NCBI RefSeq assembly: GCF_003144195.1
Contig: NW_020290054.1
Location: 43,363 to 107,362 of the forward strand
Direction of reading: 5' to 3'
Source of the DNA: Ceraceosorus guamensis
Lineage: Eukaryota > Basidiomycota > Exobasidiomycetes > Ceraceosorales > Ceraceosoraceae
Length of the DNA stretch: 64,000 nt
Shown: one piece after another, positions 1 through 64,000 of the stretch
Layout of the letters: every line of letters starts with the position of its first letter
How positions within the stretch are numbered: position 1 is the first letter of the stretch
Position numbers and translations under genes: made by a program
The notes under the pieces: generated by a model
Told to the model about the DNA's origin: nothing
Seen by the model: the letters and a program-made list of their open reading frames with translations, nothing else
The model's database searches: none

Positions 1-233
1 ATACGCCTCAATACATGCACGACCCACACCTCAGCATTCATTGCCAGCACTGCCAAAATCGGTCGGACTGATCTTCGTCGAGCATCACGGTCAAAGGCGA
101 ACACAGTGCCATCTCCCACTCCCATTTCAGACTATCAAGCTCATTGGTGGGGCAGCAGTAACCTACAACACTGCAGTCGGTCGTTGACCACAGCGTACCT
201 CATTCTTCCGTCAAATACACCTTCTCGTACAGC
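1..233. other. leader region before the first open frame
   Basis: No recognisable coding or RNA feature. It could be the 5' UTR of the hypothetical gene at 234 or the end of something outside the window. Confidence 0.3.
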
Positions 234-740
234 ATGACGCTCCTGGAAGTCATTCGCCACAAGAAGCCCTCAGCCTCAAACTCGAGACGCGACTCAGCCG
301 GACACTCGTTGGCGTCACAGCGAGCTCTGCCGCCGCTGTCGCACTCTCAAGGAACCACGCCAGCCTCTTCGTCTCCCAACTCTCGTCGTTCATCTTACGA
401 CTGCGGCTGCGCTCAAGATTCGCCCATTCCAGGTGCCTACGTGGTACATTCCCCAACGTGCGACTCGCACCATCAGTCCGGCGTCGCCTCTCACGGGCCG
501 GACTTTAGCAGGCTGAGAAAGTACAGAGGGCCAAACACCTCGGCAGGTGCTTGCGCTGTGTACCACAGCGAGCCGGTCGGTAGTCCTCGGACGTCGGAGG
601 AGGTCAAGAACGCGTACCTCGCTAGCCAAGCTACCTCGGCCAACCGGAATCATCACCATGGTCACAGTCCTAACCTCGCCATGACTCCTCTACCGGAGCC
701 GCACGGTGGGGCTAACAGAATTCAAGCCCAGGCGCACTGA
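234..740 (+). CDS. hypothetical Ser/Pro-rich protein
   Basis: Uninterrupted 168-codon frame from an ATG. The product is rich in Ser, Pro, His and Arg, with a short run of three His (NRNHHHGH) near the C-terminus, and looks disordered. I recognise no domain, signal peptide or membrane segment. A Cys-containing stretch in the middle (YDCGCAQDSP, then PTCDSHHQSG) is the only part with unusual composition. It faces the dUTPase gene tail to tail. It may be a complete small gene, a terminal exon of a gene starting left of the window, or chance; the frame length and the plausible start context make a real gene slightly more likely than not. Confidence 0.4.
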   Translation: MTLLEVIRHKKPSASNSRRDSAGHSLASQRALPPLSHSQGTTPASSSPNSRRSSYDCGCAQDSPIPGAYVVHSPTCDSHHQSGVASHGPDFSRLRKYRGPNTSAGACAVYHSEPVGSPRTSEEVKNAYLASQATSANRNHHHGHSPNLAMTPLPEPHGGANRIQAQAH

Positions 741-1323
741 ACCCGTTTGCACGACGCAACCCCATCGGTTGGTGCCTCGCTTGGTCTACAATGATGCCAA
801 TCCAGCTCATTCTCTTCGGCACACTTCGTCTCGTCCTCGAAGCCCTACTTCCACCGTCGATCACTCGCCCAACAGACTCGGCACACCGGGACTATGCTTC
901 GGATTAGAGGTTTTTCCTAGTCCATCGTGCCGCATCCTCCACTTGTGTGCTTCAGCCTGCTGTGCACACGATGACCTTACGCTCAATGATGCGTGAATGG
1001 AGTCGTCCAACCTGTCAACCAGGTGAATACTTTGCAGCTTACCCTCAGGTCAAGACATTCGTGTCAGCAACCTTAGAATACGCGTGCGATCGATCCTTTT
1101 TCCTTTTACTCTCGCTCTTGCCCTTTCTCTGGACACACCAACATACCCCTCAGTCACCTTTATGTACACCAGATAGATGAGATCTTATAGAGCACACGTC
1201 GCAATTGATCACCATTCTCAGTACACGTTTCGAGATCAACATTTCGATGTTTGGAAGGCCAATTGATTGGGTGTAGTTATCCGCATTCGTGAGCTACGTG
1301 TCTCCTCGCTGTGATCTAGCCAT
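741..1323. other. intergenic, convergent 3' ends
   Basis: Lies between the hypothetical gene and the 3' end of dUTPase. I see only short open frames without family resemblance, and no RNA gene. Confidence 0.5.
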
Positions 1324-2120
1324 CTACGATACGATGACGCCTTCAGGGTCTTTGGCTGGCGCCTCAGGGGCAGCGCTGTTCTTGCCGAATCCGCCAGTCG
1401 AGCCAAACCCACCAGCGCCTCGCACGGTCGCATCCAAATCCTTGAGCGAGAAGAAGCAGACGTCATCAATCAGTCTAGGTTCCAAACGATGTTTGCTTTT
1501 GCTCGCACTCACGGCTACTTGCTCCACCTCTGGAGTGGCGATCCTCTCGATTACGAGTTGAGCTATTCTATCGCCCTCATTGACTAATCGTGTCCAGCAG
1601 ATGATGCATGAGCGCACTCGCGCGTGCTTTTGTGCGAGGATCGACGCTCGATACGTCGAGAGAGCATTACTCACTCGTGAAGTCCTCTTCGCTTAGGTTG
1701 AAGAGCAAGACGCCCAAAAGACCTCTGTAGTCCGAATCGATCACTCCTGCTCCCACGTCTATACCATGCTTCGATGCTGTTTGAACATGCAACGACGATG
1801 CATCGGTCAGTCGTTGAGCACAGCGAAAGCAACGCGAAGCCCAGTCCAGTCTAGGAGCGTGACTGACTGACTGACTGACGAACAAACTCACCAAGACCGC
1901 TCCTGGGAGCCACTCTTCCATAACATCCCTCGGGAATGGCCAGTCGGATTCCAGTAGGCACGATGCCCCTTGCTCTAGCCTTCAAGACGGAGCCCTGAGA
2001 AGCGTAAAGGTCGTAGCCCGCTGCGAATGCTGAACCTCGAGTGGGCAGCTTGGCACCTGGATGAGCAGCATCCAGTTGGACCAGAAGCTTGGAAGTGCTC
2101 GGAGCGGTGGTAGTGGACAT
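1324..2120 (-). CDS. DUT1: dUTP pyrophosphatase (dUTPase)
   Basis: Hydrolyses dUTP to dUMP and PPi, keeping uracil out of DNA and feeding dTMP synthesis. Three exons on the minus strand: 2120-1892, 1776-1675, 1583-1324 (196 aa). All five trimeric-dUTPase motifs are present in order: [15 protein letters not shown] (spanning intron 1), [22 protein letters not shown], and the C-terminal [10 protein letters not shown] flap. Both splice joins restore family sequence exactly ([12 protein letters not shown] and [11 protein letters not shown]), which fixes the introns. Intron 1 contains a short (GACT)n run at about 1860-1879. The start was placed at the ATG before [10 protein letters not shown]. An in-frame ATG farther upstream at 2183 would add 21 residues ([10 protein letters not shown]...) and could be a second, targeted isoform. 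The upstream region carries G1/S-type motifs, see 2121-2994. Confidence 0.95.
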
Positions 2121-2994
2121 TTTCAGGACCTTGCTGGGGGGGAGAGAAGATGCTGCGAGTGGGGATGCGGGTCGGAGTGGCATGTGGTCCGTTTGTAGTT
2201 CTCGTTCGAGAGGTGCGCACCGTAATTGTTGCAGGGAAGCTCCGACTCCTGATTGATGCTTGGTGGACTCGCGGTGAGAAGAGCGCTCAAAGCATAGGAT
2301 GGCTTGAGGCGCACACTCGTGACTCGCGACTCGTCAGGGCTTTCTCGTTGCGCCTTTGCTAAAAGTGTTCGAAACACACAACTCAAGGATTTGGCCATGA
2401 ACTCATTACAAGTCGATCATCAGCAGTCGTGAGCGTGATTTATATGAATCGAGCGAATTTGTGTTCCTCTCTACGCGTCGCGTCGAGAAGCCCCGCGGTG
2501 ACGCGCTTTCCACCGTCGTGCATGGCTGGGCTGGATCGAGTGATCCACTCGCACGAAAGCTAACAAGAAGGAACGAGGATCGAGCTAGACTAAGCTCGAG
2601 AGCTGCGCGCGCAATCATGCATAGAGGCTGATCCACGAGACAGTCAAAAGGGTCCCGATTGATGACCTACTTACCGCGGACAAAGGATGGCTCAGTGCAC
2701 TTAGACTGCATTCTGATTGAGTCACTGATTGATTCGATTATATTCAAGAGCGCAAGAGATGCGACAGTCGGGCCTGCACGCTACACAGAGAAAGAAGCCT
2801 GGCTGCGGCTCACATCTAACTGACTGAGGGGACTCGACTGCTCTCCATCTTTGCAACAACCACATCGTCAGCTGCGCTAGCACGGCCCGATCAAGGAAAG
2901 CTTGATGGCTATCTCTACAAGTATCATTTCATCCTCGTCGTCAGTCCATCATACAGAGCTGGCCTCACACACGGCCGGGACGTAGAGCGCTAGA
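2121..2994. promoter_or_regulatory. divergent promoter of dUTPase and RNase III gene, with MCB/SCB-like sites
   Basis: This 874-bp gap separates two divergently transcribed genes. It contains an ACGCGT hexamer (MluI cell-cycle box) at 2473-2478, a nearby ACGCGC at about 2501, and a CACGAAA (Swi4 box) at 2552-2558. In yeasts these are bound by MBF/SBF at G1/S, and DNA-precursor genes are typical targets. Assignment to dUTPase is inference from that knowledge. Confidence 0.4.
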
Positions 2995-4784
2995 ATGACA
3001 TCCATCGCGGCACTTACGCCGACCAGGTCGCTGCTGTTGGGATCAACGAGCGCCTTGAGAGTCTCGAAGAGGACCAAGGCTGCTCGGCGGGAGGCAGCAG
3101 CAGCGGCTGCGGCTGCAGCTGCCATCAGGAAAGCGGCTGCCGCTGCGGCTGCAGCCAGCGAATCGAACAGCTCAAGCGCTCCAAGTGCGAGCACAACATC
3201 GATACCAACGATCGACAAGATAGTCGAGCCGACGTCTGATGATGGGTCCAGACGAATGAAAAGAGCAGCTGCCCACAACAAGGAGGTGGAGCTCGCGCTG
3301 CTGGCCCAAGATCAAGATTCCGCCTCGTCCTCTTCCTCTTCCTCTTCTACTTCACTCGACTCGCTTGCCCCAATTCCGAGCGAACGTCCCAACACTCCAA
3401 AACCCTTGAACGATCCAGAGCTGGGAAGCAACAAACACGTCAAAATGTGGGAGAGTGTACCTCTGAGGTTCCCGCCGCGGGATAGGTATCCGCCTTCAGC
3501 TCCCGACATCGCTTCCGACGATTTGCGTCTCAGTGCTATCGCGTTAGGTGTAGCTTCGTTAGGCGCTAGACCGACGTGGAGGCAAGGGTCACCTGCGGAA
3601 GCACTGGCGGCGGTGAATCAGGGTCTGGATAGCATGGTCAGAAAAGGAGACGCGGTGCACAAGCCTCCGAGCGACCAGGCGGAGCAAGATAAGAACACCA
3701 GAGATGAAGCTCTCAAGATCATCGATGCGGATGGTTATTGGAGCTCAGCGTCGGTGCATACACGATATGGTGACGAATCGCCGGATTGGATGTTTGAAGA
3801 TTCCAAAGTGAGTGGCGAGGCGAGTGCCGAGCAAGACTTTTCGAGCGACCCTGCTATGCTACTAGATCTGCACCCGCGCGCTGATCCACTTTGTTGGATC
3901 CCTCGAATCCATCACAGCGGCTAGAGTGGCTCGGCGATGCAGTGGTGGGGCTCGTAGCTCGCCACACTATCATGACGCGCTATCCAGATCTCAGCGTCGC
4001 TGGAGCCACTCAGGCATGGGGTCACATCGTTTCCAACGACACCTTTGGGCATCTCTGGGATATCGCCGGTCTGGAGCCAATGCGGCTCAAAGTTGCGGAG
4101 CGCATCACATCGGAAGCTGTGCTGCAAGAGAAGCGCAGGCTGATTGATGCGATCGTGCATGGACATGTGGATAGGATGGAGCATGAGGATGAAGATGCGG
4201 CTAGAAAGATGGGATTGGACGACGGGAGGAGAACACGCTGGGAGGACACGCTCGACGAGAGGGCCCTAAGGAAGCATCCGGCTATGCAAGCAGAGGCTCT
4301 GAATGCCAAATTCAATCCAGTCCTGAGGCATATTGGAGACGGCAAGATGTCGCACGCAAGCAAAGCTGATCAGTGAGTGATTGCGATCTCGCACTCGCGC
4401 GATCACCATCCTCGGGCATCCAAAGGAACTCTTGACCTGACATCTTCCCGATGTCTTGGCCCTCGCTGCACCAGCTTCGAAGCTTTCGTCGGTGCGATGC
4501 TCGTCACGCGAGGCTTCGATGCTACCTCTGCGTATTTATCGCCACTGCTACTTCCGTGGGTAGAACGAATCTCTCTTTCGCCAGGTTTCCACGCTAGGTA
4601 TCGGACGCCTGCGGCCATGGTTCGAGCCAAGCAAGCACAGAGGGCAGAGGCCAAGGCTTTAGCAGAGCGCGCCGCGAAGAGTGGCTTGCTGACCAAGGTC
4701 CTCAGACGCGCGTTCGGTCCCATGCTTCGATGGATCTTCCCAGAAGTCTCGACGATCCTGCAGAAAGGCCGGCCGAAGAGATAA
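2995..4784 (+). CDS. RNase III-domain protein, probably mitochondrial
   Basis: Three exons: 2995-3807, 3918-4372, 4475-4784 (525 aa). The N-terminus is basic and Ala/Ser-rich with two long alanine tracts (about residues 34-60), compatible with a mitochondrial presequence. A single RNase III domain follows. The join over intron 1 gives the signature RLEWLGDAVVGL, and the join over intron 2 gives DHFEAFVGAM. The acidic residues used for Mg2+ binding in RNase III (E and D in the signature, D-x-x-E in the second block) are all present, so activity is plausible. I see no double-stranded-RNA-binding domain in the last 100 residues. The best guesses are an RNase III-like mitochondrial ribosomal protein (mL44/mL57 type) or a mitochondrial RNase III. 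It converges on RRN3 with only 124 bp between stop codons. Confidence 0.8.
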
Positions 4785-4908
4785 CAATGCATTTGCGTGG
4801 ATTTGTGCAAGCAGCGTCAACAGTGTGGGGGAAAAGTGATGAAAGAGTGCGACACGAGCGCAAAAGGTAGTGGTCGAGTGATCGCGTGCAATGTCGATGA
4901 GACTCAAA

Positions 4909-7900
4909 TCATCGGCTGATGCTCATGACCTCCAAAGATCGACTGAAGCCCTCGCTATCTTCTGTTGCGCCTTGCGTCTTGCCCTGCCGAGGAATGTCTA
5001 ATGTTGCAGAAGGTCCCAAGAAATCTTGAGGAGTATTGAGCAGCTGCACGGAGGATTCGTTGCCCGTGTCGCCTTCTTCCACAGATGGCGAGTCCGAGGC
5101 CGAGGACTGCGAGTGGGTCGTGTCAGCGCTCCTGGAGGTGGTAAAGGAAGCGGGCAAGGCTCCTTGCTCAGGATCCAGACTTTGAGCTAGCGACGATTGA
5201 TCTTCGTCTGCCTCGTTCTCAGCTTCCGTGCCGCTCTCAGCCTCGCCCTCTTCCTGATCCGGTTCCATTCCCTCCGGTGCAACATCAGACCATTCTCTGT
5301 ACAGCGGATCTATCCATCTGGAGCTGTGCTTGAGCCGGTAAGGATCGAATGGGAAGAATACGTCGAGCGTTTGTGGAGCATAGCCTCCCATGCCTTGCCT
5401 GGGAGTCCCACCGCCGTCACTGTCGTCTTGCGCGACGTCTGCGCCGGAAGCTTGACGAGAGAGCTGGTCCGGTCTGCTGCCAGTTGGGGTTCCAGGAGCG
5501 GACTGATTCATAGGCGTACCGCTCCCGCTTCCTGCATCTCGCAGCTCCATCCCTGGAGCTCTGCGCTTGCCTCGCCGCCTGTTGTTGCTCTCGATGATGC
5601 TCCAACAGAACAATAGACCGGTGTGCTGAGCGACTGCTGCGAATTGCCTGACGATCTCTGGTGAGCAATGCGCCAAAGGATTGAGAGGCGAGGTGATGGC
5701 TCTTTGTAGAATGTGCAAGCCCTCCGACCATCGCCAGCTCGCGTTGCCAATTGTGGACAGGTCCTGTCCTCCTGCACTCTCTTCATCTTCCGATGCGCTA
5801 GACACTCGAAGGTCTCTCCACCTAAAACAGAAGATATAGAAAGCTGCTTGAGCGACAGAGTAGAATAGCGCGTGCTGTCCGTTGACCCCTCCCGAAAGCT
5901 CCGCTTCGAGCTGCCTCCTTGCGCCAGAAGGAACCTCTGACGCTTCTTGCACTTGTACTCGTCCAGTCCGCTCAAGATGACCCTCTAGGAAAGAGCAGAG
6001 ATTGAGCATGACTGCGCGAGTGTCGCTTATGGAAATGTATCTCGCTCGGCTGACGAGACTGGCAACGTAGCTGGAGGCAGCTACCCTCATGATGGTTGGC
6101 TCGGACCCCGTCATGGGTTGCGTGCTGCCATTCGAGAGAAGTTGCTGCTCCGCCCCAACTCCGTAGATGGCTTTGCCCAGCAAGAATCCGAGAAGCAGGT
6201 CTGCGAAGTCGGGGTCCAGTGATGCTGCCCAGAAGACGAAGAACTGGACGTAGCGCGACTTGAAAGTTGGTAGGACGGCCCTTTGAAATACGCTCAGCAG
6301 CAAGTGAAATTGATTCGAGCGCAGAGCGGCGGCTCTCGCGGGAGATGGGGCATGACTGGTCAGATCCAAGCCTAGATCCGCAGATATCCCTGCCAACTCG
6401 CCCGCAGCGCTTTTGCGCTCATCCAGTTGCATACGTGAGACGCTCCCATCACCGCCTCTGGCTAGGTCTTCATAGTGCGAATTTCGATCCTCCAAATGCC
6501 TAAAGACACAGCCCATCACTGCGTCCAGCTTGTCGACCAGCTCCCGAACTGTTTTTAAACGTTTTGCTTGCGCCGCTGCGTCGTCCAGCCTCGAGTCCTC
6601 CCCATCACTGCCCGACAGATCGGAGAATCCGTCATCTTCTAGAAGCAAACCGTCCTCATCGTCAGAGTCGTCGTCGTCATCAGTGGCCGTGCCTTCCATT
6701 ACGGATCTGAAAGGGTCATCGTCGTAAGCATTGGGAGCAGTGAAGGCTTCGTTCGGGTCGACGTCGTCCTCCAGATCGTCTAGCTCCAGCTGAATCTCGA
6801 CCTGCAGCATGCATGAAGAGCGCGAAGCGGTGTCAGAAAAGGGCATGCGCCGCCTCGATCCACGCTGTGCGCAAAGGACTCAGCAGCTAGAAGCCTCCCT
6901 GGCAACTCACGTCAATCTGCATGCCCCTATCAACTACGCAACTCAAGACAGTCTCGGCTAGCTCGGGCGCATATTCGCACAGCTTGAGAGCGTTTGACAC
7001 AAAGACGAGGTGCGCAACCTTGCCTTCTCGCTTGTGTGGAAAGCTCCTGACCAATAAAGGTGCCAATTGCGATGGCAAGGTCGGTATTAAGGAGAGCAGA
7101 GATCGGAGCAAGAGGTGAATGTGGTAGTAGGTGTGCTTGCGAGGCGGCAGTGGCTGTGTAGGGTTTGTCGGAGGCCGCCATTCTGACCCTGAGAAGGCGC
7201 ATCACCAGGCTGTCACGATCAGAAACATTGCATCGCAGCGCCGAGAGGTAGCGATGGATCGCAACGCCCAGCAGGCAGACTCACTGAGACCGAACCCTTG
7301 CATCGCCTTCTTGAGAACCGCTTTAGTCCATTCGCTTCTTGCGCTGACGAGAGCACAGACGAACCTAATCCACGACGCAGCAAACGCTTGTGAGGGTGTA
7401 GTTGTCCAAGGCAGAGCAAGGATGGACTCCACCAAATCGTTGTGCGTCCTGCGATCCAGATGGCTAGCAAAAGCCGAAACTGCTGAGAGCCAACTTGATA
7501 GGGCTGATATGGAAGTCGCCGATTTGCTGATGTTGCTGCCAGGATTCGCCAGACTGTTTGCGCCGGCTTTAAATTGGCCTATGAGATCTTGATAAGGTCC
7601 CGCGTTGCCCTTTGAGAGTTCAGAGAAGCTGTTGGTGACGTAAGAGATGTACATGCCCTTGCGATAGTGAGACATATTGGGCTGCCCAGCGCCAGATGAA
7701 GCTACGCCGTTCGAGCCGTCCTGACTTGGCCGCGAACGAGCCTTCATGCTGGAGCGAGGGCTGGAAGACCCCGCTTCGCTGAGTGAGCTCGCTTGGGCAT
7801 TCTCCGTTTTCGTAGAGAGTTGGTGCAGTCGAGGAGGAGTTTGACGAGGCGCAGAGGAGCTCCCAGCAGCAGCCAAGCTGGAGAAGCGAGCAGTTGGAAA

Positions 7901-7957
7901 GGGTTCACCAGCCAGCTCGGCGGAGCGGGGTGAGCTTGATGGAGCAGCCCTCTTCAT
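4909..7957 (-). CDS. RRN3: RNA polymerase I initiation factor RRN3 (TIF-IA)
   Basis: RRN3 bridges Pol I to the promoter-bound core factor and so sets rRNA synthesis. Exons on the minus strand: 7957-7285, 7188-6911, 6801-4909 (947 aa). Family hallmarks include MSHYRKGMYISYV near the start, the HEAT-like block HIHLLLRSLLSLIPTLPSQ, an acidic stretch just after intron 2 (DDDDDSDDEDG), the block FKSRYVQFFVFWAASLDPDF, and the C-terminal FFPFDPYRLKHSSRWIDPLY. It is about 300 residues longer than typical orthologues because of disordered, Ser/Glu-rich N- and C-terminal extensions. All joins keep phase. It is divergent from SF3A3. Confidence 0.93.
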
Positions 7958-8735
7958 CGTGCCGAGGTGTTGAGAGAGCGCGAGCTAAGAAACGGCACTT
8001 TGGAGACCAGATTCTCTCTTTGCGTGGGCGCGAAGGCCTCTGCTCGAAGCCTGGCAGGATGTTGCCAAATGTGGATTAGGAAGAGGTCTTCCTGCCGTGA
8101 GTGCGAATTTGGCAGCTGAGATGGGCGGTGGTGAATTGTTCGAACGCAGCGATGCACTGAATCAGGAAAAAGGCTTGCTTTCGGCCGCCTTCTCGGTGGT
8201 GTTGAGACAAGCTGGCTCGATGAGCAACTTCGATTGTGAATCATGCAAACCAGAACGTTGGGCAATCGTGATTCGTGGATCCAGATTCATCAGCTGAAAG
8301 GGGCCATGAACCTCAGGTGCCTTCAGCAGAGCTAGGATGAGTGAGCAACACGAGCATCATCATATCATCATCAGCAGCCATGAAATTCAAATCACGAATC
8401 ACGAATGCAAATTCACCCACGCGCGCCTCGCGTGACCAAAAAAAATCTAAAATCAGCGCCATCGATCTCGCACAAATCACGTGAAGCGCGGTCGCATTTC
8501 TTGATTTCCACAGCACACTCAGATTCGCCCTCACAGGCGCGTACGCGTACACAACGCGCATGCAGTCTGCTACCACAACATCATCGCGGGACGACACTCG
8601 CACAGCAACTTTTTGATCATCAGCTTCATCCTCCTCTTCATCCTGGCACTCAAGTCGGTATTACGCGGCCGTACAACGAAGGTGCTCCCGCTTGTTAGAT
8701 CTCTATCATCGGCATAGTCCTCATATCCTCGCAAG
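7958..8735. promoter_or_regulatory. divergent promoter of RRN3 and SF3A3
   Basis: 778 bp between two start codons. It contains the palindromic octamer TCACGTGA at 8477-8484 (bHLH/Cbf1-type E-box), also seen upstream of STN1 and between VPS16 and SAP18. Confidence 0.4.
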
Positions 8736-10861
8736 ATGGCGTCAACCTCTTCGCTCGAAGTTGCTCGAGCGACACACGAGGAGATCGACAGGTATGAGTC
8801 CGCGCTGGTGGACCTGCTTCTGGTCCCCGCTTCAACTCACAAAGAAGCGCTGACAAGGTCTCACAAAGCTAGCGAGGTCCTCGATAGGATCGTGGAGCGC
8901 GCGCACAATCTGTCCGAGTTTTACAATGGGGACGGATCAGCGAAGCGGGGGAGAGAAGAGGAATTGAAAGATGTGCTGGAGGGACAGCCAGACGATGAGG
9001 AAGGCGACGAGGCAGACGATAAGCCCATGGATCCTACCTTGAAGAACTTCTACTCCAGGTTGAAGAAAGTCAGAGAATACCACGAAAGGTATCCTGGTGC
9101 ACTACCCGACGCCTTCTCTTTGGACCTGTCAAGCCTGACTGGCGTGAGCAGGGAAGAGGAAGCAGCGGGAGGCGTCGCTGCTGGACCAGACTTCTTGGAC
9201 CGAATGTTCAGCGGCGAAGAGGCATTGGGCCGATATCTAGACTTGTATACACATCACGAGGCGTTCGTCAATCTCAAAGGCGTGAAGAGATTACCTTATG
9301 TCAAGTACCTGGGAGAGTTTGAAAAGCTCGCGGGAGTCGAGTCACGGGTGCCAGCAGAGACGAAAAAGAGCGAAGCTTACAGGCGGTGCGTACGTCTTTG
9401 TTTCATGCTGGCAGATGCGGGATTGGGAGTCTGCTCACCGGCAGCATTCCTTTGCCCTCACCCCTGCGCAGCTACGTCGCCAATCTGTCCGATGCGCTCT
9501 TCACTTTCCTGCGACGGACAAGACCGACCTCGGACGTGGACTGGATTGAGCTATCTGCTTTGGCAGATTTCGAGGGAGATTGGGACGCGTGCAAAGTACC
9601 AGGCTGGGAGGATCAGGGAAGCGGCCTCTGCAAGTCTGGTGCAGCTCAGAAGAGGCAAGCGCCCCAAAGTGGCGCTGTGGATGAGGGCATTTGGTGCGAG
9701 GCCTGTGAGTGGATCGTAGCCGCTGACTTACGGAAGCCAATGCGCGCCGTTTAACACTTTTGACACCGCTGCGCGCTGACCTTGGCTTGTTCGTGTTTGG
9801 CTCTCGACTCCCAGGCAAGCGGACGTTTGCGAAGCAGACGGTTTTTGATGCGCATTTGAAAGGGGGCAAGCACCAGAAAGCAGCGGCAAATTTGGCAGCT
9901 GGCAATGCCCAGATATCCACACCTTCGGGCGGCGCATCTGGTCCCAATGCGAGCGCGTCAGAAGCGGCTGCATTGGAAGTGGCGAAGCAATTGGCCAGGT
10001 GTAAAGCGCTAGCGCGCACAGAGGTTTTGATACGTGCTCTTGCCTCCCATCTTGGAGAAGTCGTCGCGGAGACGAGAGCGAATGTGGAGCGCAGAGCAGC
10101 TTTGACGGATGCCGAGAGGCAAGCCGAGGCGGAGGCGGCCGTGCTGGGTATGGAGGACTCGGGCGCACTGCCTACTGGCACTGGAGATGCCGAGCTGGCA
10201 GATCAAGACGCGAACGGAGACGACGAGAACGATGACAAGATTTACAATCCGCTCAAGCTGCCACTTGGATGGGATGGAAAACCCATTCCATACTGGCTCT
10301 ACAAGCTGCACGGACTTCGAGTCGAGTATCGATGCGAGATATGCAGCGATTATATGTATCAGGGACCGTAAGTCTTTTCCTCATCGCGTGATTATTCCCG
10401 TCCTCCTGCTCAGTCTGTCATGCCCAACTTCCCATTGCAGCAAAAATTTTGACAGACACTTCTCGGAATCAAGGCATGCCTTTGGAATGCGCGCTCTGGG
10501 TTTGCCGAACACGAAACACTTCCACGGCATCACCAAGATTGAGGACGCCCTTGCTTGTGAGTAGTCTTAGCTGCCAATGGGGGCAATTTTGCCCCGCAGC
10601 CTGCCACGCAAACGAGACTGAACGTTTGCTCATTCTGGTGTAGTGGCGGAGAAACTCAAGAAGCAAGGCAAGCAGCAGACGGAGGCGGAAAACGATGCTG
10701 AAGAAGTCGAAGATGAGCACGGCAACGTGAGTCACTCGGCTTGCCCTCGGAGCGTCCTACTCGCGCATCCGCGATCACTCACGAGCTGCGCTCGCCTCTC
10801 TTCTCTGCAGACGTATACAAAACGGACGTACGAACTGCTGAAACGACAAGGCATCATCTGA
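8736..10861 (+). CDS. PRP9: splicing factor 3A subunit 3 (SF3a60/Prp9)
   Basis: Component of the SF3a complex of the 17S U2 snRNP, needed for pre-spliceosome formation in the nucleus. Six exons: 8736-9385, 9472-9704, 9815-10367, 10441-10556, 10644-10726, 10811-10861 (561 aa). The N-terminal region matches SF3a60 ([23 protein letters not shown]). A first zinc finger is rebuilt only by splicing ([24 protein letters not shown]), and the C-terminal matrin-type finger reads [13 protein letters not shown] then [18 protein letters not shown]. The last exon codes for only 16 residues ending KRQGII. Every join keeps phase. It lies in a window that also carries U2 snRNA. Confidence 0.95.
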
Positions 10862-11396
10862 CTCGCATCGTGTTGTCCTCGCGTAATCGTGTCTCTGCAA
10901 TCAAAGCAATTTAACGCTTGCGTGCAACCCGTGACCGATTTTCGATTCGCAAAATCACCCTGGAGCAGTGACTTCGCAACTTGTACCGCTGGTGTGGACA
11001 TTATCGCTTTGACCCGTCAGAGCACGGATCTTTGGGCGTATGATCAGGCCAAAGAAAGTTCGGGAGTTATAAAAGAAGTCCGAGAAGATGGCCGTTCAGT
11101 CTCGTTTTGAAAGTCACGTGACCCATCGCGAGCGCGCTCCGCGATCCAGCGGAGGTCAAGTTTGAGTCAACACGCGCGCGCAGTCAGAACTTACGATTGA
11201 CTTGTGACTTTTGGACCCACTACCCACAAGCCCCACATTCTCCTGAAGCACTTTCAACGCCTGTTCATGACCATCCTCCTGCCAAGGCTGTGTGCAGAGG
11301 AAAACACCGAACGTCAACAAGGACTTCCGCTTCAACTTGGCGCACATGTCCGCATCATGAAGAAGCCAGCGTAAAAGACAGGATCGCGGCACAAAA
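10862..11396. promoter_or_regulatory. SF3A3-STN1 spacer with TATA and E-box
   Basis: 535 bp between tandem genes. It holds TATAAAA at 11068-11074 and the palindrome TCACGTGA at 11114-11121, about 330 and 280 bp before the STN1 ATG. Either may serve STN1; untested. Confidence 0.4.
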
Positions 11397-13297
11397 ATGG
11401 CACTCGCGGGTCCATCCAAGGCAGCACCTCCTTCTCAGTTGCGAGATCCGCTCACTTTAAGAGCACTTCATAGCTGGTCCTCGTCGCCTCTGACAGCCAC
11501 ATTGTGCTCTTGCATCGAGGCGCGGGATCTGCTTTCGAACATACTCTGCGCACGAGAGGCGACACCTCTGTGCTTGCATTTGGGTCAAAGACCAACCAAG
11601 TTCGTCAACGTGGTGGGCATGTGCGTAGGTTGCGAGACACGAGAAGGATGGACAAGACTTTGGGGTGAGTCGGTATTTGCGCTGCATATCTGTGGTGCTC
11701 GTCTCTCAGTAAGCTACTTACTGTTATCTACTGGTGTTGGCAGTCGACGACGGCACCGCAGTGCTCCCTCTTCACCACTACCACAGTCTTGTCATCGATG
11801 CAGAGGCGGCAGCTGAACAGGTCAACAAAGAGCCGGACCAGATCCGCACAATTCATACAAAGCTTGACAAGGATAAGGGCAAGAAGCATGCTCACGATGC
11901 ATCAACAGGAGATATGCACGAAGAGGATCCGGGAATGCTGCGCAGCGCGCCGAAGCAAGACTGGACAGGAGTGCCGCCAGAATACTGGCCTCGTGAACCG
12001 CCGAAACCCCCAAGCGGTAGCAAGACCGCTGGCAATCCAGATGCAGCAGAGAGAGAGCGGACTGGCGCTGCTGCAGCGTCTAGAGCCTACGTAGATGTCG
12101 GACACGTGATTAGGGTGTGCGGAAGGGTCAAACGCTTCCCTTGGGGTATTGGTCTCGAGGTGGGCAAGAGACGATGGGGCAATGGAGGAGGAGGTTTCGT
12201 AGGTGAATCAGCCTCATTCTCAAGGCCTTATCGGGCGCCAGGGCACCCCTCAAATGCTCACTCGATTATGCTGCTCCTCAGAGATCGTCGTTGACCCAAA
12301 CGCAGAAGCTCGACACGTGCTCGCTACCATGGCTGCTCGAGAGACCTATAGGAAGCCATTCGTCATACCACAAGAAGTATCGCGCAATGCTGAACGATTA
12401 TCTCAAGCAGCGCGGCGCCCACATTCCATTATTCGTAGATCGCTGGCACCTTTTGGCGAACAGGCTTTATCGCACAAGACATGGGGCGCGCTCGCAAGGG
12501 ATCTGACGCCTCCGCCACAATGGGGTGCTCGGCGACATCAGGTCACATACCTTGAAGCGGCGCCTCCGCGCTTCAATCCCTCTCGCGTGCAAATGAGCGC
12601 CAAGGGCAAAGTACGAGAAGGCAACTCCATATTGAGCCCAGTAAGGCGGTCACTTAGAAGTTCGAAGAACGCGTTGGACATTCGCGAAGAGCGAAGACCA
12701 CGACGAAGCCCACAGGGAGGCAGGCGCAGATCGATCGATGATATGGATGACGTTGACACGGCCCGTTCTATGAAAGAAGCAGGCGTAGGCGAACGAAGCA
12801 GACCCAAATTATTGTGCGGCAACGGGAGTGTGCTCAAACCTGAAAAACTCATATCCGCGATGAGCACGACCTCTACCTCCAGCCGACAAGGCAACAGACA
12901 CCTCAAGCATCACTCCGCGCTACCAGACTCCAAGATCAACGAGGGGCTTTTCAGGCTGCACGTGGAGATGTGGATCACCAAGAGAGCTGCGAGTGGCAGC
13001 TCACGTGAATCTCCTTTCACGTCCTGTGATCTTCAGCAAGTGGCAGAACTGCGCGACCTCGCATTCAGATTGGTGCGAATTCTCCTCAGACGAAGACTGC
13101 GAAATAAATACGGCAAGACGTCTACGGATGCTGCTCGCCTAGATACGGAATGTGCTTTGTCCAGCGAGGAGCTGGAGAACAAAGTGCGTAGGCTATTTGA
13201 CTGGACCATCACCCAAATGCAAGAAGAGCGAAGCATAGTTGCAATTGAAAATCGTGGGCCCGAACGTGTACAACAGTGGAAATCGGCCAAGCATTGA
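11397..13297 (+). CDS. STN1: STN1-like telomere-capping OB-fold protein
   Basis: STN1 is part of the CST complex that protects telomeres and recruits Pol alpha-primase. Exons: 11397-11664, 11744-12202, 12282-13297 (580 aa). The N-terminal OB fold is recognisable: FVNVVGMCVGCE, then the strand VDDGTAVLPL rebuilt across intron 1, then the closing strand VGHVIRVCGRVKRF. A long basic, Ser/Arg-rich linker follows (about residues 270-420). The C-terminal segment (EGLFRLHVEMWITKR onward to LFDWTITQMQ) is helical and fits the STN1 winged-helix region, but I cannot confirm this by eye. Alternatives are another RPA32-like OB protein. Introns are 79 bp each and keep phase. Confidence 0.75.
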
Positions 13298-13937
13298 TTT
13301 GGGATGCTGCACTGTAATCATAATGCACAACGTTCGTGATTGTTGCTGCGATGATTTTTTTTTGGCTGTCTCAATCGTGAAGGAATGACCTTTAGCGAAT
13401 TTGCGACTCTAAAAGGGTTTCTGTGGGCTTGCTTTGCTCGCGTCAAGCCACACCTGTGATCTTCATTTCGTTTTGCAACCACAGTCACAATCAAAAATCG
13501 CGAGTGCCCGCGGGACGGCGCGTCGCCTGCTGCTGATGATGATGCTGCATGTGCGTGTGCAATTCGCCGATGCGCAGCTCCACTTTCTAACGGATGGTGC
13601 GCGCTTGTCTGAGCGCTTCCTTTGTCCAGCCGCGACCACAAATCCTGAACAGGTCTTTACCTCCGAAGCATCACCAGCACAAAGCCAATCCATTCGGACC
13701 TGCTCACCTCGCAATCGATCTCAACATCGCAACACCATCACGAACACCGCGTTTCCTCTCTTCTTGAAGGCTCTCCTTCTCCCTGAGCCTGGCCAAGCTG
13801 CCCGGAAGAAGCTTGACCCCGCTTTCGTCTAGTCGAAAGCGTATGCCCCACCCCCCACGCCTCCCTTACACTCAGTCTGCCGCTGGGCTTGCCCGACACC
13901 TTCACGAATCGCCTCTCGACACACATTCAGCATCATC
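13298..13937. other. STN1-RAM2 spacer
   Basis: 640 bp, no coding or RNA gene recognised. It contains an A/T-rich TTTTTTTTGG run near 13360. Confidence 0.5.
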
Positions 13938-15508
13938 ATGGCACTTTCATTTGATCCCTACAGTGAAGACTTCGACGCGGCGTCGCATATTTGGGCGGAC
14001 GTCGCTCCGGTGCACCAGGATGATGGGCCCAACCCTCTTTGTCCAATTATGTACAGCCCCGATTGTGAGTGCATGTACGGCCCTCCTACGTATCGTACCG
14101 GATCTCGCTGTGCTGAAGTTGATCACCGGGCGCTGCGTTCTCCAGACTCGAAAGCCATGGATCTTCTCAGGGCACTGCTACCCCGTGGCGAGCTGTCAAT
14201 TCGAGCTCTGCAATTGACCAAGCATCTCGCGACGCTCAATGCTAGCTCATACACAGTCTGGGCATGGAGGGCCAAGATTCTGAGTGCCGACGATGATCAC
14301 TCCCCAGGGGGCTTGGGACTGAAGGAAGATAGACTCAGGAGAGAGTTGGAGTGGTTGGATGACCTTTCGAACAGCATCAGCCTCAAGAATTATCAAGTGT
14401 GGTGAGTAGCTCGTCCCCTTGTGTGATGACGCGGTATCTTCACTGGTCTTCAAAGTCTCTCTCCCTTTCTTTAATGCGGTGGTCGGTGCACAATGCAGGC
14501 AGCACAGAAGACAGATCCTGACCATGCAGCTGCGACCAGATCTCAGCAAGGAGCTCGCATTCACGGCCGAGATCTTCAAGGACGACGCAAAGAATTACCA
14601 TACCTGGGCCTATCGGGCGTGGCTGGTGTCGCACTTCGGTATCACTCGCGTAGCTGCTGAAGAACAACCAGCAGCTATGACTTACATCGATGAGATCTGG
14701 AATGCAGAGCTTGTTTTCACCAGCGAATTGATTGCAGATGACGCGAGGAACAACTCTGCCTGGAACCACCGGTGGCTAGTTCTGTTTGGCAGTGCGTGGG
14801 CGAGGTCACCAGGAGCCGGGCGATATGTAGGTGCAGACCTGGAGCATGTTGTGGCCAATGAATCCAAGTAAGTCGACCATTGGCTTCGAGCAGCAGCTCG
14901 TGAGGAGGTGGCTGAATGCGCTCGATTGCCCTGTGCGCGGCCGCTCAGCTTCGCTCAATCGCACATTGCAAGGATGCCCCACAACCAAAGCGCCTGGACA
15001 TATCTGCGAGGGTGAGCATCGATGTTCTAGGTGATAACCCAGCAGCGCCAGATTGACATCATCTTTCTTTTTGGTGACTCTAGCCTAGTCAAATTGGCAC
15101 CTTCTAGCAATTCGTACGCTCCTCATGCAGATTTGGCCAGACAAATGCTCACGCAAGTCAGAAACTCGCAAGAAGAGACCGGGGCACCCCTCATCGAATG
15201 CCCGCCTGCGCTGGAATGGCTTTTGGACGAAGCGACAGCGAGGTTGGATGTCGCCACAGCGCTCGATGTGAGTAAGCTGAGCTCGTCTGCTGAATTCGTG
15301 CACCTAAACATGCTCGACTTTGTCTCGCAAAATTGACGTTTTGTTCTGTACGCATCTGCCTCGATTGCAGGTTCTTTACAGATTGGCGAAAGCGGATCCC
15401 ATCAGACGCAGAATGTGGAACTGGAGAGGCAAAATGATTCAAAGGAACGCCGCTGGCGGTGTTGGATTGCAGTCTGGGCCGTCGCCTGCCAGCGTCGCAG
15501 CTAGCTGA
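13938..15508 (+). CDS. RAM2: protein farnesyltransferase / geranylgeranyltransferase I alpha subunit
   Basis: Shared alpha subunit of the CaaX prenyltransferases, which prenylate Ras/Rho proteins and fungal a-type pheromones. Six exons: 13938-14064, 14146-14401, 14499-14867, 14973-15011, 15084-15267, 15371-15508 (370 aa). The tandem PFTA helical repeats are evident: NASSYTVWAWRAKIL, KNYQVW|QHRRQIL, DAKNYHTWAYRAWLV, DARNNSAWNHRWLV and MPHNQSAWTYLRG. Exon 4 is only 39 bp and codes for that last repeat. The C-terminus VLYRLAKADPIRRRMWNWRG is also typical. All five joins keep phase; intron 3 uses a CAAG acceptor. Confidence 0.95.
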
Positions 15509-16053
15509 GGGCTTGAATCGGTCATCGGCGACCAATTGTTTGCCCTTGCCACTCTTCGCTTCATGAGGGGCGCTTGGAATGACATCCTTTCGAGACTAGC
15601 ACCTTGAAGAGGCCTCACTGCGCGTGTATGCTAGGTCCCATTCCACGCCCGCAGGACATACTAATCAACACGCGAGCATGACGGCCTACATCAACTCCTT
15701 TCGTTAAGCCATCCAACCCAGTCGAGAGCCTCGTGCGCTTTGAATCGCAATGGTCACCCAGCGTCTTGGTGCGAACGCTACTGACGTTGCTCTCGTGCAA
15801 GTCGCCATCATCTGATTGTCATTATTGCACTTCTCGGGTCTGCTGAAGTAGGGGGGCCGGCGCCCGTAGGCGTATCTCGCTGCCTGACAATCATGATGAG
15901 CTGTGGGAAGGCAAGACTTTGAAGAGAAGGCGTTGAACGCCAGCGGTCTTGGGCGTCTCTGCTCGTGTAAAGGTTTCGCAGGGAGTGATAGTGTGTCGGA
16001 GTGAGGAGGTGGCCCTCTTTGAAGATGAAAGAGGGTGATGGGGCTTGATTCGC
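15509..16053. other. convergent spacer RAM2 / eIF1
   Basis: 545 bp between two 3' ends. Nothing recognised. Confidence 0.5.
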
Positions 16054-16899
16054 TCAGAAACCGTGCACTTTGACGTCGGCTTTGGGAATGGAAATCTCCT
16101 CGATCAAGAAGCTTGCAATCTTTTGACGTTGATCTCCTTGCAATTGGATCACTTGTCCCATCTCCTCGTCATCGACCAGAGTGCCGTTGCAGGCGAATTC
16201 TTTCTTGAATGCTTTGATCAGCTTCTTGCTGTCATACTCTGTGGCCATAATCAAATCGTAGATCAAGCGAGTCATTGTGTCAGCAAGAGCAACAATTCGC
16301 TGCTAAGTGGCCAATCCGTCCATGGTCCACACCCTACAGGGTTGACGCCACCGAAGCGCAAAGGTGGGACGACCTGACAGGAAGGGCCGCACATGGTGCT
16401 AGCTGGCACCACGCATTCAGCTATTAGTCAACCGAGCAGAGCCGTCTCCGTTGCTTCAAGTCGCTGCCAAAGCTTACACCGCATGCCTGCGACCGCGTAT
16501 TGGAAGGCATGGCTCACCTTTTGGCAGGCCCTGAAGGGTTGTCAAAGTCTTGCGTCCATTACGCTGCTGAATACGAATGTGGATGTACTTGTCCGCACCT
16601 TTTGCAGCGGCAGCAGCCTTCTTCTCGGCGGCCTCTGTATCGACTTGTTTTATCTGGTCTTCGCCAGTATCGGCGAAGGGGTCTAGTATACGAGAGAGGA
16701 GGCAGTCGTGTGAGCCTGGGCGCCGACTCCGGCCGTCCGCATTCCTATTGGCGTCTCTCTTGCCTTGATCCCTCTGTCTACCACTACCTGCACGACACGC
16801 TCCTGCCCATCGCTTTTCGCTCTCTTGACATCATCATGCCCTTCGAATTGGCCGCTCACGCCAACACTCACCGTAGCTGTTGAGGTTAGCGAGGCTCAT
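16054..16899 (-). CDS. SUI1: translation initiation factor eIF1
   Basis: e IF1 binds the 40S subunit and enforces accurate AUG selection. Exons on the minus strand: 16899-16872 (28 bp), 16682-16518, 16238-16054 (125 aa). The short first exon reads MSLANLNSY and joins to DPFADTGEDQ, matching the start of fungal SUI1. The core KYIHIRIQQRNGRKTLTTLQGLPKEYD and KKEFACNGTLVDDEEMGQVIQLQGDQR is unmistakable. It is about 15 residues longer than usual, partly from an Ala/Lys run (AAEKKAAAAKG). The first intron is 189 bp and the second 279 bp, both long for this window. Confidence 0.95.
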
Positions 16900-17336
16900 A
16901 AACGCGCTCTTGGTGATTGAGCTGGTGGTAGGAGTTGTGAAAAGCGAGGCACTTCTGCTTTGCTTTGAGACAAGTCTAGTGAGAGGGTTAGAAGAGCTAC
17001 GCTGAAGAGAGCTGGTGGGTTTGGTGGGAATCAGTAGGATGGGCACATGTGTATCACGATCGAATGTTGATCCTTTGCGCGGGCTCAGGCCTGGCCCTAC
17101 AGAGGTCAGACGACTCATCCATCAAACCAAAGTGGCGCAGCCATGCGAGCCACGGCCTGTCTTGCGGCTAGACGCGTACACCCGGCCGTAGAGGAGGTGC
17201 GCTCATCAAAAGAGCGTACGCGTCTCTCGCAGCTGTGCCTGCCACGTGTTTCTCGTTTATCTCGTCCTTCTGTTCACGCGCCCCCGTGCGAGCATAAGTA
17301 GTTTCGCAAAGGCCGCATCCCCCACATTTGCATCTC
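16900..17336. promoter_or_regulatory. divergent promoter of eIF1 and U1 candidate
   Basis: It contains the E-box 10-mer GCCACGTGTT at 17241-17250 and the TATA-like CATAAGTA at about 17293-17300, about 44 bp before the U1 candidate. The same two elements occur upstream of the U2 gene. Confidence 0.45.
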
Positions 17337-17518
17337 ATACTTACCTTGACCTCTCATTGGCGGCTCAAGCATCGTCATGGGGAGCGGGGCCCTCCACCAT
17401 CTGCACAGCGACCCGTTTTCGTCTTCAGTGGAGGGACCCGCCCGTCGCTCTCCTTTGGGGGGCGACGGGTCGGCATATTTGCAACTGTCAACGCTTCGCT
17501 TCGGCGGGGCGTTGACTT
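17337..17518 (+). ncRNA. U1 snRNA candidate
   Basis: U1 pairs with 5' splice sites. The candidate begins with ATACTTACCTT, complementary to a consensus fungal donor. Downstream there is a perfect 8-bp stem CCCTCCAC/GTGGAGGG (about 17390-17397 with 17428-17435), a second stem CCCGTCGC/GCGACGGG (about 17440-17469), a Sm-like site GCATATTTGCA at about 17473-17483, and a strong terminal hairpin GTCAACGC/GCGTTGAC with a TTCG-type apex ending near 17516. This order (5' end, stems, Sm site, final stem-loop) is the U1 layout, and 180 nt is a reasonable length. The U1-70K loop is not clearly canonical, so identity is probable rather than certain. The 3' end is approximate. Confidence 0.62.
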
Positions 17519-18385
17519 CTCTTTTTGCGTCGAATAGATGTTTATCGAGAATATTCTTGTTTTCGATGGTGCTCTCGCTGATCACTTTCCCTGCACTTTG
17601 CCGACCTCGCAAACCTTCCTGATGACGTCTCAAGGCTCGTCGCACTTGTCAACCTCGCTCGAGACTTGACAATCTTGCGAGCTCCAGACCATTCAGCGAG
17701 AGGACTTTTTCAGACAGACTAAGCACGACTGCTCGTCATGACGGTGTAAAGGTCTTGACGACCCCGCAGTCAGGACGCGAAGCATCTTGTGTGGCATGGC
17801 ACATCCATGCTCGCAAAGCTGATCACGATCCGTTCTTGATAAATTTGTCACACAATTGAGGAACGGCAGCAAGTCGAATTTCTGAGCCATGTACGGACTT
17901 GAGATTCCATCGACTCTGTAGAGAGGTCGAGAGAGTCGATGAGTGTGCTCTTATGTCCGCGCGGACAGCCTGACCGTAAAGCCAAGGTGCGCGAGGGGCT
18001 GGCGAGCCTCCCTGGTGTCGCTGTATTCTGAGCAGTCGTCTGACGCTCAACGCGACCATGTGTAAAGAGGCCCAGAGGCCGATCAGCGCGAGCAACACGT
18101 AAACGACGCTGTGCCGCATTGAGGAGGTGAAGCAAGTCGGGGATCGACCTCGATGAGCGTATTCATTGGCTGGCAGTTTGAGTGCGAGGCGCGCCATCGT
18201 GTCCTGTGCCACGTGGTCTGGCAGCGCGCAGCAGAGGATCAAAATCGCCAGAAAAGTTCGCCTGCGGCCCGCGCGCGCGCGTCCGCACAGCTCATGTGTA
18301 GTAGTCTCGGTCAGCCAGAACTTCATCACGCTCACCATCGACACCCAAATCGCGACGACCTCTCCACCTCAAGACATATTTCAAA
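17519..18385. other. spacer between U1 candidate and eL8
   Basis: 867 bp with no coding frame I trust. It includes the eL8 promoter and 5' UTR. Confidence 0.45.
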
Positions 18386-19822
18386 ATGGTGCGCATTCTG
18401 TTGGATTTTTAGCCTCGGCACATCTAGCATGACTTTACGAGCTTGCTAGTCGATTCTGGGTAGCTCCTTCAAGAGGGCATCGTCACCGCTGCTCCGCAAC
18501 GACTAGTTGCGCAACATGCCTTCGTGCCACACTCCGTTGCGCACGCGATGCCAGCCACCACTTGTGCGGAGACATCCACACCCAAGTACTTTCAAGCGAT
18601 ATCAATGGGCAGTCTGCTGCATCGTTGGTCAAAGCTTGGTCGTGTCAGGTCGATGATGCCCTGTGGTGCGCCTTGCCGAGGACGACCCTGGGCGCAATTT
18701 GCCTCGAGCACTTTGCTGCCGTCGTACCAATGACGCTTGTTTTGGGGAGGTGCTGGTAGCCGCACAAGTCACAGACTTGCCTGCGTGCACCCACCTACTA
18801 GAGCTCCGAGGTCGTCGATCCGAGAGATGTCATTGCAAAGCGCTTCTGCGCTAAGCATGATCGATCTTTTTGGATTCGTCTTTCTCCTCGTCTCAATGAC
18901 CCCGTCTGACCTTTTTGGTACCTCTTGTCTTTCTTGTCCCGCAGCCGAAGGCACCCGCTACCAAGTCCTCCGCCGCTAGCAAGCCCTACGCCAAGGGTGG
19001 CAAGTCCAAGGCACCCAAGGACCCACGCTTCGAGAAGCGCACTCGTCACTTCGGCATTGGTGAGGACACTGTTTCCCATCTGAATGCGCTCGACGTGTCT
19101 GCTGATCGTGGCGCTCCCTTGCATGCATGTCCGCAGGTCAACACATCCAGCCTCCTCGTGACCTCACTCGCTTTGTCAAGTGGCCGGAATACGTGCAGCT
19201 GCAGCGTCAGCGCGTCGTCCTTCACCAGCGTCTCAAGGTACCCCCCGCGCTCGCCCAATTCAGCAACACGGTTGACAAGAACACGGCAACCGCCATCTTC
19301 AAGCTTTTCAACAAGTACCGTCCCGAGTCCAAGCTCGAGAAGAAGGAGCGTCTGTCCAAGGTCGCCTCCGAGATCGCTGCTGGTAAGAAGGATGCCGCCA
19401 ACGTCGGACCCAAGCCCATTCACGTCAAGTACGGTCTGAACCACGTCGTTGGTCTCATCGAGGCCAAGAAGGCCAAGCTGGTCGTCATCTCTTCCGACGT
19501 CGATCCTATTGAGTTGGTCGTTTTCTTGCCCGCTCTCTGCCGCAAGATGGGTGTCCCCTTCCTGATCCTCCGCAACGGCAAGTCGCGTCTCGGTGCTCTC
19601 GTGCACAAGAAGACCAGCGCGGTCGCTGCTCTGACTGACGTCAAGAGCGAGGACCAGCGTGAGCTTGCCTCCCTCGTCTCTGCTGCCAAGGCCAACGAGA
19701 CTCCTCAACGCTCTTGGGGCGGTGGTTTGCGCGGCAACAAGTCTGCGCACAAGATGGCCAAGCGTGCTAAGCTTGCGGGACAGAACGTCGTTGTCCAGCC
19801 CACTGCTGTTGACGACGAGTAG
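18386..19822 (+). CDS. RPL8: 60S ribosomal protein eL8 (L7a/L8)
   Basis: Structural protein of the large ribosomal subunit. Exons: 18386-18388, 18945-19059, 19137-19822 (267 aa). The first coding exon is the ATG alone, followed directly by the donor GTGCGC; a 556-bp intron then leads to [13 protein letters not shown]. This start-codon exon is inferred from the absence of any in-frame ATG next to exon 2 and from how ribosomal protein genes are often split in fungi. The body is highly conserved: [60 protein letters not shown]. Codon use is strongly biased to C-ending codons, as expected of a highly expressed gene. Confidence 0.93.
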
Positions 19823-20442
19823 ATCAGCGCGCTGGCTCAACTTTCTGGCCTTCCGCGCGTCCGCTCTGGTTCCTGCCCGTCTCCGAGTCTTCGCATGTCA
19901 TCTTAGCACTTCACCAAAATTTTGTTGCGCCGACAGGTGCTCGCACATTTCATGTCCACCAAGCCGGGACCACGACTTGTCCCACACCATGCCACGCTCA
20001 CGTACCGCAGCGCTTTGCGCCGAGGCGTTGCAATCGAAGCCCTTTACTAGCGCAGCTAGTAATGTACCATCAGCCTTTACATCTTGTGTGGATCGAGCGA
20101 GAGTGCGAACGGGCCCCTAGCTTAAGCTGCGACTATGCTTCGTCGTTCTTTGTTTTCTGGCCATACGCATGACTTGCAGTCGCTACGGGCCGGTCACAAG
20201 CACCATCACTGCGGCGGAACTCCGCTGACTGGTGACTGGTATGATGATTGCTTACTGTGCTTGATGGGAGTACATGTTGCGACAAGGACTCTTGGAATGA
20301 GCGGCGGACGTGGAGGAGTCATGAGGAGGACGAACGAGGGGTTGAAGCATCGAGGACAGGAAGAAAGCGAATGAATCGTGCGATGTGACAAGACGATTGG
20401 GAAGCGTAGACTTTAGCGGCCGAGGATAGCCAATTCGGCACG
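19823..20442. other. convergent spacer eL8 / RPB11
   Basis: 620 bp between two 3' ends. No gene recognised. Confidence 0.5.
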
Positions 20443-20919
20443 CTAGATGTCCACGTAATCGCCATTCTCCCTGCCTTGGTCCAGCGCATCGCCATAGCCG
20501 GTGCCGTAAGAGTAGCCTTGAGGGGCATTGGCATCGAAAGAATTCGCATTTGCCGAATGTCCCGAGGCGGAGCCAAAGCCTTTTGCTTGCAATTCATTTC
20601 TGAACTGATTCCTGACCTGGCCTACTTGAGAGATGAGGTTGTTGCATCCGTTCAAGATGGCTTGAGAGGGAGAAATGCTCCCGTCCGTTTGAACCTTGAT
20701 CACCACCCGAGGCTCGAGCGGATGAGGAACCCTATACCCGCAGAAGATCACACCCGGAATCACGAGAACAGCATGACGCAACATGTTGCCCATCGTGTGA
20801 TCTTCCTTGTTCAATGTGAACGTGGCTGCATTGGCTATTTGAGGATCTTCAGCTACGTCCACTCTATGCTCGTTCGGACCCAGGATGAAGAGCGCAAAGC
20901 GATCCGGCGCGTTCGCCAT
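20443..20919 (-). CDS. RPB11: RNA polymerase II subunit RPB11
   Basis: The AC19-like partner of RPB3 in the Pol II assembly platform. Intronless, 158 aa. The alpha-like dimerisation motif is clear (FTLNKEDHTMGNMLRHAVL, then GVIFCGYRVPHPLEPRVVIKVQT). The C-terminal 45 residues (GSASGHSANANSFDANAPQG onward) are a low-complexity Gly/Asn/Tyr tail beyond the usual ~120-aa protein. The single-exon structure is unusual among its neighbours. Confidence 0.95.
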   Translation of the reverse strand: MANAPDRFALFILGPNEHRVDVAEDPQIANAATFTLNKEDHTMGNMLRHAVLVIPGVIFCGYRVPHPLEPRVVIKVQTDGSISPSQAILNGCNNLISQVGQVRNQFRNELQAKGFGSASGHSANANSFDANAPQGYSYGTGYGDALDQGRENGDYVDI

Positions 20920-22191
20920 GATGACGTGGCCAGGTGAGAGCCTGTGATAGGTGGTCTATCGCGCCAGAGCTAGTTGTACGAAGGCGAGATCTCGAGTCAG
21001 CTTGGGGAGACGTGCGCAGCACATGGCGTCATGAATGCACGCCTGCTATGTCCCACGAGCAAGCCCATCGACACCTTCCTTCGCCCATGCTTCGCTCATC
21101 TACCGTTGTAGTGATGGATCATTGAGGGACGATACAAGGTTTCCTCCATGAAGAAGTGGACCTGTTCGCCGTCTCAAACAGTGTGAATAAGATTTGTAAT
21201 CCTTGCAAAGTTGTCCGACTTCTATCGCGTCCTGCTTACACCCGTACCCGGCTGCGGGCCGGCCATCGGCCCTTGACCGCGGTTCACTTGTAGGTCCGGA
21301 CACTGCGGTCGAGCACTCACAAGATACGGCTACTAGCTGATCTCTGCACGTTCTAGTCCTCTGCGTGTGCTTCGAGGTGATGCAGGTCGACCAGGACGAG
21401 CGTCAAGCGCGATGTTGCCCGAGAAGGAGTGAGCTGGCCGGCGAAGCGGTCACTGTGACGAGTGCGACTCTTACGTCACCATGAAAGCGCAAGCTTGATG
21501 TCTGCAGAGGATGCAGAGCTTCTTTGGAGTGAAAAATGATCCCGAGGAAGCTGAGTTGCACGAGAGCGTGGGTGACCCGAGGTGGATGAGGGAGCTGAAA
21601 TGAGCATAAGCTGGTCCTGCATGCGCGAAAAGAAGGCGCGAATCGTCACGCATTTCCTGAATCGCGTCTTCCTTTGCGCGCCATGACGGCGCGCCTCCAC
21701 GTGGGCGCACGCACCTCATAATCGGACGGGGTAGGCTCGCAACCGTGAGTAAATATAGGCAACAGACTGTCCAAAGTCGCCTGGATAGTCATGTTGAGGC
21801 TCGTCTCTCGACTGAGACGTAAGCACACAGCAAGGAATAAGAAGAGAAGGCTGCGCTGAGTGCAAACGCCGAGTCATTGGAAGGACAGCGCATTCTACCT
21901 GGACTCGAACGAAAGCGATGTCGAGCGGTTGCCTAAGACCAGAGCAGAGGAGATGAGGGCTGGCCCGAACACCTGAAGCAGTCGAGGAGTCACAGACCCT
22001 GAAGTGCGTCAGCGTCTGATCTAAAGCGCCACGGACAGGCTTTGCTAAAGACGTAGGCGTCCACGCACAGAAGATTTGGGAACCTCAACGATGACATTAC
22101 ACGACCAAAATTTGTTTCAAGCAAATCATTCTTTGACTCATCGATTTGAACCTCGGACTACATAGTCAAGTTGAGAGAAGGTGTAGCAAAA
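20920..22191. other. 1.3 kb gene-poor spacer
   Basis: Between the divergent RPB11 and USB1 genes. No RNA gene recognised. It contains a weak two-exon coding candidate at 21476-21792, listed separately. Confidence 0.4.
21476..21792 (-). CDS. possible small unrecognised gene
   Basis: A pyrimidine-rich leader precedes an ATG at 21792. Exon 1 (21792-21715) reads MTIQATLDSLLPIFTHG and ends in a GAG|GTGCGT donor; an acceptor CATGCAG leads to exon 2 (21616-21476), in phase, ending in ADIKLALSW and a stop (72 aa). I do not recognise the product. The support is only phase-consistent splice sites and protein-like composition, so chance is quite possible. Confidence 0.22.
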
Positions 22192-23539
22192 ATGCGGCTA
22201 GTATCTTACTCGTCACCTTCTCCATCACCCGAGTCTGACGTGCGTGTAAGCAAGCCGGACCAATTTGCCATGGCACAACCTCCAGTCGTCGAGACACCAA
22301 AGTCTCCGCAAACATCCACATCCGAGCTCGAGCAGCGCCCTCCTGCTCGGAAAAGGTACGTGCCACGGTAATGCAGATATCTTCCGAGCCCACACACTTA
22401 CGTGCAGCATCGACTCGACTCGAAAGGCTAAAGGCACCCTTTGCGGAGCGGAACAAGGAAGGTCTCGGTCGCTACAAGGTTCTAGAAGACCCATTAGCTG
22501 TGCCGGGGCTGTGGCCTTGCTATGTGTACGCTCCCAGTGAGTCATAGATTCATTTCAGGACACTCTTCAAGTGTTCGACAACTCGAGCAGCGTCACTGAT
22601 TGATGATGCATTCGCGACCATCATAGCCTTTGACGAAGTCGATGGCGCTGTAGGAGGGGTCGTCACCATCCTTTCCAAAGCTCGCAAAGCATTGGAGCAC
22701 CAATTCGGCAGTCCCAAAGAAGCACAGCAGCAAAGCTCGTCCGTGATGTCGAACGCATTCGGAATGGAAGGCGGATCGAACCTCCGCTTGATAGAAGCGC
22801 CGCATGTGTCCCTCTGCCGTGCCACGCCCGTCGAGAAGCGTGAGCGATCTGCCTTTGCCGAGGCAGCTCGGACTGTCGCGCAACGAACAGCACCGTGAGT
22901 TACAAGAGTGAGGCCTCTCTCTTCGCCTCCCAGGGCAGGGTCCACGACAGTCTCGACTGACACCACTTATTTGGGTCCAGCTTCAAAGTCTCTTTTGCGC
23001 GCTTCTGCGCTCTAGTCAACGATCACGAGTCTCGCATCTTTTTCGCCATAGAGGTTGGTCAGGGGCACGAGACCGTGAGTATCTTAGATGGTGCACTCGC
23101 ATACACAGATGCTCTGTTCACTGAACAGTCCGACATCATCCAGCTCCGCATGCTAGCGAGCCAACTTCACGTCGCATTGAGACCTTTCGGTGCACAATCT
23201 TACTACGACACGGGTGCGAGTCGAAGCACCTCGCGGTACTTTGCATCTGCTCATCTCGAGCAAGGCCCAAGGACACCTCGTTTTCATGCCTCTTTCGGTA
23301 GCATTGCTCTGCCTCTTGGAGGCGATGCGAGACAGAGGCAGAAACGCGGACTGGACGCCTCGCAAATTCAACCTCGTCGCTCAAGCGAAGAGGTGCAGAA
23401 GATAGCTCATGAGGTCTGCCACAAGCTAGACCAGTCCCTGGGCAAAGATCTGCGAGACTCGTCATTGAGCGTTACGCGCATCGTCGTCGGCCTGGGCGAC
23501 ACGGCACGCTTCCTAGAGTTGAAGGACCAGAACGGCTAG
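22192..23539 (+). CDS. USB1: U6 snRNA phosphodiesterase USB1 (Mpn1)
   Basis: USB1 trims the 3' oligo(U) tail of U6 snRNA and leaves a protective terminal phosphate. It is a nuclear 2H-family enzyme. Exons: 22192-22355, 22427-22536, 22591-22894, 22981-23074, 23144-23539 (355 aa). The two HxS catalytic motifs are PHVSLCR and RFHASFG. The block between them, FCALVNDHESRIFFAIEV, matches the family. Two 54-69 bp introns have weak acceptors: the exon 2 start (CGAAAG|G) and the exon 5 start (23144, or 23129 in the same phase) are my best choice, not certain. The N-terminal 60 residues are Ser/Pro-rich and not conserved. Confidence 0.85.
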
Positions 23540-23762
23540 CCCGGAGCTTCACGCTCCCTCGCTCCAGGAGAAGTGCACCTGCGCTCTGTGCTTCGACGTG
23601 CGCCTTCAGGGTGCATGGAACGGGCCCGTGGGAATTTATAGCCATCACCCAGCGCGTTCTCTAATGTGAGGCCACGTAGAATAGTTTGCATTCAAAAATG
23701 GTGACAAAATGCAAGCATACAAGCGCCCAAGAAGAATCTTCAATCCGAGCAAGTGGTGTTGT

Positions 23763-26700
23763 TCAAGCGAGCTGGAATTCATCAGCCGCATGAGCACCAA
23801 GCACGCCTCCCTTCCTGGTTTCCCTACCCAAAGCTCTGACCTTGGCGTACATCCTCGCCTCGGCGCTGTTCGTTGGCACGTCCTTGGTCGGAGCACCAGC
23901 TTTGGGCAGGCTATGCCTCGCATGTTTACGAGCGGCCGACCGGGCAAAAGCAGCCGGATCGTCCGAATCCTCCTCCTCCTCCTCCTCTTCCCTCGGGCCA
24001 TCGCGCGCGTCTTCTCGTCCCGACGTGGCCAAGTCCTGCGCTTTCTGCTGCATCTTTTGGATCTTGTCCTTCCTGTGGGCTTCTTCCTTCACTTCGATTT
24101 TGCGCTTCTTGCTTGTGTTCAATTTGGCCGCAGATCCGCTGCTTCTCGCTTTGGCCTTGATTGTTGCAGGCGCTTCTCTAAGGGCAAACGCTTTGGCCAA
24201 ATGACCCAGCTGCAAAGCGCCGATGGGAAAGATGTCCTTGTTGGAAGCTGGATGTGTCGCGTAAGCCCTAATGTGGGACATGAACGCCGAGCGCGCCATT
24301 GCCGAAGCCTGCCGAGAACGTCCGGAAATATCATTCAGCATGGTGCAGAGCTTCAGATTAACCGTTGGTGCGCTTTGCGGTACTCACCTTCTCACTGCTC
24401 ATGACCCAACGCTCAAACGCCAATTGCGCATCCGTAGCCCGGGCCTCATACTCGTCGCCCCTTCCCCCGAATCCGTCTCTCAAAGTCGACCTTGGATCCG
24501 CTTCGTGCAAATGCTTCTGAGCGTCTTTGTATTTTGCATCGCCAGAGCGCATATTCTCTTCCAGTCTGGACACGATTTCTCGCTCGTGAGGGAGTAGCAT
24601 CAGCCAGCTTTGTCCGTTGCGACCTGCTCTCGCAGTTCTGCCAATCCTATGCAGGTACTCGTCTGCTCCCGAGTCGGTCGGCGGATCAAGTTGAATAACG
24701 GTGCCTACATCGGGCAGATCCAGCCCTCGAGCAGCTACAGACGTGCAGAGCAAAATTGAAGCTTTGCAGGCGCCACCGTTGGAGGGCGCATTCTTCGAAA
24801 AAGTCCTCAGACTTGATATACGGTCCGCTTGAGGCATCGAACCATGCAGGCGGTACACTCGCGCATCAGGCAGGAGCTGACAAGTCTGACCAACGGTTGA
24901 GTTCGGTGTCCCTGCGTCGCTCTCTGTTGTGGACCGCTCCTCTGCACCATCTAGTATATCCATGTTGACTCCACCCATGGCGTTCCAATGCAAGTCGACA
25001 GAGTCTGTGCAAGACATGAAAACGATGACCCGTCGAGTAGCTGCAGGCGTTCCCTCAGTCGAAGTAGCGCTCGAGATCGCTTTGCGCAAAAGCGCTAGTA
25101 GCATCACAAGACGCTGCTTGGTAGGCGTGACGACAAAGTGTTGGCGAAGCTGAGCTGGAGCAGACAATGTTGCTTGAGGTTGTGCCTCCGTCTTGGCGAC
25201 TGCAACGAGATTCACGTCCGAAGATGTGGAATCGGATCTAATTGCCAAAGGTGCTGAGGCGTCTTTTGGCTCGTCACCGTCGGCCAAGGCCCTGACGACG
25301 ATGGGCGTCACCAAAGCAGTGCCTGCAAGTACCTGCACATTTTCGTCCAATGTAGCGCTACACAGCACGGTCCTCCTTGGAGCTTTCCACCACTGTATGC
25401 CCATCGCGTCGGTAGGCTCGTCATTCGCTGCGCCCCCATTCTCCAGCATGACATTTCTTGCTGTCTCTCTGGCCAATCTTCTACGACCATCCAAAGCCCG
25501 TAGTATGGCATCCAGGGTCTCTTTGAAGCCCATCTCGAGCAATCGATCGGCCTCGTCCAGCACCAGCCACTGAAGCCTACCCACGTCTAAAGTGCTGGTG
25601 TTCTGTAGATGATCCAGCAGGCGACCGGGAGTCGCAACGATGATAGGTAGTCCCTTGCGCAACTTGGACTTCTCGTGGTTCTTGGTAGATCCCCCTGACA
25701 GCAAGCCGGGTACAATCCACCTCGTGCGGCGGCGCGAAGGGTCTTGCCCATCTTCAGCAGCCTCGTCTCCAGCAATCTCGGCTGCTTCGCGTTCATCGGT
25801 CCTGTCGCCACTTCGTGCACTCAAGTGCAGAGCCAACAGCTTCTCAGCCACCTCGTAGATCTGCCTTGCCAGCTCTCGTGTGGGAGCGAGGATGATAGCG
25901 AGGGTACCAATGTTCCTGTCTATCCAGCTGGCAGCGTCTTCGCAGAGCGGCAGCAAGCTCTGCAGGATGGGCAAGAGGTATGCCAGCGTCTTTCCAGATC
26001 CCGTCTGCGCATGAATCAAGACGTCCTTCGCAGTCGCCTTGTCGTACGTCGGAAACGCTTCGGAGGAAGAGGATGAGGACATGAGAGCTGGCAGTGCGGT
26101 CCTCTGGATAGCTGTAGGTCTCGAGCCTATATCCATCCTGCCAGAGAGATGGCGCACTATCAGCGGATCGAGCGCCAGACCCGAGAAGGTCGAGCTGTCA
26201 AGAGGGGCGTTGGTAGGCTTGGCATTGCGGACAGGTGTGGTCCCCTCGGCGAAGATGTTACCATTTGGTCCGCTGCTAACATCACCCGTGAAGAGAGAAG
26301 AGACGATGCCGGCCCCACTTCCGCTACCAGGTCTGCCTGCTCCGCTGCCTAGCTGAGAACCTTGAGGACGAGTAGACGCGGACGCAGCCGCAGCTGTCTT
26401 GATCCTTCGTCTACCGGTCCGTTCCGAAAGGTCTAAAATGTCATGTGCGGCACTAAGGCCATCAGCTTGGACACTACCTCCCGCACCCGAGAGACGAGGG
26501 CGCTTGAGAGCTGAGCGATCAGGTCGAGAGCTGAAAGGGGGTTGTGCAGTGAGACTCGTCGAGGGAGGTGTCGACGCACTTGATGAGGCTGCATGCCGTG
26601 CCCAGCTTCGAGACGCTAAAGCGGAGGTGTCTGAGCTGATTGAAGCATCGCCGTTGCTCTGTCGTTTGGCATGAGGCGCTCCACTCCGACTTGCTCGAGA

Positions 26701-26790
26701 CTGAGCAGCACCTTTCCTGACCTGCGTGCGACTGGCTCTGCTCACAGGCTGTGGGGCCGCAAAGTTCATGAGCAGCCCATCGTCGTCCAT
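23763..26790 (-). CDS. DBP7: DEAD-box ATP-dependent RNA helicase DBP7
   Basis: A nucleolar helicase for 60S subunit biogenesis. Exon 1 is 26790-24388, exon 2 is 24308-23763 (982 aa). It starts [11 protein letters not shown] like other DBP7 proteins. The helicase motifs appear in order: [23 protein letters not shown] ([12 protein letters not shown]), [18 protein letters not shown]. The intron falls just before the DBP7-specific C-terminal block ([30 protein letters not shown]). A poly-Glu tract (EEEEEEE) and Lys-rich tail follow. The N-terminal 200 residues are Ser/Arg-rich and disordered. A shorter 37-bp intron would also keep phase, but the 79-bp one has a better acceptor and branch site. 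Confidence 0.95.
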
Positions 26791-27284
26791 CTTGACCAGT
26801 TCAAGGACTCGGCGCTCCTCGGACAATCAAACCAGACTATTGTGTGTTGGCTGGAAGTGTTGTGGAAGAGGGCGGGAATAGGTTGTGGATCGTGCACGCA
26901 TAGTTGCTAGAGCCTCGAGAGTCGCGAGTCAAGAATTGGTACAGAGCTGCATCGCAAGCACAACGCGGCACAGCATGCTCCGCGCAGTCGAAATTTCAAA
27001 ATTTGGTGCGGAGCGCGCCTTTCCGCACGAGAGAGCTCACTGCAACTAGCGACGCATGTACAGTCAGTGTGAGTCAGGTGTGTGCGCTTTCCCTGAAGCC
27101 GCAAATCTCCACTACCTTTTGATGATGGCCAGAAGAAATTATCAAAGCGCCACCCACAACAAGAATCCAGCACGCAGAGACCATCTCCTCGAGGGGCGCG
27201 CAAGCTCGGAGAGAGATGCAGATTGTTGGAATGAAATGAGGTGACATGATGCGGAATAGATAGCGGAAGTCAAATCGGAGGGTA
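26791..27284. other. DBP7 upstream / VPS16 downstream spacer
   Basis: 494 bp between the DBP7 start and the VPS16 stop, both genes on the minus strand. No gene recognised. Confidence 0.5.
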
Positions 27285-30200
27285 TCACAGTTCAGCATCC
27301 ATGGCCTCTCCGACGGCTTGCGCAGCGCTTTGTGGCAAGCGTTGTATGAGAGAGCTGAAGCATGGGGACAGGGAGACGGTCTCGCTTCATTGTCAGCTTG
27401 CGTGCTCTCTAGGGTGCACGTTTAAGTATCCCACTTCTATCACTCACGAGAGCTTGCTCCTGGCAATCTTGTCAGCCATGACGCGGGGCACGTAACGCGT
27501 ACTTTCCCTCACGTACCCCGCCGTGACGAGTCTCGATAGAGTCTCAAAAGCGAGTGCGGGCGCCTTTCGCGCACCCGCAAAATTCCAAAGACCTTCCCAA
27601 TCTCGCAGAACAATCAGAGCAGAAACCTTGATACTTCCAAATCTAGCGTCCGTCAATTTGAAATCGCTTCGAAGCTTTTCTGCACGTTTGTTGTCTCCTC
27701 GAATTAGCAGCTGGCGGATCGTCTCGGCCAGACTACATCCGAGCCAAGTGGACCGGCCGCCCTCCTCTCTCTCCATAGCAGCTTGAAATCCAAGCAGACG
27801 TACGTCTTCCTCCGCAAGCTGCAGAAGGAGTGACGAAAGGGCGCTATGAGTCAGTAACTGTTTGCGCCTATTCTCCACTCGCGCACGCGAACAAGTTCAC
27901 CTTGGCTTCGAGCGACCGATCCTTGTCCTCCCCAAAGAGTCTTTGCGCTTCCTTGATCTTGAATATGCGTTCCTGCAAATCGTCTTCTCCAGCAGCTTCT
28001 TCAAGGCTAAGCGTAGCGCCGTCTGTTCTTCTATCGTCTTGGTAATAGAAGTCTCTCAGCAACTCTTGGTCTTCGCTGCGAGCGTATACCTCGAGCAGAT
28101 TTGCTGCAAGGTGTATGTGGTCGGTAGCGGATGGTGGTGGCTTGTTGGAAGCCATTGCCGCAGTCGTCGCTTCCGCTGCCGGGGCTTGCAGAATGCGGAA
28201 GAAGTCGCCGCGCGAAAGCTGCGATTTGAGTCTCAGAAGGACGTGGTAGACTGTCAAGTCGGAGAGCAGTGTCAGTGCGCTCTCAGCCTGACAGTCCTCA
28301 TGCGAGACAGGCTCACCTAAGTCCGTGTCTCCGCTTTCGATGGCTTTGATCAGAGCCGCCTTGTCTTCTTGCATGTTGAGAAGGAGCGGCACTTGATCGA
28401 CAGCTCGCGGCTCGTGGTCAAGAAGCTAAGGGTACATGCGGGCGGCTCAGCTTGTGCTCCATATGACAGAGCGCCAGAAGAGTTGAAGAACGTGACGTAC
28501 CTTGGTTGCGAGTCTGGTTCGACCTTGATCCCAAGCGGTCTGAGCAATTTCTGCATAGCTGACCGCAGGTTGCGACTCGAACTTCTCCACGATGGCTTTG
28601 CAAACCACATCGTCCACGGCCGAGAAAGCTTGATTCGCTATGGCTCCGACAGCAGGTCTTGTTCTCATGATCTTGGCTTGAGCCCAATGCTTGAGAACCG
28701 GATCCGGTCGAAGGTTCAGATGCTCCGACACGCGAAGGCAGAGCAAGTGGTGATTGCGAGCTGTGAGACGAGCAATGAGAGCAGTGGCGCCTATCTGTTT
28801 GTATCTGCATCCAGAGTCGGAGTCGAGTCAGCGGTGCGCTATGCGCTTTGAGCTCGTCGTGGCGCTCACTCGTCGTAAGAGACGGGCACGCCAATCTCGT
28901 GCCGCCGAGCCGCATTGAGAATACGCAATGCCTTCGCTAGCTTTACGAATGGCGCCGTATCGTACAGATCGACGAAGGCCTTCCCAAATGAAGCAGCCTG
29001 GACAAGCATGGGTGGATAGACGGGCTGACAAAGCTTAGATTGCTCTTGAAAGACCGCATTTGGCCAGCTGCACCACTCACCCTGAGCAGCTTGCGTTGCC
29101 ACGCAGCGTCCCACTCGTATGCTGCAGCTTCCACACAAGTATCGACAGCTTCCGCGAGCTGGTTCTTGATGGCTCTGACACCTTCGTCCGCCTTTGCACT
29201 CTTCGCGGCAAAGTGCTCCGATGCATCAAATAGCAGCGCGGCAGGGTGAGTACTCCCAGGCTGAAACACCGAAGATGTTGCCTCTGGTACTTTTTGCAGA
29301 AAGTCGTGCCTGTCGCTGCCTATAATCCGAACTGCGTCCGTCTCGGGTATCAGATGCACCGCGCCAGAGTAAGGAAAGCTGTTGGGGGATCAACGTCAGC
29401 AGGACTGTCCCGTAGTGTCCCCTCACATAGGCTCTCGTGAGATGCTCACCGCAGCACTTCCCCAAACGGTCCCACCATCACCACTTCCGATTCGGAACTG
29501 AGCACCACTGAGTTGTTGCCGCACCATCTCACATCTTCCACTCCCGTTCCTCCAAGTCCTTTGCCTTTGTTCGACTCAAAAGCTTCAGAAGATCCAAGAT
29601 CATACTCTGAGAGGCTGCGTTGCAAGTCAGAACTGACGACCCAGACCTTCTCGTCGTGCGTAAGCAGCGCCAACAGAGCTCCATTGGGACTTGGACGGAT
29701 GGTGTGAAAAGGTCCACGAGTGAGACGAAGATCTGTACTGCCGCTCAGCGAGTCGAGGGAGAGCAGAGTGCCTTCTTGAGCGGATGATGTAGGTGACAAA
29801 AGCACTTCGACCAGGCCTGAGTTCGATACTGTGGAAGGTATGATGTCCCACGCGCCGACGCTTGCTTGGCTTTCCGCAGCCATAGAAGTACCGACTTCCT
29901 GAAAGTTTGTGCTCGTCTCGGACGGGATCGAGGGCAACAGGATGGGCGCTGGAATAGAAAGGGTGCGTTTGGACCAAGCACCTTCACTGGCTCCCTCTTT
30001 GAAGGGAAAGGACCATTCGACAAATCTCCCTGCTCTAGTCCTGATGACGAGTCCTTGAGACCACATCCGAGCATCTTCGATTCCAGTCTCTACCGCTTCC
30101 GCGCCTAGACTGTACTGCGTGTAGTAACAGCTGGCAGTCACCTCCGTTGGGGTTGGACCCGACACGGAGGAGTAGGATTGGTTTTCGCTTCTTCTGTCAG

Positions 30201-30669
30201 CTTGGAGTGTACGCTTGTCTTGCGCTGGACAGGGCGAAAAGAAGGTGTACAGACGAGCTGCTCCTTCCTCCAGCACCACTATCAGCTGCTCATCGTCGGT
30301 GAATCCAAGCGCTATGATCCGGTCTGAGGCATTCCACTGTTCGACCGGTGTGGCTGCGAGTCAATTGCTGCGGAGCAAGCACCGACATTTTGACGACCAG
30401 CATCGATCGAGTATACTCACAGGAATGCTCTCTACCAATTGCCCTGCCGAGGTGTACACCTGAATTTTGGGTCTCAGATTAGAGACCTTGCCTAATGCGA
30501 CGAGCTTGGCAGGATCCCTGACCAGAGCCAACAGTCCTCCGTTTGGCGCAGCTGCCAGTTTGTAGTTGGACAGATCATCTATCGCCCAAGAGAGCGAGTA
30601 GACTTGATTGCGGCGGTAGAAGACGTCTTGCAGGGAATGCCACTCTTGCGTTGGGTGAGTGAGCGTCAT
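27285..30669 (-). CDS. VPS16: vacuolar sorting protein VPS16 (HOPS/CORVET core)
   Basis: A shared subunit of HOPS and CORVET tethers, acting in endosome-vacuole fusion. Nine exons on the minus strand: 30669-30421, 30336-29450, 29378-29081, 28997-28870, 28804-28501, 28425-28317, 28250-27901, 27857-27448, 27354-27285 (934 aa). The N-terminal propeller start (WHSLQDVFYRRNQVYSLSW) and the alpha-solenoid blocks (PETDAVRIIGSDRHDFLQKVP, EPRAVDQVPLLLNMQEDKAAL, ESGDTDLVYHVLLRLK) are typical. All joins keep phase. The last exon (SLIQRLPQSAAQAVGEAM) is the least certain: without it the protein would end 22 residues earlier in SKLS. It has the most introns of any gene in the window. Confidence 0.9.
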
Positions 30670-31224
30670 GATGTTGAGCGCATGGCCGTGTCGAACGCTG
30701 CGCCCCTTGCGTATGAGAGGACGTCGCGCAACGTCTGCTCGCAGGAGCACGACGTTGAGATTACACCCGCAAGATGGGCTCAAGACGTCGACCTCAATCT
30801 GGAATGGCTGCTTCGGCTCTATGAAGAGGTCCGAGATAATCTCCACTCCCTTCAGAGGTGAGCGTCATGATAGCAAGGGCCATCAATTCAAAGATCGAGG
30901 CGGACACCTGGCCGAGTTGGGTGCGCATAGGTATTACTGTATACAGCGGACTTGCTTGGATCTGCACGGTGCATGCGGCGCCGCATACACGCGCACTCGA
31001 TTCGCGCATCTGCTGCTATGGATATTCACGTGATTTTGAAGCTGCGCTATTTCTTCTCTCCGCCGTTACCGGTACTCGTGGCTGCAGACGCTACATTCAT
31101 CTCACCCGATCATCAATCTTACCTTAAATACAGTTTGAGTACCATGACTTAGTTCAAGTCATCGCGGTCTTCGAAGCGCACACATTCTGCCGTGCTCAGC
31201 CTTGAGCCAACGCCAGCAGACTCG
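30670..31224. promoter_or_regulatory. divergent promoter of VPS16 and SAP18
   Basis: 555 bp. It contains the palindromic octamer TCACGTGA at 31026-31033. Confidence 0.4.
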
Positions 31225-32769
31225 ATGCCGCCCTCTCGCTCTCCCGTCGATGCGCGAAGATCTCGAGCTAACGAGGACCGCATGAGCACCTCTTCGCGCT
31301 CTCGCTCGCCCTCGTCTAGGAATGGAAGGCGGAATATGTCCGCAGAGGATCGAGGCCATCGGAGGGGACGCAGCTCCAGCTCGTACACCAGGAGCGTCTC
31401 ATCCAGAAGCAGAAGCAGGAGTCGGAGCAGAAGCCGAGATCCAGACCGCAAGCCTTCTGCACAAAAAGCACCCTTCAGCAAGATCAAGCTACCCGATCCC
31501 GGCGATGATGTGAGTGACGCTCGCAAATACCAAGATCGAATGTATATCACCACGCGTGCTGATCGCGCGACAGCCGATTCGGTCAGGCTACCCCGTTCGT
31601 GCTGCGTGTACACGCGAGACAGGGTCCCTTCAGACCACTAAAAGATTTCGATCACGGTCGCAGGGACGCGCCTCAGGTTAAGAACAACGAGTTCAAGCTC
31701 TACGTCTGGTGAGCTGCGGTCTAGACGCTGATCAGATCGCAGTGGTCGCAGAGTGTGGCGCTGGCATCTTGACGAAACTCTCTTCCCTTCCTGATCTCGC
31801 TCCTCCAGGCGAACGGCTAATCTGCGAGATGTTGCAGCTCTGTTACACCTAGCACAGCCAAACATCTCCAATCCAACGACGCATCATGCATTTCGACTCG
31901 TATACTTCGACTCGCGGCGGTCCGAGATGGCAGCTCGAGAAATTGCAGCGCACGTCACCCGGGTCAATCCTCTGCAATCTGTAGATCAAGGGCTACTACC
32001 ATCGGCCATTTCCGACAAGTTGGTCAAGGAAGTGGACGCTATCTCGAATGAAAGAGCGGCAAAGACGACATTGCAAGATATCAATGTGGTCGATGGGGAC
32101 ATGATAGATGTCAGTCTGACCAACCCATCCCACGCTTCTGGCGGAGCTGGGCGAAGCGCTAGGGATATCAGTATACGTGGGGGCGCCAGCATGGGGAGGA
32201 GAGGGATCGAAGCCAGACCGCAGCGTGGGCCGCCTGCTCTTGCAGATGTGCCCTCGGCTCTCCTAGGTGCCGCTCATCCTTGGGGGCCTGCACCGGGCGA
32301 GTCTCAGAGAAGAGGAGGCATTGGACCGCAAGCGCCACGATTGGAGCCTGTCCCTCCACCTCGTGGTCCTGCTGTTCATCCTTCCCGCGTGGCTGCCACA
32401 GGCCCGTCCAGAGATCTCGCCGCACGGAATGCGGATCGTCGCGATTTCTATGAGCGAGCAGATGAGCAACGAAGAGGCTCGTACAGAAGAGAGGACGACG
32501 AGAGAAGAGCTTATACAGCGATCAGAGATGCCGGAGAAAGGAGAAGATCGTACGCGCGGGAAGAGCAAGAAGCGCGCTATCCTGTCTCTAGAGGCCACGA
32601 TAGATACGAAGGAAGGAAAGGTAATTCATCTCACAGAAGCCATGATCGCAGCGCGAGCCCGCCTTATAGATCTCGTAGATCCAGAAGCCGAAGTCCGGTC
32701 AGGCGGCCACCTAGGTCTGTCAGCAGAAGCAGAAGTCGTAGTCCTCCGAGGCGTTCCAGCAGGCACTGA
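31225..32769 (+). CDS. SAP18 (ASAP/Sin3-associated protein) flanked by RS domains
   Basis: SAP18 is a ubiquitin-fold subunit of the ASAP complex (with RNPS1 and acinus) and of Sin3-HDAC. Exons: 31225-31509, 31587-31708, 31809-32769 (455 aa). The SAP18 fold is rebuilt across two introns: ATPFVLRVHARQG, NNEFKLYVW|RTANLRDVAALL, HHAFRLVYFDSRR, and TTLQDINVVDGDMIDVSL. It sits at about residues 96-230. Unusually, the first 95 residues are an Arg/Ser domain (SSRSRSRSRSRSR), and the last 200 contain a second one (SRRSRSRSPVRRPPRSVSRSR). Canonical SAP18 is about 150-170 aa without RS regions. The extra domains suggest direct entry into the SR-protein network. Phases are exact. Confidence 0.88.
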
Positions 32770-33704
32770 GCGAGCTGTACACCAGACGCACTTCTGCTCC
32801 ATCGATGACTTCACGCATGTCCACAACGCTCACTTGCCCACGTCGCCTGGTCAAACTGCCAGTCTGAAGCGCGCATAGAACGTCGTTCAATCTACGAGCC
32901 TGCCTGTCTCGCAGCACGCGCTGTCTGAGCCGTCAGACAGAGCAGTCACACACCCTAGCACAGATGTAATCACTTGGGGAATGACACAGGCACTAGACGA
33001 TAACGCATTGTTGAGTGTGTTTGTGCGTGAGCACGTATTCGTGATTGTGAAGGAAGAGTGTCCGTGAGAGGAGAGACCGGGACGAGCTTGTAGAGCGATG
33101 TGCCGTCTTTTTGGTACTCGTACGTTTGTCCGGTCCGACGAGAAGTAGAAGCCAGTTCGCCTACTTGCTCAATCTTGGAATCGATTCGCAACATTCGCGA
33201 TTGCGATTGTCTACCCCTCAAAGTCGGTAGGTTGGTCCGAGTGGTGGTACGGTATAGGCCGCGAGACTCTTATGAAGTTCATGAATTGAATCTTGAACAG
33301 TCAATTGAGGCCAGCGTTGCAGTCAGCATTTCTGCTCGATCTTCCTGTTCGCGCGATGGGCTAGCTAGCTTGGAGCGTTCGCGTAGCCAGCAGCAACGTC
33401 ATGCTGCATAAGTCCCCGCGTTTGCGATTGCATGGCGATTTTAATGCCGAAGGGGGGGGGGGGGGGGCAGTTCGGCAGAGCTTCCCCGCACAATCGCAAT
33501 CGCCAATCATTGAATGTGAACCATAATCTTGAATTCGAATGAAGTGAAATCACACTCACAGGCTCGATTCGGGGTTCAAGCAAGGTACATTTTCAATTCC
33601 CACGCTTTCTGCGATCTAGCACTCTTGACCCCAATTGTGGGGTTGATGCCCGTTCGGAAAGTCACGAGTGGAGAGCAGAGGATGCAGCGGTAGAGTCGTG
33701 AGTG
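32770..33704. other. spacer with a 16-bp poly-G run
   Basis: Downstream of SAP18. Nothing coding is recognised. A homopolymer of 16 G lies at 33452-33467. Confidence 0.45.
33452..33467 (+). repeat. poly-G homopolymer (16 nt)
   Basis: Uninterrupted G run; could form a G-quadruplex, and its length may be inaccurate in the assembly. Confidence 0.9.
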
Positions 33705-34108
33705 TTATTGGCTCGGTGATTTGAGGCCCTGCGACCAGCAAGATCCTGGCCTGGATGCAGGCATTCGAAGCTGCCGAGGCGTGCGGGCGACTTTGACGGC
33801 CCAACCAGCTCGCCAATCAAAAGTCATGACAGATACTTCACCGAAGGGTGCAAGGCTCTCTCGGTTCTGCCTTTGCCAAGCTTTGAAACGTGTAACAAAA
33901 CGCAAGCAGCAGTAGAGGAGCTTACCTCAGTCTGAGTGCAGCATGCGCTCCCTTCGCTGGGCACTTCCAGCTCGGCAACGTTGGAGAACACAGCCTTGCC
34001 GCATTCAGTCAAGAGCAGCCCGCGATGCGTTCGTTCATCGGTCCAACAGGCAACATCGAGAGCCGAGCGGGGATCAGACAGAGCGAGGTCGAGTGGAGTG
34101 TCAGTCAT
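33705..34108 (-). CDS. hypothetical two-exon protein
   Basis: An ATG at 34108 opens MTDTPLDLALSDPRSALDVACW; exon 1 (34108-33926) ends GAG|GTAAGC and exon 2 (33866-33705) follows an AAGGCAG acceptor in the same phase (NRESLAPFGEVSVMTFDWRAGW), giving 114 aa. The sequence is not low-complexity and has protein-like composition, but I do not recognise it. A second acceptor inside exon 2 would give other C-termini. It would be divergent from the GPI-type gene at 34267. Support is modest. Confidence 0.33.
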
Positions 34109-34266
34109 ACGAACAACGACGTGGAGCAATGCGAGGGGACCAGCTTGTGCGGATGGTGCATATGAGAGCTTTGCTCTCAATGCACGCCTCTACCCACCAT
34201 CATCCCACTGGCTTCTCAAGAATTGTGTCACTCCAAACAGTCTGCTGAAATCTCCGCTGCCTCAAG

Positions 34267-35025
34267 ATGAACCACTCTTTTCTCGCATTGCTCTCTGTGG
34301 CTATCCAAGCACTGCTCTTGAGTGGCCTATGCGACGCTCAAGGCTCTTCGACCGCAGGTGTTCCCAACACCCCCAATGGTGAGGTGCAGCATACCAGACC
34401 GCAAGGGCACTTTCCGCGCGCAAAGATGTGGCCCCATTATCGCAGCATTCAAATGTCCGCTAACGCTCTTTACTGACCCTCTCGACTCTGAACCCGCTAT
34501 GAATAGAAAATCCCACCTTCACAGTAGCGCCCACCACATCCACAGCGCAGATCACGCCGCTAGGAACCAGTTCGAGTGGTGAGTCCTTCCATCGAATATC
34601 AGAGATATGCCCCATGTTACAGCCATCTCCATGCTCAGCTCCACATATCCACATCTGCACATCATGCCCTCTCACCAAATCTCGCAGTCACAGCAGCGAC
34701 GGTGCCCTCTTCGCTAAGCGGAGCAGCCTTATCCTCCTACCTAGCGTCGCTCAGCACCAATTCGGCGCAAGGTGCGGGCAGCACGAGCACGGGAGCATCG
34801 ATCAGCGGCATAGGCGGCGGGCCACCCGGAGGATACGATAGCGTCATTTCTTCCATCATGCAACAGAGCACCTCCAGCACAAGTGCGCCTGCACAGAGCA
34901 GCCCTGCGACGTCCAGCGCAAGTCCCGATGCAGCCACTTGGTCTGCCAAATCGCCCGCCAGCGCCGCTTGCTTGGCCATCGCTCTCATCTCTTGTGGCTT
35001 GGGCGCTTTGCTCGTTGTGGCTTAA
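34267..35025 (+). CDS. small Ser/Thr-rich secreted, GPI-type surface protein
   Basis: Exons: 34267-34378, 34507-34578, 34688-35025 (173 aa). The N-terminus is a signal peptide (HSFLALLSVAIQALLLSGLCDAQ). The middle is Ser/Thr/Gly-rich and likely O-glycosylated (VTAATVPSSLSGAALSSYL, QQSTSSTSAPAQSS). The C-terminus is a hydrophobic tail (SAACLAIALISCGLGALLVVA) of the kind exchanged for a GPI anchor. This suggests a cell-wall or membrane-anchored protein of unknown function. Both introns keep phase. Confidence 0.75.
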
Positions 35026-35308
35026 GCATTCGAGCTCGCAGCTTCACGGTCAATCTGTCACAAGATGGCCACCCTTCGAAAATATACTAACCTGCCAACT
35101 TCTGAAATGCATGCTACGTGTCGCTAGACATGCAGCGCGGGGGGCCCCCTTTGACAAAGCGATCTCGTGAGCGGAACCGAATTCTCATTCGTGAGCGTGA
35201 GAAAAGTGGCTGGGTGGAAGGGTGAAAGGGTCCCACGACACCGTCATGAGGGTTAAGTGACAGGTGCAGAGGGGAGGGGGGATGGAGCGCCTCTCTGAAG
35301 CAGCACGT

Positions 35309-36907
35309 CTAGTACTCCTCAGCCTCAAGCTCGTCGGCCTCGCCAGCAGTGTCCATGCCGACCTCCTCGTAGTCCTTCTCGAGAGCAGCAAGGTCCTCGC
35401 GGGCCTCGGAGAATTCACCTTCCTCCATACCCTCACCGACGTACCAGTGGACGAAGGCGCGCTTGCTGTAAAGCAAGTCGAACTTGCGGTCCAGACGGCT
35501 CCAAGCAGCAGCGATGGCGGTGGTGTTGGCAAGCATGCACAGACTGCGGCTGACCTTGGCCAAGTCACCTCCGGGAACGAGAGAAGGTGGCTCGTTGCAG
35601 ATGCCAATCTTGAATCCGGTGGGGCACCAGTCGACGAACTGAATGGTGCGCTTGGTCTTGATGGCTGCGACGGCCGTGTTGACGTCCTTGGGAACGACGT
35701 CACCACGGTAGAGCAGGCAGCAGGCCATGAATTTGCCGTCACGAGGGTCACACTTGACCATCTGGTTGCCCTTCTCGAAAGAGCTGAAGGTCATCTCAGA
35801 AACACTGTTCTGCTCGTGGAAAGCCTTCTCAGCGCTGATGATGGGAGCGTAGGTAGCCAGAGGGAAGTGGATACGAGGGTAAGGCACCAAGTTGGTCTGG
35901 AACTCGTTCAGGTCGACGTTGAGGGATCCATCGAAACGAAGGGAAGCCGTGATGCTGCTGACCACCTGGGCAATGAGCCTGTTGAGGTTCGAGTATCCGG
36001 GGGCTTGAATACCGAGGTTACGCTTGCAAATGTCGTAGATGGCCTCGTTGTCGACCATGAACGAGCAGTCGCTGTTCTCAAGGGTGGTGTGGGTGGTCAG
36101 GACAGAGTTGTAAGGCTCAACAACGGAGCTGCTCATCATGGGAGCAGGGTAGATGCTGAACTCCAGCTTGGCCTTCTTGCCGTAGTCCTGAGCGAGACGC
36201 TCGAGGAGCAGAGATCCGAAACCGGAACCTGTTCCACCACCGAAGGAGTGGAAGACGAAGAAGCCCTGCAGACCAGAGCAAGCATCGGCGAGCTTGCGCA
36301 CGCGGTCAAGAGTCTGGTCGATGAGCTCCTTTCCGACGGTGTAGTGACCACGAGCGTAGTTGTTGGCGGCATCTTCCTTACCAGTGACGAGGGTCTCTGG
36401 GTGGAACAGGTTGCGGTAGGTACCGTTGCGGACCTCGTCGATAACGTTGGGCTCCAAGTCCACGTAGATGGAGCGAGGAACGTACTGCAAGGTGAGGGCG
36501 TCGTCGATTCGATCAGAATGGCCGGTGCGGTCTGTCATCGTCAGCAAAAGCTTGCACTCACCTTGCCGCTTCCAGTCTCGCTGAAGAAGGTCGAGAAGCC
36601 ATCATCGTTCTCGGAAGGAGAGCCCTCGGTGACGCGACCATCGGGGGTAAGACCGTGCTCGTTGAGGTAGAGCTGGTTGGCAGGCAGTACGCATTGATCA
36701 GCAACGCTTGGGTCGAAGATGTTCGGGAAATGCATAGCTTGTGACTCACCTCCCAGTTTGCGTTACCGAGCTGAACACCAGCTTGGCCGACGTGGAGAGA
36801 CAGAACCTGGAAACGGGAATTGGCGCACGTCAGCTTGGTGCCCGGCGCGCCAGGGATGTCGACTTAGAGGATGTCCCGCACAAGGAGTTGCTACTCACTT
36901 CACGCAT
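35309..36907 (-). CDS. TUB1: alpha-tubulin
   Basis: The alpha subunit of microtubules. Exons on the minus strand: 36907-36899 (9 bp: MRE), 36806-36750, 36672-36562, 36484-35309 (450 aa). It is alpha rather than beta because of [11 protein letters not shown], the GTPase-activating [22 protein letters not shown] block, and the terminal EEY. The tubulin signature GGGTGSG is intact. The loop carrying Lys40 in animals reads [12 protein letters not shown] and lacks a lysine, as in many fungi. Introns cluster at the 5' end, and all joins are phase 0. Codon bias is strong. It is divergent from ILV2. Confidence 0.97.
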
Positions 36908-37957
36908 ATTGAGAGATGGGCGATTTGAGGTGAGGTGGGTTGACTGTTGTGCGTGTGTGCAGAGAAGACGCTCAGAAGTAACGTAGAGCGAAGAGTGATT
37001 TTGGAGAGATCAGAGTTGAAAGGGAAGGAGTGGGAGCGACTTGCGCGTAGTGAGGCCGCGCTCAACGCCCGCGACGACTTTCGGCAGAGGCGAGCGAGGC
37101 GCTTTGGGCAAGATGCTGAGGGCTGCTGCCCGTTGTTGGGCTCGCGCCTGTCAATCTCTCATCGACTCGATTTCTGCCCAACCGCAACCTCACAGCAGCC
37201 GTGGTGCCTTGAGATCCTAGGCTGTACTCGCACGAACATCAGCAGCACTTCTCTGACTCTAGCGCACGCGCGTGCATTCTTGATTCACGCAGCGCACCAT
37301 GCAGGAGTGTCTGCATGGCGCGCTCTTCTGCTGTGAGGCTTTGTGTTGTGAACGCTGCATACACGCGTGCTCGCCGCGCCGGAACTCAAGAGTTGATTGC
37401 CCTCGAATAAACGCGTGGCGATGGTTGATCGATGCCGATCACGTGTCTGATCACTGCTGTGCGCGCAATCAAAATCAAACCGCACCAAGAGCAGAGGCCT
37501 AGCTGCTCTTGTCCGTCCATCCGGCAGCGCGCTCGCGCAAGAGCTTTGCATGCATGCATGCCTGCTGCAAGAAGAAAAGTCAAGTCCAGGCCGCGAGCGG
37601 CGACTGCGTTGCATGCACGGCTTGCGGGCACCAGGCCAGATGCTGCAAAGGAGCGGCAAAAATCAAGGCTGCTGTCCGTAGCTGCTGCGACCCCGCTCTG
37701 GTCACGAGTCATGAGTGACCGCCGCGGGTCTTCGAGTCAGAGCCGACAGCGACCGCATTCACGCTCCACGTTCTGATGGTGCGTCTATCGACTAGAGCTC
37801 GAGCACCTTCCCAAGTCACTCTTTTCCCAACTTGCCACACGAATTCTATCCCCACAGCTTTTAGGTTCACACCACGTACCTGCTACTCACACCATTCCGG
37901 TCGTCTCTTGCCTTCGTCGACACACTTCTGCTGGAGCAAGGCTTTGCTTGCGCCAAG
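36908..37957. promoter_or_regulatory. divergent promoter of alpha-tubulin and ILV2
   Basis: 1.05 kb. It contains ACGCGT at 37411-37416, TCACGTGT at 37439-37446 and a GCATGCATGCATGC run near 37550. GAGTCAT (37706-37712) and GAGTCA (37734-37739) match the core of Gcn4 sites; amino-acid biosynthesis genes such as ILV2 are known Gcn4 targets, so they are candidates for that control. Confidence 0.4.
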
Positions 37958-40299
37958 ATGGTTATGTCCATGCGCCTTGCGCGCTCTGCAACAGCAGCCA
38001 CATCGAGTGTAGGTCGCTCCTCGTCATGCAAAGGTGCTCGAATGCTAAGCACTTCATGTGCCAGAGCCATCAACACACCCGCAACAGAGGCTACGAAAGC
38101 AGCAGGGATCGCCTCAAGGCAGTCTCAGATCAGATCCATCTCTTCTACGCCCTCCAACGATGTCTCAGCCACTCCCCTCGCCAACCCTAAGGGCGCAGAG
38201 TGAGTCCTCTTTGCCATCGCTCTTGCTTGCACCCGGTCGGGTCCTGCTAATCATCTCTCCTCTCATGTGCTGCCTCAACGTTAAAGGCGACCTGAGCCAG
38301 CAAGTACTTTCCAGCAGTCGCCAGAGCCATCTCCCATCCCAATCAGGTCAGCCGACCTGGATCACTCCTTTGTAGGCATGTCCGGAGGAGAAATTTTTCA
38401 TGAAATGATGCTCAGGCATCAAGTCAAGCACGTCTTTGGGTACCCGGGTGGCGCAATTTTGCCAGTCTTTGACGCCATTCACAACTCCAAGCACTTCCAA
38501 TTTATCCTACCCAGGCGAGAAGATGGTGCCGGGCACATGGCCGAAGGCTACGCTCGTGTAACCGGTAAGCCAGGTGTCGTGCTTGTCACTTCTGGTCCAG
38601 GCGCCACAAATGTCATCACCCCAATGCAAGACGCTATGAGCGATGGTACACCTCTCGTCGTCTTTTGCGGTCAGGTGGCCACCAGCGCCATTGGCAGCGA
38701 CGCCTTCCAGGAAGCAGACGTTGTCGGTATTTCACGCAGCTGCACAAAGTGGAACGTCATGGTTAAGAATATCGCCGAGCTGCCTCGCCGCATCAACGAA
38801 GCCTTCAAGATTGCCACATCAGGCAGACCAGGACCTGTGCTCGTCGACCTGCCCAAGGACGTCACTGCCGGTATCCTAAGGCAAGCTCTACCTTATTCGC
38901 AGACGCACCCTTCCCTCGCCGCCTTGCCGTCCAGAGCTACAGCCAGATCCTCTCGCAGCAGAGCGATTCGTCACCAATCGCAGCCAGCTGGGCCCGGAAG
39001 CCTGCCCCATGAGGCTCCCGAAATCGCAGAGGCAGCGCGTCTCATCAATGGTGCCAAGCGACCAGTAATTTACGCTGGCGCTGGAATGCTCTCGACTTCC
39101 CAAGGCCCAGAGCTACTCAAGGAGCTCTCCGAGCGTGCAGGCATCCCAGTAACCACCACCCTCCAAGGTCTTGGTGCTTTTGACGAGCTCCACCCGCTTT
39201 CTCTGCATATGCTTGGCATGCACGGATCAGCGTACGCCAACCTGGCAATGCAGGAGGCAGATGTCATTATCGCGCTGGGTGCACGCTTTGACGACCGCGT
39301 CACTGGTCGTGTGGACAAGTTTGCGCCTCAAGCTCGCGCAGCAGCTCTGGAAGGTCGCGGGGGTATCATTCACTTCGAGATCATGCCAAAGAATATCAAC
39401 AAGGTGGTGCAAGCTACTTGCGCGCTGGAGGGAGACGTCATCGCCAATTTGGCCAAGGTGCTGCCTCAGGTCGAGCAGAAGACGCACCCCAAGTGGCACG
39501 CACGTATCGCGGACTGGAAACAGCGTTTCCCGTTCACGTACTACCCGTCTGATCCATCCAAGGGCGAGTTCCCCAAGCCTCAGGAGGTTATTGAAGAGCT
39601 GGACAGGGCTATCGAGCCTCGCAAGGAAAAGACCATCATCTCGACCGGAGTCGGACAGCACCAAATGTGGGCGGCTCAGCACATCCGATGGAGGCATCCC
39701 CGCTCTTGGGTCTCATCTGGTGGTCTCGGAACGATGGGCTTCGGCGTTCCCTCATCTGTCGGAGCCAAGGTAGCCAGACCAGACTGCACTGTAGTGTGCG
39801 TGGATGGAGATGCCAGCTTTAGCATGACAGCTATGGAGCTTGCCACAGCAAACGAGTTCAACGTGGGCGTCAAGATCCTGGTGCTCAACAACGAATTTCA
39901 AGGAATGGTGCTGCAATGGCAAGATCTCTTTTACGAGCAGCGCTACTCTGGAACGAGGATGACCAACCCGGATTTCTGCAAACTGGCCTCGGCTATGGGT
40001 TGCCACACTATCCACTGCGACTCGCTCACCGACCTGCCGGCCAAGATGAAGGAGTTCATCGAGTACGATAATGACAGACCAGTCCTGTTCGAGTGCCGCG
40101 TCGTTACTGCCGAGCATTGCTACCCTATGATCGCCGCCGGCTCCGCGTTGCACGAGATGACGATGCACCCGAGCCTTGTCGAGTAAGTGTCGAAATCTCA
40201 TCTCTTCACGCCGCTCTCGTCTTCCGCTGATCTTTTGCCTCCCTGTTCTCTTCGCAATCACTCAGGGGCTTCAAATCCATCAAGCCGGCAAACGCCTAA
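37958..40299 (+). CDS. ILV2: acetolactate synthase catalytic subunit (ILV2), mitochondrial
   Basis: Thiamine-diphosphate enzyme making 2-acetolactate or 2-aceto-2-hydroxybutyrate, the first common step of Val/Leu/Ile synthesis. Exons: 37958-38199, 38287-40182, 40266-40299 (723 aa). The basic N-terminus (SMRLARSATAATSSVGRSSS) is a mitochondrial presequence. The core is clear: GYPGGAILPVFDAI, REDGAGHMAEGYARVTGKPG (catalytic Glu), and the ThDP motif GDASFSMTAMELATANEFN. The small third exon is inferred: the frame would stop at GAG TAA (40186), but the last GA|GTAAGT is a perfect donor and CACTCAG|G restores phase, adding GFKSIKPANA. Ending at 40186 is the alternative. Confidence 0.95.
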
Positions 40300-40714
40300 T
40301 CGCTTGCTAGCTTCACCTTCAAAAGCGCCCCTAAAGACCCGACGCATCATCCTGCCGCCGACGTCCTGTGCGCCCTTCGACTCACTGTCCCCATGGTCTG
40401 TCTTATTCGCTCGTCCTGCATGTCATCCTGTCTCGCGTACTCGAATGCCTCTTTCCATCTGATGAAATGGCAACTATCGAGCGAAACTCTCGTGTGCTTG
40501 GATTGCCTTTACGTCTCTAGAGGCCTGATTGTCCATGATTCGGCACAGCACGTTCGAATTGACGCGCAGCGAGAGTTCCTTGGCCTGTCATGTATGGCAA
40601 ATTTGTTCTCCACATGACGTGCCTGGGAAAAGTCCCAATGTCGAACTCGAGTATTCCGTGAGCAACAAGGCCTCGTAGCTCGGGGGTAGGGGTGTGGAAA
40701 CAAAAAAAAAGCCT
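40300..40714. other. convergent spacer ILV2 / DPM2
   Basis: 415 bp between two 3' ends; a poly-A run at about 40702. Nothing else recognised. Confidence 0.5.
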
Positions 40715-41252
40715 TCAATTGTTCCTCCTAGCCTCCTTCTCTGCCCTCTTTCTAGCTTCCTTCTGCATCACCAAGCCCACAAAACTTCCTACGCCCGCTA
40801 ATCCCAAGACCAAGATGAGCGCTGGAAGTCTGATTGCCCAGACTCGATCTGGAAAGATTTGCTGCAGAGGTGAAGAGGATGGAAAGAAGGGCTGTTTCCG
40901 ATTTTCGAATGTGAGGAGTGAGGAGTGAGGAGTGAGGTGGGAGGTCAGGCCCGCATGAAATTGAAGAGAGAGAGAGAGAGAGAGAGAGCAAGTGAAAGTG
41001 AGGCAGACGCACCACGATGAATGTCCAGATGGTGTAGTATGTGAAGACGAGACCTGCGATGAGCAGCAGCAAACCGCCCAATAGTCGATCCGAAGCAGCC
41101 TGAAGAACGTGGAGGTGGGGGGGGACAAAGGAATGCCAGTGAGCCCGAAATTAAAAAGGCAGAAGGGATCTAGCTCGTCCCTCAACGATCAAGCTTGAAC
41201 TCCAGAGCTCCACCTATGCGACCCATTCCTCCATCTCACCAAAACTCACCAT
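40715..41252 (-). CDS. DPM2: dolichol-phosphate mannose synthase regulatory subunit DPM2
   Basis: A small ER membrane protein that stabilises the DPM1 catalytic subunit; dolichol-P-mannose feeds N-glycans, GPI anchors and O-mannosylation. Exons on the minus strand: 41252-41250, 41099-41013, 40861-40715 (78 aa; usual length about 84). As in eL8, the first exon is the ATG alone (ATG|GTGAGT). Two transmembrane segments are visible, RLLGGLLLLIAGLVFTYYTI and LPALILVLGLAGVGSFVGLV, separated by the DPM2-like QIFPDRVWAIR. The C-terminus is a basic ER-type tail (KEARKRAEKEARRNN). Intron 2 contains a (CT)n run and four copies of a 7-bp repeat. Confidence 0.87.
40911..40988. repeat. (GTGAGGA)4 and (GA)n repeats in DPM2 intron 2
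   Basis: Four tandem copies of a 7-mer at about 40911-40938 and a GA dinucleotide run at about 40964-40988. On the transcribed strand these are pyrimidine tracts upstream of the exon 3 acceptor. Confidence 0.85.
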
Positions 41253-42169
41253 GTTGGGAAAAGGGGGGATGGCTTGCGCAGAAATGGTTTATTGGTGAAA
41301 GTTGTAGGTGCGGTGCATTACCCCCACTCGACCGCCTGATCCCTTGCTACCAAACCGACACGTCGAGGTCAAGGATCCCGTCCGGCACCGGCGCAGCTGA
41401 TATCTGGCGTGTCTGATCACGCTCCGTTGCAAGCGCTGCGTATCGATCTCGACCTCCCAGCGACGATTGCGATCCACCCACAAGGAGAGGGGCGGAGGGG
41501 GAGGGGGGCGCTAGCAGGCAAGGATGTGACTTCGACACGGATCTGAACGCGGAAGCTGTTAGGCAATGTCTCTTCGACGAAATTTTTAGTGAAAGCGCCG
41601 ACGTCGAGGCCAGACTTGTCTGACTTGATCGCCTTGAATGCAGATCAGAGTTAAAGTGGATGATGGCTCGAATGTTTGAAGGAAGCGATGAAGTGACAGT
41701 GTCGACGACGTCTTTGACAGCAACACCGCTCGCTTGCTGCTTGCTTTATGCACTCGACACATCCAGCCGCATCGTCTGTGCGCACAGACGGCCTGCTGCG
41801 TGGCGCAACATGTTGCCCATGTTCTCACGCCTCTCGTTGGTGCCGCGCGTGCATCCATGGCATTCGCGTTGGAGGGCCGGGCCTGGCCTCCAAGCATCAT
41901 CTTCGACCTCAGACGCTGCCTCGATCCACTCGACATCGAAGCATCTCGCCTCATCTCATCGCCTTAGACTTTTGACTACACGTCCCGATCAAGAACAAGC
42001 GCAAGAGGCAGATCATCGACGCTCACACACAACACACCAAACACGACTGGGTAGCTTGCGAGCGGGTCCTCCCTTTCAGATCAGAACATTCTCGAATAAA
42101 TTTCCGCAGGGCAAAAAAGAGAATTTTCTTCTCGCGCCAAGGCGAGAAGAATGCGGTGGGCGTCTCAAG
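41253..42169. other. DPM2-U2 spacer
   Basis: About 0.9 kb. It holds the DPM2 promoter and one exon-like open segment on the minus strand (41417-41632), described separately. Confidence 0.4.
41417..41632 (-). other. exon-like open segment, unrecognised
   Basis: After a TTTAAC (branch-like) and CAAG acceptor, a 71-codon open stretch reads AIKSDKSGLDVGAFTKNFVE then ETLPNSFRVQIRVEV, which looks like real protein. A different frame just downstream (to 41347) also looks protein-like (RDRYAALATERDQTRQIS). No start exon could be assembled and I do not recognise the family; it may be chance or an unannotated gene. Confidence 0.22.
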
Positions 42170-42425
42170 GCGGAAGTGTAGAGCGCAAGGACACCCGTGG
42201 CGAGCAGCGGCAAGCCGCACGACTCGACCCCTCGAAGCAAAGAGAGGGTTAACGATTAAATACCACGGAGGGTATGTTACAGTCGTTAAACTATAAAGAA
42301 CAGATACTACACTTGATCTAAGCCAATACTGTAGCGGGGAGGGAGGGAAGAATCGAAGATCAGCGATCGGCTCGGCGATGGATCGAGCAAATGTTAGGGG
42401 TGCGGTACTCACGGCCAGAAAAGGT
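42170..42425 (-). ncRNA. U2 spliceosomal snRNA, interrupted by an intron
   Basis: U2 pairs with the intron branch site. The invariant block GGCTTAGATCAAG then GTGTAGTATCTGTTC (branch-recognition GUAGUA) is present on the minus strand at about 42324-42296. The normal 5' hairpin does not precede it directly. Instead there is CTACAG at 42334-42329, and 84 bp upstream TTTTCTGGCC|GTGAGT. Removing 42412-42329 (GTGAGT...CTACAG, with CTGAT and a pyrimidine tract) joins TCTGGCC to TATTGGCTTAG, giving a GGCC-UAUU-GGCU stem-loop I as in canonical U2. Stem II (ATAGTTTAACGACTGT) and 3' hairpins follow. Exon 1 is about 42425-42413 and exon 2 is 42328 to about 42170; both RNA ends are approximate. Confidence 0.88.
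42329..42412 (-). other. spliceosomal-type intron within U2 snRNA
   Basis: 84 bp, donor GTGAGT, acceptor CTACAG, branch candidate CTGAT about 35 nt before the acceptor followed by a C/T-rich tract; a CTAAC also occurs near the 5' end. It resembles the mRNA introns of the window in length and signals. Confidence 0.82.
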
Positions 42426-43492
42426 GAGGAGGTGAGGAGGGCATGCGCGATTTGCACCCCTTCTTATACCTTTGCAGGGGCGCCTCTCGAACGCGTCGCA
42501 AATGCGCTCGCCACGAAAAATTCTGCGCACGAGCAATGAAGCGGGCGCGTCTTGCGCGTTCGCAGCATAGACCGAAAGCCACGTGTTGCTGGTTACGGAG
42601 CGCAGACGTCCACCCTGTGCTGCGCGCCGCCCCGACTCGAGTACATAAACCCAACTTCGCATCGCCACATTCTTTTGAAATGCTCTCTTTATCCTTTTGC
42701 AAGGGCAGGTGTACAAGACAGTGAGGTCCTTACCGAGTCTGTACTATTTGCTTGGTCGAGAACAACCAACCATAACGTGCCCTCTGTCCTTTGTGACGTT
42801 GGCCACTTTTTTCCTCACTATCCATGATCCGCTCGACTCCCGCACTTCGATCTTACCCTCTGGGCGATCGCGGGCGGCGACGAGCGGAGCGAGCGCGTCA
42901 GCGAAGCATTCTCTTCTCACTCTCCCCACTCTCGTTTTTATTTCTCGAAAGCTAGCCCTCGCAAAGAGCCATTTAATCTTGAGTTGTTACTCTTACTCGT
43001 GTGTTAGGATTTTTGTGAATAACTTCGGGTGTTTTGCCTTGCGTCTGTGAGCAAATGACTCGTGAAAGAATGGCGAGACGGGGGTCTTGCGGGCCTCAAT
43101 CAAGGATGAGCTCGCGATGTATTCAGATTGATTGCCACGGAACCGTGCACTCGCAACAGACCGACTCTGACTCACTGGACTTGATTTCTATTCGCCGAAC
43201 ACGTTGTCAAATCGACGTGGAGAAAGGTTGATGAGGCGGTGCATGGGACCGTGAAATCTTTTTGCTGCATGGCGTCCATCCATCCGTTCAACAAGGGTGC
43301 TCCTTGCCTCTTGACTCGAAGCGCATCCACGAAGCACATTCTGCCCACTCGGCTCGCCAGGCAAAACCCCTCTTGACGCACCTTGATCACTAGAGTGGCG
43401 GATTGAAGAAGAGGCGCACTCGAGCTCTGATGAGGAGGGAAATTCTTCCCTAACACACGCAAGATTACGATCGAGCCAAAGAGCAGGCCAAT
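42426..43492. promoter_or_regulatory. U2 promoter and TRM140 upstream region
   Basis: On the minus strand a TATAAG element (42468-42463) lies about 43 bp before U2, and GCCACGTGTT lies at 42579-42588 (plus orientation), the same 10-mer as upstream of the U1 candidate. No coding gene was recognised in the rest. Confidence 0.45.
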
Positions 43493-45464
43493 ATGGTGGG
43501 GAAAGGTGATATGTCGAACGATTCGGGTCAAGCAGTGGAGCAAGTGTTGCGGAACGGGGTGGCTCCGCTGAACTTGAGCCAAGCTGGTCCTTCTCGTGGC
43601 ACTTCATCCTCCCTGGACGCCACATCCTCGTTGGACACCACATCCTCTACACCGCGCGCAAGCACGAGCGCGACCTCGGGTCCATCAACCTCTGCCAAGC
43701 CCAAGTTGACGATGGACGAGATCACATCTCGAGATAGGAGGGCCGCTTCTGCGGCTGCAATAGCCAATTTTGGGAATGTAGAAGATGTTCTGTGTCAAAA
43801 CAGGAGGACCATTTCGGATTTCTTGAGAAAGAAGATCGAAGAAGAGGCTGCCAAGGTGAGTGAATCGAGTCAAGCACAGACTATCGAGGCGCATCATTGA
43901 ATGCGTCAGGCAGTCGAGCGAGCTCGAGGCGAGGTCCAACAAATGAAGTCGAGCTCACCACGCTCTCTTTATCCTTCCTCGCTCACATCCTTGGATGCAG
44001 AATTGGGACAAGTTCTACAAAGCCAACGAAAGTGATTGGGACTTGCTTGTAGCTTGTGCCCAAGATCATTCTTCATCTGACGTGTTCCTTCGTCGCATTG
44101 TCCGCCCCTCAGATCGCTTCTTCAAGAACAAGAATTGGACGGGCGAGTCATGCTATTTCGACGCCTCGCGCACACTCGAGGTGACAACGCAACCGAAGCT
44201 TACACCGGCTGCTCTTTGTCACGCCTTCTCTTGTGTATGTAGATAGAGAATTCGCCGAGTTGCGAGCTCAGGATCAGAAGAAACAGACCGGAGGTCCTAC
44301 TGGAGATTGCGAGAAGAAGGCGGCTGTAGATGCTTCAGACGAAGCTTCTTCCAACGCTGCGGTGCAGACTGAGCTTGAGCAAGCCACCTCGTCCACTCAA
44401 GAGGTCATACTACTGGAGGTGAGCTGGCGGATGGTCGAGCATCGCGCAAGCGGTGATTCGTCACTTGTCCTCACCTGATCCTGCTCTTCTTTCCTCCCAC
44501 CGGGTCCTGTACATCCTCGGCATGCACAGGTGGGCTGCGGTCCTGGGAACATGCTCTATCCGGCTCTGGCCAACAACGCATCACTCAAGGCGCACGCCTG
44601 CGATTTCTCAACTCGAGCCATCGATCTCGTCACGGTACGTCTGATCGCTTGCTCGACTGTACAACTTCGAGCGATCCTCTTTCTGCACAAGATACGTCGC
44701 GTTGCTGACCCTCTCTCTGCCTTTGGCGCTCATGCGACTTGACCCAACGATGCCAATCACGCAGACTCATCCTCAGTACGACACGGCACGAATCAATGCT
44801 TTCACGTACGACTTGACGAGCAATCAAGCTCTCTTGCCCCAACTCCAATCGCACCCTTTCGGTCGACCGAACGTCATTTCCCTGATCTTTGTCCTCTCGG
44901 CCATCCCACCTTCTCTGCATGCCCAAGTCCTACAGAATCTAGCCGAGGTGCTGCCCGAAGGCGGATCGCTGGTCTTTAGAGACTTTGCGTTTGGAGATTT
45001 GACCCAGCTGAGGTATCATTGGAGAAAGGATAGGAGCTGGGTAGAGCCTAGCTGCGTCATCGTGCCAGACTTGATTGGTGAGGATGCAGAGGAAGGGCAA
45101 GAGAACGCTTGTGGAGGATTGTACAGACGCGGTGAGTATTGGCGATCTTTGGAGCGCCCCCCTCGGCCGTCGATGTCGCCTGCAGCTTTTTTTAGCTTCC
45201 TGCACTTGCGCTGACGAGGGATCGAAATGTACGCCTTGTTTGGTGTCTGTCTGCCCCGCAGGAGACAATACCCTCACTTACTACTTTCGTGTAGCTGAGC
45301 TCCAAAGAACAGCGGAGCTCGCTGGTCTGGAAGGTCCTGTCACGGAGATCAGACAAGAGGGTCTGAACAGAAAGACTGGCGTCGTGCTCCGACGAAGATT
45401 CGTTCAGGCGAACTGGAAGAAAAAAGCAGCTGCTGCATCGACTGTGAATAGGCGGACGGACTAG
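43493..45464 (+). CDS. TRM140: tRNA N3-methylcytidine methyltransferase (METTL2/6, Trm140-type)
   Basis: An SAM-dependent enzyme forming m3C32 in tRNA-Thr/Ser. Exons: 43493-43855, 44001-44031, 44113-44142, 44243-44418, 44530-44634, 44765-45131, 45262-45464 (424 aa). The family opener is rebuilt from three tiny exons: NWDKFYKANENRFFKNKNWT|DREFAEL. SAM motif I is LLEVGCGPGNMLYPAL, also created by splicing. Later blocks are FVLSAIPPSLHAQVL and FRDFAFGDLTQLR. Exons 2 and 3 are only 31 and 30 bp. The intron after exon 3 starts GCGAGT, so it must be a GC-AG intron; no GT donor keeps phase. The start may also be the Met at 43511. Confidence 0.92.
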
Positions 45465-45498
45465 AGGCTCGGGCACCACACTCTCCCTTGCGCACGGC

Positions 45499-45539
<41 letters not shown>

Positions 45540-45859
45540 GAGATGACGCTTATCTATTCTATTTGGCATGCAAGTACGGTCGCGTGCTGCAGAGGTGCAA
45601 ATGGCAATTGCACGAGATAAATAAAGCAAAGATAGGGACGACGACCAAGGTGCACTTTATTTAGGCATTCCAAAAGATGTGGCAGTGGTGAGAGGCAGGT
45701 GTTGTTGTCTGATGTGTGTCCAGGAATGGCAGAGAGGAAGGGGGCATTTGCGAAAAGCGAAGCACGCGCATCGAGCGCTGCAGGTGTCCGTGTTTTGAGG
45801 AAATTTTGCTGGAGAGAAAGATGAGGCGGGGGGGTTGACCGCGGGCACTAGGTGAACAC
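45465..45859. repeat. spacer with (GA)n microsatellite
   Basis: A convergent 395-bp spacer. A GA run of about 34 bp lies at 45504-45537. Confidence 0.7.
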
Positions 45860-48800
45860 CTAGAGAAGTATGGCTGCGCTCGCGCAGGCGACGGCGAGCA
45901 GAGCGACAAGAGTGGAAGGCAAATGAGCCGAGCTCGACGCGCCGCCCTCGAAGCCGGTTCCGGGACCATTGAGGCCAGTGACGTTGCCAGCGGTATGGTC
46001 GCGTCTAGCAGCAGCAAGAAGCATCTGAGCAGCCACCGCTTCAGGAGAAGTCTCTCCCGCAAAGGTGAATCCCAAAGCGTCGACGGTTTCTAACCTTCCG
46101 CCAAAGCTTCCTATATTGTTGAGAGAACGACTGGTCGTTTGATAGATTTTTTCCGCCGATGCGACGTGCGTCCGGTCGCCAGTGATGGAAGCGATTCGGA
46201 AGGTGCCAGCAGCCAGCAGTGCAGATCCCGCCGCATCCAAAAATTCGTCCGTCTCGTTCGCATAATTGCGAATCAATCCGGTGCTAGGGTCGGCAAAGCT
46301 GTACGAAGCGTCCATGATCTCCTTGGCCCATTCCGCAATGTCCTCCTTCTCAGTGGTCAAGTCGAAATTGGAATGGGAGAAGGCAGCTAGCACCCTACTC
46401 ATGCCGCTCACCGCCCATCCTTGGCCAGTCAACCAGGCTCCCAAGTCGCTCGCATTCGGAGTCGTGATATCATTGATGTGGTTCCACATTCCCGACGCTT
46501 GTCCGCTCGTTATCAGAAGCCCGTCTCGATACACTGTGATGGGTTTTTGAATCGGCGAGCACCGCATTCATCATTTGTGCCGATCAGGCGACAATGGAAA
46601 GGGGAGATGGTGCGCCGATTAGGCAGCAGGATTGAAAGCGAAAGGAAGGGAAGGGGAAATTGCAGTGGACGTGATGTGAAGAGATGGGATGGCAAAGAAA
46701 GAGTGGCAAGGGACTGCCATGCTCAGGAAGTGTTTGACGGACAGCCAGTGCAGACGCAGTACAAGCTGTCATCTGGCATAAAGAGCTCAATCTAGACACG
46801 TGTGCTCACATCGAATTTGGTCGTATGCTTCCTGCAGCATACTCTGGTTGCTCGTAATAAGGCCGTAAGAAGCGAGAGCCGGAGGCAGCATGTAGATGGC
46901 GTCTGACCAAAGGGCCAAAGAGCTTGCTCGGTGACTGATTGCCCCGTCGCTTGTCCTCGGAGCCGTGTCGAGGAGGTAGTCGATCATCCTTCTAGCCGCT
47001 TGTGCGTAGTAGCCCGAGCCCAGCGTCGAGCCGCTGATCTGACCGCTGGCAAAGGCGCTGACGAGGACTCCTTCGAGACAAGAAGCAGGATCCAGAGCGC
47101 TTCCGGCTGTCCTGTTTTCGTCTCCACTGATACGACTGCAAAGCTTACCAAGACCATCCTGAGCAGACACGGAGTGGTAGCTCATGGCCATCACCGGTAA
47201 AGGCGGGTTAGACAGGTCGCGACTCGAAGCCCTGCGAGGCGAGTACGGGGGACCACCGCGCTCTGCTGTGAAGACGGACCAGCCGCCGGCATCAAGCTCA
47301 AGAAGCGCTGATTGAGCGGTACCCTGCTCCCAGGAAGCCCTTTGTGAGACGAGCATGGAAAGTCGCGCCAGCTCCAGATTGGTGCTGTTTACGTTGACCG
47401 CTGTAGCGGTGGGCAGGGCGCAAAAGAGCATCATGGCCAAGACACCGACAGGTGCAACAGCAGACCACTTGTGTGGCTGGCTAGTCTTTCTGCGACTGGG
47501 AAGTGTGGACGCCCATTTCCCTGTGAGCGTTCCGACGTTGGCCAATGGAGTCTTAAGGGCATCTTGCAGAACGACGAGAGTTCCGTTGGGTCTCACTGTG
47601 CCCATACTCTTCGAGGAGCAGTATTCGCTCTCTTCATTCGCACCGGCAAGGGTGGTACCGGCAACGTAGACCTCACCTGACCAATCCCCTTCCCTTCCCT
47701 TTTCCAGACAGCGGCCGACGTAGCCTCCCTCTTTCGCTGCAGCACTTTCGACGAGCTTGAGCTCGATGCTGACGGCAGGTGGACCAGAGTGATAAGGTGC
47801 GCTGTGGGAGTTGATCGAATGATCGGCAAAAGCTTGCAGATCCAAAGAATGAGTGGCCGACAATGGCGCCGTTGCAGCCACCTTTACTCCCGTCACAGAA
47901 GACGTCAAAAGATTTGATGGCAACCAGGCTTGCATGACTGCAACACCCAAGATGCCTCGCAACGTATCCAGAAGAGATTGAGGCGCATTTCCATCCCCCA
48001 AAATGAGCGCCGAGCGAAGTCGACGGAGCCCCAAAGCTTGCCGCACATCATCAAAGACCAGTCTATCGGCCAAGCCGGTCTGGGATAGGGCGCCGTGACG
48101 AAGGCCGCCGAGCTTGAGACGCAGAGCAGGTCCAGCGAGCGGCGTGCGTCGGGCTCTCTCGGTCAGCGCTGCGCTCAGACTTGAAGCTCCTTTCATGGAC
48201 ACGTAGAGCAGCGTTGGCTTCGCATCGGTGAGAGCACCAGTGACAGCAGGGCGAGAGTCGAATGGACTGCTGACGAGCGCATCCACAGTGAGCGAGGCTC
48301 GAGTGAAGACCGCAAGCAAAGCCAGGACCAGACCAGCTGGTGTAGCGCTGGCTAGGAGTGAGGAGTGCCGCTCCACAAAGATGTGATCCTCTGCATTGGG
48401 AATGGCGTCTCCTGGGAAGAAACCAAGCTGCGCAACCAGTCCAGCGGTGAGCTTCTCGTTGGTCACGGGGACCCAGTGCCCTTCGAGCAAGTAATGCGAA
48501 TGCAGACGAGAAGCCAGTGACAACCGCTCGGATTCTGTGCCGAACGTGGGCATTCGAGCGCCAGCGCCAGCCGAAAGCACTTGTTCGAAAGAAACAACGC
48601 GACGCTTCGATCTGCCGGATGCAACCTCGGCGTCGGATTGAGTAGGAAGGATCAGAAGCGCAGAGTCGTCTGGACTGATCTGTGCTGCATCGTCGAGTGC
48701 TTCGAGGGTGGTGAAGATGGCTGCAACGCGCCCGACGCCTGAGGGTAGTACAGGCATCTTCTCACCTCCGGCTGGCGTCACGAGGGTGTAGAAAGGCGTC

Positions 48801-49318
48801 GAGTCGATGGTTGTCTGGTGAGATGCTGCGATCAGCGCGGTCAAGCTCTCCAGAGAGTCGTTGTGAGCGCAAACAGCCAGCGAAAAGCTGGCGTCACTGG
48901 AGTGGACGCTTTTGACTAGCCCAGCTGCGAAAGCTGCGGCCTGATCCCGCAGCTGACCCACCGAACCGATTTCCCTGCCGTACAGCATCTGTGCCTGGAT
49001 GGGTTCAACCTCGCCACTTTTGCTCTTCTTTGCCTGCTCCTCCTCCACCGTCACTCCGTGAGCGACGATGGCGGGCACATCCACGATGGAGGGTCGAGGT
49101 CTTTCGGCCAGGTTGAAGCCAGCCGGCGAGTTTGCATTTCTGTACTTTGGCGATTCGCCCTTGCCATGCACTTGGGATACATCAGCTTGGCGGGATAAGA
49201 TGAGTGGATGTATGCTGGGTTGATACTGGCTGGAGATGTACAGCGTGAGGGAGAGCGTGATTGTGATGAGCAGCAACAGGATGAGCGTCACGTCATCGAC
49301 GACGAGTGAGAAGGCCAT
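45860..49318 (-). CDS. fused acyl-CoA-synthetase-like and six-hairpin glycosidase-like membrane protein
   Basis: Exon 1 is 49318-46810, exon 2 is 46533-45860 (1060 aa). Residues 8-30 form a membrane anchor (LILLLLITITLSLTLYI). Residues about 70-620 resemble long-chain acyl-CoA synthetases (LVFDDVRQALGLRRLRSALI; PAVSIELKLVES; GEVYVAGTTLAG; NGTLVVLQD), but the ATP-binding TSGTTGxPK loop and the C-terminal catalytic lysine region are not visible, so it is probably not an active ligase. A second hydrophobic segment (VGVLAMMLFCALPTATAV) looks like a former signal peptide. Then comes a GH88/105-like six-hairpin domain (VSQRASWEQGTAQSALLEL; LWSDAIYMLPPALASYG; LYRDGLLITSGQASGMW; GQGWAVSGMSRVL). The end is a hydrophobic tail. 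The frame is open right across the domain border. Confidence 0.75.
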
Positions 49319-51416
49319 GATGCGCGATTGCAGAGAAGGTGTACTGCGTCCAGATCGTTGTGGGAAAGGATGGAAGTGCTGGCTGGACGACGACCGGATA
49401 GAAGATGGGTAGGATGGTGAGGAAACGCGAAAGGGCAAGACTGAGTGTCAAGCTCGATCGCTGACAAGGCGGACGCGAACGTCTGGCCAAAATCGCAGAG
49501 GGCGAGCAGCCTTGGGATGTTGGGGTTCGGCAAGACCCCTGTCTATCGATGTGGTGTGCTTCGGCGAATCAATCGTCGAAATGAATCCGAAAGCACAATG
49601 CGCGAATCGCCAAAGATGCGTCACTGAGATGAGGCTGGCAACTGGAAGGAATTGGAGGTGGAGGCGCGAGCGCAGCACGTGCCCGTGCTCCTGCCGGAAG
49701 CGCTCGGCGGATGACGGAAGCGGCGCAGGTGGCGTGCGTACGAGCGCGGCGCGGCAGCAGTATAGGCAGATAGCACCGATGATGAATCAATGGATCGCTC
49801 GATCTGCTCAACAAGTTTCAGATCGCAAAGCGCGATTGGGTGAGGACAAGTGCGGAGTCGATGTGGTGCTGAAAGAACAAGGTTTTTGGGAAAGGTTCAG
49901 CTACCGTTCACACGCGGGATTTGATGACGAGTCGTGAATGTTGACCGAATGGGAGAAGAGCAGATGACTGACTCGCGACTGATGCTCACGGCGAGGTGTT
50001 CAGGAAAGGGTCGAGATACGAAGCGAAGGGTGAAGATGGTGGTCGCGAATCACGTACAGGCTTACGCTGCAATCAGGATGATCGCACCAAAATGGTTAAA
50101 GACTTACTGACCGCACCTTCACTGACGCAGCTCCGGATATTCGTTGCTCAAAGCAAGACCGCCAGGTCCTCTGCGGCAGTATGAGCATCAAGACTTGGCA
50201 CGGGGGGGAAAGAGAGGGTGGTGCATCCTTTCGCAACCAGGGTAACGGCGGCCTCACGACTTGCAACGGTACCGCCGTTGCGTCGCGGAACGCACGGCGA
50301 GATCAAATCCAGCATGTGCTCACTTCACCGGTGAATGGAGATTCCTCGTCTCGCCATTTTTGCGCGGTCGCGGTCTCATTCATTGCCGTAAGAGAGCGTG
50401 AGGAGCATTCGAGAGGGACCGAAAGAAGCTCTTGCCAAGATCTTCGGCGCAATTTGCCTGCAAAGAACTACATGCGCGGCCTTCTCCAAGCAAAGTTCAT
50501 GTCAAGGCAGGCGGAACATCACTCTCGACTTGACGTTGCATCGCGCACGCAAGGAAGCTTGCTCGGATGCAGGGGCGAGCGCATGCCCGGCCAGACCTCG
50601 AAGCACCGACGCGTGGCTTGGGTCTTGGCGCATCGTACGTGCTCATCTTCGTGCGCACAACAACCTCACATCATCCATCGGTCGCCAGTCGCCAGTCCCA
50701 AGCGTGTTGTATCATTGCTGGCTTGCATTCCCGGCCGGGCGAGCGTCTCAGCCTTCCGCAGATCGGTCCGGGGGGCGAAGAGGCTAGTCGCAATGTACCC
50801 AGAAGGCTCGAGGAAGAGCACGTGTGAACGTGCAAAACAAATCGCCAAGGGGCCTGTTCCCGCCCACTTTCCATTGCAGACATGCCGGTGATCTCGTGTC
50901 CCAAGGCGACGGCATCTGCCACAATCTTCTGGATCAGAAAGCTATGCAACGTCGGTCTGCCGGAGCAGTGCACATAGTCTATGCTTCTAAGCGCGTCGAA
51001 TTGCCAAGAATCCTGCCGTGTCGTTTCACGTACCTACTCCAATCTGGAATACAGGGACTTGATCTTGGCAGCTTATTGAGTGAGCCCGCTGCCTGGAGTC
51101 CTGTTGCTGCGTTGTCGACGGCGCAATACACACGGCCTCTCATTTCTGCTGTTCTTTGACCTGTCGCGGGATACTTAGACGTCAAGTGCTTCAAAGCTGC
51201 AGCCTTCGTCATTTCCCCATCGCACGGTCAATCAATACCCGATCTAACCTTAGCACGCTTCGCTCGAATTCAAGTGGTATTCGTTTTGCAATGTATGGCT
51301 AGATGTACAGTGGTAGACATGGCAAATACTACAGGGGCGGGCTGGGTCATGCGCAGAAGGTGCCAAGTGCCGCTTCGACAATACCCGTATTCTCTCTCTC
51401 ACCACTTTGCAGCTCT
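49319..51416. other. 2.1 kb gene-poor spacer
   Basis: Upstream of the fusion gene and downstream of the membrane-protein gene. I find no convincing gene. An 8-bp inverted repeat AACGGCGG/CCGCCGTT with a 20-nt loop lies at about 50243-50280, and GCACGTGC at about 49675. Confidence 0.4.
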
Positions 51417-54281
51417 TCACTCCTCCTCCTTCGCAAGGCTGGCGCTTCTCCAGCCGCCAAATCTGCTAGGGCCATTAGCAGTGCCGAAAGCAAGACGAGC
51501 TTCTAAAACATCGCGGTTGCTTCCCGGAACAGGAGAAGGTGAATTACCGCCAGGCGTGCTCCAGCTCGAGGCCGGTCTCAGTTGCGAGTCGTGGGATTGC
51601 AAGCCATTCGCGAGGGCTGCAGCAGCAGGCGGAGATGATGGCGTTGAGGCGGAAGAAGAAGAGAAGAGGGTGGTGTTCTGTTGGCCTTGAAGGGAGGGCG
51701 GAGAGCGGACGGATCCGGCCGAGCCTCTTCGACCCGTCAAGTACGCGTTTGCAGCGGTCGCAGTCTCAGCGACGCGAGAGCGGCTGGGGCTCGATGTGAC
51801 CGTCGCGGCACGCTGCGGTCTGCTCGGAGGTGATGCGTCAGAGATGGCAAGACCGGCAAGTGGCGTATCGCCGCTGATCATGCCGTATGGCGTTGCGAAA
51901 TGGACCCCACCGCTGTTGCCCTGTCCCTGCGAAGGGCTCCCTTGCTGGCCTGGTGAGTAGCTAGTTGCCAGGTCAGCTGGAGACGCGGGCAAAGACGCGG
52001 AAGGCGGTGGCGAAGCAGCGGGCATGCTCGATCGAATCTTGCCAGGCACGCCCCTAAGCATGCGCGCCTTGTTGACAATTTGGCTACCGCCAACCAAGGA
52101 AGAGCGTCTTGAGCTCGTCTCTGGCTCCGCAATGTGCTGAGGGAGGGGTGGTACAGGTGGCACCGATGCCGTCAAATTGTCGTCGCTGGTGCTTGGTTCG
52201 GTCTGCCGATCCTTGTCCATTGTTGTAGCGTCGTCCTGGGAGGAAAGTCCAGACACTCGTCGGGTGGAGGGAGTGCGCGAAGGCGTGAAGACGCCATTGT
52301 GATCCCTGTCCTTTGGACTTTGGGACGACTCGTTATCATGTGCGGCAGTGGTAGAGGTGGTCGCCGTCGAGGCTTGATGTACAGCTGAAGTGCTCGTCCT
52401 TTCAGCCTGAGACTGCGAGCGGCTCGCACTGCTACCACCAAAGTTGAAGCCGAGGAAGCGAGGTCTGGCATTGAAAGCGCTGGATCGTCGCCGCTTCTTG
52501 CTGGTAGAGTCAGTCGCATCGCCGCTTCTTCGCGTTTCCTCTTCCGTGCGCTCTTCCTGCAGTGTCAAGGTGGGGTCAAAGCTGCGCCAAGTCACAGCAA
52601 CAAGCACTGCAGATCCGAAGACGAACGCTGCCCAGGCTGCGAGCAGATTCGCGATGACTTGGTTCCTGCCAATCCTGTTCTCTCTCGCGCTTGCGTACGT
52701 GCCTCCGGCCAAGATACCAGCTGAGCACGCAAAGGTGGTGGCACCGCCAGCAATGCTCAAGTACTGCAGTACGAGGTTTCTGTAGATGAGCCTAAGCTGT
52801 TCGCATCTTCTAGAAGCTGCCGCGACTTGATTCAACTTCTTTTCGCCCTTCTTGGGCTTCAATGCAGGGTAGAGGATTGTGGTCGTTTCTTGGGGCGCAT
52901 CGCGCAGCTGCTCGATGACATCCGGATGGGCTTGCATGAGCTCGTCTTCACCAGACCCGATGCGACGTTCCTCCAACGGGATGCTCGCGGCACGTGCAGT
53001 TGCATCGCCAGCAGCATCCGCATCAGCATCATCTTCGTTACCCCACTTGACCTGGCCAGCCTTGCTGGCGGAGGTGAAGGGAGATCCTGGAGAAAACGTG
53101 CCGGGCTCGGCGCTCAGTGGCGGGGCAGGTCCTTGACGATGGGCTCGTTCCGCGCCCACAGCGGTGTGTATGTCTTGACTTGGAAAGAGGTAGAAAGTCT
53201 TGACCATCTCGCTTTTCCTGTCGGCCAGCTTGACCTGATGTCTGATTCGGTATAGCGTGTGAAAGCCGATGGGGACGAACACGACGACGATGATGCACGC
53301 CCAACAGGTCCAGGTGATCATGGTAAATTGGTAGTACCAGTACGCTGCAGGTGTCGAGAGGGAGGGTAAAGACCTTCAGTCTGACGTGCGAAGTGGTCAA
53401 GGTCCCGTGCGATCAACTGACCTTTGGTCACTTGTAGCCAAATATCTTTGGCATCCGCCACGAGGTTAGTGAGGTTCGTCCCTGCATCAGCGGCAGCTGC
53501 GGCGCGCAACCAGTCGTCGCGCCTGCCGATCTGCTCGTCGTACAGTTTGTTGCAGAGCAGAGAAGGTATCAATATGGTGGCCAGGACGATGAATGGTGTT
53601 CCGAGAGCGACTGCGTTGAAGAGCCAAGGGTTCAAAATGTACCGCTGGACCGTGCTTTTGCCTCGCATCCTTAGCGCGTCAGGGAAAGCGCTCAAGGTGC
53701 CCCAAGCGCAGGCCCATGCTGCGACCCACAAAGGGTACCATACGATCTGTCGCCACAGGAAGAAACGTCGCTGATAGTGCCCGTCTCTGTAAAAGCCAAT
53801 GTTGATCAAACAGTATGCGCTGTAGCAGATAGCGTAGCTGCACGGACATTGGTATGGGTCAGCGTGCAGACTTGCCTGTCGTTCATGGCAGCAGGAGCTC
53901 ACAACAAGATGAACGAGCAGAGCGCCATGACCGCATTTGGAATGAGGAAGGTGCCCTGAGGGGTGGGGTAAAATTGCACAAACCAGGCCTTGCCTCGGTA
54001 CAACCGTCGGAGCACGACCGACCATGCCATGAGGCAGAAGATCAGGATGGCGCCTACGACGAAGTAAAGCTGCCAGAAGAACCGAGAGGCCGCGTCAGGA
54101 CTTTGACTGGAAATGTCATTGCGCTTGCCTCCCTTCTTGCCTGCTCATTCCTCACCTGAATGTAGAAATATGTAGGAGCGGTGGGCTGGAAGAGTTCGTG
54201 CAAAAAATCGCGCACCTCTGCCACGCTGCCCGTCGGCATGACACCCTCGGGCAGGTTAGCATCGAAAGATGGACCCATCAT
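51417..54281 (-). CDS. multi-pass membrane protein with long Ser/Pro-rich cytoplasmic tail
   Basis: Exons on the minus strand: 54281-54156, 54069-53903, 53837-53422, 53344-51417 (878 aa). Hydrophobic segments include LYFVVGAILIFCLMAWSVVL, AVMALCSFILFYAICYSAYC, FLWRQIVWYPLWVAAWACAW, LFNAVALGTPFIVLATILIP, TWTCWACIIVVVFVPIGFHT and two more near residues 445-510: about seven in all. The last 370 residues are disordered, Ser/Thr/Pro/Arg-rich. The layout (about seven helices, long regulatory tail) recalls a receptor-like or other plasma-membrane protein of fungi, but I do not recognise a family. The N-terminal 40 residues lack a clear signal peptide. All three joins keep phase and two restore hydrophobic helices. 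Two adjacent ATGs (54281, 54278) are possible starts. Confidence 0.78.
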
Positions 54282-57200
54282 CTTGTGCTACGAGTCCACG
54301 ACCCAATCGATGCTGCTGACAGGCAGTGACAGCCTCTTGAGTCGGCCTGCTGCGCAACTTGCCAATGGAGTAAAGGTAGCAAGCACCGCAAGGGCGTCGT
54401 GCGTGGAGGCTCGAAATAGTAAGAGCAGGCTGGGAAAGGTCGTACGTCGGAAGCAGAGCAACTGGGACAGATGGGAGGGAGAAGTTGGTTCGAGCGCGAC
54501 GGGAAGTCTCGTCGATGATAAAGCTGCTGATATACGTCCGTGTCTGCGAGCATCCCTCAATCGAGATGATGATACCGGGCAGCTAGCTCATCGTCGACCT
54601 CAGCCAACTGCAATGCGGTGGAAATCTGTTTGTGCAATCGTGACCGCACTGCTGGTGTTTGGCATGAACGCCATCGCATAGGTGCTGCATGTGCATGGGA
54701 AGCCATACCTTTGCGAAGACTACGCTGCTCCGATCGACGGCTTCAACAGAGCTTGGGCGAGAGGCCGTATCAGCCAAATGCTCGAGAGTCGCGAAGGGGA
54801 GCACACCTGCACACAAAGACAGGCACAGAGAACTCGAGCAAGCAGGCTTACCACGCTATGCTCGCACTAGCGTATCTGATGGCCAAGCGAAAGCTAGGAT
54901 GCTGCAGCTCATTTCAATGGTGAATGTCGAGGATCGGAAGCTTAGCCTGGAGTCCCCTCTCTCTCGGCGCTACAACAAAGAGTCAGTGAGTCGTGAGTGT
55001 TACTGCTACTACTACTACTAACTACTGCTGTGCTCTGCGTAGCCACTCTCTCCCACCGCCCGCCACATCGGCGTTCGGGACGCAGCAACTTTCACATCCG
55101 GTCCTTCCGGTCAGCGCAAATGCCCGAATCAAAGCACCAAATTCACACAGAAAAGTTATCGATTGTCAGCATCAGCTGCCGCTGCTGCTTGCTCATGCAG
55201 CACGCATGATACACGAATGCGTGGGAGAGAGAGAGAGGTGCAGCTCGCAGCAGACAGCGGACAGCGGACAGCGGACGGCGTGGCAGCCATCAGCAGCAAA
55301 GAGACAAGACCGGGACCCAAAGAAGCAAGCCATCCTTTTCGGACGCTAAAGCATGCAGATGCAGAAACTTTGCTGACAGAAGAAAAAAGGGTCAGTCTAA
55401 CGTCTGCTGCGGGCCGACCCACCGACCGACCGCATCCGCCATCCGCCATCCGCCATCCGCCGCTCGGATTCGCAGTCCGCCGTTCGGGTCTTTTTTGAGT
55501 GGCCAAACGTATGCGCGCGCGACGCGTTAGCGTGGTCTGGGTGGGATGCTTATTGATCGGTGTGAGTGAGATGCTACAGCGACAGCGACTGTTGTGACTG
55601 TGACAGCGACAATCGTGAATCCGACTCAAAGCTGGGCCGTCCCCCAGTCCTGTCTCTTCGTTCTCGTTCTCTATTTCGTGAAAGAGAAGAGCCGAGCCCA
55701 CTTCACATTTCGTCAAGGTCGCCGACTCGACAACGAGCGATCAGCGCATTCGTGATCGTCTTGCAAGAGCAGCATCGTGATGCAATGTGAATGCTAATCC
55801 TTCGCACGGTTCATAATCAACGAGACGAAACGGCATGCGGTGAAAGCAACGAGAGGCAAAGCGGATCGGACCAACTCAGCCTGCTGGCCAGTAGCCGAAA
55901 CTCTAAAGCGGGTCACGCGTCGTGACCCCGGCCGCGAGCACGCCAGCAAAGGGCTTTGATCGACTTCTCGCGACCTGCTACTCACGACTCAGACTGGCGG
56001 AGCTGCATTCACGCTTCACAATCACATTTGAGAGAACGAGACGGCACGCGCTACGGATGCAAATCTTTCGAGCGGGGCAAGGAAGGGCCCAAGCTCGGCG
56101 GAGGCAGATCGCGAATGTGCCGTCAACGCGACGCCTCTCTCTTGGATCTCGGTTGTGCCCCATCCGAGCGGTAAGTGTAAGTAGCGCCAGGGATGCGATG
56201 CGATGCGAATCACAAGACTGGCACCAACCAGCTTTCGGGATCGCAACGCAGAGAGAGCCAAGCATGTCCCATCTCCCGATCGCCCTGAATGTCCGTGATG
56301 CGTCATGCGCGCTGCCAATCAGCTGCCGCGCACACTTGACTTGATTTTTCCCTGATCGACCTCGTGAAGTCAAACATCATGTGATTCGATGCCTTTCCCT
56401 CCGCCTGCTCCTGTTCGGCTGTCATCTGTGACGAGTGGGGTGCAGCGGCAAGGACATGCTGCGTATGCGCATTACAGCGCACTAGACCAAGTCGTTAGGC
56501 AAGCGAGTGACCGTCGTGACAGCAGCTAAGGCTCGCGAGACCAATCAATGTCTCACTCTCGGCGGTCCATTTGCCATTGCTGCGAGCTCCGGGGGCCCAT
56601 ATCCTTCTAAATGAGGACCGGCATAATCCCAAGCATCCACTAGCCAGCCGCACAAGCGACTCAGACCACCGCTAACGCTCTGATGAGTATTCGGAGGCCC
56701 CTCTCCACTTTGCGGCGCGCGGCTTGCTGCCACTGTGACTACAGTACAGTCGCCAGCCAGCAAAGAAGCGAGCAGTGACGAGTCAGAGTCGCGCAGGAGG
56801 CACGATGACTTTGGACAAACACGACACTTTGCGGGCTGGCCACTTTGCTTCCGAGGTTCGCGCTAGCATGTAGGAAAGCACACTAGGCGAGGGGGGTCCG
56901 GCTGCATCTCCATTCTGCCCAATCTCTAGCGTCGTATGAGAGCATCCGATTTGAGCTTCGTCAGGCCCGATACCCGCATTGAAGTTCATCGCGGATCCGC
57001 AAACACGGATCCACGCTTTTGGGCAAAAGCCTGCTTGTTGGTTGGTGGCTGTTTCTCTACGCTGCACGGAAAGCTGTCTTCTTCAATCTTCAACAAGTGG
57101 ATCGATTGATGACAGCGCAGAAATTGAAATCCTGCCACTGAACCGAACCCTCGGCTTTTTGCATGACTCAGCACTTCATGGCGTCCAGCCGACTTTTTCG

Positions 57201-58689
57201 AGCGCATCGGAGAGGCTGTAGCTTGCTTTCTTGGAATGGAGCTGGGCGAGCACCTCGCAAAGGGCCGTGATAGTTGTGCGATTCGTTTGCAAGACCCTTG
57301 CCGCCCAGCTCCAAGCAGAGAGCAACTGAAGTCGTCAGAGGCATGACGGCGAATCCTGCATTGTCCAATCAATGCTCAGGCCCCTCGCCGTCCGAGCATT
57401 CGCAGAAGAATCCCTCGCGCGTAGGGGTGCACGCACATTCAGACTTCGCTGACACAGACTCATCAAGCTGCAAGTCGATCTCCCGAACGCTAGCAAACAC
57501 ACGCTCACAGAGGAAATTGGAGAAGATGTCTTGGGTCACCACATGAGCTATCAGCTCACGCCTCATCTGCAATACGCAAAGTGAGCCACGTGAAATATCC
57601 AGTTTGAGCAAGTGTGTCCATGCCTTCGCGATCGATGATCAAGTGATCCCAAAGACGCCTGCTATCAAGATGTGTTGTGTGTTTAACCCTCCCGCACCGC
57701 AGGTGCACGCACGGCCACGTCATGCGATTCGGTTCGGTTCGGCTCGGCTTGTACGAGCGTGCTGCGGCCACAAGTACCAAAGTCCGGAAAGGTCGATGGG
57801 CAACCGGATGAGGGTCATCTACGGTATAGAGCATGCAAATTAGAGATTCTTCGGCCCAATTATGAAAGCAAAATTTCCAGGCTCGAATCGACCTTGCATT
57901 CATCCCACACCAACCTTGTATGGTCGTGGTTAGGTAGGATACGCCCGCTCGATCTTGCTAGTAGTGTACCTGGCGGCTCAGCTTTACGTAGTGCCGGCAT
58001 TGTGGACCAGAGGATAAGTGACGGTGCAGTGTAGCATGAAAATACAAACTCATACCGTAAAGCGCAATTTGGCATCCAAATGAGATTGGCTCACGCTGCT
58101 GTACGTGCCGGGTTGAGTAGTGTAGAGTACGTAGGCATCCTGGGCACGTCGATGCATGCGAATCTAATGCAAAGACGTACCAAAAGCCGAATCGTCAAAG
58201 TCGTGCTGACAATGTAGAGCAGCGAGGAAGCAGCTCATGGGTAAAGTGGCGCAGGTCGGACACGTACCGAAGCGCTACCGGATTCCACGTCGAGACCGGA
58301 CGGGGAAGATGCTGCGAAAGGTTTCCTGTCAGACCGTCCTTGGTCGTCACCGCCAAGCGATAAGCGCTGTCGCCCGCGGGCGTGCGCAATCAAAGTCTTG
58401 GCCTGCTCGTCTCCTGAGCCTCTCGCATCGTCCGGCTGAGTTGGAATTTGCGCGCGTGTATATTGCTGGCCGTGCGCTGAGCGTGTCAACGCTCCAACAA
58501 TTGCCGGTCCCAGTTCAAGTCAAGGTCTCGATTGTCCAGGCCAGTCGGGCAGGCTTGATCAACGTGATACGTACTACTACAAAGCCTCACCACTGTGGGC
58601 ATTGATTCTGCCGCGCTCATCTTGGAGGTCCAAGCGATCAGCTCTCCCCCCCTCTTTTCTTCCCCCAAAGGCATAGCGCGACGCTCGTC
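54282..58689. other. 4.4 kb gene-poor region with short tandem repeats
   Basis: The largest gap in the window. It includes tandem ACAGCGG (about 55252-55275), ATCCGCC repeats (about 55435-55465) and a (CTA)n run near 55010. A few minus-strand stretches look protein-like (for example around 57170-57610, RRELIAHVVTQDIFSNFLCE, then an in-frame TGA, then LDNAGFAVMPLTTSVALCLE), but no gene model could be built. It may hold a decayed gene, a lineage-specific gene with small exons, or only regulatory DNA. Confidence 0.35.
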
Positions 58690-60456
<1,767 letters not shown>

Positions 60457-61300
60457 TGGATTCACGTGGTTGTGATGGAGCTGCGCTCCTCTTGATGGAT
60501 CGTCGATTCTGTTGACGCTTGACACTAGACTCGACTCTGTACGGAGGAGCAGAGCATTCGTGAGCCGCCCGCAAAGACAGGCAATCGTGAATCACAATTG
60601 AATGCAGCTTGCACTCAGACTTCTTGATACGGACCCCCCACTCAAAGAGTCACGAGTGTTGTGTGACTCACGACTTTGATTCAAATCAAGAATGACGAAT
60701 CGAGAGCGGCGAAGTCAATCAAGCAGGGCGTGCGTGCATGGGCATGCAGCTGATCAATCACGCGCGCGCGCGCGAAGCAAGCAAGCAAGCAAGCAGGCAG
60801 GCAGGCAGGCAGGCAGACGAACCTCCACGCACGTACGCGCCAGAATCAAGAATCGATCGATCAATCTGAATCAAGAATTCGTGATTTGAATGGAACATGA
60901 TGACCACGCCGCTGCTGAGCTGATTGATGCATTCAAGGTTCAGGATTCACAATTCAAATTCTTCGACCTCCCAAGTCACGAGTTCGCAATCAACGAGCAG
61001 TCGTCATTCATTCATTCATTCATTCATTCATTCACATTCATTCCTCACGCACACAGCTCTTCGCGCTCGACTCGCGAGCAACATCCAGACCCATCAGCAG
61101 CGACCAAAGCTTCCGCATACCTCCTCGCTTCCTCGCCCCTTTGTCGCATGGCAAGGCTTCGACTACAGCAAAAGCTAGGCTAGGCAAGGCGAGGCAAGGC
61201 AAGGCTAGCGTGGGCGCATACATGCTCATATCAGACAGGAGCCGACGCTCTACGCTCACTCGCTGATCAGTCAGCTAGCTGGCTGACAATCACGTTGAAC
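60457..61300. repeat. TGS1-COQ10 divergent spacer rich in simple repeats
   Basis: It holds TCACGTGG at 60463-60470, (CG)n near 60762, an (AAGC)n-(AGGC)n tract at about 60776-60817, an (ATTC)n tract at about 61003-61035, and GGCAA/GGCTA pentamers near 61170-61207. No gene recognised. Confidence 0.75.
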
Positions 61301-62513
61301 ATGGCCGTGACCATGGCCGATCTGGCGTGCAGAATGGCAAGCATGGCCGGTCCGAGTGCAATCAGTCAGAGTTCAGCTTTACACGCATGCGCATGCGCAC
61401 GTGCACCCCTCCTCTCCTCCCACCACTCCCGCTCCCTCCCCCGCCCGTCTTCGGGATGCGCAAACTCAAGCAGTAGAAGAGGCTTTCATGAATCTCATCG
61501 GCATACTCTTCGCACCCATGCTCTCGCCTCATCCCGCTCTCCCTTCTGCTCCCCTTCCATCCATAATCTCAATTCAGCCCGCACTGCGCACCTCTTCCGG
61601 TCAGGAAGAGCTTGTCAAAGCAGATGCTTCAGATTACCAGACCTGTCGCAATTATCGCCTTTTGCACAGACACGGGGACGTGGGCATCAAAAGGCTGGGG
61701 ACGGGGCTGGGAATAGAGCAGGACCCGAAGGAACAGAGACTGTGAGCGAATCCATCGTCCTTCCGTGAGTAGGGCAGAGCAGAAGTCGCCCACGCATGGC
61801 CCCGGACCATCTCGACACCGCTCTGGTGTGCGTAGAGCTACACTGAAATATGCTCGAACACTCTCCTCCACCCCTTGGCATCCTGCTTGCCCCCCTCACG
61901 CGATGCATCTTCTGCCCCCCCCCCCCCCTCTCCCGGCCGACGCTCCATAGGTACACCGCCAAAACGCTTCATGCCCTCGTAGAAGATGTGCCTTCCTACT
62001 CCTCCTACCTGCCCTTTTGCACATCTTCCACCATCCTCGGTCCCAGCACCTCCTCGGCACGTGATCCGCCCAATTCCAAAGCTTTCTTGGCCCAATTATC
62101 CATCGGCTTCAAGGGATTCTCGGAGAGCTACACTAGTAGAGTCGTTAGTGTGCCGGAGAAGAGCGTCGAGGTGAGTTGTGTAGGAAGGGCAATGGAGTGG
62201 GGTTGTCTTTTCGCACGCGAGCGAGCGAGCAAGCAAGCAAGCAAGCAAGCAACACGAAAAGGCACTCACACTTGCTTCTCTACTCCCCCGCACGCGCCAA
62301 TAGGCAACAGCTCAATCAGACCTGTTCGAGCACCTGCACACACGTTGGACCTTTACCCCTCTTCCCACCGATCCTTCCCGCACAAGGGTGGATTTTCAAG
62401 TCTCTTTCGCATTTCACAATCCTCTGCACGCGCTCGTTGCTGGCAATGTGTGCAGGAGCATGGCGGGGGATATGATTGCCGCTTTCAAAAGAAGGGCGGA
62501 GACGATTTCGTAG
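61301..62513 (+). CDS. COQ10: coenzyme Q-binding START protein COQ10, mitochondrial
   Basis: A START-fold protein binding ubiquinone in the inner mitochondrial membrane, needed for respiration. Exons: 61301-61764, 61951-62170, 62304-62513 (297 aa). The family start RCFRLPDLSQLSPF is followed, across intron 1, by ESIVLPYTAKTLHALVEDVP, then SYSSYLPFCTSS, FLAQLSIGFKGFSESYTSRV, and after intron 2 DLFEHLHTRWTFTPL and VDFQVSFAFHNPLHALVAGN. The first about 110 residues are a long Ala/Ser/Arg/His-rich region, a plausible but unusually long targeting sequence; several Met codons (61301, 61313, 61334, 61343) are possible starts. Intron 1 contains a poly-C run (61917-61928), and intron 2 an (AAGC)n tract (about 62216-62250). 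Confidence 0.87.
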
Positions 62514-62993
62514 GGCCAAAAAAATGAGGCCCAAACTGCGAATTCAAAAGGGGAAGAAAGTTGAAAGGGTTTCAAAGGCAAGAAAGTTTCCCCGAAACAA
62601 ACACTTTTGAAGCCGCGCTCACGTTGAAGTGGGAATGTCGAGGCAGCTGGGTTTGATGCGCAGAGAACTTGCACTCTTCCTGCTCTGCAAATAGAACTTC
62701 CTCCCCTTACCCCTCCCCGGCTTGCAATCGTAAAACTTGAACATTTTTCACCTGCTCGCGACATGCAAACAGTCGAAGGATCAACAAGGAGAGGGATGAT
62801 GTGGATATGCTATTTGCAAGTCCCTCGCCGCTCTCGGCGGGTGGGGGGGGGGGATGGGTCCTGTAGAGCATGATGTTGTACACGTGTGATGGAGATAGCA
62901 GGTCTGAAGCAGTGCGCAAAGGAGGAGTGGTCCGGCACCGAGCCGAGTAGGTGCTCTCTCGATCGAGAGCCGCGCTAAAAAGGCGCGCGTCGA
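62514..62993. other. convergent spacer COQ10 / NBP35
   Basis: 480 bp with an 11-G run at about 62843-62853. No gene recognised. Confidence 0.5.
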
Positions 62994-63961
62994 TCAAGGA
63001 CAAAGCTCTTGGATTTCTGCGTCCGAGGCGAAGGTGTTCGAATCGAAGAAAAAGTTCGGGAGAAAAATTTGGGGGAAAGGGGGGAGAGGGAGAGAAGGAG
63101 TTGTAGCGGGTGAGCGTCTTCTCTTCGCCGTACTTCTTCGCAACGAAGCAAGAGCCTATTCCGCGGAGGGTTGAACCCCCCCACAACCCAAAAATGCAAT
63201 TGGAGAAAAAACATTTGCTGGCAAGACCACTCACGCGCGATAATGTCCAGATAAGCCTTTGCAGCTGGGCTCTCAGGAAAAGCATCCACAAAGCTTTCGC
63301 CCTCATCGCAGCATCTCCCAATCCTAGGGTCGAGCGGCACGCTGCCCAAGAATCTCAAACTCAGCTCTTCGCACAGGGCCTTTGCTCCGCCGGTAGAGGG
63401 GTAAAAGACGTCGGATGCGCCATGACAAGCAGGACACACGAATCCCGCCATGTTCTCCACCACGCCCAGGATCGGCAAGTCGACTTTTCTGCAAAACGAA
63501 ATCTCCTTTCGAACATCCTGCAAAGAGACTTCTTGAGGCGTCGTCAGCAGGATCGCACCTTGCAATCCGCTGGGTTGCAAGAGCGAAACGATGGACAAGT
63601 GCTCGTCCGACGTTCCGGGTGGCGTATCGATGAGCATATAATCCAATCGTCCCTCTTTCTCCGCTTGCCCATCGACGCGCACCAAATCATCTTCCTCCTC
63701 CTCTTCCTCCTCCTCGTCGTACAAACCGCCAGTCCAATCCACATCCAACAGAAATTGTTTGATCAATGCGTTCTTCTTTGGACCTCGCCAGATCACGGCT
63801 GAGGAAGCGGATGGGAGTAGGAAGCCGATGGACATGGCGCACAGATTATCGGATACGTATGCGGGTTGCCAGCCTGACGCGCTGCTGTGCACGCTGTGCG
63901 ATGCCAGACCCATGATCAGAGGGATGGAAGGTCCGCAAATGTCGATGTCCATGATCGCCGT
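62994..63961 (-). CDS. NBP35: cytosolic Fe-S cluster assembly factor NBP35, C-terminal part (truncated by window edge)
   Basis: A P-loop scaffold ATPase of the CIA pathway. Two exons are in the window, 63961-63235 and 63016-62994; the 5' exons with the P-loop lie beyond the right edge. Landmarks: [45 protein letters not shown] (CPxC cluster-binding cysteines), [19 protein letters not shown]. The tiny last exon is inferred because it restores IIAQIQELCP, matching the family end; the frame otherwise runs on without resemblance. A 24-residue acidic insert ([12 protein letters not shown]...) sits just before LDYMLID. The two cysteines and GGA...LC favour NBP35 over CFD1. The first base of the long exon follows TGCAG at 63962. 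Confidence 0.9.
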
Positions 63962-64000
63962 CTGCAGGCGCGAGCGAGCGAGCGCACAAAGGGGGGGGGG
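63962..64000 (-). other. intron of NBP35 continuing past the window edge
   Basis: Pyrimidine-rich on the minus strand and ending TGCAG, i.e. an acceptor. A run of 10 G closes the window (63991-64000). Confidence 0.6.

Follow-up and report, generated by a model that had tools for sequence, protein, structure and literature searches.

A U2 snRNA gene of Ceraceosorus guamensis probably interrupted by a spliceosomal intron in stem-loop I

An ordinary GT-AG spliceosomal intron very probably splits the sole U2 snRNA gene found in the basidiomycete Ceraceosorus guamensis. It would lie within the loop of stem-loop I, and we infer its removal from the sequence. The gene lies on the minus strand of a 64,000-nt stretch of DNA (the window; assembly GCF_003144195.1, contig NW_020290054.1, positions 43,363 to 107,362). 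An earlier note on this DNA had proposed a U2 gene interrupted in this way, and that reading best fits the RNA structure, the splice-site statistics of the genome, the distance from the promoter and the alignment to intact U2 genes. The span given there, 42170–42425 (minus strand), leaves out the last 19 nt at the 3' end of the match to Rfam. Exon 1, ACCTTTTCTGGCC, comprises 13 nt (42413–42425, minus strand) and would supply the 5' end of the RNA and the 5' strand of stem-loop I, with a presumed transcription start at its first nucleotide. The putative intron, GTGAGT...CTACAG, occupies 84 nt (42329–42412, minus strand). Exon 2 (178 nt, 42151–42328, minus strand) begins TATTGGCTTAG; it completes stem-loop I with its loop and 3' strand and carries the GTAGTA block and stem-loops IIa, IIb, III and IV.

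Most of the gene is recognized directly in the unspliced DNA. An Rfam scan yields a match to RF00004 (U2) at 42346–42151 (minus strand) that scores 95.6 bits against a gathering score of 46 and covers all 192 model positions. The branch-site recognition block had been described as canonical, and it is: GTAGTA at 42310–42305 (minus strand) stands in a context, GAUCAAGUGUAGUAUCUGUUCUU, identical to the Rfam consensus. The fit is good from TATTGGCTTAG on, with GATCAAGTGTAGTATCTGTTCTT equal to the model consensus. The Sm-site region (42244–42238, minus strand) reads CUCUUUG where the model has AUUUUUG. Running the U2 model on the unspliced sequence, a check suggested beforehand, gives a match in which stem-loop I is poorly aligned: the initial 14 model positions are forced onto CCUCCCUCCCCGCU, a 4-nt insert (acag) follows, and stem I contains non-standard pairs. 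Rfam misaligns this hairpin because the 84 bp at 42412–42329 interrupt it.

Omission of these 84 bp restores the missing structure. Joining ACCTTTTCTGGCC to TATTGGCTTAG gives an RNA of 191 nt, compared with the 192 model positions, and its 5' end forms UCUGGCC-UAUU-GGCUUAGA, a hairpin of seven pairs and one bulged U at -6.7 kcal/mol. Stem-loop I is present at the U2 5' end only once the segment is left out, so the proposal that an 84-bp GTGAGT...CTACAG piece splits the 5' hairpin is borne out. The specificity of this effect was gauged over the 970 positions (about 1 kb) upstream of exon 2. They include 54 GT dinucleotides; only two of these donors, that at 42412 among them, attain the fold energy when the preceding 13 nt are joined to exon 2, and the intron's own donor alone also closes the four-base loop at that energy. 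Among the 54 it alone follows KGCC, and its sequence is GTGAGT. When all 970 positions are considered, 14 attain the energy and two also form the loop; for random 13-mers drawn from the window (n=20,000) the corresponding counts are 712 and 73. Across the 128,000 positions of the window, 21 fit the pattern GTGAGT..CTRAY..YAG, a count that includes real introns; KGCC followed by GTGAGT recurs once, on the window's plus strand. A chance origin of the rebuilt hairpin is unlikely.

Intact U2 genes for comparison were fetched by the core U2 block, which retrieved four stretches (L003–L006) of genome_contigs from three records; the block was not found in viral_contigs. The U2 sequences in L003–L006 are probably eukaryotic contamination in records labelled bacterial. 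Two of the stretches hold the 5' end of U2, ATCGCTTCTCGGCCTTTTGGCTAAG in L003 and ATACCTTTCTCGGCCTTTTGGCTAAG in L006, whereas L004 and L005 begin too late. Exon 1, ACCTTTTCTGGCC, resembles these intact 5' ends, as in the L006 sequence ATACCTTTCTCGGCC, and folds with exon 2. In 14/14 alignment cells with letters, the inner four pairs of the stem are standard; they never vary and are therefore without covariation support. Invariance of the core block among these loci is no evidence, because the loci were fetched by that block.

The same alignments bear on an intronless reading, according to which transcription begins within the supposed intron, near 42346, and the RNA has a degenerate stem-loop I. 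Rfam places the 5' end there and still awards 95.6 bits. The alignment to L003, however, scores 85 for the spliced 5' domain, against 73 for the unspliced sequence and 73 for a start inside the intron, and that to L006 scores 96, against 79 and 79. The stem formed from the internal start contains non-standard pairs. Promoter spacing points the same way: TATAAG (42463–42468, minus strand) starts 43 nt upstream of the A of exon 1, and the start inside the intron would lie 122 nt from it. This reading would also leave unexplained the GTGAGT, the branch motif, the acceptor and the exact GGCC match, and is considered very improbable.

The records that supplied the comparison loci contain other features of note. 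L003 comes from a 5.6-kb contig labelled bacterium (JAOZOU010000036.1) that carries U2, U1, a 5S rRNA and three histone 3' stem-loops; its matches at 118–309, 509–672 and 1323–1441 are eukaryotic contamination. L004 has U2 at 1–184 in a MAG contig labelled Deltaproteobacteria, probably contamination of the same kind. A single contig labelled Trichormus contains U2 twice and U1 (L005 1–184 and 1527–1690; L006 1762–1838), again probably eukaryotic contamination. A further core-block match in L005, at 770–793 on the minus strand, has an unusual context.

The splice signals of the 84-nt segment were compared with those of introns predicted in the same genome. Control introns were obtained from 264 kb of DNA that includes the window (4,648 of its bases are N), using a codon-usage gene finder whose sole requirements for an intron were GT, AG and a length of 40–160 nt. 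Earlier versions of the finder were set aside, the first as too strict (10 introns) and the retuned ones as weak (65 and 130 introns). The set used comprises 147 predicted introns from a crude finder that handles the strands separately, some of them surely false. Although the finder was given only GT, the donor is GTGAGT in 33/147 and GTGAG in 47/147; 34 of the 47 GTGAG introns end in CAG and seven in TAG (41/47). Of the 33 GTGAGT introns, 22 are no longer than the 84 nt of the U2 segment. CTRAY lies 12–50 nt before the exon in 25/47 GTGAG introns, compared with 8.7% of 5,000 random stretches. The CTGAT and pyrimidine tract named in the earlier note are both in place. The A of CTGAT (42359–42363, minus strand) is nucleotide 42360 and precedes exon 2 by 32 nt, within the control range of 16–46, and a second motif, CTAAC, lies 66 nt before exon 2. 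In the 28 nt preceding the acceptor CAG the pyrimidine fraction is 0.86, which exceeds the control 95th percentile of 0.79. A published survey gives the fungal branch consensus as RCTRAY at 6–36 nt (PMC5832005), which GCTGAT at 32 nt fits. The branch site is not diagnostic, because CTRAY occurs in just 25 of the 47 control introns. In donor, branch motif, acceptor and length, the U2 segment matches the predicted introns of this genome.

A second, uninterrupted U2 gene, alone expressed, had been named as the finding that would count against an intron; in the 23.8-Mb assembly (199 contigs) Rfam found one U2 gene, the one described here, with 46 of 150 candidates scored, and a diverged second copy among the remainder is possible. 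The present copy, with its insertion, might instead be a U2 gene that is broken or has been retired, the normal gene falling in an assembly gap. The 199 contigs and the non-detection of U6, U1 and U5 mean that genes may be missing, and the Sm-site region is unusual. Against this, everything beyond the junction, from the branch-recognition block through stem-loops IIa–IV, fits the model at 95.6 bits, the inserted piece bears full splice signals, and the gene adjoins U4 and has a TATA box. A retired copy is accordingly judged a highly unlikely explanation, and an intron within a working gene is preferred.

The neighbouring U4 gene (42691–42828, plus strand; 48.4 bits against a gathering score of 46, with a poorly matching 3' half) is the only U4 that Rfam found in the assembly. 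It has the full model length and is without a large insert. U2 and U4 are divergent, their 5' ends 265 bp apart, and each has a TATA-like box at a similar distance; that of U4, CATAAA at 42644, lies 47 nt upstream. No direct repeats shared by the two promoters were found, and the repeat search returned one 10-nt inverted pair. Two protein-coding regions of the window may also be recorded. The acetolactate synthase frame at 38378–40186 has its best solved-structure match in 6wo1 (920.8 bits), the Cryptococcus enzyme, as would suit a basidiomycete. An 883-aa reading frame at 46787–49438 (minus strand) has Glyco_hydro_88, at residues 811–876, as its sole Pfam match; the long N-terminal part is without one, and two genes may therefore have been run together.

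The remaining spliceosomal RNAs were sought in the assembly. U1 and U5 gave no Rfam match, and the Rfam models for both may miss diverged fungal genes. U6 was not found by the Rfam model, a lax Rfam search, one U6 sequence or five patterns (one of them for the 3' end). The U6 candidates that arose were rejected on inspection by eye: L007, L008 and L013 because they are without U6 context; L010 because it sits in the apparent start of a dehydrogenase-like reading frame; L011 (15.9 bits, E 2.8) because it falls within a coding gene; L012 (15.9 bits, E 3.0) because it falls within an FKBP-like coding gene; and L009 because it is the U4 gene itself. An Rfam scan of 15 of the 20 control stretches (L014–L028) gave nothing at the gathering score. 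U6 is normally easy to find, so it may contain introns or be missing from the assembly. That U6, U1 and U5 of this fungus also contain introns is a guess.

Transcription start, splicing and dependence on existing U2 can be envisaged as follows. (i) RNA polymerase II would start near 42425, driven by the TATA box at 42468. (ii) The precursor transcript would be capped. (iii) U1 would bind GTGAGT directly after the 13-nt exon. (iv) An existing U2 snRNP would bind the branch site around 42360. (v) The spliceosome would excise the 84 nt, joining exon 1 to the remainder. (vi) Finally, the mature 191-nt U2, with its normal 5' hairpin, would fold and be assembled. The first exon, at about 13 nt, would leave U1 very little length to bind beside the cap, and the start could lie further upstream. 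The U2 gene is seemingly single-copy, and the cell would therefore need pre-existing U2 in order to make more.

Introns in the RNA genes of the spliceosome are informative about intron gain. Stem-loop I of U2 lies between stretches that pair with U6. An intron in this hairpin provides an added insertion point for testing the idea of reverse splicing, which, as described for U6, puts introns near the catalytic RNA of the spliceosome (PMC10484740). If U2 is indeed single-copy and requires U2 in order to mature, it would form a natural positive feedback loop. Annotation that relies on models can misplace the 5' end of such genes, as the Rfam match does here.

Several known systems invite comparison. 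The U2 intron of Rhodotorula hasegawae is reportedly 60 bp long and situated just downstream of the branch-site recognition region. The putative C. guamensis intron is likewise of mRNA type and in the U2 snRNA gene of a fungus, but its 84 nt lie within the stem-loop I loop, and no large insert follows GTAGTA. An independent gain is therefore probable, and the case looks like one with a very short first exon. The combined proposal of an independent 5'-hairpin intron, a self-dependent U2 and introns in U6, U1 and U5 that account for their non-detection is rather doubtful. The R. hasegawae intron was published in 1993 (Takahashi et al. 1993, MCB 13:5613, as cited in PMC2586383). The earlier note had called the class known, correctly citing snRNA introns in Rhodotorula, but had left U2 unnamed. 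No U2 intron in stem-loop I appears in the titles or abstract openings among the matches listed, a coverage outside which most subscription journals fall. U6 introns are on record among fungi, Schizosaccharomyces included (Tani and Ohshima 1989, 1991; Canzler 2016, as cited in PMC5832005), and the fission-yeast U6 intron, of mRNA type, lies near catalytic nucleotides (PMC10484740). These share with the present case an mRNA-type intron in a spliceosomal RNA gene and differ in the snRNA concerned. As to position, the U2 intron resembles the fungal U3 snoRNA pattern of first-stem-loop introns. One survey describes the U3 introns as spliceosomal, 92 nt on average and located almost exclusively in the first 5' stem-loop, with donors mostly GTRWGT, branch sites RCTRAC and a broad occurrence in Basidiomycota; 138 of 310 fungal U3 genes contain them (PMC5832005). 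U3 acts outside the spliceosome, and its introns are therefore without self-dependence. Introns in spliceosomal RNA genes are known but rare, and the position in this U2 gene differs from that reported in R. hasegawae.
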